Positions 1-64,000 of a DNA stretch of 64,000 nt are shown here, piece by piece. The notes beneath the pieces are model-generated. The model saw only the letters and a list, made by a program, of their open reading frames with translations. It searched no databases and was not told the DNA's origin. Position 1 is the stretch's first letter. Each line of letters begins with the position of its first letter. The DNA lies in assembly GCF_007004665.1 (NCBI RefSeq), contig NZ_ML660055.1, forward strand, positions 372,001 through 436,000, written 5' to 3'. Made by a program: the position numbers and the translations under genes. The stretch comes from Denitrobaculum tricleocarpae. GTDB lineage: Bacteria; Pseudomonadota; Alphaproteobacteria; Kiloniellales; Kiloniellaceae.

Positions 1-941
1 TCTACCGGGATCTGACTGGCGATACCATTTCCGCACCGGCGAGAATCGCCGGCGGCATGCTCTACGGCGGCCCTCTTGGCTTTGCTTCCGCGATCGGCAA
101 CGCAATCGTCGAGGAAACCTCGGGCAAGGACGTTGGCGAGATTGCCATGGCCATGATTTTCGATGAAGAGGCGGCCCCAGATAGCGGCGGCACAGCCGTC
201 GCAGCGGCAGCTGCGCGCCCAGCAGGGCCGACAGACACACAAACCCAGCAAACACAGGCCCCTGCGGCACTCGCGGCACAGACAAGCGGCAGCCAGGTGC
301 AGCGTGAAAATGCCGGCTCCGCCGCTGTTTCGCAGATGCAGGCAAATAACGCAGCCCTACAGGCCCTTCTCAAAGACATGGGGTTCGCCTCGGCCGCGGC
401 ATCGAACGCGCCTTCGCCGGGCGCAGCGGCACCAAAGGGCCTCAGCCAGCAGTCAGCGGATGTCGTATCAAGTGGTAAGGTCGCGCAGCTGGCATCTGCA
501 GCCGCAGGTGCGGCATCGCCGGTCCCATCAGCTCCAGTTCGCGCAAACGTCCCGGAAAGCAACCCGGTGGCAATCCCCGTGACACAACGCCAGCCCGAAC
601 CTCCGGCAGAGCGGAAGAGCATTCCGATCGATCCCAGCCGGTACATTAACTCCCGCGCCTCGACCTCAGCGGCCGCCCAGGCCTCCAGCGCCGCCGCCAC
701 GAGTGCCGTCGTCAACGAAGCAGCAAGTGTGACTGCAAACAGGCTTCAGGCGGGCGCGCGTGAAATCGCAGGGGATAGCCAGACCGCAGATACTAGCCGG
801 CGCAAGGAAAGTGAACGTGCCACTATTCAATCAAGCTTTGCCGATCGTATGCTCGAAGGGCTTGATCGCTATCAATCGATGACCCAGCAACGCAGTGCTC
901 TTCCGGACGTAGCCCAGGGAAAAACACCCGGCGCGATCTAG
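1..941 (+). CDS. Unknown Ala/Gln-rich protein, 5' end missing
   Basis: The reading frame is open to the left edge (frame from base 3), so the gene starts outside the window; an internal ATG at 57 is probably not the start. The visible N-terminal stretch (TGDTISAPARIAGG, then a Gly-rich hydrophobic segment and VEETSGKDVGE) looks like a conserved short helical domain of alphaproteobacterial hypothetical proteins. The rest, about 240 residues, is low complexity, rich in Ala, Gln, Ser and Pro, and probably disordered. No catalytic motif or known domain is recognised. It ends 130 bp before the L,D-transpeptidase gene on the same strand. Function unknown. Confidence 0.7.
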   Translation, partial: YRDLTGDTISAPARIAGGMLYGGPLGFASAIGNAIVEETSGKDVGEIAMAMIFDEEAAPDSGGTAVAAAAARPAGPTDTQTQQTQAPAALAAQTSGSQVQRENAGSAAVSQMQANNAALQALLKDMGFASAAASNAPSPGAAAPKGLSQQSADVVSSGKVAQLASAAAGAASPVPSAPVRANVPESNPVAIPVTQRQPEPPAERKSIPIDPSRYINSRASTSAAAQASSAAATSAVVNEAASVTANRLQAGAREIAGDSQTADTSRRKESERATIQSSFADRMLEGLDRYQSMTQQRSALPDVAQGKTPGAI

Positions 942-1071
942 ACTCCCTCTCCCCGCACGCCCCGCGCAGGAAAGGCCCGTAAAGGAACCTGGGTAAGACA
1001 GGGTGAAGATCGGTGTCGGTTCGGGAAACCCGGCATTGAACCGGCGCCACGGCGTCGGATATAACCGCAAC

Positions 1072-1593
1072 ATGGATCTCCTCGTCGAACAAACCGCTGA
1101 GGGTTGGCGCGCCCGCTTCGGTCACCGGGAATGCCGCTGTGCTGTTGGCCGAAGTAACCTGATATCAGCGGAGCGAAAACAGGAAGGCGACGGTGCGACG
1201 CCGGTCGGGCGCTGGCGCATGCTCAGGGTTCTATACCGTCCGGACCGGATCCAGGACGTTCAAACCGCCCTGCCGCTCTCCGCCATCACCACCAATGACG
1301 GCTGGTGTGATGCGCCGGAAGATCCTAACTATAACCGGCAGGTTACCTTACCGTTTGAGGCAAGCCACGAGAAACTGTGGCGCGAAGACCAACTCTATGA
1401 CGCTCTGGTGGTGTTGAACCACAACAGCGATCCGATCGTTCCTGGGCGTGGAAGCGCAATATTTCTTCATGTTGCTCGGGAGAATTTTGAAGCGACGGAA
1501 GGTTGTGTGGCGCTGCAACAGGACGATCTGCTGAAAATCTTGCGAGAAGTGGACCGGGATAGCGCCGTTGTAATTACCGCGCCCGAGACTTAG
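1072..1593 (+). CDS. L,D-transpeptidase (YkuD fold) family protein
   Basis: About 173 residues. Predicted to be a YkuD-type catalytic domain that cross-links peptidoglycan or attaches proteins to it through a Cys thioester. The active-site region reads FLHVARENFEATEGCVAL near the C-terminus: an upstream His, then TEGC, where the family's classical motif is (S/T)HGC. This variant with Glu before Gly-Cys is, as far as I recall, common in small alphaproteobacterial members. The start at ATG 1072 is preferred; an in-frame GTG at 1003 would add 23 residues unlike the family. No signal peptide is visible, which is odd for an envelope enzyme. It is convergent with yggS, 30 bp apart. Confidence 0.82.
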   Translation: MDLLVEQTAEGWRARFGHRECRCAVGRSNLISAERKQEGDGATPVGRWRMLRVLYRPDRIQDVQTALPLSAITTNDGWCDAPEDPNYNRQVTLPFEASHEKLWREDQLYDALVVLNHNSDPIVPGRGSAIFLHVARENFEATEGCVALQQDDLLKILREVDRDSAVVITAPET

Positions 1594-1623
1594 CGCGTCC
1601 CGCAGGCTCGCCGTCGGCCTCTT

Positions 1624-2313
1624 TCAGGCGGGCGCCTTGCGTTTCCCAAAAATTGCCGATCCGACGCGCACAACTGTTGCACCGAGCCGAACAGCTTGCT
1701 CGTAATCCGCGCTCATACCCATCGAAAGCTGCGTAAGTCCTAACCTCCGCGCGAGCTCGTTCAAAAACGCAAAATGGAGGGCGGGATTCTCATCGACGGG
1801 CGGGATACACATCAAACCGACGACTGGAAGGGCAAGCTCATCGCGCGCCAAAGCAACAAACTCGGCAAGATCAGCAGGTGCAATTCCGGCCTTCTGTTCC
1901 TCTTCGCCGGTGTTGACCTGGATGAAACAGTCGGGTCGGCGGCCACTGCGTTCCATTTCGCGCGCCAGTGCCCGCGCGAGCTTGGGGCGGTCCAGTGTTT
2001 GAATTACGTCGAAGAGCGCAACCGCGTCCTTCGCCTTGTTGGTCTGCAAGGGCCCGATCAGGTGTAGTTCGATGTCCGACCAGGTATCCTTCAATCCGGG
2101 GAACTTTGCCTGCGCTTCTTGCACCCGGTTTTCGCCAAAGACCCGGTGTCCTGCATTCAGAGCCGATTGGATCTGCTCCACACCATAGGTCTTACTGACC
2201 GCCACAAGTTTGACGTCCCCCGGCTGTCGCCTGGAGTCTTGAGCGGCCTGGGAGATTGCTTGCTCCACGTCCGTAAGCGTATCAGCGATAGAGTTGGTCA
2301 TAGCCGGATTCAT
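1624..2313 (-). CDS. yggS: YggS/PROSC family pyridoxal phosphate homeostasis protein
   Basis: 229 residues, the usual length. It binds pyridoxal 5'-phosphate in a single-domain fold-III (alanine racemase N-terminal-like) TIM barrel and buffers free PLP in the cytoplasm; no enzyme activity is known for the family. Visible motifs are LVAVSKTY with the PLP-binding Lys41, the HLIGPLQTNK segment, the QVNTGEE segment, and the C-terminal SMGMSADYEQAVRLGATVVRVGSAIFG block that binds the phosphate. An alternative start is Met5 (2301). It lies upstream of the leuS cluster as in many alphaproteobacteria, here separated from it by the sulfotransferase/porin block. Confidence 0.95.
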   Translation of the reverse strand: MNPAMTNSIADTLTDVEQAISQAAQDSRRQPGDVKLVAVSKTYGVEQIQSALNAGHRVFGENRVQEAQAKFPGLKDTWSDIELHLIGPLQTNKAKDAVALFDVIQTLDRPKLARALAREMERSGRRPDCFIQVNTGEEEQKAGIAPADLAEFVALARDELALPVVGLMCIPPVDENPALHFAFLNELARRLGLTQLSMGMSADYEQAVRLGATVVRVGSAIFGKRKAPA

Positions 2314-2588
2314 GGATGGTCAACTTGGTTGTAATTGATGTATTTGAGGACTGGCAAAGGCTGCATTCTAAGCTCAACGGTCTCCAGTATACCAAGCCCA
2401 ATTGTTATCAGACTTTGGGTATGACATCAGTCATTACCGCCAACTGATAAGAAGAAAAAGCGCCCCACGGCGGCACGCTCCGAAATGCACAAGGCGCGGA
2501 TCGCTGTAGCCTTTGGCGGCACGCCAGATGAGCCGAGCCGTCCCAGTTTTTCGCTCTTTGCGACGTAACGCTTTGGCTGGTTCTTGAC

Positions 2589-3455
2589 CTACAGGGTCAG
2601 TTGCCCTGAACCATCGAGATATCGAAACCGCTGTAGTACGGCCCGGTGATCCTCGATAACACTCTCAACTTCGGCCTCAGTGAAACACGCCAAACCATCT
2701 CCGACACGGCCTCCGCGGAAAAAACGATCTGCGTTTCTTGCCCGTTCGACAAACCCGTCTTCAGATTCCTGACTTGCCAGCTCATCGAAAGAGCTGAAAC
2801 GGATCGCCCGGCGAAGCCGCTCTTCATCAACTTTCATGCCGAGGTGCTGAACTGCCTTTGCAAACTCAATTTCAGGGCGCTGCTTCATATCCTCGTAGCG
2901 CAGCACCAAGGGGGAGAGTTGCTCGTCATCAACCCAACTTCGGACGTGATCGCACCAGCGCCCCAGATACTGCGGCACCGTCGTCTTCCCATCTCCTCTT
3001 GTATTGTGACGCTTACTACTCAGGAGCTTAAGCGTTTCAGACGGCTGAAGCCCACAATGATGGGCATAAGATACGGCCACATCAAAGGGGTTGCGCAGAA
3101 TGTAAATGGATGCCTTGGTCACATCGAGAGTGACGGTCGAAATCTCCTGGAGATTCAGGACAGCTTGATGGGTTTTGACCAGCATGACATCGGCCTTTTG
3201 GCTGGCAAGCGCCCTGTGCACTCTGGGCCTAAAGCTGTGTATCTCGATATCGCTGAGATCTCTCAATAGCTTCCCTGTGAGCTTTTCATAGGGCGATCCC
3301 ATCATATCACTGAAGGTCAGCATATGGATCTTATTGATCGGAAAGGGTTCCTTGCTATTCATAATGTAATTGGCAAGGAACACCCGTAACCAGGTATTAC
3401 CCGACTTGGGAAAAGAGGCTAACCAAACCAACTTTTTTACGGGTGGTTCAGACAT
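2589..3455 (-). CDS. Sulfotransferase family protein (copy 1)
   Basis: 288 residues. Predicted to transfer sulfuryl groups from PAPS to an unidentified acceptor. The 5'-phosphosulfate loop is at residues 14-22 (SFPKSGNTW) and the 3'-phosphate motif around R121-S129 (RNPFDVAVSY). The third PAPS motif, normally RKGxxGDW, appears as FRGGRVGDG (246-254), so the adenine-stacking Trp is absent. There is no signal peptide or membrane segment, so it is cytosolic. It is a tandem paralogue of the next gene (well over half identical, 51 bp apart, same strand), pointing to local duplication. Substrate unknown; no glycan or lipid biosynthesis genes are adjacent. Confidence 0.88.
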   Translation of the reverse strand: MSEPPVKKLVWLASFPKSGNTWLRVFLANYIMNSKEPFPINKIHMLTFSDMMGSPYEKLTGKLLRDLSDIEIHSFRPRVHRALASQKADVMLVKTHQAVLNLQEISTVTLDVTKASIYILRNPFDVAVSYAHHCGLQPSETLKLLSSKRHNTRGDGKTTVPQYLGRWCDHVRSWVDDEQLSPLVLRYEDMKQRPEIEFAKAVQHLGMKVDEERLRRAIRFSSFDELASQESEDGFVERARNADRFFRGGRVGDGLACFTEAEVESVIEDHRAVLQRFRYLDGSGQLTL

Positions 3456-3506
3456 GGTCAGATCCGGTGTTTCGCAAGCCGTCGCTTATCGACGAGAAGT
3501 CTCCAA

Positions 3507-4358
3507 TCAAAGCGCCAACTCTCCGTGAGAATTCAGGTATCCGAACCGGGCCAATACCGTACGATGCTCATCAACGATCCTCGAGATCTGCTCAGAGGTG
3601 AATTGTTCGATACCATCCCCTATCCGTCCACCCCGGAAAAAACGATCTGCATTTTTTGAACGCTCAACAAAGCCTGAAACCTGTTCCTGCTTCGACAATT
3701 CCGTGAAAGAACTGAAGGAAATTGCTCGCTTCAGGCGCTCCTCGTCGACATCCAGCCCGAGGTGTTCAATCGCTCTTCCAAACTCGCTCTTTGGATCGCG
3801 TTTCATATCTTCATAGCGCATCACCAGGGGGGCGAGGACGGGATCGTCCACCCAACTGAGCACATGATCGCTCCAGCGCCCCAAGTATTGAGTTACGATC
3901 GATTTCTTGTCACCAGGCAGCTTGTGCCAAGGGCTGTTGAGGGCATCGATAATATCAACGGGATCCCTGTTATAATGGTGGGCATAAGAAACGGCCACAT
4001 CCAGTGGATTTCGGATCACGTAAATCGACGCTTTCGTCAAATCTGCCGTAACCGTCCAGTCTCCGCCGCGCTGGAGCACCGCCTGATGGGTCTTGACCAG
4101 CATGATGTCGGCTTTTTGCCCCGCCAATGCGCGATGAACGCGCGGCCGGAGTCTGTCGATCGTTGCATCATCCAGCTCAGCCAACGGTTTTCGCGTGAGC
4201 TTTTCGTAGGGCGCACCGGTCATGTCGCCAAAGGTCAAAAGATGCGCTTTATTAATCGGAAAAGGCTCTGTTGCGTTCATCACATAGTTTGCGAGGAACA
4301 GTCTGAGCCAGGTGTTACCCGACTTTGGGAAGGATGCCAGCCAGACAAGGTTTCCCAT
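3507..4358 (-). CDS. Sulfotransferase family protein (copy 2)
   Basis: 283 residues, starting with the PAPS-binding strand (LVWLASFPKSGNTWLR). The 3'-phosphate motif RNPLDVAVSYAHH and the C-terminal FRGGRIGDG variant are also present. Compared with copy 1 the N-terminus is four residues shorter and differences are spread over the whole length, so this is an old duplication rather than a recent one. It is first in the pair and the two are probably co-transcribed on the minus strand. Acceptor substrate unknown. Alternative: a sulfotransferase-fold protein with no activity, although the main PAPS residues are intact. Confidence 0.88.
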   Translation of the reverse strand: MGNLVWLASFPKSGNTWLRLFLANYVMNATEPFPINKAHLLTFGDMTGAPYEKLTRKPLAELDDATIDRLRPRVHRALAGQKADIMLVKTHQAVLQRGGDWTVTADLTKASIYVIRNPLDVAVSYAHHYNRDPVDIIDALNSPWHKLPGDKKSIVTQYLGRWSDHVLSWVDDPVLAPLVMRYEDMKRDPKSEFGRAIEHLGLDVDEERLKRAISFSSFTELSKQEQVSGFVERSKNADRFFRGGRIGDGIEQFTSEQISRIVDEHRTVLARFGYLNSHGELAL

Positions 4359-4580
4359 CGCTCTCTACCCTAAATCCTCTCGTTTGCTGCAAACGCCGGC
4401 TTGCCGAAGCGTTCCCTCAGCCAAAAAAAGTGTTCGGCTTTGCAGTAGAACGTAATTGTTCAGGATAAACACAGCTAAACGCTCAAGACCACGATACCCG
4501 GCAGATGTCAGTCTGTCGGCGTCAAAATAGCAAGCTACGAAAAAAAAAAACCGCCGGTCAGACGACGACAGCGGAGCAAA

Positions 4581-4609
4581 GAAAAAGGGGAGCGGAAAAC
4601 CGCTCCCCC
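4581..4609 (-). terminator. Rho-independent terminator of porin gene 1
   Basis: On the minus strand a perfect 9-bp stem, GGGGAGCGG / CCGCTCCCC (4587-4608), closes a TTTT loop and is followed directly by TTTTTC. It lies about 22 bp after the porin stop codon. Confidence 0.9.
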
Positions 4610-4630
4610 AAATCTGTCAGGTAGAAACTC

Positions 4631-5737
4631 TTAGAAGTTGAGTTTCAGACCGGTAACGACCCAGTAACCGTCGTTGCTGCCGTCGCCGTCAGCATCGGTG
4701 TCGTCGTCAAATTCGCTCCAACCGATGGAACCGATCATCTTGATGCCTGGGCCAAGCGCGTAGCTCGCAGCCACTTCAGCGGACTGCAGCTCTTCGTCAC
4801 CGCTTCCGCCACCGCCGTCAGCTTCACCGTTGAAGTAAGTTACCGAGACGCCCCAAGGGCCGGTGCCGTAAGACGCGCCAATGTCGAAGGACTGGCCTTC
4901 GTCCGCGCCGGCTTCTTCCTGCTGAGCGTAAGAACCACCAACCGTGAAGCCAGCGAAACCAATGTTCAAGCCTGCACCAAAGATAGACGGATCGTCGCCA
5001 CCGGTTGCATCGTTGCTTGCGATGCCGTAGCGGCCGGAAGCAGCAATGTCAAAGCCACCGAAGCTCTCGGTGAAGTTGACACCAAGGTCAATGCCGTCAT
5101 GGTAAGAAGCATTTTCACTTGGCTGCGTGTTGTCGTCTTCACCCGCGTCAGGGGTGTAGGAGATACCACCCTGCAGGCCGGAGAAGCGCGGCGTGAAGTA
5201 GGTAAGACGATTTGCGTCATTTACCCGATCATTTTCCAGCGAAGTCGAGCCGAGAACGCCCCGGAACTGACCAGCTTCAGAATCGAATGGTACCCAGTCG
5301 CCCTGGTCACCGGAGTTGATGCCGATACCGACGTTCGGAGCAGCAACGCTCATGATGTAACCAGCAGAGTTCTCGGAACCCATCAGCACGCGACCGAAAT
5401 CACCTTCGACGAAGAGATAGGATTCGTCGATCTGGTCGTCGGAGGTGTTGCCCTCAAGCTGCACGTTCACACCGAACTGGATGCCGTTGTCGAGAGTGGT
5501 CGAACCGGAAAAGATGATTTCCGAATCGGACTTCTGGTCGAAATGGTCTGGATCGGTATTCGAGACAGAGTCGCCGTCACTGTCTAAACCTTCGAAACCA
5601 TCAGACGAACCATAACCGAAATACTGCTCCATGAAGCCGGAGACACCCAGCTGAATGGGCTCTTCAGCGTACACTGCAGGAGCTGCCATCATGCTGGCAG
5701 CAACCAGTGCAGTGCTTCCAAGAAGGATCTTTTTCAT
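4631..5737 (-). CDS. Outer-membrane porin (copy 1)
   Basis: 368 residues, a general-diffusion porin of the Gram-negative Porin_4 type. Signal peptide residues 1-24, cleaved after AVYA; the mature protein starts EEPIQLGVSGFMEQYFGYG. Alternating amphipathic strands fill the length and the last residue is Phe (LKLNF), the BAM-recognised C-terminal signature. The protein is strongly acidic, with Asp-rich loops (DSDGDSVSNTD near residue 53 and DTDADGDGSNDG near the C-terminus) resembling calcium-binding DxDxDG loops. It is a clear paralogue of the gene at 6292-7362. The leader is structured (see 5745-5775) and a strong terminator follows, so it is probably expressed alone and at high level. Confidence 0.93.
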   Translation of the reverse strand: MKKILLGSTALVAASMMAAPAVYAEEPIQLGVSGFMEQYFGYGSSDGFEGLDSDGDSVSNTDPDHFDQKSDSEIIFSGSTTLDNGIQFGVNVQLEGNTSDDQIDESYLFVEGDFGRVLMGSENSAGYIMSVAAPNVGIGINSGDQGDWVPFDSEAGQFRGVLGSTSLENDRVNDANRLTYFTPRFSGLQGGISYTPDAGEDDNTQPSENASYHDGIDLGVNFTESFGGFDIAASGRYGIASNDATGGDDPSIFGAGLNIGFAGFTVGGSYAQQEEAGADEGQSFDIGASYGTGPWGVSVTYFNGEADGGGGSGDEELQSAEVAASYALGPGIKMIGSIGWSEFDDDTDADGDGSNDGYWVVTGLKLNF

Positions 5738-5744
5738 AGAAAGT

Positions 5745-5775
5745 TAACCCCTAATTTGAGTTACCAATTTGGTAA
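5745..5775 (-). promoter_or_regulatory. Structured leader with ribosome-binding site, porin 1
   Basis: On the minus strand the inverted repeat TTACCAA-A-TTGGTAA (5761-5775) is followed by CTCAAATTAGGGGT, whose AGGGG is the likely Shine-Dalgarno about 9-12 bases before the ATG at 5737. The same arrangement, with different stem bases, precedes porin 2 (7369-7402). Confidence 0.6.
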
Positions 5776-6291
5776 ACGTAATTTTGCCTTGCTGAGGTTA
5801 TGATCCTTATTCCGATACCCGACCTGAGGAAAAAACACCAAGCCAATGAATCAAAGGGTCAAAACCACAACAACGACCTCCACCAACCGGCGAAGACGAG
5901 CGGAGATTAGTTGAAACGGTTAATTGGTCAACTCGAACTCGCACTCCGACGTGACATTTTCGCAATGCTGTGGCGGAATTGCCACAGGCGAATTTTGCAT
6001 TGAGCCGGCCGCAACGAGAGACTTAATGACGAAATATGGCTTAGAACATGGCTTTTCTACCGCCGACAGGGCGTTGAACAACGCTGTTGCAAAGAAGCAC
6101 TGCGTCAGATGGCACAAACATCACTGAACCGCAAAAACCGGAAAAGGAGCAGCAAGAGCCGCCCCTTTTCAATCTCATTCCAACGCCGCTTGCTGACGTG
6201 AATACATCAGCTGCAATGCGATCGGCGCCACACGTAACGCGTGGCCCGTGCTGCTCAGGCCCAGTCTATGGTCCGCACAGGCTGACTTGGC
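5776..6291. other. Intergenic region between the two porin genes
   Basis: About 550 bp including the porin 1 leader. It should hold the porin 1 promoter, but no confident -35/-10 pair was picked. The 65-67 codon frames in it match nothing known and lack ribosome-binding sites. A short inverted repeat AGTTGA...TCAACT lies near 5908-5933. No clear terminator for porin 2 was found; an imperfect CCACGCG/CGTGTGG hairpin near 6230-6246 lacks a T-run. Confidence 0.5.
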
Positions 6292-7362
6292 TTAGAACGA
6301 GAGCTTGATGCCGGTAACGACCCAGTAACCGTCGTTGCTGTCATCGTCCGCCCCGGACTCGTCGTCCTCAAAGTCATTGTATCCGACAGAACCGATGACC
6401 TTGATGCCTGGGCCAAGCGCGTAACTGGCCGCAGCTTCAATGGTCTGCAGTTCTTCATCGCCGCTCGCCGTTGAACCCTCTGCTTCACCATAGAAGTAAG
6501 AAAGCGAAACACCCCAGGGACCGGTCTCGTAAGACACACCCGCGTCCCAGGCCTGGCCTTCATTCTCGCCGGCTTCGTCCTGCTGGCCGTACGAACCGCC
6601 GACCGTGAAACCAGCGTACCCGACCGCAAACCCGGCACCGAACACCTCCGGATCGTCACCGCCCGCCGCATCGTTGCTGGCGATGCCGTAACGGCCGAAA
6701 GCCTCAACATCGAACCCACCGAAACTCTCTACGAAGTTTATGCCAACATCGATGCCGTCATGGAACTCGGCGTTTTCACTCGGCTGGTCGTTGTCGTCTT
6801 CCTCGGCGTCGGGTGTGTAGGAAATACCGCCCTGAAAACCGGAGAAACGCGGCGTGAAGTAGGTCAAGCGGTTGGCGTCGTTCACCGCGGCGTTTTCGAG
6901 GGTTGTCGCCCCGAGTGTCCCGCGGGCGGCAAGGTTGGCGTCGGACTCGACCGGCACCCAGTCACCCTGGTCGCCGGAGTTAATTCCGATACCCACATTC
7001 GGCGCTTCCATGGACATCAGATATCCAGCCGAGTTCTCGGAACCCAGCAGGACCCGGCCGAAGTCCCCTTCGATGAAAGCGTAGGATTCATCGATCTGGT
7101 CATCGTTGGTATTGCCCTCAAGCTGGACATTCACACCGAACTGAATGCCGTTGTCCAGCGTGGTTGAACCGGAAAAGATGATCTCGGAATCCGACTTTTG
7201 ATCGAAGTGATCGCGGTCATCAATATCGGAGGAGCCGTACCCGAAGTACTGCTCCATGAAACCACCGACACCCAACTGGATGGGTTCCTCCGCCTGCACT
7301 GCGGGTGCAACCAGCACACCGGCAGCGACAAGCGCTGAACAGCCAAGAAGTCTGTTTTTCAT
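6292..7362 (-). CDS. Outer-membrane porin (copy 2)
   Basis: 356 residues, paralogue of the porin at 4631-5737 along the whole length. Signal peptide residues 1-24 (ending APAVQA), mature start EEPIQLGVGGFMEQYFGYG, C-terminal strand ending GIKLSF. It lacks about 14 residues of the first acidic loop, where copy 1 has DSDGDSVSNTD, and has its own acidic loop DDESGADDDSNDG near the C-terminus. Differences cluster in predicted extracellular loops while barrel strands are conserved, as expected for two porins of different selectivity or regulation. Its start and leader (AGGGGT before ATG 7362) match copy 1. Confidence 0.93.
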   Translation of the reverse strand: MKNRLLGCSALVAAGVLVAPAVQAEEPIQLGVGGFMEQYFGYGSSDIDDRDHFDQKSDSEIIFSGSTTLDNGIQFGVNVQLEGNTNDDQIDESYAFIEGDFGRVLLGSENSAGYLMSMEAPNVGIGINSGDQGDWVPVESDANLAARGTLGATTLENAAVNDANRLTYFTPRFSGFQGGISYTPDAEEDDNDQPSENAEFHDGIDVGINFVESFGGFDVEAFGRYGIASNDAAGGDDPEVFGAGFAVGYAGFTVGGSYGQQDEAGENEGQAWDAGVSYETGPWGVSLSYFYGEAEGSTASGDEELQTIEAAASYALGPGIKVIGSVGYNDFEDDESGADDDSNDGYWVVTGIKLSF

Positions 7363-7368
7363 AAATCT

Positions 7369-7402
7369 ACCCCTAGATCGAGTTACCGCAAGATTGCGTA
7401 AC
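7369..7402 (-). promoter_or_regulatory. Structured leader with ribosome-binding site, porin 2
   Basis: On the minus strand GTTACGCAA-TC-TTGCGGTAAC (one-base bulge; 7382-7402) is followed by TCGATCTAGGGGT and the start codon. 16 of 19 bases (7369-7387) match the porin 1 leader (5747-5765), and the stem is kept although its bases differ. Confidence 0.6.
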
Positions 7403-8151
7403 GTGCTCTGATAAGTGGAAATTCCCGCTCAAGCCCGTGCGCGCAAGCCAAAGAAATAGGTCTACGCCAACGACATGCAGAAGGAATTCCGGCAATCGCG
7501 ATCTGTGATTGCCATCCTCACCGCCACGTTAATCCCTCACGCTCGTTGACAATCAATCAACTCAGTGTGAAGTCAATCACTTACGTGTGACATCGTGCGC
7601 AGGAATCAAGCATAAATTTGAAAAAAGGCGAACTGCTGCTGACGGCGGAATTCGAATCGCGTTCGCCCTTCGATCTTGCGCTTCAGGCTGTCGCTCCCGG
7701 CATCCGTTATACGGGAGTCATTGCAAGTTAGCCCCAGATCCGCTTGAGAGGTCTAAGCCGCGGTCATGAAGCCCCACGCAAGAGAAGGAAGGCCGTACAC
7801 CCGGCACTACCCTAGTGTGATGTTTCTGAAGTTCGCCGCATAATATGCGGCGGATTTTAGAGACTGAATCACACTAGATTCAATGAGGTAGTGTCCCGTT
7901 GAATCTGAAATTCAATGAAGTGAATTTCAGATTCGGGATACTAGCGCCGTCATTTCCGGCAGCCAGTCCTTCGCACTCATCGTCGAATCCATTGCAGCCG
8001 AGCGGGTCCATCGCTCTTGCTATCCGCTCCTGAGGCGCAGCTCGCGCAAGCCTTCGCAAGCGAGCTTTCTTGACCTTCCATGATCGCCGTGGTTTAAACG
8101 ATTCGGTAATCTGACAAGCACGAATTCAGTAGAAGGACTCGAGGAAAAGTC
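7403..8151. other. Long intergenic region with a palindromic element
   Basis: About 790 bp counted from the porin 2 start to the DUF3576 gene. It holds the porin 2 upstream region (to about 7560), a 60-codon frame at 7587-7769 with no ribosome-binding site or known homologue (not called), and the palindromic element at 7812-7944. Nothing else was recognised. Confidence 0.6.
7812..7944. repeat. MITE-like palindromic element (two nested hairpins)
   Basis: Hairpin A runs 7812-7877: outer arms CTAGTGTGAT / ATCACACTAG and a central perfect stem CGCCGCATA / TATGCGGCG (7834-7842, 7844-7852). Hairpin B runs 7889-7943: TAGTGTCCCG / CGGGATACTA outer arms and a perfect 14-bp inner stem GAATCTGAAATTCA / TGAATTTCAGATTC (7901-7914, 7921-7934) with a 6-base loop. 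The whole unit begins CTAGT and ends ACTAG. It has no coding capacity. Length and terminal symmetry suggest a miniature inverted-repeat or REP-like element; only one copy was seen in this window. Confidence 0.65.
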
Positions 8152-8709
8152 ATGCTCAAAGCAACTCAGGCGCCCTCCGGCTCTCGGATACTTGCGGCAG
8201 TTGCAGCAGGTCTTTTTCTGCTGTCTACGGCGGCCTGCCAATATGCCGACCCCGACACGGTCTACCCTCGCAGCAGGGGCGACAAGGGTGGCGGAACCTA
8301 TGAAACGAGGGAAAGTATTTTCGGCGGAGGCGGGTTGCAGCTTTTTGGAAACTCCGACGAGAATCCTGCCCAGTCGGGCGGCAGCGGAATCGGCGTGAAC
8401 AGCTTCCTGTGGCGTGCGTCCTTGGATACGATTTCGTTCATGCCCCTGTCTTCTGCGGACCCCTTTGGTGGCGTCATCATAACCGATTGGTACTCGCCAC
8501 CGGAGACCAGGGCGGAGCGTGTTAAACTGAATGTCTATATCTTGGGCCGCGATCTGCGCGCCGACGGTATTCGCGCGGCGGTGTTCCGGCAGGTTCAGAA
8601 TGGTAGCGGGGCCTGGGTAGATGCGGACGTGCGTGCGGAAACCTCTGCGGATCTAGAGAACGCGATCCTTACCCGGGCGCGCCAGCTCCGCATCGCCTCC
8701 GTTCAGTAA
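8152..8709 (+). CDS. DUF3576 family lipoprotein
   Basis: 185 residues. The N-terminal lipoprotein signal has a hydrophobic core (LAAVAAGLFLL) and lipobox with Cys29 (TAAC-QYADP). The C-terminal 130 residues match the DUF3576 family pattern of alphaproteobacteria: GIGVNSFLWRASLDTISFMPLSSADPFGGVIITDWY and a following beta/alpha domain. Function unknown. Its place directly upstream of leuS-lptE-holA is conserved in the class, and the pairing with lptE hints at an envelope role, but this is inference only. Confidence 0.9.
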   Translation: MLKATQAPSGSRILAAVAAGLFLLSTAACQYADPDTVYPRSRGDKGGGTYETRESIFGGGGLQLFGNSDENPAQSGGSGIGVNSFLWRASLDTISFMPLSSADPFGGVIITDWYSPPETRAERVKLNVYILGRDLRADGIRAAVFRQVQNGSGAWVDADVRAETSADLENAILTRARQLRIASVQ

Positions 8710-8928
8710 CAGCGCTTGGCCAATAACCGCCCATGGCAGAACCCGGCGCAGTTCACCCGACAAGCCGGTCGAATGGCCCTTCACTGAGCGGCCCCGTATC
8801 GTTGTCCCTGCCCCTGCAGTCTTCAGTGAAATCGCGACTCTCAAGTCTCACTCGTAAGCTGTGCCTCTTGATGCAACCGCTCAATAGAAGAAACGCGAGT
8901 TGCAAAGCGCAAACCGACAGATAGATCA

Positions 8929-11505
8929 ATGACCCGCTACAACGCCACGGAAACCGAGTTAAAATGGCAGCGCGCCTGGGACGAGGCCGCGTGCTTTGCT
9001 GTCACGGAAGACCGATCCAAACCCAAATACTATGTCCTTGAGATGTTTCCCTATCCCTCGGGGCGCATCCACATGGGGCATGTCCGCAACTACACGATCG
9101 GCGATGTGATCGCCCGCTATAAGCGTGCCCGCGGCTTTAACGTGCTACATCCCATGGGCTGGGACGCCTTCGGCCTGCCGGCGGAGAACGCGGCAATCGA
9201 AAAGAAAGTTCCGCCGGGCGACTGGACTTACGAAAACATCGCGATCATGCGTGATCAGCTCAAGACCATGGGCCTGTCGCTTGACTGGTCGCGTGAGATC
9301 GCGACCTGCCATCCGGGATATTACCGCCACGAACAAAAGATGTTCCTGGACTTCCTGAAAGCCGGCCTTGTCTATCGCAAGGAGTCCTGGGTCAACTGGG
9401 ATCCGGTCGATCACACGGTCCTGGCCAACGAACAGGTGATTGACGGCCGGGGCTGGCGGTCTAACGCCTTGGTCGAAAAGCGCAAACTGCCGCAATGGGT
9501 CTTTAAAATCACCGAATTCGCGGACGACCTGCTGGATGATCTTCAGACTCTGGAGCGCTGGCCGGAAAAAGTGCGCGTGATGCAGCACAACTGGATCGGG
9601 CGTTCGGAGGGCGCGCGCGTGCGTTTCGCCTTCACGGAACCTGGTGCGACCGGTACCGAGAGCGAAATCGAGGTTTTCACCACCCGGCCGGACACCCTGT
9701 TCGGTGCCTCGTTTTGCGCGCTGTCGCCCAATCACCCGCTTGCAACCGATCTGGTCAGCCGAGACGAAGAAGCGGCGGCCTTCGTCGCCGAATGCAACCG
9801 CCTGGGCACCAGTGAAGAAGCCATCGAGAAGGCCGAGAAGCTGGGATACGATACAGGATTGAAGGTTCGCCACCCCCTGGCGCCGGAGATTGAGCTCCCT
9901 GTTTTCATTGCTAATTTCGTGCTGATGGAATACGGCACAGGCGCGATTTTCGGGTGTCCGGCCCACGATCAACGGGACCTGGATTTTGCCCGCAAGTACG
10001 ACCTGAACGTCACACCGGTTGTGTTGCCCCCCCAGGCTGACCCTGCCGAATTTACTGTCGGGAACGAGGCCTACGTCGGCGACGGCAGCATCTTCAACTC
10101 GCGCTTTCTGGACGGCCTGGGCGTGGATGAAGCGAAGCGCCGGGTCATTGAAGAACTGGAGTCGCTGAAAGCCGGGACCGGAACGGTCCAGTTCCGCTTG
10201 CGCGACTGGGGCGTTTCCCGCCAACGTTACTGGGGCTGCCCCATTCCCGTCATCCACTGTGATGACTGCGGTGTCGTTCCGGTACCGGAATCAAGTTTGC
10301 CTGTGGAACTGCCCACAGACGTCTCTTTCGACAAGCCCGGCAATCCGCTCGACCATCATCCGACCTGGAAACACACCGACTGCCCGTCCTGCGGGAAAGC
10401 GGCGCTGCGTGAGACCGACACCTTCGACACCTTCACGGAGTCGTCCTGGTATTTCGCCCGTTTCTGCTCGCCGCGCTCCGAAAATGCGATGGACCGGGAG
10501 GCCGTCGACTACTGGCTGCCGGTCGACCAGTACATCGGCGGCGTAGAGCATGCCGTTTTGCACCTGCTTTATTCCAGGTTCTTCACCAGGGCCTTGAAGC
10601 GCTGCGGCTATCTGGACCTCGAGGAGCCCTTCGAAGGCCTCTTCACCCAGGGCATGGTCTGTCACGAAACCTACCAGGATGATGCCGGAAACTGGCTTCA
10701 GCCGACGGATCTGCGCCGGGACGGCGCGGGAAATCCGGTCACGGCGTCCGGCAAACCGGTCTCGATCGGCCGCTCCATCAAAATGAGCAAGTCGAAAAAG
10801 AACACCATTGATCCCACGGAGATCATCGGCACCTATGGGGCCGATACCGCCCGTTGGTTCATGCTGTCCGACAGTCCGCCCGAGCGCGATATGGAGTGGA
10901 CGGAGGCCGGCGTGGAAGGCGCCTGGCGCTTTGTACAGCGCCTCTGGCGGCTGATCACAGAAGATGTGGCTTCCCTGCCGGCCGCAAGCTCCGCAGCTCC
11001 CGCTTCACTGGGCGCCGGCGCGGCCGATATGCGCCGCACGACGCACAAGACTATCGCCGATGTAACTGAGGCGATCGAACAATTCAGGTTCAACCGGGCC
11101 GTGGCGAAGCTTTACGAGCTCACGAACAGCTTAACGAGTTCGAGCGGGACGGATGCGGACAGGCTGTGGGCCCGCCGCGAAGCCTTCGAGGTTCTTGTTC
11201 GGCTCTTTGGTCCCATGATGCCCCATCTGGCGGAGGAACTCTGGCAACGCCTGGGTCACGACACGCTGCTGGTTGATCAGCCTTGGCCTGTCGCGGATAG
11301 TTCCCTGACAAAAGAGGAGACAGTCACTCTTCCTGTGCAGGTGAACGGCAAGCTGCGGGCGACAATCGACGTGCCTTTGGACGAAACCGAGGATGCCATC
11401 CGCGCAGCCGCGCTTGCCGAACCGGGTGTTCAGCGGGCGATCGGCGACAAAGAAATCCGCAAGCTCATAGTCGTTAAAAACAGGGTGGTGAATATTGTCG
11501 TATAG
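8929..11505 (+). CDS. leuS: Leucyl-tRNA synthetase
   Basis: 858 residues, full length class I synthetase that charges tRNA-Leu. The catalytic Rossmann domain has HIGH as HMGH (48-51) after [12 protein letters not shown]; the large CP1 editing domain spans roughly 220-420; the Cys-rich zinc-like segment HCDDCGVVP...CPSCG lies near 440-490; KMSKS is at 618-622; the C-terminal anticodon-binding and RNA-binding domain follows. The start [14 protein letters not shown] is typical of the family. The next gene, lptE, begins about 40 bp downstream. Confidence 0.98.
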
Positions 11506-11545
11506 CGCAAAGTCACAAACCGGCAGCTTTTGGAGTGCAGAGCTT

Positions 11546-12118
11546 ATGCGGATTTCTGTTGTTCCGGTGACGAAACGAAGCTTTTTGCCCTCCGCGGCAA
11601 TGATCATTTGCCTGAGCCTTGCGGGTTGTGGCTTTCAGCCTTTGAACAGCCGGAACGCCGGATCAACGGCGGGTGGCGGGACCAGTGCACAAGCCGGTCA
11701 AACCTCAACAATGGATGAGCTGGCGGCCATACGTATCGCGCCACTGTCTGACCGTGCCGGCCAGGAAATGCATAATCTTCTCCGGGACCGGCTCAATCCT
11801 TCGGGTCAGCCGTCTGCGCCAAAGTATCAGCTCGAAGTGCGCCTAACAGAGTCTATCCGAGAACTGGCGTTTGAGAGCGATGAAACAGCAACCCGTGCGG
11901 ACTTGTCGATTATCGCCAACTACCGGCTCGTGCGTATCGACAACGAAAAAGTCATCTCTACCGGTCGCTCGCGCTCCATCAGCAGCTACAATATTCTGGA
12001 GCGGCAGTTCGCCTCCACGATTTCAGAAGCCGATGCCCGAAGCCGGACACTCCGCGATTTAGCGGATGATATCAGAATCCGGTTGGGGGCATATTTCAGC
12101 TCAAACAGGGAGTCGTGA
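11546..12118 (+). CDS. lptE: LPS-assembly lipoprotein LptE
   Basis: 190 residues from ATG 11546. It plugs the LptD barrel in the outer membrane and helps place lipopolysaccharide on the cell surface. Lipoprotein signal with lipobox SLAGC at Cys28 followed by GFQPL, a typical LptE mature start. The C-terminal domain (YQLEVRLTESIRELAFESDETATRADLSIIA and LRDLADDIRIRLGAYF) matches the alphaproteobacterial LptE pattern. GGAG 9-12 bases upstream supports this start; a TTG at 11495 overlapping leuS is less likely. It is part of the leuS-lptE-holA operon. Confidence 0.92.
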   Translation: MRISVVPVTKRSFLPSAAMIICLSLAGCGFQPLNSRNAGSTAGGGTSAQAGQTSTMDELAAIRIAPLSDRAGQEMHNLLRDRLNPSGQPSAPKYQLEVRLTESIRELAFESDETATRADLSIIANYRLVRIDNEKVISTGRSRSISSYNILERQFASTISEADARSRTLRDLADDIRIRLGAYFSSNRES

Positions 12119-12200
12119 AACGACAGGATTGTGACCAAGGGTTTTTCGTCTCCCTAAACGGCCGGAAGGCAGGCTGCAGAAGAAGTAAGTTGGAAGAAAC

Positions 12201-13244
12201 GTGGTCAAGATAGCGCCCGCGCAGGCTGAGAAATTTATTGCCAGACCCGATCCTGCCGTCCGAGCGGTTCTGATCTTCGGTCAGGATGGCGGCATGGTCC
12301 GCGAACGCGCCGAAACTCTCGCAAAAACGGTCGTTGATGACCTGAAAGACCCTTTCCGGCTGGCGGATCTGACAGCCGGCGATCTGAAAGATGATCCCGC
12401 ACGCCTGAGTGACGAAGCGGCCGCCATTTCAATGATGGGCGGGCGCCGTGTGGTCCGCGTCCGCGACGTCACCGACGCCATCACTCCCAGCTGCAAGGAT
12501 TTCTTCGCCGCGCTGCCCGGTGACGCCCTGATGGTCTTTGAGGCCGGCGATCTTCCCGCACGCTCAAGTCTGCGTAAACTCTTCGAAGCGGAGAAAGCCG
12601 GCGCGGCAATTGCCTGCTACAGAGACGACCAACGCTCCCTCCCGGGGGTTATTCAGGCAAGCCTTCGTGACCAAGGCCATAGTGTAAGTCCTGATGCCCT
12701 CAGTTTCCTGGCCGCCAATCTGGGCGGCGACCGTCAGGTCACGCGCCGTGAACTCGACAAGCTGGCGCTCTACAAGGGGCAGGAGCCCGGCACGATCGAA
12801 CTCTCCGACGCAACGGCCTGTATCGGCGATACGGCCGATCTGACACTGGATGACCTGGCTTTCAGCGTTGCGTCGGGCAAATTGGCGATGGTCGAGCGCA
12901 CCCTGGGCCGAAGTTTTCTGGAAGGCAGCCACGCCGTGACAATATTGCGGGCCGTGGCGCGCCATTTTCATAAACTGCAATTTGTCTCCGGCATGATGGG
13001 ACAGGGCCTGTCCATCGACGAAGCCAGCAAAAAGCTGCGCCCGCCCCTGTTCTGGAAAACCGCCGCCGAGTTTAAATCTCAGGCGAGCGCCTGGCCCCAA
13101 AGCAAGTTGACGCGCGCGACGGCAAAGCTTCTGGAGACCGAACGGGAATGCAAGAAGACCGGCGCGCCGGCGCAGACGCTCTGCTCGCGCACGCTCTTCG
13201 AAATTTCCACCGCGAGCCCTCTCCGGCGCCGCACCAGGGCCTGA
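12201..13244 (+). CDS. holA: DNA polymerase III subunit delta
   Basis: 347 residues, GTG start. Delta opens the beta clamp as part of the clamp-loader complex. N-terminal P-loop-like fold without a Walker Lys (VLIFGQDGGMVRERAETLAK), the conserved MMGGRRVVRVRD segment near residue 80, the NLGGDRQVTRRELDKLALY block near 175, and a C-terminal helical collar domain. Located after lptE as is usual in alphaproteobacteria. Convergent with parB, 33 bp apart. Confidence 0.95.
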   Translation: MVKIAPAQAEKFIARPDPAVRAVLIFGQDGGMVRERAETLAKTVVDDLKDPFRLADLTAGDLKDDPARLSDEAAAISMMGGRRVVRVRDVTDAITPSCKDFFAALPGDALMVFEAGDLPARSSLRKLFEAEKAGAAIACYRDDQRSLPGVIQASLRDQGHSVSPDALSFLAANLGGDRQVTRRELDKLALYKGQEPGTIELSDATACIGDTADLTLDDLAFSVASGKLAMVERTLGRSFLEGSHAVTILRAVARHFHKLQFVSGMMGQGLSIDEASKKLRPPLFWKTAAEFKSQASAWPQSKLTRATAKLLETERECKKTGAPAQTLCSRTLFEISTASPLRRRTRA

Positions 13245-13277
13245 TTTCGGTCCAAGGGACCGACCGAGACAAAAATC

Positions 13278-14264
13278 TTAGTTGACCGGTGTCTGGTTCA
13301 GACGATGCAGGACGTCATCGAGTTGTTCCAGCGTCTCGTAGCGGATCGTCAGAGATCCGCCCTTACCGTAGAACTCAATCGCGACTTCCAGTCCGAGCAT
13401 GTTGGATAAATCACGCTCCAGCGCGATGGTGTCTGCGTCTTTCTCAAAGGGGACCGGCCGGGACTCTGCACCTTCACCGCCTGCTCCCTTGGCGGAGGTC
13501 TTACCTGAAGGCCTGTCCGCCCCGTCACCTTCTCCCGATTTGGCTTTCTTGATGAGACGCTCGGTCTCACGAACACTCAGCCCATCGGCAAAGATACGTT
13601 TCGCGAGGGTTGCGGGATTGTCCGCGCCAATGAGCGCACGCGCATGCCCTGCACTGAGGTGTCCGGCCTCCAGAAATGACTTCACCTCATCCGGAAGTGT
13701 GAGCAGCCGTAAGGTGTTGGCGATATGACTCCTGCTTTTGCCGACCACGCGCCCCAGATCTTCCTGGGTGTGGCTAAACTCGTCCATGAGCCGACGATAA
13801 CCCTCCGCCTCTTCCAGGGGAGATAGATCCTGTCTCTGGACATTCTCGACGATCGCCACTTCCAGGGCCTGAGAGTCCGTGAACTCCCGAATGACCACGG
13901 GCACTTCATGTAACAGAGCTTTCTGTGACGCGCGCCAGCGGCGCTCCCCGGCGATAATCTCGTATTCGCTCGCCCGGTCCGGGTGACGGCGAACGATAAT
14001 CGGCTGCAGGACGCCGTTTTCACGAATGGAATCCGTGAGAGACGCCAGTGCTTCGTCATCGAAATACTGTCGCGGCTGAAAGCGGTTCGGATGCAGATGC
14101 TCGATCGGAACTTCCTTGGTCGAGCGCACCTTGTCGAGCGATGCGTAATCCTCGTTCTCGTCACCAAACAAAGCCGCAAGGCCGCGGCCGAGGTTGGTTC
14201 GCTTTTCGCTATCCTGCTGATTTTCTTCGGGGTTTTCCACGTCAGAAGGATCTTGATTGCTCAT
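13278..14264 (-). CDS. parB: Chromosome-partitioning protein ParB
   Basis: 328 residues. Centromere-binding CTPase clamp that loads at parS and spreads along DNA. N-terminal ParA-stimulating segment around NLGRGLAALFG (24-34), ParB/Srx CTP-binding domain with GERRWRA (106-112) and ENVQRQDLSPLEEAEGY (140-156), helix-turn-helix with LGRVVGKSRSHIANTLRLL, an acidic/basic linker rich in Gly and Lys (about 245-275), and the C-terminal dimerisation domain (GSLTIRYETLEQLDDVLHRL). Two perfect parS sites lie 1.8 and 4.4 kb away. Encoded downstream of parA. Confidence 0.97.
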   Translation of the reverse strand: MSNQDPSDVENPEENQQDSEKRTNLGRGLAALFGDENEDYASLDKVRSTKEVPIEHLHPNRFQPRQYFDDEALASLTDSIRENGVLQPIIVRRHPDRASEYEIIAGERRWRASQKALLHEVPVVIREFTDSQALEVAIVENVQRQDLSPLEEAEGYRRLMDEFSHTQEDLGRVVGKSRSHIANTLRLLTLPDEVKSFLEAGHLSAGHARALIGADNPATLAKRIFADGLSVRETERLIKKAKSGEGDGADRPSGKTSAKGAGGEGAESRPVPFEKDADTIALERDLSNMLGLEVAIEFYGKGGSLTIRYETLEQLDDVLHRLNQTPVN

Positions 14265-14416
14265 GATAGGCCGACCTATGGGTTAACTTAAACTGTGGCG
14301 CCACACCGCCGAATTCGGTTCCTGATGACATCGCGGGACATTATATGCGCGGCTTGTGGTCTTCCCCTCTCCACAAAACCGGTGACTGCCGCCACTCCTC
14401 TTGCCGGGAGCCAAGG

Positions 14417-15487
14417 TTACCGCCGCGGAAGTTCCGCGGGCGCCGTCCCTATTCCTGAAGCGAGCGCGGAGCCAAACCTCTTGCTGTTCGCAATGGCCGT
14501 CGCCACCGGATCTTTGTCGCCCTGAGTCGCAGTGACCATAGGCCTGGGCGCTATCGGCTTCACTGCCGCTGCAGCTCCGAGCGGCGAAGGCGCTTCGGGG
14601 CGGGACGCCCGCGCCCCTGAAATCGAGGAGGAATGCGGGATCCCCGATCCTGGGACCGCCGAGCCTTTTTCGCGGCGCAGAATCTCGCCGGCCAAACGGA
14701 TATAGGATTGAGATCCGGCGCACTTCATATCGTAAAGCAAGACCGGTTTGCCATGCGACGGAGCCTCGGACACCCGAACGTTGCGTGGGATCATCGTTTC
14801 ATAAACGACATCGCCCAAGTGCTTTCGTACATCCTCGGCAACCATGTCACACAAATTGTTGCGGCGATCGAACATGGTCAACACAATCCCTTGTATCTCC
14901 AGCTTTGGATTCAGCCCCCTCTTCACACGCTCCACCGTACGAAGCAAATGAGACAAGCCCTCCAGGGCATAGAATTCCGCCTGCAGGGGGACCAGGACGG
15001 CGTCCGAAGCGACAAAGGCATTCAGCGTCAGGAGGCCTAGGGCCGGTGGACAGTCTATCAGGACATAATCATAGTCCCCAAACAGGCTCTCGAGACCATC
15101 GCGCAGGCGATACTCACGACGGTCGGCGTTGACCAGTTCGAGCTCTGCGCCGGAGAGATCGACACCTGAAGGAACGACAGCCATACCAGGAACAGCCGTC
15201 TCAATGACCACGTCTTTCACCGGCGTGCCGTCCATCAACACATGATAGATACTCCGCGCGCGGCGGTCGGGAGCGACACCCAATCCAGTGCTCGCGTTAC
15301 CCTGCGGGTCCATATCTATAATGAGGACGCGCTTCTTACAGGCCGCGAGCGCTGTTGCCAGATTGACGGCGGTCGTCGTCTTGCCCACACCACCCTTCTG
15401 GTTCGCAATCGCGAGAACCCGGGGCCCGCTGGACAGCTGACCTCTGGTCGCTTCGTTGTCCGAATTGGCAAAATGTTGTGGCTGCAC
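14417..15487 (-). CDS. parA: Chromosome-partitioning ATPase ParA with an extended C-terminal tail
   Basis: 356 residues, GTG start 4 bp after rsmG. Deviant Walker-A ATPase that moves ParB-parS complexes over the nucleoid. Walker A KGGVGKTT (31-38), DMDPQGNAS switch, DYVLIDCPPALG Walker B and the VSEAPSHGKPVLLYD segment are intact. The conserved fold ends near residue 275 (YIRLAGEILRREKG). An extra 81-residue tail rich in Ser, Ala and Pro follows, whereas most chromosomal ParA proteins stop near 260-290. The tail stays in frame and uses similar codons, so it seems genuine rather than a readthrough. Confidence 0.95.
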   Translation of the reverse strand: MQPQHFANSDNEATRGQLSSGPRVLAIANQKGGVGKTTTAVNLATALAACKKRVLIIDMDPQGNASTGLGVAPDRRARSIYHVLMDGTPVKDVVIETAVPGMAVVPSGVDLSGAELELVNADRREYRLRDGLESLFGDYDYVLIDCPPALGLLTLNAFVASDAVLVPLQAEFYALEGLSHLLRTVERVKRGLNPKLEIQGIVLTMFDRRNNLCDMVAEDVRKHLGDVVYETMIPRNVRVSEAPSHGKPVLLYDMKCAGSQSYIRLAGEILRREKGSAVPGSGIPHSSSISGARASRPEAPSPLGAAAAVKPIAPRPMVTATQGDKDPVATAIANSKRFGSALASGIGTAPAELPRR

Positions 15488-15491
15488 GTGT

Positions 15492-16178
15492 CTAATCCCC
15501 TATTTGTAGGGTATCCAACCGCAAAATCTGACCTTCAGAACTGGAGCGGCTGGAGAACCTCTCCACCCGCATACTCCACCTTTTACCGGCTGTGGTCAAT
15601 TCTTGTTCAGCGTTTTTGCCCTTGAGCAACAGAAGTCGCCCCGGGGGGAAGACTCCGGATTCCGGCAATTGGCGGCCAGGGGCACTCTGACAAGAGAGAA
15701 ATGGCCAGGCAAATCCGAGTAAATCATCTAAAGGAGCGAAGGCCCGTGCCGTGACAAGATCGGCGCGGAACGCCTCAACCTGTTCAATTCTCTTATTGTG
15801 AACTGTCACCTGGCACGATGTTGCGCGCGCAACTTCTCGCAGGAAAACGCATTTTCTCTGGTCAGATTCGATCAAGTGCACCTTTTGACACCCGAGAATA
15901 GCGAGAACCATACCCGGAAAGCCGGCCCCGCTGCCAAGATCAACGATGACCGGTTCGGCCTTGTCAAATGTCGGGGGCAAGTGTTCGAGCAGTTGTGCGG
16001 AATCTAGAAAGTGACGACGCCAGAGATCAGTCAGACTGTCCCGGCTCACTAGATTGATGGACTTGTTCCACTTGATCAAAAGCTCCGCGTAGAGTTCCAG
16101 CTTAACCAGTGTTTCACGTGAAACATCACCAAGGCTTTGCGCGAAGGACTCCGCCGAAAAGAGAGAGTCAGGCGGCAT
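15492..16178 (-). CDS. rsmG: 16S rRNA (guanine527-N7)-methyltransferase RsmG
   Basis: About 228 residues from ATG 16178 (an in-frame GTG at 16208 would add 10). It methylates G527 of 16S rRNA using SAM. SAM-binding motif [13 protein letters not shown] (near 78-89), the helical start [26 protein letters not shown], and the [11 protein letters not shown] motif are present. The start overlaps the mnmG stop by 11 bp. Codons 18-23 contain a perfect parS palindrome, a dual use known in related genomes. The region after about residue 185 contains an insertion ([14 protein letters not shown]) relative to typical members. Confidence 0.94.
16110..16125. promoter_or_regulatory. parS: parS centromere site inside rsmG
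   Basis: Perfect 16-bp palindrome TGTTTCACGTGAAACA, identical to the bacterial chromosomal parS consensus bound by ParB. It lies in the rsmG reading frame, about 16.9 kb from the putative origin. Confidence 0.95.
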
Positions 16179-18129
16179 CTTCGGACGACCCGGCAGCCTT
16201 GCCACCAACGCGGTCTTCTGCCAGTGGCTCCGTTGCTGCGTTTTTCACGGGATCGCGTTTGACATACCGCAAAAGCGCAACCAACGCCGCAGGCGTCACA
16301 CCCGGCAACCTGCCTGCCGCGCCCAGTGTTTCAGGCTTACTCGCGGAGAGAATCTGGACAACTTCATTGGAGAGACTGGGAACAGACGCATAATCAAGTT
16401 GTGCGGAAAGCTTGAGGGCTTCGTCTCTGCGAAAGGCGCGTATGTCAGCATCCTGCCGTTCGATATAGCCAGCATAGCGGGCTTCAATCTCGATCTGTGT
16501 CGCGACACCAGGTGAGACCTCACGCTCGAGCTCCGGCCAGATGCGCGTCAGCACAGGCAAAGTGACATCAGGGTAACGCAGGAGATCAAAGGCTGAGCGG
16601 CGCACGCCATCCATGTTCACCTTGATGCCTTCTTTCGCGAGCAGATTCGGTGTCGCGCTGCGCTCGGTCAGCAGGTTATAGGCCGCTCTTAGACCTTCCA
16701 TCTTTTCCTCGAAGGCATTGACGCGGGTTTGTCCCACACAGCCGATTTCTATACCAAGCGCCGTAAGTCTTTGATCGGCGTTGTCCGCTCGCAGACGCAA
16801 GCGGTATTCGGCGCGCGAAGTGAACATTCTGTAGGGTTCATTCACACCACGGGTGACCAGGTCGTCAATCAGAACCCCAATATATGCGTCTGCGCGATCG
16901 AACTGGATTCCCTCATCCTCACTCTTATCTGAGTTTGAAGACCCCAGCTTCCCGGCTCGCTTCGCCGCGTTCAAGCCGGCAACCAGTCCCTGCGCCGCCG
17001 CCTCCTCATACCCGGTCGTACCATTGATCTGGCCGGCCAAATAGAGCCCCGGGATCTTGCGTGTTTCCAGACTTCTGCGGAGTTCGCGCGGATCCACATA
17101 GTCATATTCGATGGCATAGCCGGCCTGCAGCATCTCGGCCTGCTCCAAACCAGGAATGGTTTTCAAGAGCGCAAGCTGCACCTCCGTGGGAAGAGACGTC
17201 GAAATGCCATTCGGGTACACAGTGGGGTCGTCGAGACCTTCAGGCTCCAAAAAGATCTGGTGCCGGTCACGATCGGCAAAGCGAACGACTTTGTCCTCGA
17301 TTGACGGGCAATAGCGTGGGCCCGTCGACTCGATCTGCCCCGAATAGATAGGTGCACGATTCAGGTTCGCCCGTATCAAATCATGTCCGGATGGCGAAGT
17401 GTAGGTGATGTGGCAGTCAATTTGACGCTGCGTTATCTCGCGCGTCAGGGTCGAGAAGGCTTCAGGCGGATTGTCTCCAGGCTGCGCCTGCAACCCGCTG
17501 TAATCGATCGTCCTGCCATCCAAACGTGGTGGCGTGCCCGTCTTCAATCGCCCCAGGGCAAACCCAAAACGATCGAGCGTCTTCGACAGTCCCATTGACG
17601 GGGCATCGCCCACCCGGCCCGCAGGTTCAATGGTCTCACCGCGATGTATCAAACCTCTAAGGAAAGTGCCGGTGGTCAAGATCACCGTCGGCGCGCAAAT
17701 GGCAATCCCCTCTCCCGTCATGACACCAGTGCAGTGTCCGGCATCATTAACAAGCAAGTCCTCGACAGCGGCCGCTCTCAGCTCAAGGTTCTCCTGCTCT
17801 TCCAGCAACGCGTATATGTTTTCTCGATACAGGCGCCGGTCCGCCTGAGCTCTCGGCCCCCGCACCGCCGGCCCTTTACTCCGGTTCAAGACACGGAACT
17901 GAATACCGGAACGATCGATCGCCCGTCCCATAATCCCGTCCAACGCATCAATCTCTCGAACGAGGTGTCCCTTCCCCAAGCCGCCGATGGCAGGATTGCA
18001 GGACATAACGCCGATGGTTTCGAGCTTGTGGGTGACAAGAACAGTGCGGGCGCCCATCCGCGCCGACGCAGCCGCAGCTTCACAGCCGGCATGGCCGCCC
18101 CCCACCACAATGACATCATAGTCTGCCAT
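16168..18129 (-). CDS. mnmG: tRNA uridine-5-carboxymethylaminomethyl(34) synthesis enzyme MnmG
   Basis: 653 residues. FAD-dependent partner of MnmE that makes the cmnm5/nm5 group at wobble U34 of several tRNAs. FAD Rossmann motif GGGHAG (10-15), the [24 protein letters not shown] signature (43-66), [32 protein letters not shown] near 350-385, and the C-terminal helical MnmE-binding domain. The tail after [10 protein letters not shown] (about 25 residues) goes slightly beyond the usual end. Its usual partner gene mnmE is separated from it by a divergent lipoprotein gene. Confidence 0.97.
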
Positions 18130-18159
18130 TAACTCGGATCCTTAAGAATTCTGCGTCTT

Positions 18160-18178
18160 TGAGGGGTTAGGCCCCTCA
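18160..18178 (-). promoter_or_regulatory. Hairpin upstream of mnmG
   Basis: Perfect 7-bp stem TGAGGGG / CCCCTCA with loop TTAGG, 31-49 bp before the mnmG start codon. There is no T-run, so it reads better as a leader hairpin or operator than as a terminator. Confidence 0.35.
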
Positions 18179-18885
18179 GAAATGTCAACATGGCGACGGC
18201 ATCTAACCGCGGCAAGAAAACCACAAACACCGGGAGGTTTCAAACCCCTACGGGCCGCTAAATCTGTCGATTTTGCAGAACCCGCAAAGTCCCGGTACGC
18301 ATCGGGCTTACCAAGTGAGAGAAAGTGACCTCCCCCGCGATCCTCGGCGAAAGATCCCGCGTGCAGCCACTGACAGCAACAGCAGAGTGCACTGCGCGAT
18401 GGGGATAACGAATTCGGGCCTGAAGAGCAAGGTTTCCAGTTTCACGCCCGAAAACGGATGCATGTCAGAAAGACGAGTGGATCGCCGGAAAAAACCTCGG
18501 CCAAACAGCATTCGTCGCTCAGTCCATGTTCTCAGGGAGCGCGCGACCCGGTTTCGGCGCATGGCTTAACTTGGAAACGGACCGTCCTTGGGACTAAACC
18601 GTTCCCATTGCCCTGAGTGTTTCACGTGAAACACAGGAGGAAGTCCCGGAATACAGCCAATTCCCACTCTCGGCGAAGTTTGATTTCTTGTTGAAAATTC
18701 TCGCCGGCATTCCGGAAGACTTAGTTCAAATGCTCTCGAACAACCGCTATTTTTTCACGGTAAATCAATGACTTCTTAAATGTTCAGCGGTTAACATCCA
18801 TAATCTTTTTCGCATCGTGAAGCTTATGTGGACGCAAGAGTCCCTGCTCAACGGTGTCAATCAACGGCGGACAGGACGTTTGACG
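18179..18885. other. Divergent intergenic region mnmG / TPR lipoprotein, carrying parS
   Basis: About 700 bp. It contains the parS at 18618-18633 and an AT-rich stretch (18680-18815) that probably carries the lipoprotein promoter. Open frames of 84 and 98 codons at 18308-18562 and 18273-18569 have no ribosome-binding site or recognisable family, so they were not called. Confidence 0.6.
18618..18633. promoter_or_regulatory. parS: parS centromere site, intergenic
   Basis: Perfect TGTTTCACGTGAAACA, 2.5 kb from the copy in rsmG and about 14.4 kb from the putative origin. It lies 250-270 bp upstream of the TPR lipoprotein gene. Confidence 0.95.
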
Positions 18886-20676
18886 ATGATTATTTCGCAC
18901 GCACTCAACTCTGCGACTAAGCTTTTGCTGATTTTAGCGCCCTTGATCTTTGTATCGGGCTGCGCAAGCCTCGCAGATCATACTTCTCCCGCATCTCAGA
19001 CGGCTGCACGTATTCAGGCCGAACCTGGGCCTGATCGCCTTGTTCGCTATTGCCGACGGATGGCTGAGACCAAGAATCTCCGCATCGCAATCGGGATTTG
19101 TGAGCGCGCCCTGGCGGCAGCGCCCGAAAACCCCGAACCCGTGATCATCCTGGCCGAAGCGTACCTGGACGCGGACCTGAGCAGCGAGGCTGCCGAGGCC
19201 TATCGCTTCGCTTTGAGCATCGATGATCAGAGCGGGAAGGCCCACTTCGGTCTTGGGAAGCTGTATCTCAAGACCTCCAGGCTTGAGGAAGCCCGGCCAC
19301 ACTTGGAAGCCGCACTTGAAAGCGGTCAGCAGGATCCCGCAATCTTTAACGCGCTTGGTGTGCTTGAAGATCAGTCAGGAGATCACGCCTCGGCCCAGAG
19401 CTTCTATCAGGCGGGCCTTGCGCTCGACCCGGACAACACCGCGCTGACAAACAACCTTGGTGTTTCACTTCTTCTCAGCAAGCCATCTGAGATTGGAGAC
19501 AGCATTTTCGGACGACTCGCGCCGGAGCAGGAGTCCCGTCAGACGGCGGCGGTCCCGAGACAAGCTGTCGAAGCGCCGCGCCAAACGAGCATCGCAGCCA
19601 AAGCGTCAGCCAGCGTCTCTCTAAAAGCCGAGCCTGAGCAGAAAAGCGGATCAACGCTGAAGGTGCGAGATCTGACTCAGGCAGAACTGTTCCAGGTTGA
19701 AGAAGACACCTTGTTCACCTTCTTCCGCGACTCAAGGGTGGCTGACCTCGGGAGCCTGGAACCCGTTGTGACGCCGGCCCCTATTGAGATCGTTGATTTT
19801 CAGGCGCTGCCGGTCCTCCCCGATCCGACCGGAACACACAGCCCGTCCGGGCCAATGGTCGGGAACGCCGACACCAACAACAGCACCAGCGCGACCCTCC
19901 TTGCCCGCGCGCTCGTGGATTACAACCCTGGTTCCCCCGCTGTGACGGACCAACCCGAACGCGCGCACGCGCCGCTCACGACCCAAGTTGTGAAAATCGT
20001 GTCCCACAGAGCACAGTCGTTTGACCTCGCTCGTGTAAGACCCGTTCGTAAGCCTTTCGTACCGAACGCCGCTGTCGAGCTCGCGTCGGAACAGGGTCAC
20101 TTGGCTGATTTCGTAGAGCTTGAGGTTGACCCTGAACCCAAGCTACAGCTCGCCAAAGTTGCGCATCTCCCCATCGAGATGCCGGCCCTGGACCGCGTGC
20201 CTCCGTCGGAAGGAAAAAACTCCCCCTCCAGCGACCGGGCGCCGGAAGCCGGAAGCACTTCACCAGGCGTTTTGCCGAACAGTGTGCAGATCGTTGAGAT
20301 CAGCGCACCTGCTTCAGAGAAAGCCGTCACGACTCTTGGCGATGACAGCGAAATCATGATGGATATGCTTCTGCCGACAGATACGGGAATATTGAACCTG
20401 CATGGCGACGGACCAACCCTAAAAGCGGAAACGCGCCATCAGCCGAGTGTCGACACTATCGCGGCGCTCCCAGACGCGTCGGAGACACCTCACCAACCGG
20501 ACCCGCAAGAACCCGCGAACCCAGGCTCGGGTGAACCAGATGCCGAACCCGTCTTTTGGCCCAACGGTCTCGCCGAACGCAGCCTGCCATCCCTTAGGAG
20601 TTCTTCACCCGACGATTCCCAAGAGACAATCACGGCGCTCATGCTATTGAACCGAGATCCGATTTCATCTGCTTAG
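18886..20676 (+). CDS. TPR-repeat lipoprotein with long disordered C-terminal half
   Basis: About 596 residues from ATG 18886, preceded by AGGA at suitable distance; GTG 18817 and ATG 18826 are alternative starts giving an atypical signal. Lipoprotein signal LLLILAPLIFVSGC with Cys26. Residues about 45-205 form several tetratricopeptide repeats (AIGICERALAAAPENPEPVI, YRFALSIDDQSGKAHFGLGK, GLALDPDNTALTNNLGV), like TadD-type pilus-assembly lipoproteins. The following 390 residues are rich in Pro, Ser, Glu and Thr and have no recognisable domain. No other tad/flp gene is nearby, so a TadD role is not supported. It splits the usual mnmE-mnmG neighbourhood. Confidence 0.8.
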   Translation: MIISHALNSATKLLLILAPLIFVSGCASLADHTSPASQTAARIQAEPGPDRLVRYCRRMAETKNLRIAIGICERALAAAPENPEPVIILAEAYLDADLSSEAAEAYRFALSIDDQSGKAHFGLGKLYLKTSRLEEARPHLEAALESGQQDPAIFNALGVLEDQSGDHASAQSFYQAGLALDPDNTALTNNLGVSLLLSKPSEIGDSIFGRLAPEQESRQTAAVPRQAVEAPRQTSIAAKASASVSLKAEPEQKSGSTLKVRDLTQAELFQVEEDTLFTFFRDSRVADLGSLEPVVTPAPIEIVDFQALPVLPDPTGTHSPSGPMVGNADTNNSTSATLLARALVDYNPGSPAVTDQPERAHAPLTTQVVKIVSHRAQSFDLARVRPVRKPFVPNAAVELASEQGHLADFVELEVDPEPKLQLAKVAHLPIEMPALDRVPPSEGKNSPSSDRAPEAGSTSPGVLPNSVQIVEISAPASEKAVTTLGDDSEIMMDMLLPTDTGILNLHGDGPTLKAETRHQPSVDTIAALPDASETPHQPDPQEPANPGSGEPDAEPVFWPNGLAERSLPSLRSSSPDDSQETITALMLLNRDPISSA

Positions 20677-20765
20677 CCCTGGCGACCCCGAATAGCGCAA
20701 GAAATGCCCGATGAGAGCAAGCGACCGCTTTGCGGGGCTCTGGAAACATAGCGCGAAGGCGTAAG

Positions 20766-22139
20766 TCACTTGCCAATGCAAAAGTCACGAAAAACCACGT
20801 CAAGCAGGTCCTCGACGTCCACCCTCCCCGCAATCCGGCCAAGTGCCCGCATGGCGAGCCGCAAGTCCTCCGCCAGAAGCTCCGGATCGTCCGCGACATT
20901 GGCCATCTGAGCCCGGCGCAAGGATGCAAGACAGTCTTCGAATGCCGTGCGGTGACGGCTTCGGGTAATAACGGGTGCCTCACCTGCGCCGGTCAGCAGC
21001 TCTTGCGCCCGGGATCTCAAAACGGAAATCAGATCAGTCATACCCGACGCGTCACGCGCGGAGATTGCCAAGACCTCACGTGCGGCCCTCAAAGGGCCCG
21101 CCCTCACCTGCGCCAGGTCGGGGAGCAGATCGATCATATCCCTTTTGTTCAAAACGACGATCGTGGAGGCATCCACCAGATCTAGTGTTGCAGGATCAAG
21201 CCGCGGCCAGTCGTTGAGGTCGAAAACCGCGATTTTCATATCCGCCGCCGCCGCACGGGCACGGGCACGGCGTATGCCCTCTGCTTCGATAGCCGCCTGT
21301 CCGTCTCCCCTAAGATCCCGAAGACCCGCCGTATCAGCCAGGGTCATGGGGTACCCGTCCAAGTCCAGGTGCACCTCGACCACGTCTCGTGTGGTTCCCG
21401 CCATTTCCGACACGATGGCGGCATCACGCTTCGCTAACACATTCAAAAGGCTTGATTTTCCGGCATTCGGTGCGCCCACGATGGCAAGGGCCAGCCCGTC
21501 CCGGAGGCGCTCTCCGACTCCCTCGTCATCCAGATATCGCGCCAGCTCAGCAATCATTTTCGATACATCCTGCTGGAGCCGGACGGCGACGCTCTCGGGG
21601 AGGTCTTCGTCGGGAAAATCTATGACCGCTTCAATGTGCGCCAGGATACGAAGCAGCCGCTGCTTCCAGCTCTCGCTGAGGTTTGATAAGGCGCCGTCCA
21701 TCTGACGCAAGGCCTGACGCCGCTGCGCCTCGGTCTCGGCTGAGATCAGGTCGGCGAGGCCCTCGACCTCTGAGAGATCCAACTTTCCATTATCGAACGC
21801 ACGCCGCGTGAACTCGCCCGCCTCCGCCGCCCGCAGCCCGCTCATTGCACTTAAGGCCTTCACGACTCCCGCCACGACCGACCTGCCGCCATGGACATGG
21901 AGTTCGACAACATCTTCACCGGTAAAACTCTGCGGCGCGGGAAACCAAAGCACCAGTGCGCGGTCGATCTCGGCAGAATCAACGGGATCACGCAGGGACA
22001 AGAGCCGGGCCATCCGGGGCACGGGTCTCACGCCCGCCAGGGCTTCGATAGTGTTCCCCGCCTGCGGTCCGGAGATTCTGAAAACCGCGACGCCTGCAAC
22101 ACCCGCCGCCGTGGAAAGCGCGAAGATGGTATCGTTCAT
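20766..22139 (-). CDS. mnmE: tRNA modification GTPase MnmE
   Basis: 457 residues. K+-dependent GTPase that works with MnmG on wobble uridine. N-terminal tetrahydrofolate-binding domain (DTIFALSTAAGVAGVAVFRISG), central helical domain, inserted G domain with G1 GAPNAGKS (222-229), G2/G3 GTTRDVVEVHLDLDGYPMTLADTAGL, G4 NKRD, and the catalytic C-terminal CIGK (454-457). The G domain is complete. It faces the TPR lipoprotein gene tail to tail, 89 bp apart. Confidence 0.97.
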   Translation of the reverse strand: MNDTIFALSTAAGVAGVAVFRISGPQAGNTIEALAGVRPVPRMARLLSLRDPVDSAEIDRALVLWFPAPQSFTGEDVVELHVHGGRSVVAGVVKALSAMSGLRAAEAGEFTRRAFDNGKLDLSEVEGLADLISAETEAQRRQALRQMDGALSNLSESWKQRLLRILAHIEAVIDFPDEDLPESVAVRLQQDVSKMIAELARYLDDEGVGERLRDGLALAIVGAPNAGKSSLLNVLAKRDAAIVSEMAGTTRDVVEVHLDLDGYPMTLADTAGLRDLRGDGQAAIEAEGIRRARARAAAADMKIAVFDLNDWPRLDPATLDLVDASTIVVLNKRDMIDLLPDLAQVRAGPLRAAREVLAISARDASGMTDLISVLRSRAQELLTGAGEAPVITRSRHRTAFEDCLASLRRAQMANVADDPELLAEDLRLAMRALGRIAGRVDVEDLLDVVFRDFCIGK

Positions 22140-22317
22140 GCCCGAGATGTCCTGAGAGAGGTGAAGCGCCGGTGAGAGCCTGGCATCTCTGACCCCGTAG
22201 CTTCAAAGATATCGCATTTGCATGTGGGTTTGAGTCTCGCCATCGCCGTAAACCCGCAAGCAACCGCCAGAAGATGCAGCTTTTTATCTCGCCCGCCGGG
22301 TTCCGTTTGCCGCGCGC

Positions 22318-22563
22318 CTAGTCTTTGCTCTTCGTTCCGGCAGTCATTTGCGACCAGAACATCTTTTGCATCTGCTCGAAACCTTGCATACCGGCAGGAA
22401 TCCAGGTCGTCAGAAGCGTTTCCGGATCCATCGCGGAAAGGTTATCCATAACCCGTTTCTGAACATCGTCCATCACGGCCTTCTGAAGAGGCGCAACGTC
22501 CGGCAGGCCGAGAAAGGCACGCGCCTCCTCGGGTGTACAATCGATATCTACCGAGATCTTCAT
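22318..22563 (-). CDS. DUF6489 family small protein
   Basis: 81 residues (MKISVDIDCTPEEARAFLGL, then KAVMDDVQKRVMDNL and TTWIPAGMQGFEQMQKMFW). This matches the small alphaproteobacterial family annotated as DUF6489, usually found beside mnmE or rho. Amphipathic helices, no signal peptide, no catalytic residues. The C-terminal FEQMQKMFWSQM resembles phasin-like or polyhydroxyalkanoate-associated helices, but that is only a similarity. It lies upstream of mnmE on the same strand with a 178-bp gap. Function unknown. Confidence 0.85.
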   Translation of the reverse strand: MKISVDIDCTPEEARAFLGLPDVAPLQKAVMDDVQKRVMDNLSAMDPETLLTTWIPAGMQGFEQMQKMFWSQMTAGTKSKD

Positions 22564-22882
22564 TCTGCTTTACCTCTCCGACTTTACGTCACTCGCCCAA
22601 TTTGCGGGACTGTATCATGCCACCAGCCAGACTCTAGCCCATATATTCTGAAGCTGCGGCGAATCACAGACACCCAAATGCAGGCGCTTCCGTCGCGTTA
22701 CGTACCTCCACAGGCATTCTCCTATGGTATTTCCGCACCGCGATGGCCATCTTGACTGAAGGATCGGGGCACCGCGGAAAGCCCGCGCATCCCCATCCCA
22801 ATCGTCGCGCGTCCACGCGTATTCGGCAGCGGAGCCTTTCAGACGCATCTGACTGAGAGACCATCAAGTGATCGGCATAAAA
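22564..22882. other. Divergent intergenic region, no recognised element
   Basis: About 320 bp between the DUF6489 gene and the DUF255 gene, which diverge. Promoters for both must lie here, but no -35/-10 pair, hairpin or operator was convincing. A 77-codon frame at 22615-22848 on the minus strand has no recognisable family. Confidence 0.5.
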
Positions 22883-24931
22883 ATGACGGCAAATCGCCTG
22901 GCAAACGAGACCAGCCCCTATCTCCTGCAACACCAGGACAACCCTGTCCATTGGCACCCCTGGGATGAGGCGGCGCTGGAGACAGCGCAGCGGGAAAACA
23001 AGCCGATCCTTCTCTCCGTGGGTTATGCGGCCTGTCACTGGTGCCACGTCATGGCGCATGAATCCTTTGAAAACGCGGAAATCGCAGCCTTGATGAACCG
23101 GCATTTTGTCAACATCAAAGTCGACCGCGAAGAACGTCCGGATCTCGACAGCATCTATCAGTCCGCCCTGGCGCTTCTGGGCGAGCACGGTGGCTGGCCT
23201 TTGACTATGTTTCTGACACCGAAAGGCGAGCCTTTCTGGGGTGGCACCTATTTCCCGCCGGAGCCACGTTACGGACGCCCCGGATTTCCTCAGATCCTGA
23301 GCGGCATCGCCGAGGTCTATGCCAGGGAACCGGAGAAAGTCGAGAAGAACGTCGCCGGCCTGGGGAATGCCCTGGCGAAACTCTCCGACAACCTGAAAGG
23401 CGGGACGGTCTCTCTCGCGCAGATCAACGAGATGGCGGAACGACTGGTCAAGGAGTGCGATCCGGTCAACGGCGGCATCGGTCAAGCACCGAAATTTCCG
23501 CAGCCTTCGATCCTGAAGCTTTTCTGGCGGGCCTGGAAACGCAGCGGCCAAACCGTCTTCCGGCAAGCGGTCGAGCGCGCCCTCACCCGCATGTCTCAAG
23601 GGGGGATCTATGATCACCTCGGCGGCGGCTTTGCCCGCTACACCGTCGACGAACGCTGGCTGATCCCGCACTTCGAGAAAATGCTCTACGACAATGCCCA
23701 ACTGATCGATGTTCTGACCTGGGCGTGGCAGGAGTCTGAAAGCCCTCTCTTCGAGCAGCGGGTCCGGGAGACAGTGGACTGGCTTTTGCGCGATATGATG
23801 GCGCAAGAAAGCGAAAACAGCGACAGCAAGGTCGATGCCTTTGCCTCGACCCTGGATGCGGACAGCGAGGGTGAAGAAGGCAAGTTTTACGTCTGGCAGG
23901 AATCAGAAGTGGACGAGGTCCTGAAGGAGGCATCCCCTGCCTTTAAGGCCGTTTATGACGTCAGCGCGGTGGGCAATTGGGAAGGCAAGAATATCCTGAA
24001 CCGGCTCCGGGACACCGCGATCCTGTCGGCTTCGGAAGAAAAGGAACTGAAATCCGCGCGTGATAAGCTCTTCGACCGGCGCAAAGACCGTATACATCCC
24101 GGCTGGGACGACAAGGTTCTGGCCGACTGGAATGGCCTGATGATTGCCGCCCTCGCCCGCGCCGGCCGGGCCTTCAAGGAACCAGACTGGGTGGCGGCCG
24201 CAGAGAAAGCTCTCGCATTTGTCCAAGAGACAATGATGCCGGAGGGTCGCCTGCACCACAGCTGGCGGCGCGGTCATCTCAAACATGCCGCCACACTGGA
24301 CGACTACGCCAATCTGACCGACGCCGCCCTCGCGCTTTATCAGGTAACGGGGAAGAACACCTACCTGGACCAAGCCGAAAGCTGGTGCCAGACCACGGAC
24401 CGCCACTATTGGGATCATCGAGACGGCGGTTACTTCTTTACCGCAGACGATGCAAAGGATCTGATTCTGCGCAGCAAATCGGCGCACGATAACGCGGTGC
24501 CCTCAGGCAACGGGACCATGGTGGCGGTCTTGACCCAACTTTTCCATCTGACCGGCAACGACGCCTATAGAGAACGTGCGGAGCAACTCGTCACCTCTTT
24601 CACGGGCGAACTCGAACGCAACTTCTTCCCACTCTCGACACTGCTGAACGGCGCAGAGTTTCTGCAATCCTCTCAGCAGCTCGTCATTGTGAAGCGACCG
24701 AACAGCAACGATGAAGAGGTGTTCATCGATGTTCTTCGGGATCTTTCTTTACCCAATGCTGTTTTCCAGGTGATCTCTGGCGACGAGAGTCTTCCGGAAA
24801 CGCATCCCGCGCATGGTAAAGGTCTGGTTGACGGCAAGCCGGCGGTTTATCTTTGTCAAAATCAAAGCTGTTCACTTCCCATGACTGACGCAAACGCAGT
24901 TCTGCTTGCGCTCAAAGGCAACGCTGTATGA
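22883..24931 (+). CDS. DUF255 / YyaL-type thioredoxin-domain protein
   Basis: About 682 residues from ATG 22883 (GTG 22868 also possible). The N-terminal thioredoxin-like domain has the family signature [21 protein letters not shown] and the motif CHWC at 51-54 ([13 protein letters not shown]). An (alpha/alpha)6 barrel resembling N-acylglucosamine 2-epimerase follows ([35 protein letters not shown]; later [13 protein letters not shown]). Relatives include human SPATA20; the biochemical activity is not settled. The stop codon overlaps the ogt start (ATGA), so the two are translationally coupled. Confidence 0.93.
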
Positions 24932-25479
24932 CCCCACAGGACACGGAGGGATCCGTGATGGACACCGCAGAGGTTACAATCGACTCTCCCTTTGGGGCAT
25001 TACTGTTAAGGGCCAGTGACGAGGCCATCACCCGTTTAACCTGGCTGATGGAGGAAGACGGCGCCCTCCGGCATGCGCCCAACGCCTCCAGGCCGCTCGA
25101 ACGCCCGAATAGTCCGGCACACAAACTCTTGGCTGAAGCCACTCGACAACTTGAGGCCTACTTCGAGGGAACTCTGCGCGATTTCGCCCTGCCCCTTGCG
25201 CCCGCCGGCACCGCCTTCCAGCGGCGTGTCTGGCATGAGATGGCAAAAATCCCCTATGGCGAAACCATGACTTACGGCCAATTGGCCGATAAATCGGACT
25301 CTGTCGCCCGCGCGGTCGGCGGCGCCTGCGGAGCCAATCCCATTCCAATTATCATTCCCTGCCATCGCGTCCTGGGCGGAGGAGGAAAACTTGGCGGCTT
25401 TTCGGGCGGACTTGGCCCGGACAGCAAACGAGCGTTGCTGGAGCATGAAGGCGTTCTGACCCCCGGCTTCGGATTCTGA
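24928..25479 (+). CDS. ogt: Methylated-DNA--protein-cysteine methyltransferase
   Basis: 183 residues. Suicide repair enzyme removing methyl groups from O6-methylguanine (and O4-methylthymine). Active-site motif IPCHRV with acceptor Cys145, the helix-turn-helix with Arg finger region [29 protein letters not shown], and the GGFSGGL loop. The N-terminal domain is short with no AraC-like Ada part, so Ogt type. An internal ATG at 24958 is a possible alternative start, but the overlap with DUF255 favours 24928. A degenerate parS-like palindrome follows the stop. Confidence 0.94.
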
Positions 25480-25481
25480 AT

Positions 25482-25497
25482 GATTTCACGTGAAACA
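25482..25497. promoter_or_regulatory. Degenerate parS-like site
   Basis: GATTTCACGTGAAACA differs from the parS consensus only at the two outermost bases of the left arm; the right half-site is perfect. It sits 2 bp after the ogt stop codon, about 7.5 kb from the putative origin. It could be a weak third ParB site. Confidence 0.5.
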
Positions 25498-25578
25498 TTT
25501 TGACCGGCCAGGGGCGAAACCAACCGTACAGCCAATCCAAGAAACGATAACATCAGCAAGACGAAGGGAGACAAACGC

Positions 25579-26274
25579 ATGCCCGAAATCAATATAAATG
25601 GTCCCGATGGCGCTTTCAGCGCATATTTAGCGGTGCCCAAGGTTCTCCCCGCCCCCGCGGTTGTCGTGGCGCAGGAGATCTTCGGCGTCAACCAGGTGAT
25701 GCGCGACGTCTGTGACTGGCTGGCCGGGATGGGATATCTGGCCTGCTGTCCGGACATCTTCTGGCGTATCGAGCCCGGAATCCAAATCACCGATAAGACC
25801 GAGGCCGAGTGGAAACGCGCCTTCGAGCTCTTCGGATTGTTCGATCCGGGTAAGGGTATTGAGGATCTGAGCGCTGTTATAAGCCACCTGCGCGACCACG
25901 AAGACTGCACGGGAAAAGTCGGATCTGTCGGCTTCTGCTTGGGGGGTAAACTGGCCTACCTCATGGCCTGTCGAACGGATAGCGACTGCAATGTCAGCTA
26001 CTATGGCGTGGGCCTGGATGAGCTTTTGGGCGAAGCGGCAGCGATCTCGAACCCTCTGCTGATGCATATGGCGTCGCTCGATAAGTTCGTGCCGCCGGAC
26101 GCGCAAGCGAAAATCAAAGAGGGCTTAGGCAATCATCCCCTGGTTGATCTTCACGTCTATGAGGACTGTGATCACGCCTTCGCCCGCATTGAAGGCGAGC
26201 ACTATGACGCGGCCGCCGCCAAACTTGCCAACGATCGGACAACCAACTTCCTAGAGGAGAACCTCGGCTCATGA
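25579..26274 (+). CDS. Dienelactone hydrolase family protein
   Basis: 231 residues, alpha/beta hydrolase fold. The catalytic triad is visible: Cys120 in GFCLGG, Asp168 (ASLDKFVPP) and His199 (EDCDHAFAR). The Glu of the oxyanion region (AQEIFGVN, near 32) is also present, as in true dienelactone hydrolases. It would hydrolyse a lactone or ester; the substrate is unknown since no catechol-degradation genes are near. The stop overlaps the start of the quinone oxidoreductase gene by 4 bp (ATGA), so the two are probably co-expressed. Confidence 0.9.
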   Translation: MPEININGPDGAFSAYLAVPKVLPAPAVVVAQEIFGVNQVMRDVCDWLAGMGYLACCPDIFWRIEPGIQITDKTEAEWKRAFELFGLFDPGKGIEDLSAVISHLRDHEDCTGKVGSVGFCLGGKLAYLMACRTDSDCNVSYYGVGLDELLGEAAAISNPLLMHMASLDKFVPPDAQAKIKEGLGNHPLVDLHVYEDCDHAFARIEGEHYDAAAAKLANDRTTNFLEENLGS

Positions 26275-27248
26275 CAAAGGCAATTCGTATCCATGCACCC
26301 GGGGGTCCGGAAGCATTGTCGTACGACGATATCGAGCTGACCGCTCCGGCAGAGGGCGAGGTCCAGCTGCGACAAACCGCGATCGGCCTGAACTTCATCG
26401 ATGTTTATCACCGGACCGGCCTCTACCCGATCCCCGACATGCCCGCCGTCATCGGTCTCGAAGCGGCCGGTGTGGTTGAGACGGTGGGTGCTGGTGTCAC
26501 TGAACTTTCACCCGGGGACAGAGTGGCTTATGCCAATCCCCCACTGGGCGCCTATGCACAGGCCCGCAATATGCCCGCGCACCGGCTGATCAAGCTGCCC
26601 GAACAGATTTCCGATGAGCAAGCCGCGGCGATCATGCTGCAGGGCATGACCGTCGAATACCTGATCCGCCGAACCTACCAGGTCAAAGCCGGCGATACGG
26701 TCCTGTTCCATGCCGCCGCCGGCGGTGTCGGCCTCATGGCGTGCCAGTGGCTGAAGCATCTGGGCGCAACCGTGATCGGAACCGTTGGCTCCGAAGAGAA
26801 AGCAGATCTGGCCAAAGCAAACGGCTGTGACCACACCATCTTGTACAACAAGGAAGATATCGCGGCGCGGGTGCGGGAAATCACAGATGGCGCCGGTGTC
26901 CCGGTGGTTTACGACTCCGTTGGCAAAGACACCTTTGAGGCCTCAATCGACTCCCTCAGTCCACTCGGTCTTTTTGTGACCTTCGGCAATGCCTCGGGTC
27001 CGCTGGCACCGATTGATCCCGGGTTCCTGGCGCAAAAGGGTTCGCTCTTTATGACCCGGCCCACCCTGATGACTTACACCGCGAAACGCGAGGACATGGT
27101 GAAGTCAGCGGAAGCCCTCTTCGACGTCGTGGGATCCGGCGCGGTCAAGGTCGCGATCAACCAGCGCTATCCCCTCGCCGAGGCCGCAGATGCGCATCGC
27201 GATCTCGAAGCAAGAAAAACCACAGGTTCGACAATCCTGCTCCCATAG
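26271..27248 (+). CDS. NADPH:quinone oxidoreductase (zeta-crystallin type)
   Basis: 325 residues, zinc-independent medium-chain dehydrogenase. N-terminal GroES-like domain (MTKAIRIHAPGGPEALSYDD; GLNFIDVYHRTGLYP; GLEAAGVVETVGAGV), nucleotide-binding HAAAGGVGLMACQWLK near 145-160, and GTVGSEEKADLAKANGCDH. The expected product is QorA-like, reducing quinones or enones with NADPH. It follows the dienelactone hydrolase with a 4-bp overlap and ends before a strong bidirectional terminator. Confidence 0.93.
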   Translation: MTKAIRIHAPGGPEALSYDDIELTAPAEGEVQLRQTAIGLNFIDVYHRTGLYPIPDMPAVIGLEAAGVVETVGAGVTELSPGDRVAYANPPLGAYAQARNMPAHRLIKLPEQISDEQAAAIMLQGMTVEYLIRRTYQVKAGDTVLFHAAAGGVGLMACQWLKHLGATVIGTVGSEEKADLAKANGCDHTILYNKEDIAARVREITDGAGVPVVYDSVGKDTFEASIDSLSPLGLFVTFGNASGPLAPIDPGFLAQKGSLFMTRPTLMTYTAKREDMVKSAEALFDVVGSGAVKVAINQRYPLAEAADAHRDLEARKTTGSTILLP

Positions 27249-27280
27249 CACGGAAGACAGAACTGACCGGGACAAAAAGA

Positions 27281-27310
27281 TGGGGCGCTGCAATTACCGG
27301 CAGCGCCCCA
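27281..27310. terminator. Bidirectional terminator between qor and rho
   Basis: Perfect 11-bp stem TGGGGCGCTGC / GCAGCGCCCCA with an 8-base loop. On the plus strand it is followed by TTCTCATTTTCT; on the minus strand by TCTTTTTGTC. It serves the quinone oxidoreductase (33 bp after its stop) and, on the other strand, rho (about 118 bp after its stop). Confidence 0.85.
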
Positions 27311-27427
27311 TTCTCATTTTCTAACAGTACGTCTTGGACTTAAATCGAACGTACAGCCGTACGCTTCACGTTCAATCAATCTTTCCGTTTCCGGAACGAC
27401 CAAAAAATCTCCCGCAAAATCAAACGT

Positions 27428-28684
27428 CTACTGATTCATTGAGTCGAAGAAGTCCGAATTCGACTTGGTCTGCTTCAGCTTGTCGACTAGGAATTCGATA
27501 GAGTCGGTCACGCCCATCGGCATGAGGATACGGCGCAGGACCCACATCTTCGAGAGGGTGCCCTTGTCGACCAGAAGTTCTTCCTTCCGGGTTCCGGACT
27601 TGCCGATATCGATGGCCGGGAACGTCCGCTTGTCGGCCAGTTTCCGGTCCAGCACGATTTCCGAGTTACCCGTGCCCTTGAACTCTTCGAAGATGACCTC
27701 ATCCATGCGGCTGCCGGTATCGATCAGCGCGGTGGAAATGATGGTCAGGCTGCCGCCCTCCTCGATATTCCGTGCGGCACCGAAGAAGCGCTTGGGTCGC
27801 TGCAAGGCATTCGCGTCGACACCGCCTGTCAGGACCTTACCGGAACTGGGCACCACAGTGTTGTAGGCACGGGCCAGCCGGGTAATGGAGTCGAGCAGGA
27901 TCACGACGTCCTTTTTGTGCTCGACCAGGCGCTTTGCCTTCTCGATCACCATCTCGGTGACCTGGACGTGACGGTTAGCCGGCTCATCAAAGGTCGAACT
28001 GACGACCTCGCCATTGACCGAACGTGCCATATCGGTGACTTCCTCGGGCCGCTCGTCGATCAGCAGCACGATCAGATAGACCTCGGGATGATTCGATGCA
28101 ATCGCATGCGCGATGTTCTGCAGAATCATCGTCTTACCAGTGCGCGGCGGCGCAACAATCAGGGCCCGCTGTCCCTTGCCCAACGGCGTCACGAGATCAA
28201 TGATCCGGGTCGTCATATCCTTTTTGGTCGGATCCGCCAGCTCAAGGGTCAGCTTCTCGTCCGGATACAGCGGCGTCAGATTGTCGAAGTTGATTCTGTG
28301 GCGCGAATTCTCAGGTGGATCAAAGTTGATCTGATTGACCTTGAGAAGCGCGAAATAGCGTTCGCCTTCTTTGGGCGACCGGATCTGACCTTCAACCGTA
28401 TCGCCCGTGCGCAGGCCGAAACGGCGCACCTGGCTGGGGCTGACATAGATATCGTCGGGTCCGGGCAAATAATTGGATTCCGGTGCGCGCAGGAATCCGA
28501 AACCGTCCTGCAGCACCTCCAGCACGCCGGATCCGTAGATCGGAACGTCGTTCTCGGCCATCTGCTTGAGGATCGCGAACATCATGTCCTGCTTGCGCAG
28601 GTTGCTCGCGTTTTCAATTTCGAGTTCTTCGGCAAAAGCCAACAAGTCTGCCGGACTTTTGGCTTTCAAATCTTGGAGGTTCAT
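27428..28684 (-). CDS. rho: Transcription termination factor Rho
   Basis: 418 residues, hexameric RNA-dependent ATPase. N-terminal Rho_N helical domain ([20 protein letters not shown]), cold-shock-like primary RNA site ([17 protein letters not shown]...[15 protein letters not shown]), Walker A APPRTGKT near residue 176, Walker [18 protein letters not shown]-loop/R-loop region [21 protein letters not shown], and C-terminal FFDSMNQ. Length and motifs are standard without an insertion. Downstream of the hem cluster as in related genomes. Confidence 0.98.
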
Positions 28685-28983
28685 GGGCTTGGAGCCTGAA
28701 ATGAGATGTAGATGAGGAGGGATACGCGCGATGCGCGGCGAGACATGACCCCTGGTCGTCTCTGCGTGCCGCTGCAGTTCGTCGTCGTGAACAGAGTCAG
28801 CCTAATGCGGGGCGATTACTAATTCATGAATTGGGAACGACCCGAACGAATGTCCAGGGCCTAACTGCCGCCTTCGATAATGGAAGCCGTCAGTGAAGTC
28901 AAGCGCGTGAACCTCAAATCCACCGAAAATGCCATCCAGAACGCAGAAACCACGAAGTGAAACCTGCTCGACACCCGAAAGCA

Positions 28984-29982
28984 TCATGGTTTTTCCCAGG
29001 TTCCACGGTCAGCAGAGCGAAAAAGAGCATCGATAATCTGCATATTCGTGATGGCATCCTCGACACCTGTGGGGGCTGCTTCTCCGTCCCTCACCGCCTT
29101 TACCAATGCATCGGCTTGCTCGGCGTATTGATCTGCGGCGGGGAGCGTCTCTTGCACGGCATCGCTGCCATCCAGCGCCGCACCATCGTAAATGAACAGC
29201 CTGCTGGCAGCGCCCTGAGGCGCGTTGAAGGGGATCTCGATCTCCAGACGACCCCGGGTGCCCAAAATCTGGACTCGCTGATAGGGGACGGTCTGTGTCG
29301 ATACGGTGAAGGTCAACTGACGTCCGTCGCCAAAATCAAGCAAACCTGATGTCAGACGGTCGGTTTCGAATGCAGGATCTCTATCGATCAGCCCGACAAC
29401 CCGCGCTGGGTCTGCATCGAAGAAAAACCGTCCCGTCACAATGGCGTAGCATCCAATATCCATCAGCGCCCCGCCGCCGGTTTCAGGCTTGTTCCGAATG
29501 TTCTGCGGATCATCGTTGAAGTAAGAGAAGGCAACCTGAATGGCTCTAGGCGTGCCGATCCTGCCGGAATGTAGAATCTCACGGCACCTGAGCCACTGGG
29601 GGTGATACCGCACCATGAAGGCTTCCATGACCCGGATATCTTGCGGTATCTCGGACAGGCGCGCCGCGTCCGCCGCACTCAGGCCGATCGGTTTCTCGCA
29701 GAGCACATGTTTGCCTGCCCGTGCAGCGGCAAGCGTAACATCCACGTGTTGGTCGTTGGGCAGAGGGTTGTAGATGAATTCGATGTCCGGATCGGCAAGC
29801 AGATCCTCGTACGAGCCGTAAGCCTTGTCTATCCCAAGCTGGGACGCCGCGGTGCGGGCCCGCTCCAGATCACGGGAAGCTATGGCTACAACCCGGCCCA
29901 GGTGCGAATTCTGGATGCCGGGAATCACCTTCTCAACGCCGATTTTGGCGGTGCTGACGACGCCCCAACGCGCTTTTTCCAT
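28984..29982 (-). CDS. Gfo/Idh/MocA family oxidoreductase
   Basis: About 332 residues from ATG 29982, which has GGGAG eight bases upstream; an ATG at 30018 would add 12 residues. N-terminal Rossmann fold with a variant glycine motif (WGVVSTAKIGVEKVIPGI), the family signature EKPIGLSAADAARL near residue 95, and the C-terminal substrate domain with GGGALMDIGCYAI. NAD(P)-dependent sugar or dihydrodiol dehydrogenase-like; substrate not deducible. It lies between hemJ and rho, which are usually neighbours in alphaproteobacteria, so it may be an insertion. Confidence 0.9.
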   Translation of the reverse strand: MEKARWGVVSTAKIGVEKVIPGIQNSHLGRVVAIASRDLERARTAASQLGIDKAYGSYEDLLADPDIEFIYNPLPNDQHVDVTLAAARAGKHVLCEKPIGLSAADAARLSEIPQDIRVMEAFMVRYHPQWLRCREILHSGRIGTPRAIQVAFSYFNDDPQNIRNKPETGGGALMDIGCYAIVTGRFFFDADPARVVGLIDRDPAFETDRLTSGLLDFGDGRQLTFTVSTQTVPYQRVQILGTRGRLEIEIPFNAPQGAASRLFIYDGAALDGSDAVQETLPAADQYAEQADALVKAVRDGEAAPTGVEDAITNMQIIDALFRSADRGTWEKP

Positions 29983-30039
29983 CCCGAATTCTCCCGATTG
30001 TCCCTGCTGCACCTTCATATCGGCAAGCCTCGAGCCGAG

Positions 30040-30483
30040 TCAGAAGGGCTTTACGACCACGAAAATGACGATTCCGATCATCAGGAGGGTCGGAACCTCG
30101 TTCATGTAGCGGTAGTAGGTCTCGCTGTGGCGATTTTCGTCTCTCTCAAAAGCTTTCCGCCAGCGTGACAACGCTCCGTGCACGATCTGCATCCCGATCA
30201 GGAGCGTCAGTTTCGCGTGAAACCAGGGTTCGGTCCAGGCTTCCAGGTTCACCATCAGCAGGAGGCCGAAAACCCAGCTGGCAATCATTGCCGGCGTCGT
30301 GATCGCCTTCAGAAGACGCCGTTCCATGATCTTGAAGGTTTCGGATTGCTTCGAGCCCGGCTCGGCCGTGCAATGATAGACATAGAGCCGGGGCAGATAG
30401 AGCATCCCGGCCATCCAGGCGATGACGCTGATGATATGCAGGGCCTTCACCCAGCTGTAGGCGTCGCCCAGAAATCCCGCCAT
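30040..30483 (-). CDS. hemJ: Protoporphyrinogen IX oxidase HemJ
   Basis: 147 residues, membrane protein of the UPF0093/HemJ family that oxidises protoporphyrinogen IX to protoporphyrin IX, the step before ferrochelatase. Four hydrophobic segments; conserved His in VKALHIISVIAWMAGMLYLPRLYVYH and Lys/His in WFHAKLTLLIGMQIVHG. The order hemE-hemH-hemJ on the minus strand gives three haem steps in one direction, strongly supporting this role. Confidence 0.95.
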   Translation of the reverse strand: MAGFLGDAYSWVKALHIISVIAWMAGMLYLPRLYVYHCTAEPGSKQSETFKIMERRLLKAITTPAMIASWVFGLLLMVNLEAWTEPWFHAKLTLLIGMQIVHGALSRWRKAFERDENRHSETYYRYMNEVPTLLMIGIVIFVVVKPF

Positions 30484-30513
30484 TGATAGCCCCCGCTTAG
30501 ATAATGTTAGGTG

Positions 30514-31575
30514 TCAGCGTACGCCAGTTTCATCAACCCGGTTCCAACTGGTTGGGCAGGGATCGTCCTCACGTCCCGGACAAAGAGAGGCTGAACCATC
30601 GAGCGCACCGCGCACCCGTCGCGCCAGGCCATCAATGTAGGCCGCTCCATCATCGACCGTGGGCACCCGGATATAGGCTGGAACCCCCTCTTTTTCAGCC
30701 AATTCGCGGTACTCGATATCCAGTTCCACCAGGGTCTCCGAGTGCTCTGAAACAAAGGCGATCGGCACAACAACCACCGGAACCTTGTCGGCACCCGCCC
30801 GCTCGATCTCGCTATCTGTCGAGGGTCCGATCCATTCGAGCGGACCAACCCGGCTCTGATAGCAAATAACCCAGTCGAGATCCGGCTCACCTAAGGCGGC
30901 GACAACGGCCGCTGAAGACTGTTCGACCTGCTCCTGGTAAGGATCGCCTGCCTCGACGATTTTTTTCGGCAAACCGTGCGCGGAGAACAGAACGCGTGGC
31001 TTACCGGTCTCGCTGGCAGCCTCGAGTCCCTTTTTGAGGCGAACCACAACTTCCGAGACAAACCCGGGATCCTCCGGATAACAGCAAACCGTTTTGGTCG
31101 GAACCTGCAGGCCGATTTTCGAAGTAGCGCGGTTCCAGTCCGTCACCGACGATCCGGTTGTGGTCGTGGAGAACTGCGGATACAGCGGCAATAGAAGAAT
31201 CTGATCGGGCCCGTATTCCTTGACCTGTTGCGCCGCCTCATCGGCAAAGGGATGCCAGTAGCGCATGGCGATAAAGACCTTGAAGTCATCGCCGGATGAC
31301 CCGTTCTGCGATCCATCGGTTTTCAGCGCGGCCTCGAGCGCACGAGCCTGGGCTTCGGTATTCGGCAGCAATGGCGAGCCACCACCGAGGTTTTCGTAAA
31401 TCTCGCGCGCAATCGGCGCCCGCCGCTTCGATATCACCTTCGCCAGTCCCCAGCGAAAGGGATTAGGCAGGCGAATGATCGCAGGGTCATTGAAAAGATT
31501 GAACAAGAAGGGCTGAACCGCCGCCGGCGTATCGGGCCCTCCGAGATTGAACAGAACGATTGCGGTTTTAGTCAT
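30514..31575 (-). CDS. hemH: Ferrochelatase
   Basis: 353 residues. Inserts Fe2+ into protoporphyrin IX to give haem. N-terminal FNLGGPDTPAAVQPFLFNLF, the LPLYPQFSTTTTGS segment, the catalytic His motif LFSAHGLPKKIVEAGDPY near residue 200, and the Glu motif VPIAFVSEHSETLVELDIEY near 270. The C-terminal CPGREDDPCPTSW adds cysteines that could hold a [2Fe-2S] cluster as in some ferrochelatases, but the spacing was not verified. Between hemE and hemJ on the same strand. Confidence 0.97.
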   Translation of the reverse strand: MTKTAIVLFNLGGPDTPAAVQPFLFNLFNDPAIIRLPNPFRWGLAKVISKRRAPIAREIYENLGGGSPLLPNTEAQARALEAALKTDGSQNGSSGDDFKVFIAMRYWHPFADEAAQQVKEYGPDQILLLPLYPQFSTTTTGSSVTDWNRATSKIGLQVPTKTVCCYPEDPGFVSEVVVRLKKGLEAASETGKPRVLFSAHGLPKKIVEAGDPYQEQVEQSSAAVVAALGEPDLDWVICYQSRVGPLEWIGPSTDSEIERAGADKVPVVVVPIAFVSEHSETLVELDIEYRELAEKEGVPAYIRVPTVDDGAAYIDGLARRVRGALDGSASLCPGREDDPCPTSWNRVDETGVR

Positions 31576-31667
31576 GCTGCCTAAGCTGGCTATTCGACAG
31601 GACTTTGTCCATACCCGCTCCCTAGACTATCGCGCGGCATTTGGCAGCAGTTGCCAGCAGCATTTCT

Positions 31668-32711
31668 TCAGGCGCGGACAAGCTTCATCAGTTGCTCGAC
31701 ATGTTCCGGCGGCGTTTGCGGAACGATCCCATGCCCGAGATTGAATATGAACGGGCCGCCGGCCAGGGCCTCCCGAATATCGGCGACGGCCCGTTTCAAT
31801 GCGTCTCCGCCGGCCACCAGTTTTATCGGATCGAGATTCCCCTGCAGGGTCACTTGTGACTGCAGATGATCACGTGCCCAATCCAGCGGCACGGTCGTAT
31901 CCAGTCCCAGTCCCTGAGCGCCACTCTCGCGGGCGAAGTCCAGATAGGCAAGGCCAACGCCCCTTGGAAACAAAATAACCGGGATGTCGGGATGAACCGC
32001 TTTGATGTTGGCGATGATCTTCTGGCAGGGCTCCAGACACCAGCGCCGAAGATCTTTTTCGGGCCAGACTCCTGCCCAGGAATCAAAGAGTTGCACAACT
32101 TCTGCCCCGGCTTCGATCTGGCGGATCAGATAGCTTGAAGTAGCTTCCACCAGCAGTTCGATCACACGCCTGAAGTCTTCAGGACGGCTGTAGGCCCAGG
32201 TTTTAGCCGTGCCGAAGTCCTTGCTTGATCCGCCTTCGAGCATATAGCTGGCAACGGTCCAAGGTGCACCTGCAAAGCCTATAAGCGCGGTTTCAGCCGG
32301 CAACTCCTCGCGCAGACGCCCCACCGTCTCATAAACGGGCGCGAGGTGTTCGTGAAATCCGTCAAGTCCCAGGCTTTCAAGATCCGCTCCTGATGTTAAG
32401 GCTTCCAGCTTTGGCCCTACACCCTCTTCGAACCAGACTTTTTGACCGAGCGCATGCGGAACGACCAGGATATCCGAAAAGAGGATAGAGGCGTCGAAAC
32501 CATAGCGGCGGATCGGCTGCAGAGTGACTTCTACTGCAAGGTCGGGCGTATAACAGAGATCCAGGAAGCCATTCGCCTGCCCTCTCGTCTTCATGTATTC
32601 TGGCAGATAGCGTCCTGCCTGACGCATGAGCCAGATCGGCGGGTGCGGGAGGGTCTCGCCCCTGAGGGCACGAAGAAGAAGCTTATTTTCGGATTTCACA
32701 CGCTTTGCCAT
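31668..32711 (-). CDS. hemE: Uroporphyrinogen decarboxylase
   Basis: 347 residues. Decarboxylates uroporphyrinogen III to coproporphyrinogen III. Signature PPIWLMRQAGRYLPEY near residues 20-36, GFAGAPWTVASYMLEGGSSKDF near 145, LFDSWAG near 210, and the C-terminal FNLGHGIVPQTPPEHVEQL. Its start faces the putative origin; hemE beside oriC is the conserved arrangement in Caulobacter and Rickettsia. Confidence 0.98.
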   Translation of the reverse strand: MAKRVKSENKLLLRALRGETLPHPPIWLMRQAGRYLPEYMKTRGQANGFLDLCYTPDLAVEVTLQPIRRYGFDASILFSDILVVPHALGQKVWFEEGVGPKLEALTSGADLESLGLDGFHEHLAPVYETVGRLREELPAETALIGFAGAPWTVASYMLEGGSSKDFGTAKTWAYSRPEDFRRVIELLVEATSSYLIRQIEAGAEVVQLFDSWAGVWPEKDLRRWCLEPCQKIIANIKAVHPDIPVILFPRGVGLAYLDFARESGAQGLGLDTTVPLDWARDHLQSQVTLQGNLDPIKLVAGGDALKRAVADIREALAGGPFIFNLGHGIVPQTPPEHVEQLMKLVRA

Positions 32712-32751
32712 TCAGGTCGGCTTCGGATTTCCCCACCCTACTTACAAAGAA

Positions 32752-32767
32752 TCTTATTTAAATAAGA
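32752..32767. repeat. AT-rich palindrome in the origin region
   Basis: TCTTATTTAAATAAGA is a perfect 16-bp palindrome about 40 bp upstream of the hemE start, in the most AT-rich part of the region. It could be part of the DNA-unwinding element or an operator for hemE. Confidence 0.5.
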
Positions 32768-33082
32768 AATTGTAGTTGTTTATTGGTGGGGTGAATCATG
32801 GGGATTATTTGGTTATGCAAAAACTGTCCACCGTCACCCTGATCCGGCCCGGTCGGACGGGTTCAATGTGACTGAATAAACTGACAACTTTGGCGACTCG
32901 GCAGAATCATAGGAAGAGATCCGCAGCATGAACAGCGTGAATTAAGTGCATAACTTTTTTATACGGACTTGTGATCGCCTGCTTATCCCGCCTGTGGAAA
33001 TATGGCAGATTCTTCGAACAGCCATTGGGAGGATTCCCGGGTCTGTGATAACTGAATTTCAACCCTCTCTGCGATGACCGGG

Positions 33083-33091
33083 TTATCCACA
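33083..33091 (+). promoter_or_regulatory. Consensus DnaA box
   Basis: TTATCCACA, exact match to the high-affinity DnaA box, in the context GGGTTATCCACAAT, about 185 bp before the ppsR start. Confidence 0.85.
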
Positions 33092-33274
33092 ATTTTGTGC
33101 CAATCCATCCACGAAGTTGCCCTGATGGGCCGCTCCGCCCGTTGTCCATGGTGCCTTTGGCAGTCGTTGAAGGCGCGCGTCAAAACTGGCGGCGGGTTCA
33201 AAGCTCATGTAAGAGAAGATCAGACGACCCGAGGAAGAGCTCGCAAGATGGCTCTCAGAACGGAATGAAACTAT

Positions 33275-34096
33275 ATGACCATCATCCACCTACATCTGGT
33301 GTCGGATGCAACCGGCGAGACCATCAATTCCGTCGCCCGCGCCTGCCTGGTGCAGTTCGATGTCGCGGAGCCGATCGAGCATGTCTGGAGCCTGATCCGC
33401 ACGCCGGGTCAGATGGACCGGGTTATCCAGGGAATTGAAGCCAATCCCGGTCCGGTTCTCTTCACCATGGTCAATGAAAAGCTCAGACAGCCGCTGGTCG
33501 AGGCTGCCCGCCGCATCGGTGTGCCCTGCATTCCTGTTCTTGATCCGGTTATTCATTCCCTGGCGGCCTATTTCGGTGTCGAGATGTCCGGCCGGCCCGG
33601 CTTACAGCATGCCCTCGATGCCGAGTATTTCGATAGGATTGCGGCTATGGACTATGCCCTCGCCCACGACGATGGCCAGCTCTACAGCGATCTGGAGGGG
33701 GCCGATATTGTTCTGGTCGGTGTGTCCCGCACCTCGAAGACACCGACCTGTATCTACCTTGCCAACCGGGGCATCAAAGCGGCAAATGTGCCGGTCGTGC
33801 CCGGTTGCGCGATGCCGAGCGAGCTTTTGACGACCAAAAAGCCACTCGTCGTCGGATTGACCAAAGATCCGGAAAGCCTGGTGCAGGTTCGTCGGAATCG
33901 ATTACGGATGATTGCCGAGGGTGAGGACGAGACCGACTATGTGGATATTGAATCGGTGCGCGCGGAAGTGACCGAAGCGCGCAGACTCTGCAGCAAGCAT
34001 GGCTGGCCGGTTATCGACGTCACACGCCGTTCGATCGAGGAAACCGCGGCGCAGATCATGAGCCACTATGCCCGTCACTGCGAACTCGCAGGCTGA
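33275..34096 (+). CDS. Pyruvate, phosphate dikinase / PEP synthase regulatory protein (DUF299)
   Basis: 273 residues. Bifunctional ADP-dependent kinase and Pi-dependent pyrophosphorylase that switches PPDK or PEP synthase off and on by phosphorylating a Thr. P-loop-like motif GVSRTSKT (149-156), N-terminal HLHLVSDATGETINSVARACL, DVTRRSIEETAAQIM near the end. The target enzyme gene is not in the window, so PPDK versus PEP synthase cannot be decided. First gene rightwards of the origin, equivalent to Rickettsia RP001 and Caulobacter CC_0001. Confidence 0.95.
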   Translation: MTIIHLHLVSDATGETINSVARACLVQFDVAEPIEHVWSLIRTPGQMDRVIQGIEANPGPVLFTMVNEKLRQPLVEAARRIGVPCIPVLDPVIHSLAAYFGVEMSGRPGLQHALDAEYFDRIAAMDYALAHDDGQLYSDLEGADIVLVGVSRTSKTPTCIYLANRGIKAANVPVVPGCAMPSELLTTKKPLVVGLTKDPESLVQVRRNRLRMIAEGEDETDYVDIESVRAEVTEARRLCSKHGWPVIDVTRRSIEETAAQIMSHYARHCELAG

Positions 34097-34123
34097 GCGG
34101 GACCGGAGTTTCCAGCGGATCAC

Positions 34124-34777
34124 ATGACCAACGAAATCGAAAAAGACGGCCAGATGACCCAGGACCCCAATCGGGGAGGTTCCTTTCCTGTCATTCTGGC
34201 CTCCGGCAGCACCTCCCGGCGCAGCCTTTTGACGAACGCCGGGCTGCAATTCGGCGTCGAGGCGGCGCATGTCGATGAAGACGAGATCAAGCTGGCGCTG
34301 AAAGCCGAAGGGGCAAGCGCGGCTCAAACGGCTGAAACCCTAGCGGAGCTTAAAGCGCAGCGCGTCTCGCGCCGTTATCCGGGTGTGCTCGTGATCGGAG
34401 CCGATCAGATGCTGGAGTGCAATGGCGTCTGGTTTGATAAGCCTGAGGACCTCGATCATGCCGCGGCACATCTTGTGGCACTTCGGGATAAAGACCACAC
34501 TCTCTTGAGTTCCGTCTGTGTTGTGCGCGACGGGGTGCGCCTGTGGCACCATAACGAGGTGGCCACTCTGACCATGCGGAACCTGAGTGATGATTTTATC
34601 AAGGACTATCTGGTGCAGGTCGGCGAAGACGCTTTGACATCGGTCGGGGCCTACCAGCTGGAGGGCCGCGGGATTCAGCTTTTCGCCCGGATCAAGGGCG
34701 ATTACTTCTCCATCCTGGGACTGCCTTTGCTGCCGCTTCTGGATTTTCTTCGGGGTCACGGGGCCGTCGCGAAATGA
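34124..34777 (+). CDS. maf: Maf family nucleotide pyrophosphatase
   Basis: 217 residues. Maf/ITPase-like hydrolase that releases pyrophosphate from non-canonical or specific NTPs. Signature LASGSTSRRSLLTNAGL, then the ALKAQR-like LAELKAQRVS, GADQML, the DVWFDKPED-type loop and GAYQLEGRGIQLFARIKGDYFSILGLPL near the C-terminus. A second in-frame ATG at 34154 may be the true start. It overlaps aroE by 4 bp (ATGA). Confidence 0.93.
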   Translation: MTNEIEKDGQMTQDPNRGGSFPVILASGSTSRRSLLTNAGLQFGVEAAHVDEDEIKLALKAEGASAAQTAETLAELKAQRVSRRYPGVLVIGADQMLECNGVWFDKPEDLDHAAAHLVALRDKDHTLLSSVCVVRDGVRLWHHNEVATLTMRNLSDDFIKDYLVQVGEDALTSVGAYQLEGRGIQLFARIKGDYFSILGLPLLPLLDFLRGHGAVAK

Positions 34778-35622
34778 GTCACAGCGGCAAAACCCTGACT
34801 GCGGGCGTGATCGGGTGGCCGATCAGCCACAGCCGTTCCCCAAGACTGCACGGCCATTGGCTTGATCACTACGGGATTGACGGGGCCTATCTTCCCCTCC
34901 CCGTCCGTCCCGAAAACTTCGATATGGCAGTCAAAGGCCTTGCCGCCGCGGGGTTCCGCGGCGCGAATGTCACGGTGCCTCACAAAGAGGCCGCCTTGCG
35001 GGTCTGTGACCGTGTTGATCCCTTTGCCACCAAAATCGGTGCGGTGAACACGCTGGTTTTCGCAGAGGACGGGATCTCCGGCTCCAACACGGACGCTTTT
35101 GGATTCCTGGAAAATCTGCGCAGTGCTGGGGCGGGCTACCGGTCGGATGCCGGCCCGGCCATGGTCATCGGCGCCGGAGGTGCGGGCCGGGGCATTGTTG
35201 CGGCATTGCTGAACGACGGAGCTGCCGAGGTCCGTATCACCAATCGGACTCAAAGCCGCGCGGAACAGGCCGCGGATGAGTTAGCTGGGCGTTTCGAGGG
35301 TAAAATCGAAGTGGTGCCTTGGCATCAGAGGGCCGACGCTCTCGCCGATCTCGCTTTGCTGGTGAACAGCAGCAGTCTGGGCATGTCGGGCCAGCCGGAT
35401 CTGGAGCTCAATCTTGACAGGCTTTCGCCGGACGCGCTGGTGAACGACATCGTCTATACACCCTTGGAGACAACTCTGTTGGCCCGCGCCCGTGCCCGCG
35501 GCAATCAAACCGTGGATGGTCTGGGTATGTTGTTGCACCAGGCCCGGCCCGGTTTTCACGCATGGTTCGGGGTCAATCCGGAGGTCACGAAAAGCCTGCG
35601 TAGCCGAATGTTGGAACCTTGA
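34774..35622 (+). CDS. aroE: Shikimate dehydrogenase (NADP+)
   Basis: 282 residues. Reduces 3-dehydroshikimate to shikimate in the chorismate pathway. Substrate residues in GWPISHSRSPRLHGHWL and NVTVPHKEAAL (catalytic Lys), then NTDAFGF with the paired Asp; NADP-binding GAGGAGRGIVAAL followed by NRTQSRAEQ, the usual NADP(H) specificity segment; C-terminal VDGLGMLLHQARPGFHAWFG. In the maf-aroE-coaE-dnaQ operon. Confidence 0.97.
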   Translation: MSHSGKTLTAGVIGWPISHSRSPRLHGHWLDHYGIDGAYLPLPVRPENFDMAVKGLAAAGFRGANVTVPHKEAALRVCDRVDPFATKIGAVNTLVFAEDGISGSNTDAFGFLENLRSAGAGYRSDAGPAMVIGAGGAGRGIVAALLNDGAAEVRITNRTQSRAEQAADELAGRFEGKIEVVPWHQRADALADLALLVNSSSLGMSGQPDLELNLDRLSPDALVNDIVYTPLETTLLARARARGNQTVDGLGMLLHQARPGFHAWFGVNPEVTKSLRSRMLEP

Positions 35623-35681
35623 ATTACTTGCGTAATACGAAACCTCTGAGAGGACAAATCCGGGTCAAGCGGCTCCCGAAT

Positions 35682-36275
35682 ATGACCATCCTCGGACTGA
35701 CCGGCTCGGTTGGCATGGGCAAGACCACGGCTGGCAAAATGCTGCGCCGCCTTGGCCTTCCTCTTCATGATTCGGATGCCGCCGTGCATCGCCTGATGGG
35801 CGTGAGAGGCCGCGCGGTTGCTGCGATAGAAGCCGCCTTTCCCGGCGTGGTCGTCGATGGGGCTGTCGATCGGCGCAAATTGGGGGCGCGGGTTTTTGGC
35901 GATCCTCCGGCCTTACGGCATCTGGAAAGCATCCTTCATCCGTTGGTCCGGAGATCGAGCCTGCAGTTTCTGCAATGCCAGGCGCGCCGCCGCAGCCCGA
36001 TCGTCGTCCTGGACATCCCTTTATTGTTCGAGACCGGCGGTCAGGATATGTGCGACAGGGTTGCGGTGGTGTCCGCACCGCGTTTCATTCAAACTGCACG
36101 CGTTATGGCGCGTCCTGGTATGACTGCGGAACGCCTCGCTGAAATCCGGGCCCAGCAGATGCCGGACCGGGAGAAATGCCGCCGCGCCGACTTTGTGATC
36201 CGCACCGGACTTGGAAAAGCCGATACTCTGCGCCAGCTGAGATCCATGCTGGCCAACTTGCGACAACAAGCCTGA
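35682..36275 (+). CDS. coaE: Dephospho-CoA kinase
   Basis: About 197 residues from ATG 35682, which gives the family start MTILGLTGSVGMGKTT; a TTG at 35619 overlapping the aroE stop would add 21 unrelated residues. Phosphorylates dephospho-CoA in the last step of CoA synthesis. P-loop GSVGMGKTT, DSDAAVHRLM, the lid region and VVLDIPLLFETGG. Length is typical. Fourth in the operon right of the origin. Confidence 0.95.
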   Translation: MTILGLTGSVGMGKTTAGKMLRRLGLPLHDSDAAVHRLMGVRGRAVAAIEAAFPGVVVDGAVDRRKLGARVFGDPPALRHLESILHPLVRRSSLQFLQCQARRRSPIVVLDIPLLFETGGQDMCDRVAVVSAPRFIQTARVMARPGMTAERLAEIRAQQMPDREKCRRADFVIRTGLGKADTLRQLRSMLANLRQQA

Positions 36276-36291
36276 GACACTAGGAACCCCT

Positions 36292-36969
36292 ATGCGCGAA
36301 ATCGTTCTCGATACTGAAACCACGGGCCTTGATCCCTATGCAGGTCATCGCATCGTCGAAATTGCCTGCCTCGAGGTCTACAGCCATGTTCCGACCGGTG
36401 AGACCTTCAGGCGCTATATCAATCCCGAGCGTGATATGCCTGAAGAGGCGGAGCGTATCCACGGTCTCTCCGAGGAGTTCCTGGCCGGGCACCCGGTTTT
36501 CGCCGAGGTAGCTCAGGAGTTTCTGGACTTTATCGGTGACGACCCCCTGGTCATTCACAATGCGCAGTTCGACCTGAAGTTTCTGAACGCGGAACTGGAG
36601 ACCTGTGGACTGCCCAAAATTGACGTATCGCGGGCCGTCGACACGGTTGCGATCGCCCGTCAGCGCTTTCCGGGCGCGCAGGTCAATCTCGATGCGCTTT
36701 GCCGCAGGTTCGAGATCGACAACTCATCGCGGACCTTCCACGGGGCCTTGCTTGATTGCGAGTTGTTGGCGGATGTGTATCTGGAATTGAGCGGCGGACG
36801 CCAACCGGGTTTCGATCTCAATGCAGCCGCTTCTACTCGGCAGCAGGTGACGCAAAGCACCGCGAAGCGGATCCTGCGCCCCGCCCGCTCCCACAGCCCG
36901 ACGACAGAAGAGATCGAGGCTCACACCGCGATGCTTGAGAAGCTGAAAGAACCGATTTGGCGGCACTAG
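36292..36969 (+). CDS. dnaQ: DNA polymerase III subunit epsilon
   Basis: 225 residues. Proofreading 3'-5' exonuclease of the replicative polymerase. DEDDh motifs: DTETTG at 7-12 (Exo I), HNAQFDLKFL (Exo II) and HGALLDCELLADVYLEL (Exo III with catalytic His). The C-terminal part after about residue 175 (RQQVTQSTAKR and ARSHSPTTEEIEAHTAMLEKL) holds the alpha-subunit-binding tail. 16 bp after coaE. Confidence 0.96.
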   Translation: MREIVLDTETTGLDPYAGHRIVEIACLEVYSHVPTGETFRRYINPERDMPEEAERIHGLSEEFLAGHPVFAEVAQEFLDFIGDDPLVIHNAQFDLKFLNAELETCGLPKIDVSRAVDTVAIARQRFPGAQVNLDALCRRFEIDNSSRTFHGALLDCELLADVYLELSGGRQPGFDLNAAASTRQQVTQSTAKRILRPARSHSPTTEEIEAHTAMLEKLKEPIWRH

Positions 36970-37043
36970 CCCGGATCATGTTTCGGTCAAGAATCCAGTG
37001 TCTGTGAATTCTCGACCTGGACGGACCCCATTCGAGGTGTTGG

Positions 37044-37090
37044 AAAAAACATGCAATCCCCCCTAACTTGGTGACTTAGAGGGGAGAGAG
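37044..37090 (-). terminator. Possible terminator of secB
   Basis: On the minus strand an imperfect stem CCCCTCTAA / TTAGGGG (one-base bulge) with a 9-base loop is followed, after GGATTGCATG, by TTTTTT. The distance between stem and T-run makes this weak. Confidence 0.3.
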
Positions 37091-37139
37091 GCACCGCCGC
37101 TCCCGGCGATGCCGGTTCGATGTCTGAAACGGCCCTGGA

Positions 37140-37673
37140 TTAGGCTTCGGCGGACTCGGGTTTCGAAGAGTCTTCAGCCTCCTGAGCGCCCTCGGACTTT
37201 GCCGACGCTTCTTTTTCAGCCGCCTCCGCAAAGGCCGCCATGCGCTGCTGGTAAAGGCTGAGGAAATCCACCGGGTTGATGACCAGCGGCGGAAAACCGC
37301 CGTTCCGCGTTGCTTCCGCCAGGATTTGGCGGGCAAAGGGGAAAAGATGACGCGGCGCGTCCACCATGATCAGATACTGAACGTCTTCCGGCTTTGTCAC
37401 CTGTTCGCCGATCGTAATCACACCGGCGTAATCCAGCTCGACAAGAAAAGCGGCCTTGTCGCCATTCATGGCCTTCGCCTGAAGATTCAACACCACTTCA
37501 AAGGTTCGCTCCTGCAGTTTGGCCGGCCGCACATCGATATCGATGCTTAGATCCGGTGAACCCTTGGCAATTTCCCCGTACACCATGGGTGCGTTCGGGT
37601 TCTCGAAGGACATGTCCTTCGTGTATTGCATGTTGATGACGAGAGGTGGTTGTTCGTTTTCCTGTTCGGCCAT
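37140..37673 (-). CDS. secB: Protein-export chaperone SecB
   Basis: 177 residues, homotetrameric cytosolic chaperone that holds preproteins unfolded for SecA. Core signature INMQYTKDMSFENPNAPMVY, FEVVLNLQAKAMNGDKAAFLVELDYAGV, and DAPRHLFPFARQILAEATRNGGFPPLVINPVDFLSLY. The C-terminal about 35 residues are Glu/Ala/Ser rich and lack the zinc-binding SecA tail, consistent with other alphaproteobacterial SecB. Convergent with dnaQ, 170 bp apart. Confidence 0.96.
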   Translation of the reverse strand: MAEQENEQPPLVINMQYTKDMSFENPNAPMVYGEIAKGSPDLSIDIDVRPAKLQERTFEVVLNLQAKAMNGDKAAFLVELDYAGVITIGEQVTKPEDVQYLIMVDAPRHLFPFARQILAEATRNGGFPPLVINPVDFLSLYQQRMAAFAEAAEKEASAKSEGAQEAEDSSKPESAEA

Positions 37674-37801
37674 GCCGTGTACTCCTTAATCAGGGCGCTT
37701 CGCTATCATGTATCGAGGACGCAGACAAGCCGCTCGCAAAGGCTTGATAAGGTAGGTTGAGGACCCCTAGGCTGCGGATCAGAAAAGACGCCTGTCTGCG
37801 A

Positions 37802-38332
37802 TCAGGATGCCGCTGTTGGGTCGAACGAGAGCACTTCGCCATTTTTGGCCTCGTGTCCGGTCAAACCCCGGATGAAGCCCCAGTGGCTGACGACCAGAAC
37901 CTCCGGCCAGTCATGGGTGCCGGCCATTCTCTTGTGAAAGCTGCGGCACCTGGCCCGGACGTCGTCCTCGGTTTCCGGGTCGGAAGGCCACCAGGATTCC
38001 GAGAGAGCAGCGAAATCCAGATGCGGCCAGTCTTGTGACAGCACCGAGCGGGGCGTCCCGATGTCACAGGAGAAGAACGCATGCTCGCGGATCAGACTGT
38101 CGATGGTAATGGGCAGATTGAGGATACCGGCAATGATATCCGCGGTCTGGAGTGTGCGTGTGTAGGGGCTGACAATGATGCGCTTCAGGCCTTTACCGGT
38201 GAGGTCGTGACCTGCGGACTCCGCCTGGCGCCGCCCCTCATCGGTCAGCTTGGGATCGATGATGCCCGGATCTTTCCGGGTTGCCCCGAAGATAACGTTG
38301 AATTCGGATTGACCGTGGCGAACGAGGATCAT
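37802..38332 (-). CDS. Histidine phosphatase family protein
   Basis: 176 residues. Phosphoglycerate-mutase-like phosphatase fold with the catalytic RHG motif at 5-7 (MILVRHGQSEFN), second His/Glu in SPYTRTLQTADII and IREHAFFSCD, and the distal catalytic His in VVSHWGFIRGLTG. Substrate unknown; the short form is SixA/CobC-like in size. Its start overlaps the fxsA stop by one base, so it is probably co-translated with fxsA. Confidence 0.9.
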   Translation of the reverse strand: MILVRHGQSEFNVIFGATRKDPGIIDPKLTDEGRRQAESAGHDLTGKGLKRIIVSPYTRTLQTADIIAGILNLPITIDSLIREHAFFSCDIGTPRSVLSQDWPHLDFAALSESWWPSDPETEDDVRARCRSFHKRMAGTHDWPEVLVVSHWGFIRGLTGHEAKNGEVLSFDPTAAS

Positions 38333-38901
38333 CAGTTCAATCGCCCCATTGGCGGTGTAGGGTCCTGGTCGTCCGGAGTTTTTGGCTCGGAATTGCCCTT
38401 TTCCGTCATGTCCTCGAATTCCCCTTCAATGATGTCCCCGCCGCGGGTGCGGTCGGAGCTGTGCCTGCTGCCATGCGGACCGGGCTTTCCCGGCTGTTCA
38501 CCCATGCCGCCTCCCGGGTGCCTTCCCATCGTGCTCGCGGTCATGGAGAGTTCAAGTCTACGGCCAATCCAGTGCCGCAGGACATTGCGAACCTGCGGCA
38601 CGAAGAGGGCAAAGCCGATTGTATCTGTGACAAATCCGGGCGTCAGGAGAAGCGCGCCGGCAAACAGCAGACAGAGACCATCGAAGAGTTCCTTGGTGGG
38701 CAGGACACCCTGGTTGATCTGACTGCGCACACGTTCCAGTGCCGCAAGCCCTTGAATTCTAAGCAACCATGTCCCGATAATGGCCGTGAGAATGACGACC
38801 GCGAGCGTGTTCCACAAACCGAGCCTGTCGCCCACTTCGATGAAAACGGCGATTTCCAGCAGCGGCACGCCGATAAATGCGGCGAGTAATAGGATAGCCA
38901 T
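38332..38901 (-). CDS. fxsA: FxsA family membrane protein
   Basis: 189 residues. Small inner-membrane protein family named after the E. coli factor that relieves F-plasmid exclusion of phage T7. Four hydrophobic segments: LLLAAFIGVPLLEIAVFIEV, TLAVVILTAIIGTWLL, GLCLLFAGALLLTPGFVTDTIGF and the following amphipathic region. The tail is polar, with a Gly/Pro/Ser-rich stretch. Physiological role unknown. Position between secB and tim44 fits alphaproteobacterial synteny. Confidence 0.92.
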   Translation of the reverse strand: MAILLLAAFIGVPLLEIAVFIEVGDRLGLWNTLAVVILTAIIGTWLLRIQGLAALERVRSQINQGVLPTKELFDGLCLLFAGALLLTPGFVTDTIGFALFVPQVRNVLRHWIGRRLELSMTASTMGRHPGGGMGEQPGKPGPHGSRHSSDRTRGGDIIEGEFEDMTEKGNSEPKTPDDQDPTPPMGRLN

Positions 38902-39129
38902 ACTTGCTCTTTCCTTAACTATTCCCTATTTACAATGCATTGGAGTTCGTCGTCGACCGCCTGTTTTGGACTTGCTGAAGAATCTCAGACTTTCAAGAGC
39001 TGGAGCTCGCCACGCGACACGGACAACTGCTGAACGGGATTGTTTTTTCTCAGGGTGGTTTCCAGTTTGATTTGTTCCGACGCGGTTCGTCACGCTTAAA
39101 AGCGCGCCGCGGAACTTTTGGTTGGATAT

Positions 39130-39858
39130 ATGGGCAACGGATTCGGTCTAGACATCATTCTGCTCGCGGCGCTCGCGATTTTCTGCGTGGTGCGCTTACG
39201 CAATGCGCTGGGCAAACGCACAGGACATGAAGAGCCGCCTAAATACGACCCTTTCAATCAGGATCAGGGCGACGACAAGGTTGTTCAGCTTCCCAACCGT
39301 TCGCGCGATGACAGATCATCCGGGGCGACACCCGATATCGAAGACGTCGTGCCCGATATCGAAGCTTGGGATCAGGCCGACGATACTCCTGGGGATGAAG
39401 CGGGGTCGACCGCACCGGGTATCCGCGCAATTAAACGAGCCGATCCGAGTTTCGACGAAAAGTCCTTTGCGGGCGGCGCTTCTTCTGCTTTCGAGATGAT
39501 CGTGGGGGCCTTCGCGCAGGGCGATACGGATGCGCTCCGGCCGCTCCTGGCCAACGATGTCTACAATGACTTCGCCGGCGCGATCGAAAACCGCGAAAAG
39601 CAAAACCATACGCTCGAGACGACACTGATCGGCATTGAAAAATCCGAGATTATCGAGGCCGAGCTCCAGGGCCGGACGGCTTTCGTCACGCTCAAGTTTG
39701 TCTCGGACCAGGTCAATGTGACCCGCGATGCCAACGGCGAAACAGTCGAGGGCGACCCCAATCACGTGACTAAGATCACGGACATTTGGACCTTTGCCCG
39801 GAACACCAGCAGTCGTGATCCGAACTGGGCATTGGTTGCGACCCGAAGCCCCAATTGA
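39130..39858 (+). CDS. Tim44/TimA-domain protein
   Basis: About 242 residues from ATG 39130 (upstream frame to 39118 not needed). One N-terminal membrane segment (GLDIILLAALAIFCVVRL), an acidic linker (residues 45-100), and a C-terminal Tim44-like domain (FEMIVGAFAQGDTDALRPLLANDVYNDFAGAIENRE; VTKITDIWTFARN). In mitochondria Tim44 anchors the import motor; the bacterial TimA homologue is inner-membrane anchored and its role is not settled. Closeness to secB is suggestive only. Confidence 0.92.
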   Translation: MGNGFGLDIILLAALAIFCVVRLRNALGKRTGHEEPPKYDPFNQDQGDDKVVQLPNRSRDDRSSGATPDIEDVVPDIEAWDQADDTPGDEAGSTAPGIRAIKRADPSFDEKSFAGGASSAFEMIVGAFAQGDTDALRPLLANDVYNDFAGAIENREKQNHTLETTLIGIEKSEIIEAELQGRTAFVTLKFVSDQVNVTRDANGETVEGDPNHVTKITDIWTFARNTSSRDPNWALVATRSPN

Positions 39859-39976
39859 TTTTTAGCGGGGGCGCGGGCTTGGTGGAGCAATGAAGGCGTT
39901 GTCCGAACTGCGCGCCCAGGGCGCCGATAGAAGATCCATTCCCTCCCTTACATCACGAAAATCCGGCATTCTATCC

Positions 39977-41215
39977 ATGAAACCCTCCTGTTTTGGGATT
40001 CGCGGGACTATGGCGGGCCTTCTGGTGCTGGCCTTGGCGGCGTGTGAGCCACGCGCACCGGAAGAGCCGCCGAAGGCCATGCCGGAACCTCCTCAGTTTC
40101 TTTTGGAAACCTCGACCTACGATCAGTTACCGGGTTGGCGTGAAGACAAGGTCGCCGAGGCGCTTCCAGCTCTCATTCGCTCCTGCGACCGGCTGTTGCG
40201 CGCTCCGGATGATCGCGAGGTGGGGCGTGGGGCCGTTGGCGGAACGGTGATGGATTGGCGGGCGCCCTGTGCTGCGATTGCTGACTTCTCCGGGGCCGGT
40301 TCTGATTCGGGTGACGACGCCTTCCGCAACCTTGTCGAACAGCTCTTTGTGCCTTTCAAGGTTATGTACGGAGACAAAGACACCGGCCTCTTCACAGGCT
40401 ATTACGAAGCGGAGTTGCGGGGAGCTCTCTTTCCGGGTAGCGGCTACGACACGCCTCTCTACAAGCGCCCCAATGACCTTGTGACGGTGGATCTGCGGCA
40501 TTTCGACAAGGATCTGAGCGGCAAGAGAGTCGCCGGACGGGTTCAGGACGGCCGCCTGGTTCCTTATCACGCCCGGGACGAAATCGACAACGGCGTGATC
40601 GACGGCGCCAATCTCGAGCTTCTCTGGGCTGCGGATCCGATCGATGTCTTTTTCCTGCACATCCAGGGCTCGGGAAAAGTCCTTTTGCCGGATGGCTCGA
40701 CGATGCGGGTCGGATTTGACGGTTCCAACGGTTTGCCCTTTGTCGCGATCGGGCGCCTGCTGATCGACGAAGGGTACGTATCCCGGGCGAATGCCTCCAT
40801 GCAGTCGATCCGCGAGTGGCTGCGCAACAATCCGGATCAGGCGACCGAGCTGATGCAGCGCAACCCGCGTTACATCTTCTTCCGAAAGATTGAGGGTGAG
40901 GGTCCGATTGGCGCCCAGGGTGTCGCCCTCACACCCCGGCGCAGCCTTGCGATCGACCCCTCCTTCATGCCGCTCGGCGCCCCGGTTTTTCTGGATACCA
41001 CCTGGCCCGGAAGTTCGGCTTCGAACCCCCGGCCGCTCCGGCGCCTGATGGTGGCGCAAGACACCGGCAGTGCCATCAAGGGGGCCGTGCGGGGCGATTT
41101 CTTCTGGGGTGCCGGGGATCCGGCACTGGCGGAGGCAGGACGGATGAAACAGCGCGGCAGCTATTATCTCTTGCTGCCCAAGTCGGTCGCCGCACGGCGT
41201 GCCACCGGGAGCTGA
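39977..41215 (+). CDS. mltA: Membrane-bound lytic murein transglycosylase A
   Basis: About 412 residues from ATG 39977 (an earlier ATG at 39890 adds a region without signal character). Lipoprotein signal ending LALAAC (Cys23). MltA domain with FTGYYEAELRGAL and GSGKVLLPDGSTMRVGFDGSNG, then the 3D domain containing the catalytic Asp in MVAQDTGSAIKGAVRGDFFWGAG. It cleaves the MurNAc-GlcNAc bond to form 1,6-anhydro ends. Follows the Tim44-like gene; smr, the usual next gene, is displaced by lutABC. Confidence 0.95.
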   Translation: MKPSCFGIRGTMAGLLVLALAACEPRAPEEPPKAMPEPPQFLLETSTYDQLPGWREDKVAEALPALIRSCDRLLRAPDDREVGRGAVGGTVMDWRAPCAAIADFSGAGSDSGDDAFRNLVEQLFVPFKVMYGDKDTGLFTGYYEAELRGALFPGSGYDTPLYKRPNDLVTVDLRHFDKDLSGKRVAGRVQDGRLVPYHARDEIDNGVIDGANLELLWAADPIDVFFLHIQGSGKVLLPDGSTMRVGFDGSNGLPFVAIGRLLIDEGYVSRANASMQSIREWLRNNPDQATELMQRNPRYIFFRKIEGEGPIGAQGVALTPRRSLAIDPSFMPLGAPVFLDTTWPGSSASNPRPLRRLMVAQDTGSAIKGAVRGDFFWGAGDPALAEAGRMKQRGSYYLLLPKSVAARRATGS

Positions 41216-41267
41216 CCGCTCGCTCAGGGCCTAAAAACGAAGATCCTAAAACACCGTGACGACGCGT

Positions 41268-41296
41268 CTGCAAAAGTGGTATTACCAATTTTGCAG
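41268..41296. promoter_or_regulatory. GntR (FadR/LldR-type) operator upstream of lutABC
   Basis: A 29-bp inverted repeat: left arm CTGCAAAAGTGGTA and right arm TACCAATTTTGCAG with a single T at the centre and one mismatch in 14. The core TGGTATTACCA (41277-41287) matches the TGGTnnnACCA operator of PdhR/LldR/GlcC-type GntR regulators, several of which control lactate, glycolate or pyruvate genes. It lies about 190 bp before lutA. Confidence 0.65.
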
Positions 41297-41486
41297 CGAG
41301 CGATGGCGTCCTGCGCGCTCCAACAAAAAGGGAGCGTTGCTGCGGGGGTCTGATCGCTCTACCTTGAAACACTGCAAAGCGTGAAAAGCCTTACGTCACA
41401 GAATAAGAGGATCGCGCAAGCGCTGGAGCGCAAGCAGGCCGGCCTTTGCCGACGATTGTCAGCTTGTCAGGGAGGATTTGAACAGC

Positions 41487-42275
41487 ATGTCGAAGCCCGA
41501 ACCGCGCGTCGGTTTATTCGTGACCTGTCTGGTAGACCTTTTCCGGCCAAGCGTCGGATTTGCCGCGGTCAAGCTTCTCGAAGCGGCGGGTTGCCGGATC
41601 GAGGTTCCCGAACTGCAGACCTGTTGCGGACAGCCGGCTTACAACTCCGGTGATAAAGCCGATACCCGCGCGATCGCGCTTCAGGTTATCGAGGCTTTTC
41701 AGGGCTTTGATTACGTGGTTGCTCCCTCCGGCTCCTGCGCCGCCATGATCAAAAAGCACTACCCGGAGCTTTTCGAAAAGGAACCTGAGCAGCTGGCAAA
41801 GGCAGAGGAACTCTCCGCGCGGACCTTTGAGCTGATCTCCTTTTTGACCGACGTGATGGAACTCTCCGACGTTGAGGCGGCATTCCCACAGACGGTCACC
41901 TATCATGATTCCTGTTCCGGCCTGCGCGAACTCGGGGTCCGGGACCAGCCCCGGAAGTTGCTCTCGAGCGTTAACGCTCTATCTCTTGTTGAGTTGTCGG
42001 ATGCGGACATCTGCTGTGGCTTCGGTGGCACCTTTTGCGTCAAGTACCCCGATATTTCCAACACCATGGTCACCAGCAAGACAGGGAGTATCGAGGCCAC
42101 CGGCGCGCAGACTCTGCTTGCGGGCGACCTGGGCTGTCTGATGAACATGGCCGGCAAGCTGCAGCGCAGCGGATCGGACGTCCAGGTCCGGCATGTGGCC
42201 GAGGTTTTGGCTGATATGACCGATACGCCGGCGATTGGTGCGGCGGAAGGTGATAACCGGAATGGAGGGAACTGA
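41487..42275 (+). CDS. lutA: L-lactate oxidation Fe-S protein LutA
   Basis: About 262 residues from ATG 41487, which has GGAGG eleven bases upstream (TTG 41478 is too close to it). Two CCG domains: LQTCCGQPAYNSGD near residue 45 and ADICCGFGGTFCVKYP near 178, typical of heterodisulfide-reductase-like cluster-binding domains. LutABC together oxidise L-lactate to pyruvate. First gene of lutABC. Confidence 0.93.
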   Translation: MSKPEPRVGLFVTCLVDLFRPSVGFAAVKLLEAAGCRIEVPELQTCCGQPAYNSGDKADTRAIALQVIEAFQGFDYVVAPSGSCAAMIKKHYPELFEKEPEQLAKAEELSARTFELISFLTDVMELSDVEAAFPQTVTYHDSCSGLRELGVRDQPRKLLSSVNALSLVELSDADICCGFGGTFCVKYPDISNTMVTSKTGSIEATGAQTLLAGDLGCLMNMAGKLQRSGSDVQVRHVAEVLADMTDTPAIGAAEGDNRNGGN

Positions 42276-42280
42276 AGGCG

Positions 42281-43714
42281 ATGCAATCGAGGTCCCATAG
42301 CTTCAAGGAAAACGCCCGCGAGGCGATCGCCGATCCCAACATTCAGGCCGCCATGGCGAAGATGAAGGTGGGCTTTACCGGGAAACGTCTCGCCGCCGCC
42401 GCCCGGCTGCCGGAATTCGAAGCCCTGCGCGATGCGGCGCGCGACATCAAGAACCACAGCCTCGCCAACCTGGATTTCTATCTCGAACGCTACGAAGCCA
42501 AGGTGCTCGAGACAGGCGGCCAGGTGCATTGGGCACCGACCGCGGAAGACGCCCGCAAGGCGATCCTGGACATCTGCGAGCGTGCCGGTGCGAAGACGGT
42601 GACGAAGGGCAAGTCCATGATTTCCGAGGAAATTGCCCTCAACGACCACCTCGAAGAAGCCGGCATGACCGTGGTCGAGACCGACCTGGGCGAGTATATC
42701 ATCCAGCTCCGTAAGGAACCGCCCAGCCATATCATCGCGCCGGCTGTTCATGTCAGCAAGGAACAGGTTGAAGCGGACTTCCGGGCGCAGCATCAGCATC
42801 TCCCGGCGGAGCGTTCCCTGAGCGAGCCGACCGACCTGGTGAACGAGGCTCGGCAGATCCTGCGCCAGCGCTATCTGGATGCGGATGTCGGAATCACGGG
42901 TGCAAACTTCCTGATTGCCGAAACCGGAACCTCAATCATCGTCACTAATGAGGGTAACGGCGATCTGACCCAGTCTTTGCCCAAGATTCACATCGTGATC
43001 GCCAGCATCGAGAAGGTCGTTCCGAACCTGGAGGATGCCTCGACGATCCTGCGCGTTCTGGCCCGGTCGGCGACCGGGCAGGAGTTCTCCGCCTACACCA
43101 CCCTCTCCACCGGTCCGCGCCGCGCCGAGGATCCCGACGGTCCGGAGGAATATCACGTTATCCTGCTCGACAATGGCCGCTCTTCCATGCTCGGCAGCGA
43201 GTTTCAGGATATGCTGCGCTGTATCCGCTGCGGCGCCTGCATGAACCACTGCCCGGTCTACCACGCGGTTGGCGGCCACTCCTATGGGTGGGTCTATCCG
43301 GGTCCTATGGGCGCTGTTCTGACACCGAACCTGATCGGGGTTGAGGAAGCCGGGCACCTGCCCAATGCCTCGACCTTCTGCGGACGCTGCGAAAGCGTCT
43401 GTCCGGTGCGTATTCCCCTGCCCAAGATGATGCGGCACTGGCGTGAACGGGAGTTCGAGCGGCATCTGACCCCGAAATCCGTCCGCAGCGGCCTCGGTGT
43501 CTGGGCCTTTATGGCCCGCCGCCCTGCTCTCTATCACCGTCTGGCCGGGCTTGGCATCAGGGCGCTCGCAGCGCTGGGCCGCCGCCGGGGGCGCTTCACG
43601 TCGCTGCCGCTTGCGGGTGGCTGGACCAAGTATCGTGACCTGCCCGCGCCTCAGGGGAAGACCTTTCAGCAGCTTTGGGCCGAGAAACAAAAAAACGGGA
43701 GGGCCGCAGAATGA
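42281..43714 (+). CDS. lutB: L-lactate oxidation Fe-S protein LutB
   Basis: 477 residues. N-terminal LUD-type domain (DARKAILDICERAGAKTVTKGKSMISEE; GANFLIAETGTSIIVTNEGNGDL) and a C-terminal ferredoxin-like module with two 4Fe-4S motifs, CIRCGACMNHCPVY near 311-324 and CGRCESVCP near 367-375. Electron-transfer subunit of the lactate-oxidising complex. Starts 5 bp after lutA; its stop overlaps lutC (ATGA). Confidence 0.95.
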   Translation: MQSRSHSFKENAREAIADPNIQAAMAKMKVGFTGKRLAAAARLPEFEALRDAARDIKNHSLANLDFYLERYEAKVLETGGQVHWAPTAEDARKAILDICERAGAKTVTKGKSMISEEIALNDHLEEAGMTVVETDLGEYIIQLRKEPPSHIIAPAVHVSKEQVEADFRAQHQHLPAERSLSEPTDLVNEARQILRQRYLDADVGITGANFLIAETGTSIIVTNEGNGDLTQSLPKIHIVIASIEKVVPNLEDASTILRVLARSATGQEFSAYTTLSTGPRRAEDPDGPEEYHVILLDNGRSSMLGSEFQDMLRCIRCGACMNHCPVYHAVGGHSYGWVYPGPMGAVLTPNLIGVEEAGHLPNASTFCGRCESVCPVRIPLPKMMRHWREREFERHLTPKSVRSGLGVWAFMARRPALYHRLAGLGIRALAALGRRRGRFTSLPLAGGWTKYRDLPAPQGKTFQQLWAEKQKNGRAAE

Positions 43715-44418
43715 CGACGGCCCGCGAGCAGATTCTGGGGGCGGTGAAGCAGTCCCTGAAGAAAAACAATCCGTCCGGCGATCGTCCTGACGAGCTGGCG
43801 CAGCGCCTGTCGGACCCCAAAGCCAATTTGATTCCCGAGCGCTCGCGTCTGCCCCACCCCGCTCAGGTCGATCTGATGGAATCCATGCTGATCGAGCTTT
43901 CCGCAACGGTAAAGCGCGTTGGTTCCCTGGACGAAGTGCCAGGCGAAGTGATCGATTACCTCAAAACGCGAAATCTTCCTCAGGAGGTCCGGCTGGCCCC
44001 GTCGAAGGAACTGCTGGCCCTGGGATGGGATGACCAGAGCCTGCTGAAAGTTTCCACCGGCCCGGCGCGCGAGCCGGATCAGGTTTCGGTAACCGGCGCT
44101 TTTGCCGCTGTTGCAGAAACCGGAACCCTGATGCTCCATTCCGGACCCGAGGGCCCCACGACCCTGAATTTTCTTCCGGAAAACCATATTGTTGTGCTGC
44201 GGTCTTCTCAGGTGGTCGGCGCCTACGAAGAGGGTTGGGCCAGACTGCGCAAGGCTTTCGGCAATGGCACCATGCCCCGTACGCTCAACATGATCTCCGG
44301 TCCGTCGAGGACCGGCGATATCGAGCAGAAGATCGAACTGGGCGCGCATGGACCGCGGCGTTTGCATGTGATCATCGTCGAGGATGGCAACGCAGAGAGT
44401 GGTGACAGCGCTGGCTGA
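43711..44418 (+). CDS. lutC: Lactate utilization protein LutC
   Basis: About 235 residues from ATG 43711, which overlaps the lutB stop and has GGGAGG upstream; an in-frame TTG at 43675 is inside lutB and unlikely. LUD domain with VTGAFAAVAETGTLMLHSG near 135-155 and LNMISGPSRTGDIEQKIELGAHGPRRLHVIIVED near the end. Third subunit of the L-lactate oxidation system. No lactate permease or GntR regulator gene is seen beside it. Confidence 0.94.
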   Translation: MTTAREQILGAVKQSLKKNNPSGDRPDELAQRLSDPKANLIPERSRLPHPAQVDLMESMLIELSATVKRVGSLDEVPGEVIDYLKTRNLPQEVRLAPSKELLALGWDDQSLLKVSTGPAREPDQVSVTGAFAAVAETGTLMLHSGPEGPTTLNFLPENHIVVLRSSQVVGAYEEGWARLRKAFGNGTMPRTLNMISGPSRTGDIEQKIELGAHGPRRLHVIIVEDGNAESGDSAG

Positions 44419-44486
44419 AGCGGCTATTGGAGGGTACGCCGCGTCGACGCGGCCCAAAACCCTACGCAAGGCTCGCCTCAAGCAAG

Positions 44487-45116
44487 ATGAACGATCGGCG
44501 CAAACCTAAAGCGAAGCGGCCCAGCGGCCTGTCTGCAGAGGACCGGGACCTCTGGCGCCACGTCAATCGCGACACCGTACCTCTCAAGGGACGTGACTTC
44601 GGGGCCGGCGCTTTTGCCGAGATGATGCGTGGTGACGAGGAAGCTCTGTCCCGGAAGCCAAGTGAAAAACCCAAGCCCCGCAAATCGGAATCATCCCCGC
44701 AACTCCCCCTGCGCGCACAAAACACCCCCGCCCCGCCCCACGGGCGCGCGGAGCTTCTGGCCCATGGTTCAACGGCGGGTCTGGACCGGCGAAATGCCGA
44801 ACGCCTCAAGCGCGGCAAGATGGCCATCGAGGCGACCCTTGATCTCCACGGCATGTCCCAGGCTCAGGCCCATGGCGCCCTCAACCGCTTTATTCAGCGC
44901 TCGGAAGCCGCAGGACTGCGTTGCGTTCTGGTCATCACGGGCAAGGGGATCGCCAAGGAATCCGGCGGCGTGCTGCGAAATCAGGTGCCGAACTGGCTGA
45001 ACGAGCCGGGCAATCGTGAACGGATCATCGCCTTCAACTATGCCCAGCAAAGTCACGGCGGGACCGGGGCGCTTTACGTACTGCTGAAACGCCGGCGGGA
45101 CGGAAAGCGGAAGTGA
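44487..45116 (+). CDS. Smr/MutS2-type endonuclease domain protein
   Basis: About 209 residues from ATG 44487 (an earlier ATG at 44427 adds 20). N-terminal half polar and basic, with Pro/Lys-rich spacer to about 100; C-terminal Smr domain with LDLHGMSQAQAHGALNRFI and the TGKG loop (LVITGKGIAKESGGVLRNQVPNWL), typical of the YdaL/SmrA-like family of RNA/DNA nucleases. It stands after lutABC but in related genomes after mltA, so lutABC seems inserted between the two. Confidence 0.9.
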   Translation: MNDRRKPKAKRPSGLSAEDRDLWRHVNRDTVPLKGRDFGAGAFAEMMRGDEEALSRKPSEKPKPRKSESSPQLPLRAQNTPAPPHGRAELLAHGSTAGLDRRNAERLKRGKMAIEATLDLHGMSQAQAHGALNRFIQRSEAAGLRCVLVITGKGIAKESGGVLRNQVPNWLNEPGNRERIIAFNYAQQSHGGTGALYVLLKRRRDGKRK

Positions 45117-45206
45117 GTCCCTGCTGGCCGCCTTCAATGGGTCTTGATTTTAAAGAGTAAATCTCACTATAAACCGGGATCGAGTTAATGGACCGAGAGG
45201 CTTCCT

Positions 45207-45569
45207 GTGACCCCTTTTGGCGAAAAACTCCGGGCTTTGCGGGCCGAGCGTAACTTGAGCCTCAAGCAAATGGCGGAGGGCCTCGGCGTTTCGTCCGCGT
45301 ATCTCTCGGCTGTCGAGCATGGCCACCGCAGCCGCCCGAACCGCCGCTTCGTCCACAGGGTGTGCCAGTATCTCAATATCATCTGGGACGATGCCGAGGA
45401 GCTCCAGAGCCTGGCCAACCTCTCCCATCCGCGGGTCACGGTCGACACGGCCGGGCTCTCGCCACAGGCAACTGTTTTAGCAAACCGTCTGTCCGATGAG
45501 ATTAGCCGTTACGATAACGAAACGATCGAACGCTTACTCGCCGTGATGGACGATGCCGCTTCGACTTAA
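45207..45569 (+). CDS. XRE-family helix-turn-helix regulator
   Basis: 120 residues, GTG start with weak ribosome-binding site. N-terminal Cro/C1-type HTH (FGEKLRALRAERNLSLKQMAEGLGVSSAYLSAVEHG, about residues 4-40) followed by a short helical C-terminal domain (LANRLSDEISRYDNETIERLLAVM). DNA target and effector unknown. The gene stands between smr and hslU, convergent with hslU (7 bp apart); this placement is, I believe, common in the class. Confidence 0.9.
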   Translation: MTPFGEKLRALRAERNLSLKQMAEGLGVSSAYLSAVEHGHRSRPNRRFVHRVCQYLNIIWDDAEELQSLANLSHPRVTVDTAGLSPQATVLANRLSDEISRYDNETIERLLAVMDDAAST

Positions 45570-45576
45570 GAAATCT

Positions 45577-46917
45577 CTATAGAATGAACTTCGAGAGATC
45601 GGTGTTCTTGGCCAGTTCCGAGACTTTCTCCCGGACATAGTCAGCGGTGATGGTGATGGTTTCCCCGCCCCGGTCGGTCGCGGTGAAAGAAATCTCATCG
45701 AGCAGTTTTTCCAGCACCGTATGCAGACGCCGTGCGCCGATATTCTCGACCGTGCTGTTGATTTCCGCGGCCAGATCCGCCAGTTCGTCGATCGCGGGGT
45801 CTTCGAACTCCAGGGTTACATCTTCCGTCCCGATCAAGGCTTTATACTGGATGATCAGGCTGTTTTCGGGCTCTGTCAGGATCAGCTTGAAGTCATCGCG
45901 GGTCAGCGGATTCAGCTCCACGCGGATCGGCAGACGGCCCTGAAGTTCGGGCAGCATGTCCGAGGGTTTGGAGAGGTGGAATGCGCCGGAGGCCACAAAA
46001 AGAATGTGGTCGGTTTTCACCGCGCCGTGCTTGGTGGCGACGGTTGTCCCTTCGATCAAAGGCAATAGATCGCGCTGAACGCCTTCCCGGCTGACGTCGG
46101 CGCCGGCCCGCTCCGAGCGGGCCGTAATCTTATCGATCTCGTCCAGGAAGACGATGCCGTGCTGTTCGACGTTGTCGACTGCGTCTGAAACGACGGATTC
46201 TTCATCCAGCAGCTTGTCGCTCTCTTCGGCGATCAGAATGTCATAGCTCTCCGACACTTTCATCCGGCGCTTCTTGGTGCGGCCGCCCATGGCCTTGCCG
46301 AAGATGTCATTGAGATTGAGCATGCCCATGCTCGCGCCCGGCATCCCGGGAATATCCATGGTCGGCAGCTGCATCCCGCCGGTATCCGCGACGTCGATTT
46401 CGATCTCTTTTTCGTCGAGATCGCCCTCCCGCAGCATTTTGCGGAACTTCGCCCGGGTGTCCGCGCTCGCATTTTCGCCGACCAGGGCGTTCAAAACCCG
46501 CTCTTCCGCATGGAGTTCAGCCTGGGCCTTCACCTCGGCGCGCAGCTTTTCACGGGTCGTGTGGATCGAGACCTCGACGAGATCGCGGATGATCTGCTCC
46601 ACGTCGCGCCCGACGTAGCCGACTTCGGTGAATTTGGTGGCTTCCACCTTCAGGAAAGGGGCCTGGGCCAGTTTCGCCAGGCGGCGGGCGATTTCCGTCT
46701 TACCAACGCCGGTCGGACCGATCATGAGGATGTTCTTGGGCAACACTTCCTCGCGCAGTTCCGGGGACAGCTGCTGACGGCGCCAGCGATTGCGCAGGGC
46801 AATGGCCACGGCCCGCTTGGCGTCGTTTTGACCGACGATATAACGGTCGAGCTCGGAGACGATCTCTCGCGGCGAGAAAGCGCTGGCGTGGGATTGGGAA
46901 GACTTGGTGCTGCTCAT
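45577..46917 (-). CDS. hslU: ATP-dependent protease ATPase subunit HslU
   Basis: 446 residues. AAA+ unfoldase that feeds HslV. N-terminal [35 protein letters not shown], Walker A GPTGVGKT (67-74), [16 protein letters not shown], the I domain (about 130-240), Walker [10 protein letters not shown], and the C-terminal motif [21 protein letters not shown], ending DLSKFIL, which docks into HslV. Follows hslV on the minus strand. Confidence 0.97.
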
Positions 46918-46999
46918 TTTGGCTTGGCCTTAAAGGGGCTGAGGTTCACTGATCGGGTCCTGTTGATCGCGCCGCTCGGTCCACGCCGCGGCGTTTCCG

Positions 47000-47572
47000 T
47001 CATTTCGAGGACGGGCTTTTGGAGGACAGACTCTCGAGCAGGATGTTGTTGTTGGTATAAATGCAGATATCTGCCGCGACCGACATGGATTTGCGCGCGA
47101 TGGCCTCGGCATCGAGGCCTTCGACGTCGATCAGCGCGCGCGCCGCGGAGAGTGCGTAGTTTCCGCCTGAACCGATCCCGATCAGACCGTCTTCCGGCTC
47201 CAGCACGTCACCGGTGCCCGTGAGCACAAGGGAGGTCTCGGAATCCGCCACCGCCATCATCGCCTCCAGACGGCGCAAGTAGCGGTCCGTCCGCCAGTCC
47301 TTCGCCAACTCGACGCAGGCTCGGGTAAGTTGTCCCGGATAGCTGTCCAGCTTGGCCTCCAGCCGCTCAAAAAGCGTAAAGGCGTCGGCGGTTGCGCCTG
47401 CAAATCCGGCGATGACCTGGTCTTTGCCCAGGCGCCGCAGCTTGCGGGCGTTCGATTTGATGACGGTGTTGCCCAGGCTGACCTGGCCATCACCCGCGAT
47501 CACCACTTGGTCGCCCTTGCGCACGGACAAAATCGTGGTGCCTCGCCATTGAGGAATTTGACTCTGTGACAT
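47000..47572 (-). CDS. hslV: ATP-dependent protease subunit HslV
   Basis: About 190 residues from ATG 47572; frame upstream to 47659 is not family-like. Threonine protease of the proteasome beta type. The N-terminal nucleophile is Thr12 in [12 protein letters not shown], after an 11-residue propeptide. [46 protein letters not shown] and TNNNI segments are conserved. No Shine-Dalgarno is visible before the start. A heat-shock-like promoter lies just upstream. Confidence 0.95.
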
Positions 47573-47580
47573 GGCAACAG

Positions 47581-47609
47581 AAATGGTCCAACTTCGCCGC
47601 GCGTTCAAG
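47581..47609 (-). promoter_or_regulatory. Possible sigma-32-type promoter of hslVU
   Basis: On the minus strand CTTGAA (47604-47609) and GACCATTT (47581-47588) match the heat-shock pattern CTTGAAA-N11-16-CCCCATNT with three mismatches and 14-base spacing (counting a seventh -35 base). Transcription would begin only a few bases before ATG 47572, so the mRNA would be nearly leaderless. Confidence 0.35.
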
Positions 47610-47892
47610 AAGAAGCTGAAAGATTCGCGTCTATGGCGAATGCCGGCGCTGGAAAACACGTCGATGGGTTATGCAATCGACGGCGCCAGGGCCTTTTGCT
47701 GCCTGCCCTGTGGCAAATGTCTGGCTTTTTGTCTTGGATTTCCGCTGTTCTTTATTGGCGGCGAGGGCGGCTTCCTGATAAAAGAGCCCGGCTTCCGGCC
47801 TGATTGTGCGCCCGTTCGGCCGCAACCTGACCAGGAAGCCAGGAAGGCGTATGCCAGATACGCAACAAAGCACCCGATGGAAGGACAAGCCG
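47610..47892. other. Divergent intergenic region hslV / hisB
   Basis: About 320 bp from the hslV start to the hisB start. Apart from the possible heat-shock promoter next to hslV and AAGGA (47881-47885) before hisB, no operator, attenuator or leader-peptide structure for the his genes was recognised. Confidence 0.45.
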
Positions 47893-48480
47893 ATGCGCCA
47901 AGCGAGCGTCGAGCGAAACACGCAGGAAACCCAGATTTCCGCCACAATCAATCTTGATGGCAGTGGCGTATACGATATCGAGACCGGCATCGGGTTTCTT
48001 GATCATATGCTTGAACAGCTCTCGCGCCATAGCCTGATCGACATCACGCTGCGGGCGAAGGGCGACCTGCACATCGACTTCCATCACACGACCGAAGACA
48101 CCGGAATCGCACTTGGACAGGCCTTTTCAAAGGCTCTGGGCGACCGAAAAGGTATCTGGCGTTATGGATCGGCGCTGATTCCGATGGATGAAACCCTGAC
48201 CCGGGTCGCGCTCGATGCCTCGAACCGCCCTTATCTGATCTGGAAGGTCGATTTCAGCCGCGACAAGCTGGGTGAAATGGATACGGAGCTCTTTAAAGAG
48301 TGGTTTCAGGCTTTTGCGCAAAATGCAGGTCTGACGCTGCACGTGGAGAATCTCTACGGCACGAACAACCACCATATCGTCGAATCGAGTTACAAAGCCC
48401 TGGCCCGTGCGCTTCGCGAGGCGATTGCAATCGACCCACGCAAGGCCGATGCGGTTCCGTCCACCAAGGGCAGCCTCTAA
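47893..48480 (+). CDS. hisB: Imidazoleglycerol-phosphate dehydratase
   Basis: About 195 residues from ATG 47893 (AAGGA 8 bases upstream), giving the usual start [16 protein letters not shown]; earlier in-frame ATGs at 47806 and 47851 add atypical sequence. Manganese-binding motifs [26 protein letters not shown] and the second HH in [19 protein letters not shown]. Dehydrates imidazole-glycerol phosphate in histidine synthesis. Monofunctional, without the phosphatase domain of the E. coli protein. Confidence 0.96.
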
Positions 48481-48619
48481 ATAAGGGCAGTCTCTAGATC
48501 ACGGCTCTTTTGGCGCATCAAGCGTCTGTTTACCGCGCAGCCGTATTTTCCGGGCGTTCAGTCTGCCGAAAGCTTCGGCCTATTGGAGCCAGCCTTTTCT
48601 TTGGGAGAGTTATTCGATC

Positions 48620-49264
48620 ATGACCGTTGCCCTCATCGATTACGGCTCGGGCAATTTGCACTCTGCGGCAAAGGCCTTGGAGCGCGCGGCCTTCGAGGCT
48701 GGTCTTTCCGCCCGAATCACCGTGACCTCGGACCCGGAAGTCGTGCGCCTCGCCGACCGGATCGTGCTTCCTGGTGTCGGGGCGTTCGCCGATTGCCGCA
48801 AAGGCCTGGGGGCGCTTCCGGGGATGGTGGATACTCTGGAAGAGCGGGTCATTCGCGCCGCACGGCCTTTCCTGGGCATCTGCGTCGGAATGCAGCTGAT
48901 GGCGAGCGTTGGGCGCGAGCACGGAGATTGCGAAGGTCTTGGCTGGATTCCGGGCGAAGTCGTTGCGATGACGCCCACAGACACCGCACTCAAGGTGCCT
49001 CACATGGGCTGGAACCAACTTGAATTTACCGGCCGGAAGCATCCTGTGCTGGCGGGAATGGGGCAACATCCCCATGTGTACTTCGTTCATAGTTACCATC
49101 TGGTACCCAACGCGCAGGATCAGGTGCTCGCGACCGTTGACTACGGCGGGCGCGTGACGGCTGTGGTTGGTCGCGACAATCTGGTCGGTACCCAGTTTCA
49201 TCCCGAAAAAAGCCAGACAGCCGGTTTACAGCTGCTGGGAAACTTTTTGAAATGGACCCCATAA
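48620..49264 (+). CDS. hisH: Imidazole glycerol phosphate synthase glutaminase subunit
   Basis: 214 residues. Class I glutamine amidotransferase that supplies NH3 to HisF. Nucleophile Cys88 in [11 protein letters not shown], and the His-Glu pair in TQFHPEKSQ near the end; [12 protein letters not shown] and PGVGAF loops conserved. Its stop codon overlaps the GNAT start by one base (TAATG). The partner hisF is three genes downstream. Confidence 0.96.
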
Positions 49265-49833
49265 TGTCAGTGTCCGGTGTCAATTCCCAAACGAATAAAG
49301 GGCGCCCGCCAAGCGTCGTGGTTGATCGTCTCGAAGGCTTTGAGGGCCCCGATATGCACGATCTCTGCGATGCGGCGGAGGCTGCAATTCTGGATGGCGG
49401 TGGCTTTGGATGGCTGACGCCGCCTCCCCGTCATGTCATGGAGACCTATTGGCGCGGTGTTCTGCTGGTTCCCGAGCGGCAGCTTTTCGTCGCCCGCCTG
49501 GATGGGACCATTGCCGGGTCAGCTCAACTTGTCCGCCCGCCCCGCAACAATGAAGCGCAGGGTTTTGGGGGACAACTGACGACCTTCTTCCTTGCGCCCT
49601 GGGCACGCGGGCACGGTTTGGCGCGCATGATGGTCGAACGGACCGAGACGGCGGCGCGGGACAGCGGGCTGAAGGTCCTGAACCTTGATGTGCGGGCAAC
49701 TCAGGACCGGGCCATTCAGATTTACGACCAGCTTGGTTTCCGCCGTTGGGGCGAGCATCCCCAATACGCGCAGGTCGATGGCGAGTGGGTCACCGGTTAC
49801 TTTTACACCAAGGACCTGACGGGCAATCTGTAA
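49264..49833 (+). CDS. GNAT-family N-acetyltransferase in the his operon
   Basis: About 189 residues from ATG 49264 (TAATG overlap with hisH); an ATG 12 bp earlier is also possible. GNAT acetyl-CoA fold: beta strand TFFLAPWARGHGLARMMVERTETAARDSGLKVLNLDVRATQDRAI; the pyrophosphate loop RGHGLA fits the R/Q-x-x-G-x-A pattern. C-terminal IQIYDQLGFRRWG. Acceptor unknown. Its presence between hisH and hisA suggests co-expression with histidine synthesis, but a direct role there is not established. Confidence 0.9.
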   Translation: MSVSGVNSQTNKGRPPSVVVDRLEGFEGPDMHDLCDAAEAAILDGGGFGWLTPPPRHVMETYWRGVLLVPERQLFVARLDGTIAGSAQLVRPPRNNEAQGFGGQLTTFFLAPWARGHGLARMMVERTETAARDSGLKVLNLDVRATQDRAIQIYDQLGFRRWGEHPQYAQVDGEWVTGYFYTKDLTGNL

Positions 49834-49938
49834 GCTTCCAACCGAAGCAGTCAGCCCGCCGAGCGATGCGAGGGCGCGCTGTTTGGAACCCCTACGGACC
49901 CCAGAGACCCCACGGATCTAAGAGAAAAGCGCGAGACT

Positions 49939-50685
49939 ATGATCATATTTCCGGCGATTGATTTGAAGGACGGCGCAGCTGTCCGTTTGCGCCAAGGCGA
50001 AATGGATACTGCAACCGTTTTCAACAGTGATCCTGCCGACCAGGCACGCCTGTTTCACGCCGCAGGCTTCGAATGGCTTCATGTCGTGGATTTGAACGGT
50101 GCGTTTGAGGGACATCCGGTCAATCGCGAGACTGTCGCCGCGATCGTCGCCTCGGTTGACCTCAAAATCCAGCTCGGGGGCGGTATTCGCGACCTGAAGA
50201 CGATCGAAAACTGGTTATCCGCTGGAATTGAGCGGGTCATCCTTGGGACAGCTGCGGTGAAAGACCCCGAGCTCGTCAAGGAAGCTTGCCGGAACTTCCC
50301 GGGCAAAGTGGTGGTTGGCATAGATGCGCGTGGACGCCACGTTGCGGTCGAGGGCTGGGCCGAGGTGAGCGAGATGGAGGCTACGGACCTGGCCCGCGGT
50401 TTCGAGGATGCCGGAGTGGCCGCGATCATTTACACGGATATCGACCGGGACGGACTGCTGCAGGGCGCCAATGTTCCGGCGACGGCGGCCCTGGCCGAAG
50501 CGATCTCCATACCCGTAATCGCCTCCGGTGGGGTCGCGTCGCTTGACGATATCGCGGCCCTGAAAGCGGTCGAGGAGAGTGGCATCGAGGGCGTTATCTG
50601 TGGCCGCGCGCTGTATGACGGCCGGGTCAATCCGGCGGCGGCGCTGGCCTTGAGCGCCATACCAAGCGGCACAGCGGCGGGCTGA
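49939..50685 (+). CDS. hisA: Phosphoribosylformimino-5-aminoimidazole carboxamide ribotide isomerase
   Basis: 248 residues. TIM-barrel isomerase converting ProFAR to PRFAR. Catalytic Asp8 in FPAIDLKDG, the second Asp in [12 protein letters not shown] near 170, and phosphate loops LGGGIRD and [10 protein letters not shown]. Ancient internal duplication shared with hisF. 105 bp after the GNAT gene; hisF follows 10 bp later. Confidence 0.97.
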
Positions 50686-50695
50686 GGGAAAGCTT

Positions 50696-51466
50696 ATGTT
50701 GAAAGCGCGCGTCATCCCCTGCCTTGACGTAAAAGACGGCCGGGTGGTCAAAGGGGTGAATTTCGTCGGCCTGCGTGATGCCGGCGACCCGGTTGAACAG
50801 GCGCGGGTATACGATGCCGCTGGCGCCGACGAACTCTGTTTTCTGGACATCACTGCCAGTCACGAGAAGCGTGATACCATGCTCGATGTGGTATCGCGCA
50901 CCGCTGAAGCCTGTTTCATGCCGCTGACCGTTGGTGGAGGTGTCCGGGAAATAGAGGATATCCGCCGGCTTCTGCTGGCGGGGTCGGACAAGGTTTCGAT
51001 CAATACCGCGGCGGTGCACAATCCCGATTTCGTGCGTGAAGCTGCGGAAAAGTTCGGGTCCCAGTGCGTGGTTGTTGCGGTTGATGCAAAGCAGGTCTCC
51101 GAGGCGCGTTTCGAGATTTTCACTCATGGGGGCCGGGAAGCAACCGGGATTGACGCGGTTGCCTGGTCACAGCGGATGGCCGAATACGGCGCTGGCGAGA
51201 TCCTTCTGACGTCCATGGACCGTGACGGCACCAAACAGGGCTACAACATCGCCTTGACGCGCGCTGTGGCTGACGCCGTGCCGGTTCCGGTGATTGCCTC
51301 CGGCGGTGTCGGGACACTGGACCATTTAAGCGCCGGTGTACGGGATGGTCACGCGAGTGCCGTTCTGGCCGCTTCAATATTTCACTTTGGTGAATTCTCG
51401 ATCGCAGAAGCCAAAGCCTATATGGAAAAGGACGGTATTCCGGTACGCTTATCCGACGGGCTGTAG
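50696..51466 (+). CDS. hisF: Imidazole glycerol phosphate synthase cyclase subunit
   Basis: 256 residues. TIM barrel that uses HisH-derived ammonia to make imidazole-glycerol phosphate and AICAR. Catalytic Asp11 ([15 protein letters not shown]) and the later Asp in [14 protein letters not shown]; phosphate loops VGGGVRE and [11 protein letters not shown]; closing C-terminal GIPVRL. Directly after hisA. Confidence 0.97.
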
Positions 51467-51652
51467 CTTCAGGTCGTATCGTCGGCCCTTGCCGCGCATA
51501 TTTTGAAAACGGTTGCAATTCGCGGAGCCGCGGTCTAGCTAGCCCGGGTTACTTCTATCCGGCGGCATTTTTGCGGTCATGAAAGTGCGCGTTCCGTCCG
51601 ATGAGCACGGGCACATTGACGCGGTTTGCAGAGAGCAGATGAGAGATAAAAG

Positions 51653-52000
51653 ATGACTGACCTTGAACTGGACGGGCGCGTTTTGGACCACCTTTTTGAG
51701 GTCATCGAGAGCCGCCGGGACGATGATCCGGAGACATCCCACACCGCGAAGCTTTTCAATAAGGGCGTTCTCAAAATTGCCCAGAAAGTCGGTGAAGAGG
51801 CGACGGAGACGGTAATCGAGGGGGTCGCCGGCAGCCGCGAGCAATTGGCTGATGAGTCTGCCGATCTTCTCTATCATCTCCTGGTTCTCTGGGCGTCCAG
51901 GGGACTGACGCCCAACGACATCTGGCGGCAGCTCGAAGGACGCAAGGGGATTTCGGGCATCGCGGAAAAAGCGGCGCGCGGTGTTGCCTTGGAGGGTTGA
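51653..52000 (+). CDS. hisE: Phosphoribosyl-ATP pyrophosphatase
   Basis: 115 residues, all-alpha MazG-like NTP pyrophosphohydrolase for step two of histidine synthesis. Metal-binding EEATETVIEG and ESADLLYHLLVLW, N-terminal SHTAKLFNKGVLKIAQKVGEEATE. Monofunctional (no HisI fusion). 186 bp after hisF. A weak GGAGG/CCTCC hairpin overlaps its stop. Confidence 0.95.
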   Translation: MTDLELDGRVLDHLFEVIESRRDDDPETSHTAKLFNKGVLKIAQKVGEEATETVIEGVAGSREQLADESADLLYHLLVLWASRGLTPNDIWRQLEGRKGISGIAEKAARGVALEG

Positions 52001-52092
52001 TCCTCCTTGTTTAAAATGTTGTAGACTGAAGCCACTTGCTGGCACACCCAGCCGCTGCGGCGCACTGATAAGCGAAGAAAACCGGGATAAAC

Positions 52093-52461
52093 ATGGCCTA
52101 CGACGACAGTAACATCTTTGCGAAGATTCTGCGCGGCGAGATTCCCTGCGACAAAGTCTATGAAGATGAATACGCCCTGGCGTTCAGGGACATCAACCCG
52201 CAGACCCCGACTCATGTGCTGGTGATCCCAAAAGGCGCCTACGTATCCTTCGATGACTTTTCTGAGCAGGCCTCCGGTGAGGAAATCGTTGGATTTGTGC
52301 GGGCTGCCGGGAAAGTTGCGCGGGATCTGGGCCTGGTCGCGCCGGGCTATCGGGCTCTCGCGAACCACGGGGCCGACGCGCATCAGGAGGTGCCTCATTT
52401 TCACCTGCACCTCTTCGGCGGCAAGGATCTCGGCCGCATGATCAAACCCTCGGAAAAGTAA
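52093..52461 (+). CDS. hinT: HIT-family purine nucleoside phosphoramidase (HinT-like)
   Basis: 122 residues. Histidine-triad hydrolase of AMP-lysine or phosphoramidates. FAKILRGEIPCDKVYEDEYALAFRDINPQTPTHVLVIPK at the N-terminus and the triad HQEVPHFHLHLFGGKDLG near 104-115. Located at the end of the his cluster, a common alphaproteobacterial position. Confidence 0.95.
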   Translation: MAYDDSNIFAKILRGEIPCDKVYEDEYALAFRDINPQTPTHVLVIPKGAYVSFDDFSEQASGEEIVGFVRAAGKVARDLGLVAPGYRALANHGADAHQEVPHFHLHLFGGKDLGRMIKPSEK

Positions 52462-52624
52462 GCACCGCCTTCTATCCGCTTTTCCGCGGCGCAGTCGGCA
52501 GATCTGTTAACCTGTCCGGGCAAGGTCTATTATTTTTAACATCTTATGTTTAGGCTCGTCCGTCCGGCAGGAAACTGGCTGCTGCCGGCCGGGATGACAG
52601 AACAACTCTGAGGGGGAGAGCAAG

Positions 52625-52888
52625 ATGGACAGACTGCAAGCGATCGCTGAAGAGGCAACGCAAGGCATCAATGCGCTTCTTGAAACACCCTTGACGCCGG
52701 ATCAGACCAAAAGTGTCGAGAGGATCGTGGAGCGGGCTGTGATCAAGGCCCTGCTTGAGGGGCAACACCGTGCCGTCGATGCCGCTCTGCAAACGCCGGA
52801 AGCCGACCAGGATGTCGCGCATAAAATCGCGACAGCGATCCGGCAAAAGAACGATGCTTTGATCGCCAATCTTTCGAGCCTACGCTAA
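52625..52888 (+). CDS. Unknown 87-residue helical protein
   Basis: 87 residues, preceded by GGGGGAG 8-14 bases before the ATG, a strong ribosome-binding site. Predicted all-alpha, soluble and amphipathic: AIAEEATQGINALLETPLTP, SVERIVERAVIKALLEGQ, HKIATAIRQKNDALIANLSSLR. No known domain, signal peptide or catalytic motif. It stands alone between hinT and the next small gene. Codon use resembles the surrounding genes, so it is likely real. Function unknown. Confidence 0.7.
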   Translation: MDRLQAIAEEATQGINALLETPLTPDQTKSVERIVERAVIKALLEGQHRAVDAALQTPEADQDVAHKIATAIRQKNDALIANLSSLR

Positions 52889-53216
52889 GTTTGGATGGCA
52901 TTGCCGCCGGCGATATGTCGTGCTTGTTAAGCTGATCAAACAATAAGACGTTAATCCGGTCTAGAGGCCGGGTCAGCGGACATCAGAGGATTGTTTCATG
53001 ATAGCAATGTGCACTGCAACATCTCTCGCGAGCAGGCGGTCGGTGGAGGGTTGTCGCTTCGATTGTCCAAACATGAATACAATTAAATCAATGAAATGAC
53101 CTGCAGCTGACGCATGGCTTCGTTGCATTTTCTGATATTTATGAAGCGGCAGGAGATCTCTATATTTTGTGCATCGCAGCAAATCACAAGCGCGCTGCGT
53201 TCATGGAGATCACATT
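52889..53216. other. Intergenic region, no recognised element
   Basis: 328 bp. AT-rich tracts near 53085-53100 and TATATT at 53160-53165 may belong to the promoter of the following small gene, but no clear -35/-10 pair was placed. No hairpin terminator seen after the 87-residue protein gene. Confidence 0.4.
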
Positions 53217-53393
53217 ATGAAAAAGCTCTTCCCCGCCGTCGTAAGTCGTTTGCTCGCCGCTATGTCGTTCTTTGAGAATGTCGGCGCAGCGACGCGCATT
53301 TCGAACGACATCGTGCGCGGTCGTCGCCCCCAGGATTTTGATATGCAGGCCTTGGGTATTTCGGATGCCTACAAGGCGTACCGCGCCGTTTAA
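53217..53393 (+). CDS. Unknown 58-residue basic protein
   Basis: 58 residues from ATG 53217, with GGAG about ten bases upstream; the longer frame from 53169 is less likely. The pattern VGAATRISNDIVRGRRPQDFDMQALGI recalls a family of tiny alphaproteobacterial proteins (roughly: aliphatic helix, Arg-rich GRRP turn, then an LxxLGI motif), reminiscent of DUF1127-like small regulators, but I cannot assign a family. Convergent with yifB, 15 bp apart. Confidence 0.6.
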   Translation: MKKLFPAVVSRLLAAMSFFENVGAATRISNDIVRGRRPQDFDMQALGISDAYKAYRAV

Positions 53394-53408
53394 CACCTGC
53401 CTTTCTCA

Positions 53409-54935
53409 TCACAGTTCCCTGCCTGGCGGGAGCCGCCGGTAAGAGAGAGCTTCCGCAATATGCGGCCGCCGCAGCTCCGCGCTGCCATCAAGGTCAGCAA
53501 GCGTTCGCGCGACACGTAATACACGATGATACCCCCGGCCCGTGAGTCTTAGCCGCTCAGCTGCCTGGAGCAAAAGCTGTTGCCCTTCGGAATCTGGCGT
53601 GGCGACTTCTTCCAGGAGCTTGCCGTCAACCTCGGCATTGCTTCGGGGTCTTTTTTCCTCGTGTTGGCCGGCATAACGCTCCCGTTGAGTGCGGCGCGCT
53701 CCGGCAACACGCTGAGCCACTGCTTCTGATCCTTCGCTGGGCGGTGGCAGGCTCAGATCCTGCATCTTCACGGCCGGCACATCCATATAGATGTCCATGC
53801 GGTCGTAGAGGGGCCCTGAGATTTTCGCCTGATAGTCTGCCGCGCAACGCGGTGTGCGGCCGCAGGCGGCCGAAGGATCGCCGAAATACCCGCAGCGGCA
53901 GGGGTTCATCGCTGCAACCAACTGCACGCGGGCAGGATAGGTCACGTGGGCATTTGCACGCGCAATGGCGACACGACCGGTTTCGAGAGGTTGACGCAGA
54001 GCCTCGAGCGTTGCCCGACCGAATTCCGGGAGTTCGTCCAGGAACAGCACGCCCAGATGGGCCAGAGAGATTTCACCTGGTTTGGCCTTCAACCCGCCCC
54101 CGGCCAGTGCAGGTAGGGACGCAGAGTGGTGCGGATCCCGGAATGGCCGTCTGCGCAACAGCTCTCCGCCTTCCAGTGTCCCTGCGACCGAGTGGATCAG
54201 GCTTATCTCCAGCGCTTCTGCCGGCTCCAACGGCGGCAGGATACCTGGCAGCCGCTGTACCAGCATCGATTTCCCGGCGCCTGGCGGTCCCACCATCAAG
54301 AGGTTATGGCCGCCCGCCGCGGCGACTTCCAATGCACGTTTCGCCGCGTTTTGGCCCTTGATGTCCCGCAGATCCAAGTCCTGGTTGTCTGAGCTGTTGA
54401 TGGCGGGTTCAGGGGCGCTCAGCACCTGGGCGCCCTTGAAGTGGTTGATCAAACTCAAAAGGCTTTGCGGCGCCAAGATTTCAATAGCTTCCGCCCAGGC
54501 CGCCTCTCCCCCCTGTTCTTGCGGACAAATCAAGCCCAGTGAGCGCGCGGACGCGTCGAGCGCGGCTGCCAGAACGCCGCTTACGGGCATAATACGTCCG
54601 TCCAGCGCCAACTCGCCCAGGACGGAGTATTCCAGCATCTCGTCGCCCGGCAATACGTTCATGGCAACCAGAAGTCCCAGTGCGATTGGTAAATCGAAAT
54701 GACTGCCTTCCTTGGAAAGGTCCGCAGGGGCCAGATTCACGACAATGCGCTTAGGCGGCAAAGACAGTCCCATGGCTGTCAGGGCGGCCCGCACGCGATC
54801 GCGGCTCTCGGCGACGGCCTTGTCGGGAAGTCCGACAACTGAGAAAGCCGGTAAGCCCGAGGCCATCTGGACTTGCACGTCGACCTTGACCACGTCGACT
54901 CCCGCAAAGGCGACGGTATTTATTCTTGCGACCAT
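53409..54935 (-). CDS. yifB: YifB family Mg-chelatase-like AAA ATPase
   Basis: 508 residues from ATG 54935, the family start MVARINTVAFAGVDVVKVDV; the frame runs open upstream to 55286 without family character. N-terminal Lon-S16-like domain (GLPDKAVAESRDRVRAAL...GSHFDLPIALGLL), then AAA with Walker A GPPGAGKS, Walker B LFLDELPEF and sensor MNPCRCGYFGD. Relative of ComM, a helicase aiding branch migration in natural transformation. Upstream of gshB-yraN-rsmI in related genomes; here separated by accessory genes. Confidence 0.93.
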   Translation of the reverse strand: MVARINTVAFAGVDVVKVDVQVQMASGLPAFSVVGLPDKAVAESRDRVRAALTAMGLSLPPKRIVVNLAPADLSKEGSHFDLPIALGLLVAMNVLPGDEMLEYSVLGELALDGRIMPVSGVLAAALDASARSLGLICPQEQGGEAAWAEAIEILAPQSLLSLINHFKGAQVLSAPEPAINSSDNQDLDLRDIKGQNAAKRALEVAAAGGHNLLMVGPPGAGKSMLVQRLPGILPPLEPAEALEISLIHSVAGTLEGGELLRRRPFRDPHHSASLPALAGGGLKAKPGEISLAHLGVLFLDELPEFGRATLEALRQPLETGRVAIARANAHVTYPARVQLVAAMNPCRCGYFGDPSAACGRTPRCAADYQAKISGPLYDRMDIYMDVPAVKMQDLSLPPPSEGSEAVAQRVAGARRTQRERYAGQHEEKRPRSNAEVDGKLLEEVATPDSEGQQLLLQAAERLRLTGRGYHRVLRVARTLADLDGSAELRRPHIAEALSYRRLPPGREL

Positions 54936-55307
54936 GGAACGCCGTTTCACACGTGAAAGTAGTCTCCCGGGTATCGCAGTCCGGTGTCTGCTTGTCAAAC
55001 GTACGTATGAATTTAGCAGACGTACAGAAGTGAAGCTGGCGAAGTTCATTGATCGGAAGCTGTTTCGCCAGGCGTGGAATCGCTCTCGACTTGCAGGGCG
55101 ACCCTCTCGCACCGCCTTGAAAGGCGAAGTCCGGTTAACAGACTCGCACTGCATAGCACTGCGCGAAAAGAGCCCGAAATCCTGTTGGACGGCTGAATCG
55201 AAAATACGTGCGTTTCCGCATCTGCAATTGTATTGCATAGAGACGGCGATTTTCGCGGCATCACAAAAGAACTGGTAAAAAACCAACTAGGCGGTTATTT
55301 AACGGCT
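54936..55307. other. Divergent intergenic region yifB / tetR with one TetR-type operator
   Basis: About 370 bp. Next to yifB lies TTTCACACGTGAAA, which resembles but is not parS. The operator-like palindrome at 55281-55296 is 11 bp before the TetR start codon. No other element recognised. Confidence 0.5.
55281..55296. promoter_or_regulatory. TetR-type operator upstream of the regulator
   Basis: AACCAACTAGGCGGTT, an imperfect palindrome (AACC-N8-GGTT), flanked by A-rich and TTATT sequence. It matches the copy at 55965-55980 in 14 of 16 bases. Confidence 0.65.
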
Positions 55308-55907
55308 ATGGAATCCCGAAAAGAACAGACGCACCGGCGCATCGTAGAAGCGGCTGCCGAACTCTTCGAACTGCAAAGCTACCAGGCTGTGAACGTCAAT
55401 CAGATCTGCGAGCGCGCAAAAGTTAATAAAGCGACACTCTACCAGCACTACGGATCGAAGGAGGCTTTGGCGGTCGCGACGATCGAACATCATTTCGAAC
55501 GCCAGAAAGCTGAATACTACGAGGCCGCAATGGCGGCCGCACCGAATCCCATCGATCGGTTGAGCGGTATTTACCAGCGGGTCTATCAACAGCATTTGGC
55601 CCGCAGCGACCGGGGCGAAAGCTGTATCGGGTGTCCATTTGTCAACATTTTGAGTGAGATGGCAGTCGACTCCCCAGCCATCCGGGACGCGGTCAACTCC
55701 GTGTTCGAGCGCTTGAAACCTTACTACAGCCTGATCGCACGTGATGCAAAGGTCATCGGCTATGCCAATCGCGAACTCGATGGCGATGTGGTGTCGTCCG
55801 CCCTCATCTCGATCATGAACGGTGCGTTGGTGTCGGCCAAGTCGGAGAACCGTCCGGAGACGATTCTCGAGAGTCTGGAAACGGCAAAGCTCATTCTGAG
55901 GGGATAA
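55308..55907 (+). CDS. TetR/AcrR family transcriptional regulator
   Basis: About 199 residues from ATG 55308. N-terminal HTH: RRIVEAAAELFELQSYQAVNVNQICERAKVNKATLYQHYGSKEALAVATIEHHF, a textbook TetR DNA-binding domain. The C-terminal ligand domain contains SCIGCPFVNILSEMA (two Cys), similar to regulators sensing electrophiles or biocides. Near-identical palindromes lie directly before and 58 bp after the gene, fitting autoregulation. No obvious target gene follows; the next gene is on the opposite strand. Confidence 0.93.
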   Translation: MESRKEQTHRRIVEAAAELFELQSYQAVNVNQICERAKVNKATLYQHYGSKEALAVATIEHHFERQKAEYYEAAMAAAPNPIDRLSGIYQRVYQQHLARSDRGESCIGCPFVNILSEMAVDSPAIRDAVNSVFERLKPYYSLIARDAKVIGYANRELDGDVVSSALISIMNGALVSAKSENRPETILESLETAKLILRG

Positions 55908-55964
55908 GGAGCCAGACGAGGCCGCAGACAAAGTGAATTAACCAAGAGGCCGGATAAGGTTAAA

Positions 55965-55980
55965 AACCAACCAGTCGGTT
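55965..55980. promoter_or_regulatory. Second TetR-type operator, without an evident gene behind it
   Basis: AACCAACCAGTCGGTT, followed by ATTATG. It is closer to a perfect palindrome than the upstream copy. A 104-codon plus-strand frame from ATG 55984 follows but lacks a ribosome-binding site and runs antisense into the PEP-CTERM gene. Confidence 0.65.
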
Positions 55981-56137
55981 ATTATGCTTACATACAGCTT
56001 AAAAGAGAGAATTACAGCCCTTCATGTGACGTGGCCAGATGAAGGGCTGCTGCAGTTGCCGGAAGTTCAGATGGCGGCTCGCGGCTCTCGCATGTCCAGC
56101 GCGGTTAAGCAGTGCCAGCTGCCATCCTTTGTTGTCT

Positions 56138-57031
56138 CTAAGACGTTCCAGCTGCACGTCGACGTGCAAAGCCAAATGCGAGAAGGCCGAGTCCAAAGAG
56201 AGCAAGTGTCCCTGGTTCCGGGACGGCCGTACGTGCCGCTTCGAAATCGTAGGTCTTGTCGAATTCGCCGGCACCTACCGTTTGGTATGCGAGGCTGACG
56301 TCATCGAAGTAGCCGTCCTGGCCCTGATTGAAGCTGCCAACCCCGACACTGAGCAGAAGCATCTGGGCGGCCAGGAAATCTGCATCGAATTCTGTCAGCC
56401 ACTGACCCAGAGTCAGAAGTTTGGTCTGGTCAAAGGCCTCGCCGAAACCGCCGGTTTGCCAAAACAGGCCGTTGTCGAGGCCAATCTGGACGTCGGTCCA
56501 GGTATCGGGCGTGACGGGAGAGTTGCCGTTCAGATAGGGCTCATAGACCAGGGTGACAAAGCCATCCCCGCCATTTTGTGTCGTCAGCGGGTTGGAAAAG
56601 GTCAGTTTGATAGAGGGTGCAGCTGAGACATTCCCGCCGGGTACGTTTCGTTTGTAAAAGGAATAACCAAGCTGGAAGCTGTCGTTCAGGATGTTTCCCG
56701 CTGTGCCGTAATTGTCCGCGACTCCGATCTCGGCTTTATGGTCGTCATCGAAGCCGGTGGTCAGTCGCGCTGCGCCCGTTGGACGAGGCGCATTGTTTTC
56801 GAGATTGCCTCCTGCGCCGGAAAGCGAAGTAATACTCGCCGCTCCGCCGGGTCTCACATCGTTTTCGAACCACTGTCCGTTTGAGATGAAGCTGGCGTCG
56901 ATGGAGTCCTCAACGATCACTGCCGCTGAAGATTCTGTCACAATCATCAGCGAAGCCGCGAGTGCGACAGCGCCGATAAAAAGGTTTGATACGCCGGAGC
57001 GGGAGACCGCCCTGGTTTCGATAACACTCAT
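56138..57031 (-). CDS. PEP-CTERM sorting-domain protein
   Basis: About 297 residues from ATG 57031, with GGGGG upstream; the longer frame to 57220 has no signal character. Signal peptide (FIGAVALAASLMIVTESSAA). The central domain of about 220 residues is beta-rich with Asn, Gly and Asp, and no clear catalytic site. The C-terminal sorting signal VPEPGTLALFGLGLLAFGFARRR has VPEP, a transmembrane helix and Arg cluster, so it should be cut by an exosortase, usually linked with exopolysaccharide export. No exosortase gene lies in the window. Confidence 0.9.
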   Translation of the reverse strand: MSVIETRAVSRSGVSNLFIGAVALAASLMIVTESSAAVIVEDSIDASFISNGQWFENDVRPGGAASITSLSGAGGNLENNAPRPTGAARLTTGFDDDHKAEIGVADNYGTAGNILNDSFQLGYSFYKRNVPGGNVSAAPSIKLTFSNPLTTQNGGDGFVTLVYEPYLNGNSPVTPDTWTDVQIGLDNGLFWQTGGFGEAFDQTKLLTLGQWLTEFDADFLAAQMLLLSVGVGSFNQGQDGYFDDVSLAYQTVGAGEFDKTYDFEAARTAVPEPGTLALFGLGLLAFGFARRRAAGTS

Positions 57032-57462
57032 TTTGCCTATCCCCCAAATGCGAGGCTGGTTGATCCAGTTCCCCAAGACTCTGCAGAACGTTCTCGAAGG
57101 CCGCCGCTTCAACGGTTTACCGCGCCGCTCTGCGATGGGGTTTATTAAGCAAGAATTAAGCCAGGAGGTGTGGTTCTTATTTTTCAGTGACTTGCATTCA
57201 TACAAGCGAACATCCCCCAATAATTGTAAAATCTACCGACGGCCTAAAGGTGTCGGGACGAGAGCAATATGCACAAAATCGCAGATGCCGGACGGATAAT
57301 TCGTTCCAAAACAACGCCATAGGAAGACTGTGGTGTGATTGAGCAGTGTAAGAATCTCCGACAGGTTGTGCCTAAAAAATTGAAAAACTACGACTTATCA
57401 AGTTTGTAGGTCCGGCTGTCTTTTCGCTCGCTGTTCCAATGGCGCCATCGTAGCATCGACGA
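57032..57462. other. Divergent intergenic region PEP-CTERM / beta-propeller genes
   Basis: 431 bp, AT-richer than its surroundings, presumably holding both promoters. No convincing promoter, terminator or operator was identified; a distant GACAG...CTGTCTTTT repeat near 57358-57424 is weak. Confidence 0.4.
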
Positions 57463-58644
57463 ATGCCGTTTGTTTTGCCCTGTGCCACCCTCTCTCGTTT
57501 TGTGAAGTTCTCCGCTATCCTTCTGATGATCGCGGCAAGCACGCCCCTCTCGACGAACGCCGCTTCGCAGACTTCGGATTGGGAGGCGGACCTGCCGACA
57601 AGGGTGTGGACGCCGCTACATCGTATGGCGTCTGACGATGCAGTGACCTTCGCTTTGCAAAAGCACAGCGGCAGCGCTTTTGACACGCGCCGTGGCCGGA
57701 TTTTTCTTTTTGGCAGCGATACCCACGGCGAGGACTGGAGCAATGCCCCGCTGATCTTCGATCTCGGCTTGCTTTCTTGGCAACGTCTCCACAACGACGA
57801 CCCTCCAGGAAGTTACCGGGTCAATGAGGCCGGACTGCCGGTTGCCGGTCCGGACGGGGATCATCCCTGGGCCATGCACAGCTTCGGTGCGGTCGATTAC
57901 CATGCCGCCTGGGACGCCGTCCTGGTCAGCAGTCATCCTGCTCACATGGAGCCCGGGCGTTTCAGCACTGCTCTGGCGGAGCTCTGGCCCGCGATTGAAC
58001 GCCATCCAACCTGGCTCTTCGACCTGAAAGAGGCGCGCTGGTTGCCCCTGCCGAAGGCGCAGACCTCCTTTTTCGCCTATGCGGCCACCTACGACAGTGA
58101 CCGCGGGATCATGATCGGCACGGGGCATCACGGTGTTTTCGAGCTGACCGAGCGCGACGCCACTTGGCGCAAGCGGACGGATGGCAAGGCGATCGGGTAT
58201 CACAACAACGGTGTCTACGACCCTGATCACAAGGCGCTCATCATGTTCGGGCGAAACGGACTTGGGAACGACATCCTGGTTTATCGCACCAACGACGCGC
58301 AGCTCGTTGCCATGCCGACCCCCGGTCTGCGGCCACCGAAAGACGAGCACACGCCCATGGCGTTTCATCCGAAACTGCGGGAAACCGTGGTACTCGTTGA
58401 TCGTTTCGCAGCCGGAACATCACGGCAGAGCCGTGGGCAAGGCAGGGCTGAGACCTGGGCATACGATCTGGCGCAGGATCGCTGGCGCAGGATCGTCACG
58501 GCCGATCTGCCCTTTGCGCTGGGCATGAACTATCACCTGCACTACGACCCGCAGCGGAACCTGTTATTGCTTGTCACTTCATCGCCGGCTCCGACACCCG
58601 ACTTGGAGCCGGGCCTGGCGGAGGTCTGGGTGCTGAAGCTCTAA
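57463..58644 (+). CDS. Exported beta-propeller (Kelch-like) protein
   Basis: 393 residues. N-terminal signal peptide (FVKFSAILLMIAASTPLSTNA). The mature part shows repeated strand patterns with Trp and Asp at blade ends: HSGSAFDTRRGRIFLFGSDTH, DYHAAWDAVLVSSHP, TYDSDRGIMIGTGHHG, VYDPDHKALIMFGRNG, AFHPKLRETVVLVDRF, HYDPQRNLLLLVTSS. Six such units at about 50-residue intervals fit a galactose-oxidase/Kelch-like propeller. No catalytic residues recognised. Divergent from the PEP-CTERM gene and nearly touching sulP at its end (22 bp). Function unknown. Confidence 0.78.
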   Translation: MPFVLPCATLSRFVKFSAILLMIAASTPLSTNAASQTSDWEADLPTRVWTPLHRMASDDAVTFALQKHSGSAFDTRRGRIFLFGSDTHGEDWSNAPLIFDLGLLSWQRLHNDDPPGSYRVNEAGLPVAGPDGDHPWAMHSFGAVDYHAAWDAVLVSSHPAHMEPGRFSTALAELWPAIERHPTWLFDLKEARWLPLPKAQTSFFAYAATYDSDRGIMIGTGHHGVFELTERDATWRKRTDGKAIGYHNNGVYDPDHKALIMFGRNGLGNDILVYRTNDAQLVAMPTPGLRPPKDEHTPMAFHPKLRETVVLVDRFAAGTSRQSRGQGRAETWAYDLAQDRWRRIVTADLPFALGMNYHLHYDPQRNLLLLVTSSPAPTPDLEPGLAEVWVLKL

Positions 58645-58666
58645 GTCCGCAGCTTTAAATCCGTTG

Positions 58667-60349
<1,683 letters not shown>

Positions 60350-60543
60350 TAGCAGGCTTCGGACGACGGGGGAACCGTTTAATCAGTTTCCCAATTCATA
60401 AACCCATGCAAAATACGCAGATCTCGTTAAGAAAGGTAAAAGATCTGCTAAAGTTTTGATCAATTGATGAGATGCTGCGATGCAAAAATATGCAAAGGCT
60501 ACTGGGGAGGATCTTTGGATCTTAGCCTCTGGGATCTGAGCAA

Positions 60544-61500
60544 TTACTTGCCATGGACTTCCGCGTACCGCTGCTCGATCGCGTCCCAGATCTCCGCCTC
60601 CAGGCAGACGTCGTCGTAGCGGTCGATCTCCTGCAGTCCGGTCGGCGAGGTGACATTGATCTCGGTCATCACATCGCCGATTACGTCGATGCCGACGAAG
60701 ATCATGCCTTTTTCCTTTAGGGTCGGACCGATCGCTTCGCAGATTTCGAGATCGCGCGGCGTGAGGCCCGATTTATCCGGCCGGCCGCCCACATGCATGT
60801 TGGAGCGCGCTTCGCCTTCCGCCGGAACCCGGTTGAGGGCGCCTGCGGGGCGGCCATCGATCAGAATGATCCGTTTGTCGCCCTCCCGCACGGCGGGCAG
60901 GTATTGCTGGATGATGATCGGTTCGCGGTAGAGCTCAGTGAAGATTTCCAGCAGGGAGTTGAGGTTTTCATCGCCGGGTTTGATGTGGAACACCCCGACC
61001 CCGCCGTTTCCGAACAGGGGTTTGACGATGATGTCCTTGAATTCGTCCCGGAACGCGGTGATTTCTTCCCGATCGCAGGTGATGAGGGTCGGCGGCATCA
61101 AATCCGGAAAATGCGTCACGAAAAGCTTTTCCGGGGCGTTACGGACCTCCATCGGATCGTTCACCACGAGCGTCTTGGGGTGAATGTGCTCAAGCAAATG
61201 GGTCGCCGTGATGTAGGACATGTCGAACGGCGGATCCTGGCGCATCAGGATGACGTCCAGTTTCGAGAGGTCGATCACCTCGCTGGCGCCGAGTTCCGCA
61301 TGGGCTCCGTGCTGTCTGGCAAAGCGCAGGGGCCGGCAACGGGCCGAAACCTTGCCATCACGCAGCGAGAGATCCTGCGGCTGATAGTGATAGAGGCTAT
61401 GGCCGCGCCGCTGCGCTTCGAGACCCAGGACAAAGCTGCTGTCACCGTCGATATCGATGCTTTCGACCGGATCCATCTGGATTGCGACCGTTAGGCTCAT
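60544..61500 (-). CDS. gshB: Glutathione synthetase
   Basis: About 318 residues from ATG 61500 (frame open to 61545). ATP-grasp ligase joining gamma-glutamylcysteine and glycine. Start [34 protein letters not shown], glycine/ATP region [35 protein letters not shown], and metal ligands in [18 protein letters not shown]. Bacterial GshB type. Lies beside yraN/rsmI as in related genomes. Confidence 0.97.
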
Positions 61501-61680
61501 CTTTATACTCCTCCGCAAAAGTCTATTCGTCCTGCCAGCCGGCAAGGCACGAATCAGCCTCTATCTCTCATCCGGATTACACGTTGCTGGTCCAGACCCG
61601 ATCGCTTTTCGGGTCCTGTCGGCTATGGTGCGGAATAACCCGGCAGCAACGTGATCTCAAGCACCGAACCGCACCTGGCA

Positions 61681-62535
61681 CTAATTGAGGTGACTCTTGA
61701 TCTGTTGCAACAGGCGGGCTGCCTCATGACGCGCATCGGGCGAATCGCAAAGTAAGAGGTACTGTTCAAGCGAGAGGATTGCAGCCCTGAGATTGTCTAG
61801 ACCCGCGTGCAGGATACCGGCCTCTCGCCAGAGGTTGGCTTCCGCCGGCGCGAACATCAGCATGGTCTCCACGATTTCCAGCGCTTCGCTGGGCTGTTGC
61901 GCGCGCAGAAGCCGGGCCTTGATGTTGTCTTGCAGGCGTTTCAGGATCATCCGGTTTGGCACCGGACGGTAGTGTTCCGACCGCAACTCGGCTTCGGGTC
62001 CCCCGATCGCTTTCAGCATTGCCCGCAGGTCCGCTGTGCTCAATTGATTTCCGCCGTGAAAGGGATCGATAATCCGCCGGTCGGTCTCTCTATCCATCCG
62101 CAGCAGAAAGTGGCCGGGAAAATTCAAACCCCGAATTTCCCAACCCTGGGCGCGCGCGCAATGTATGTAAAGGATTCCAAGTGCGACCGGCAGACCCTTT
62201 TGACGGTCGATGACACGCATCAGATTGGCGTTCTGAAGATCGTCGTAGTTCAGGCTGTCTCCCTGGTAGGCGTGGCGGTCGAAAAGGACGGCGTTTATCG
62301 CCTCAATCCGTGCCGATAGATCATCCTCTTCGCCGGAGGCTTCGAATTCCTGAGCAGTGTCCCGGGCGAGAACCGTCAAATGATGCCGGTAGCGGTCGAT
62401 CGGCACCTGAGGCCGGTCCAGCGCCGCGAGCCACAGCGCGGCGGCGGCCAGGTCGATCTCATCGTCGCCCTGCCCACCGATCCGACGCAGGCTGGCTTCA
62501 AGATCCTTCCGACCGCTCGCAGGGCTCCAGCTCAT
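61681..62535 (-). CDS. SirB1/transglutaminase-like protein with TPR-like tail
   Basis: 284 residues. SirB1-type transglutaminase-like domain: LNYDDLQNANLMRVIDRQKGLPVALGILYIHCARAQGWEIRGLNFPGHFLLRM, then DPFHGGNQLS. The usual catalytic Cys position is not clear, so it may be non-enzymatic. C-terminal half is helical with TPR-like repeats (ALEIVETMLMFAPAEANLWREAGILHAGLDNLRAAILSLEQYL). Function unknown. Upstream of gshB on the same strand. Confidence 0.9.
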   Translation of the reverse strand: MSWSPASGRKDLEASLRRIGGQGDDEIDLAAAALWLAALDRPQVPIDRYRHHLTVLARDTAQEFEASGEEDDLSARIEAINAVLFDRHAYQGDSLNYDDLQNANLMRVIDRQKGLPVALGILYIHCARAQGWEIRGLNFPGHFLLRMDRETDRRIIDPFHGGNQLSTADLRAMLKAIGGPEAELRSEHYRPVPNRMILKRLQDNIKARLLRAQQPSEALEIVETMLMFAPAEANLWREAGILHAGLDNLRAAILSLEQYLLLCDSPDARHEAARLLQQIKSHLN

Positions 62536-62557
62536 GACCTCACCGACCTCTCTTCAT

Positions 62558-63244
62558 TCAGGATCTGCGCGCCGGATCATCTTTGAGACGGACATAGCTG
62601 ACGACATTGCGGACATAGGAGATGTCCTTGGCATGTCCGATCACCCGGGTCAGTTCGGCCTGATCCTGTGCAACGCCCATGAGGTAGAGCGTCTTGTTTA
62701 CGGATTCGATCGAGTAGTTGATCGAGGTGACGCCGCTGTCGATCAGCAGTTTGCCCTTTAACTGGGTCTCGATCCAGACATCTCGGGCGACATCGCCGAG
62801 GGAGGATTGGTCCGTGACCTCGATTTCGTTGATTACCTCGCGCACACCTGGAGCCTGCCAGGCCAGCCGCACGGCGTCGAGCTCGGTCTCCGGCTTCTCC
62901 ACCGCACCGGTCAACAGCACCCGGCCTTCCTGGACCTGAAGATTGATGTCGGTAAAGAGTGTCTCGCTCTCTTGCAGGAAGAGATGATTGATCTCCAGTC
63001 GGATCTCGGTGTCCTGCATAGCGCCTTGGAAGCCGCGCTCCTGGGATGCGGCTGTCGCCGCGGTCGCGCCGACCCCAATTGCAACGCCAGCAGGTGTGCA
63101 GCCAGCAAGAGCAAGGATTCCAAGGCTAGCGGCGCCAAACATCAGCGCGCGGCTCCCTGCGGATTTGTGTTTGTGATTTCTTTCTGTGGCTTGGCTGTTG
63201 TTGTTTTGAGCTTTGCTTTCAATCTTCAGGATCATCTTTTTCAT
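62558..63244 (-). CDS. BON-domain lipoprotein (OsmY/DolP-like)
   Basis: About 228 residues from ATG 63244; a later start at Met35 (63142) would give a more normal lipoprotein signal. Lipobox ILALAGC (Cys49 from 63244). Two BON domains: TEIRLEINHLFLQESETLFTDINLQVQEGRVLLTGAVEKPE and VWIETQLKGKLLIDSGVTSINYSIESVNKTLYLMGVAQDQAELTRVIGHAKDI. Such lipoproteins (DolP/YraP) bind anionic phospholipid at the inner face of the outer membrane and help maintain it. Next to yraN and rsmI, the same neighbourhood as yraP in E. coli. Confidence 0.92.
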   Translation of the reverse strand: MKKMILKIESKAQNNNSQATERNHKHKSAGSRALMFGAASLGILALAGCTPAGVAIGVGATAATAASQERGFQGAMQDTEIRLEINHLFLQESETLFTDINLQVQEGRVLLTGAVEKPETELDAVRLAWQAPGVREVINEIEVTDQSSLGDVARDVWIETQLKGKLLIDSGVTSINYSIESVNKTLYLMGVAQDQAELTRVIGHAKDISYVRNVVSYVRLKDDPARRS

Positions 63245-63286
63245 CGCCGAGGTTGATCTCCCACCAATCAAATGTGTCGCATTAAC

Positions 63287-63658
63287 TTAGTTACTCGATT
63301 CCCGCCATGCATCACGAATGTGTTTGGGCCAGCGTTTTGGCGCGATCAGGATGGCGTCGAAGCGGCAGTCACATGCAGATAAGCGGTCATAACGCTGAAG
63401 AAAGATCGCCGCTGCGCGCTCAATTCGACGCTTCTGGCGATCCGCGATGGCAGCCCGGGCGAGATCCAGGCTTGGTCGCGCCTTCACTTCAACAAATAGC
63501 AGCAGTCGCCCCCTGCGGGCGATCACGTCGATCTCCCCTGCGGCTGTCCGGTACCCTCTCTCAAGGATTTTGAACCCCTGCAACAGAAGCCAGACACAAG
63601 CGGCTGCCTCAGCCCATCTGCCCCTTTGATAAGCTTTCAGGCGGCTCTTACCGGTCAC
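63287..63658 (-). CDS. yraN: YraN family (UPF0102) nuclease-like protein
   Basis: 123 residues. Restriction-endonuclease-like fold: GRWAEAAACVWLLLQGFKILERGYRTAAGEIDVIARRGRLLLFVEVKAR contains the GE-x-D...E-x-K pattern of PD-(D/E)xK enzymes. Role unknown. Its start overlaps the rsmI stop by 4 bp (ATGA), the usual coupling in proteobacteria. Confidence 0.95.
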   Translation of the reverse strand: MTGKSRLKAYQRGRWAEAAACVWLLLQGFKILERGYRTAAGEIDVIARRGRLLLFVEVKARPSLDLARAAIADRQKRRIERAAAIFLQRYDRLSACDCRFDAILIAPKRWPKHIRDAWRESSN

Positions 63659-64000
63659 GGCTGTTTTGCGGAGAGACTGAGTGCCCGGTTGTAGACCTGA
63701 CGTTTGGGCCGCCCGGTCATTTGAGCGACGTCCGCCACTGCGTCACGGAGCGTTTGCGTCCGGAGCGCATCTGTCAGAAGCGCATCCAGATCGAGAGCCT
63801 GGCTTTTGCCCGCGGGGTCACTGCCACCTATGACAACCACGGCCTCTCCTTTAGGAGCACCGTTTTCTCTGTAGTGAGTGATCAATTCGCCCAGACTGCC
63901 GCGGCGAAGTTCCTCGAACATTTTGGTCAGTTCGCGCGCGACAGCTGCTGGACGCTCACCCAGCACCGCCTGCACGTCGCTCAACATATCCGCAAGACGC
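63655..64000 (-). CDS. rsmI: 16S rRNA (cytidine1402-2'-O)-methyltransferase RsmI, C-terminal part
   Basis: The frame is open to the right edge, so only the last about 114 residues are visible. The segment RLADMLSDVQAVLGERPAAVARELTKMFEELRRGSLGEL matches the end of the tetrapyrrole-methylase fold of RsmI, followed by GEAVVVIGG and the helical C-terminal tail with TGRPKRQVYNRAL. Methylates the 2'-OH of C1402 together with RsmH. Coupled to yraN. Confidence 0.93.
   Translation of the reverse strand, partial: RLADMLSDVQAVLGERPAAVARELTKMFEELRRGSLGELITHYRENGAPKGEAVVVIGGSDPAGKSQALDLDALLTDALRTQTLRDAVADVAQMTGRPKRQVYNRALSLSAKQP

Follow-up and report, generated by a model that had tools for sequence, protein, structure and literature searches.

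The hemE-COG1806 origins of Caulobacter and Rickettsia are the described replication origins closest to the locus analyzed here, and the account of these origins in PMC1914354 sets out seven criteria for their recognition, not every one of which need be present. These are (a) homologous boundary genes, (b) an intergenic region of 200-1000 bp, (c) DnaA sites and an IHF site of the form WATCAN5WTR, (d) more such sites than in other intergenic regions, (e) raised AT content, (f) higher similarity among close relatives and (g) a shift in GC skew. The CtrA consensus TTAA-N7-TTAA is discussed in the same source outside the seven criteria. With respect to origin opening, DnaA of B. subtilis, as described in PMC8287927, extends from double-stranded DnaA boxes onto single-stranded trios that run 3'-GAT-5' away from the box, and its residue Asn187 contacts the central adenine of the trio, a position where thymine works poorly (PMC10721633). 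In E. coli, TTGT and TTATT on the upper strand of the DUE are bound by DnaA (PMC10316083).

In Denitrobaculum tricleocarpae, a Pelagibius-like member of the Kiloniellaceae, the DNA that separates hemE from the PPSR/DUF299 gene (Table 1) is very probably the chromosomal oriC, of the hemE-PPSR type described for Caulobacter and Rickettsia, and initiation is predicted to occur there. The window, that is, the whole stretch of 64,000 nucleotides that was analyzed, is C4:372001-436000 of contig C4 (534,451 bp), which belongs to a 6.44-Mb draft assembly of 34 contigs; beyond C4, we sampled 18 tiles of contig C1, two tiles of contig C8 and short loci, with skew tabulated for the C1 tiles only. Among named records, PPSR is closest to that of uncultured Kiloniellaceae and of Pelagibius sp. 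Alg239-R121 (97-100% identity). The gene order, with other genes interspersed, is parB, parA, gidB, gidA, mnmE, rho, hemH, hemE, the gap, PPSR, maf, aroE, coaE, a dnaQ-type exonuclease gene and secB, where the names gidB, gidA and mnmE rest on the translations and not on family searches, and the matches behind the name parA fall below their cut-offs. Elsewhere in the window, two tandem sulfotransferase-like ORFs (2589-4358) and two tandem porin-like ORFs (4631-7362) were recognized by eye from their translations.

Table 1. Features of the predicted origin region and its surroundings (positions in the window)
Feature	Position	Strand	Remark
parB	13278-14264	-	above TIGR00180 cut-off
ParA-type ATPase	14417-15487	-	no match above its cut-off
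Perfect parS-like centromere site	16110-16125	+	site search
Perfect parS-like centromere site	18618-18633	+	site search
hemE (URO-D, TIGR01464), left boundary gene	31668-32711	-	start codon at 32711
oriC (predicted), intergenic, hemE to PPSR/DUF299	32712-33274		flanking genes, skew minimum 265 bp away, box enrichment
AT-rich unwinding segment (putative)	32728-32784	+	78% AT at 32735-32784; invariant runs
46-bp conserved unwinding core (predicted): AT-rich / TTG-TAG repeat / spacer / degenerate DnaA-box pair	32763-32808	+	matrix search
Trio-like repeat TTGTAGTTGTTTATT	32770-32784	+	also TTGTA, TTGTT, TTATT; 32769-32781 invariant in genus
DUE-proximal degenerate DnaA box TGATTCACC	32790-32798	-	two mismatches to Caulobacter G-box; GANTC (CcrM) site 32793-32797
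Weak DnaA box TAATCCCCA, abuts proximal box	32799-32807	-	two mismatches
Weak DnaA box TTATGCAAA	32813-32821	+	one mismatch in Pelagibius sp. Alg239-R121
Weak DnaA box TTATGCACT	32945-32953	-	two mismatches
Conserved pair CTTATCCCGC / TGTGGAAAT	32982-33001		includes weak box ATTTCCACA, - strand, 32993-33001
Perfect DnaA box TTATCCACA	33083-33091	+	identical in all four genus members
PPSR/DUF299 (COG1806-type, PF03618), right boundary gene	33275-34096	+	family match

The boundary genes are homologous to those of the origins in PMC1914354 (criterion a), the gap of 563 bp lies within the length range given there (criterion b), and its GC content of 48.8%, as against 56-64% per 10-kb window of C4, reflects the raised AT of criterion (e). 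The preliminary description of this DNA had proposed a putative oriC between hemE and the DUF299 gene, at the place that carries the origin in Caulobacter and Rickettsia; the boundary genes bear out the type assignment, and the skew switch, the parS sites, the box enrichment and the conservation presented below all agree with the proposal. Its statement that the gap contains no gene also stands: the coordinates are exact, only two ORFs of at least 90 aa reach into the gap, each of them overlapping one of the boundary genes (hemE or PPSR) in a different frame or on the opposite strand, and there is no RNA gene match in Rfam at E <= 1. Scans of the gap for promoters and terminators gave nothing beyond chance, and a search for a RepC-type second replicon found none. 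A repeat search of the gap yielded two short two-copy families that we judged to be due to chance, among them GAATCAT(G/A)GG at 32793 and 32904, which carries two GANTC sites.

The present analysis establishes the place of the locus together with its skew switch (criterion g). Over all 534,451 bp of C4, the cumulative GC skew reaches its minimum at C4:404447, position 32447 of the window, which lies in hemE at its 5' end. A two-segment fit places its best change point on the same base, with a mean skew of -0.016 to the left and +0.020 to the right. This skew check had been proposed earlier, and the switch recurs at the same locus in sampled tiles of three relatives. In two members of the same genus, each sampled in 20 tiles of 20 kb, the sign switches between 770 and 825 kb with PPSR at 790.5 kb (G003:C1) and between 700 and 725 kb with PPSR at 709.3 kb (G001:C1). 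In the closed chromosome of a member of the same order (G036; 4,176,524 bp; 39 tiles, about one fifth of the sequence), the minimum lies between 350 and 440 kb, a range that includes PPSR (372.6 kb); the maximum is near 2.44 Mb, and the antipode is at 2.46 Mb. The only two perfect parS sites in the draft genome are those of the window, 14-17 kb from the gap; there is also a one-mismatch parS site on contig C5, and a third parS-like site in the window, with two mismatches, is found at 25482-25497.

It seems extremely improbable to us that the hemE-PPSR gap is a relic and that the true origin lies elsewhere in the genome, either close to dnaA (contig C8) or where C1 has a double perfect box. Two perfect DnaA boxes each do occur at C1:249071/249083 and C1:1042689/1042769, but the skew of C1 is positive in 16 of the 18 sampled tiles and slightly negative in two, and the cumulative skew climbs with no lasting reversal, and skew, parS and conservation all point to the hemE-PPSR locus. 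A better box cluster near dnaA, which the preliminary description had named as evidence that would speak against the gap, is absent from the 3.5 kb around this gene. The boxes there are two isolated ones with one mismatch each, the first upstream of dnaA and the second downstream, and the dnaA locus was rejected as an origin candidate. The pair of perfect boxes at C1:249071/249083 is spaced 12 bp apart, with TTATCCCCA at 248912, near an hsp20-like ORF (identified by eye); it is possibly a DnaA-titrating or reactivating site, or else a DnaA-controlled promoter.

The hemE-PPSR gap, which we continue to regard as the probable origin, is enriched in DnaA boxes (criterion c). The single perfect box TTATCCACA compares with an expectation of 0.003 per 563 bp of C4; there are no one-mismatch boxes in the gap, and four two-mismatch boxes start at 32799, 32813, 32945 and 32993. 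The total of five boxes with at most two mismatches contrasts with 0.81 expected and, in the comparison that we used for criterion (d), is equalled by 0.36% of all 563-bp windows of C4. The densest 50 bp (32735-32784) reach an AT content found in 0.06% of the 50-bp windows of C4. The preliminary description had listed a perfect box, weaker boxes and an AT-rich segment, all of which were recovered here, but its remark that a single perfect box is notably fewer than in many origins does not hold, because only 16 of 72 related hemE-PPSR gaps have any perfect box, so that one is not few for such origins. Across these 72 gaps, there are about 97 boxes with at most one mismatch compared to 7.7 in shuffled sequences and about 404 with at most two mismatches compared to 80.7. 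The proximal box at 32790-32798 is poorly kept in the genus, with three or four G-box mismatches in the other members. The DnaA sites of the Caulobacter origin are reportedly characterized as weak in a paper from 2011.

An IHF site WATCAN5WTR, the other part of criterion (c), is found in none of the gaps of the four genus members, and the D. tricleocarpae gap contains no CtrA site TTAA-N7-TTAA at one mismatch or less; CtrA-like sites with one mismatch are present in the gaps of two of the three genus relatives. Neither consensus search supports a Caulobacter-like CtrA layout in the D. tricleocarpae gap. A conserved block AACTGGCGGC is located near the PPSR start (33184-33193 and neighboring positions), outside the DnaA boxes, and a 38-bp run at 32728-32765, identical in all four genus members, adjoins hemE and extends well outside the conserved core described below; this run may include a hemE promoter.

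Comparison of the gaps reveals a 46-bp core next to hemE, common to many alphaproteobacterial records and described here as new. Among the titles and abstract openings returned by literature searches, none names this TTG/TAG core, which is no proof of absence; the NAR 2021 survey covers Proteobacteria. We collected 104 loci (74 + 30, the latter fetched out of 58 genomes, own included, in the search for relatives), 75 of which have the divergent hemE/PPSR order and 29 of which lack a hemE match; after the removal of three same-genome copies (L110-L112), 72 gaps remained, some closely related. The loci are not phylogenetically independent. On the plus strand beside hemE, these gaps show an AT-rich run that is followed by TTG/TAG trinucleotides and, after these, by CC(C)TGTGGATAACGGGGATT, either intact or decayed. 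A 46-column iterative matrix finds the core at more than 8 bits in 62 of the 72 gaps, with a top reverse-strand score of 5.9, and the column counts given here refer to these 62 cores. The 10 gaps below the threshold come from five Caulobacteraceae, one each of Hyphomonadaceae, Bradyrhizobiaceae, Rickettsiales and Rhodospirillales, and one unplaced alphaproteobacterium.

Circularity was avoided by training on one set of loci and testing on the other, with seeds taken from the training set only. The distant set comprised 44 loci with PPSR at most 63% identical, 32 of which pass the training threshold, and the close set comprised 28 loci. With the distant-trained matrix, 25 of the 28 close loci beat the 99% shuffle level on the plus strand, as against one on the reverse strand, and all 28 are placed as before; with the close-trained matrix, 28 of the 44 distant loci pass, two pass in reverse, and 36 are placed as before. 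The distant matrix gives the core at 32763-32808 a score of 32.5 bits, the top match on both strands of 534 kb, where the next independent match reaches 10.2. Its maxima elsewhere are 11.9 in 400 kb of C1 and C8 tiles, and 11.4 and 11.9 in the tiles of the two same-genus relatives G003 and G001, which miss the locus; in the closed chromosome G036, the hemE-PPSR gap core scores 18.1, and the best match in the remaining tile sequence scores 9.6.

Also established are the conservation of the core and its strand polarity. Within the genus, identity is 89-97% in the core block, compared to 56-89% in the rest of the gap and 52-82% at the third codon positions of PPSR, which is the similarity among relatives of criterion (f). 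Runs of TNG scoring at least 4 occur in 21 of the 72 gaps in the forward direction (20 of them at the core) and in one in reverse, with 0.5 expected; three consecutive TNG are present in 36 of the 62 cores, and the middle base in the TNG runs is T in 100 cases, A in 57 and G in 19. The TTRTW motif occurs 118 times on the plus strand of the cores and 25 times on the minus strand. The repeats of the E. coli oriC DUE are 13-mers.

The core is also present where hemE is absent. At 12 PPSR loci, rho is the nearest gene found on the left. In every one of them the core lies 360-401 bp before PPSR and keeps its orientation, with scores of 9.6-28.1; these loci were outside the training set. All 12 are MAG records (L028, L029, L031, L032, L034, L036, L039, L040, L043, L052, L055 and L082), eight of them labelled Rhodospirillaceae; L043 shows only the start of rho, at a contig end. 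The base set consists of 27 PPSR loci without a hemE match, all from the group of 74. The contig of one more (L012) ends before the left neighbor, and the core is present; the other 14 include four that are cut off near PPSR (1-300 bp), two with doubtful matches near -580 (L046, L075) and eight with no hemE, rho or core in the 3 kb examined. The 12 rho-type records have thus kept the origin core in place despite loss or relocation of the hemH-hemE segment.

A hemE leader is excluded as the reason for the core by these 12 loci. More broadly, it is very improbable that the gap is only a divergent promoter or leader region for hemE and PPSR, with transcription signals as its conserved blocks: the gap does part two divergent genes, and its longest invariant run adjoins hemE, where a promoter or leader is possible, but the core persists at -360 to -401 in the same orientation with rho on the left, the promoter and terminator scans do not rise above chance, and the skew switch and the DnaA boxes are left unexplained by such signals.

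The core is not a strict basal unwinding system (BUS), the B. subtilis arrangement of DnaA-boxes plus DnaA-trios. The rule given for this element in PMC8287927 calls for at least three 3'-NAN-5' trios within 16 bp of a box with at most two mismatches. On the plus strand at the D. tricleocarpae core it finds no match, whereas elsewhere in the same gap matches are seen around the boxes at 32945 and 32799; among the 62 cores, seven conform (seven of the 38 that have such a box). Because 99 of the 687 box flanks anywhere in the 62 gaps conform as well, the rule is not enriched at the core, and the strict BUS was rejected as a description of it.

For the origin as a whole, we infer DnaA binding, unwinding and helicase loading at the gap. 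DnaA would load on the perfect box (33083) and on several weak boxes, the degenerate box pair at 32790-32807 would guide it onto the plus-strand repeat TTGTAGTTGTTTATT, and the AT-rich segment at 32728-32784 would open and let the helicase enter there. The part TTGTAGTTG of this repeat, read from the box side, is 3'-GTT GAT GTT-5' on the plus strand. This sequence, together with TTGTA, TTGTT and TTATT and the plus-strand bias of TTRTW, makes the order and polarity fit the B. subtilis and E. coli models. The D. tricleocarpae DnaA has Tyr259 at the position of B. subtilis Asn187, and tyrosine is found at this position in 29 of 30 genomes (own included; 30 of the 57 DnaA matches were read), the thirtieth having threonine. 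It seems fair to infer that the trio is read differently in this group.

Whether alphaproteobacterial origins of the hemE/rho-PPSR kind have in common a separate unwinding element, in which a DnaA with tyrosine in place of Asn187 would read a phased TTG/TAG repeat, is in our judgment an evenly balanced question. It is less probable, though a serious alternative, that the 46-bp core is kept for protein-induced bending, cell-cycle control or hemE regulation and not for unwinding, in which case the origin assignment would still hold. The published NAN-trio rule fails at the D. tricleocarpae core, and the unwinding role of the repeat is a prediction, which leaves room for such functions; against them, the location of the core between the AT-rich segment and the box pair, its polarity and the TTRTW counts fit a DnaA-bound strand, no IHF or CtrA consensus was found in the D. 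tricleocarpae gap, and the core is retained where hemE is absent. Given a core outside the trio rule and a differing DnaA residue, strand choice by proteobacterial DnaA becomes testable with short oligonucleotides.

The proximal box of the predicted unwinding core may also bear on methylation. The gap contains six GANTC sites, compared to 1.4 expected, and GANTC occurs at the proximal-box column in 17 of the 62 cores, compared to 0.42 expected from the gap background and about 6.1 if the columns are independent (arithmetic from the column counts). The linkage of two of the GANTC columns has a Fisher p of about 1e-5, a value that ignores relatedness, and related rows inflate the count; the site is missing from the proximal box in one of the four genus members (L011). 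The genome encodes a CcrM-type methylase, with CcrM as its best family match (638 bits, below the curated cut-off of 830) and a RAMA domain, and a GcrA, which is above the Pfam cut-off and below that of NCBIfam. DnaA controls gcrA in Caulobacter. Here, the gcrA match (C6:132741-133391, minus strand) has a perfect DnaA box some 125 bp upstream, at C6:133516-133524, in keeping with such control.

According to an estimate in PMC3973325, about 80% of Caulobacter cells have hemimethylated GANTC sites near the origin. An effect of methylation on origin firing is possible. In Agrobacterium, as reported in PMC11514494, CcrM depletion delayed ori2, while the share of cells with two foci hardly changed for the DnaA-dependent ori1. 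Because of this ori1 result, and because the GANTC letters may simply follow from a proximal box of the type TGATTCACA, we keep a role of CcrM only as an idea. The combined proposal, that an own TTG/TAG element with Tyr-DnaA is joined in part of the lineages by a proximal box turned CcrM site, with methylation timing refiring, is accordingly a doubtful one. If it were true, the time at which an origin can fire again after being copied could depend on its methylation, as an analogue of Dam/SeqA control; with a GANTC located in the proximal box, an influence of CcrM methylation on initiation would be simple to test.

For an alphaproteobacterial group that has received little study, the probable origin is thereby placed to the base, with a likely opening site named, and a shared putative opening element at the edge of the AT-rich segment is added to what the preliminary description had contained. 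Compared to the hemE-COG1806 origins of Caulobacter and Rickettsia, as characterized in PMC1914354, the gap agrees in its boundary genes, its length, the presence of DnaA boxes, the raised AT and the skew shift; it differs in the absence of an IHF or CtrA consensus from the D. tricleocarpae gap and in the TTG/TAG core that is described here in addition. Like the Caulobacter Cori, as presented in PMC4285127, it has several weak boxes, one of them G-box-like; unlike Cori, it has one perfect TTATCCACA that is kept in the genus and no CtrA consensus. With the BUS of B. subtilis (PMC8287927, PMC10721633), it shares the order of DnaA box, spacer and trinucleotide repeat and the same 3'-GAT-5' polarity from the box, whereas cores of the D. 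tricleocarpae type mix TTG with TAG and the DnaA has tyrosine for Asn187. As in the E. coli oriC DUE described in PMC10316083, the upper strand next to the proximal box contains TTGT and TTATT (TTGTA, TTGTT and TTATT in D. tricleocarpae), but the repeats are trinucleotide-phased here and the proximal box is degenerate in the D. tricleocarpae genus. The predicted core resembles the unwinding elements of both B. subtilis and E. coli but departs from the trio rule as published.
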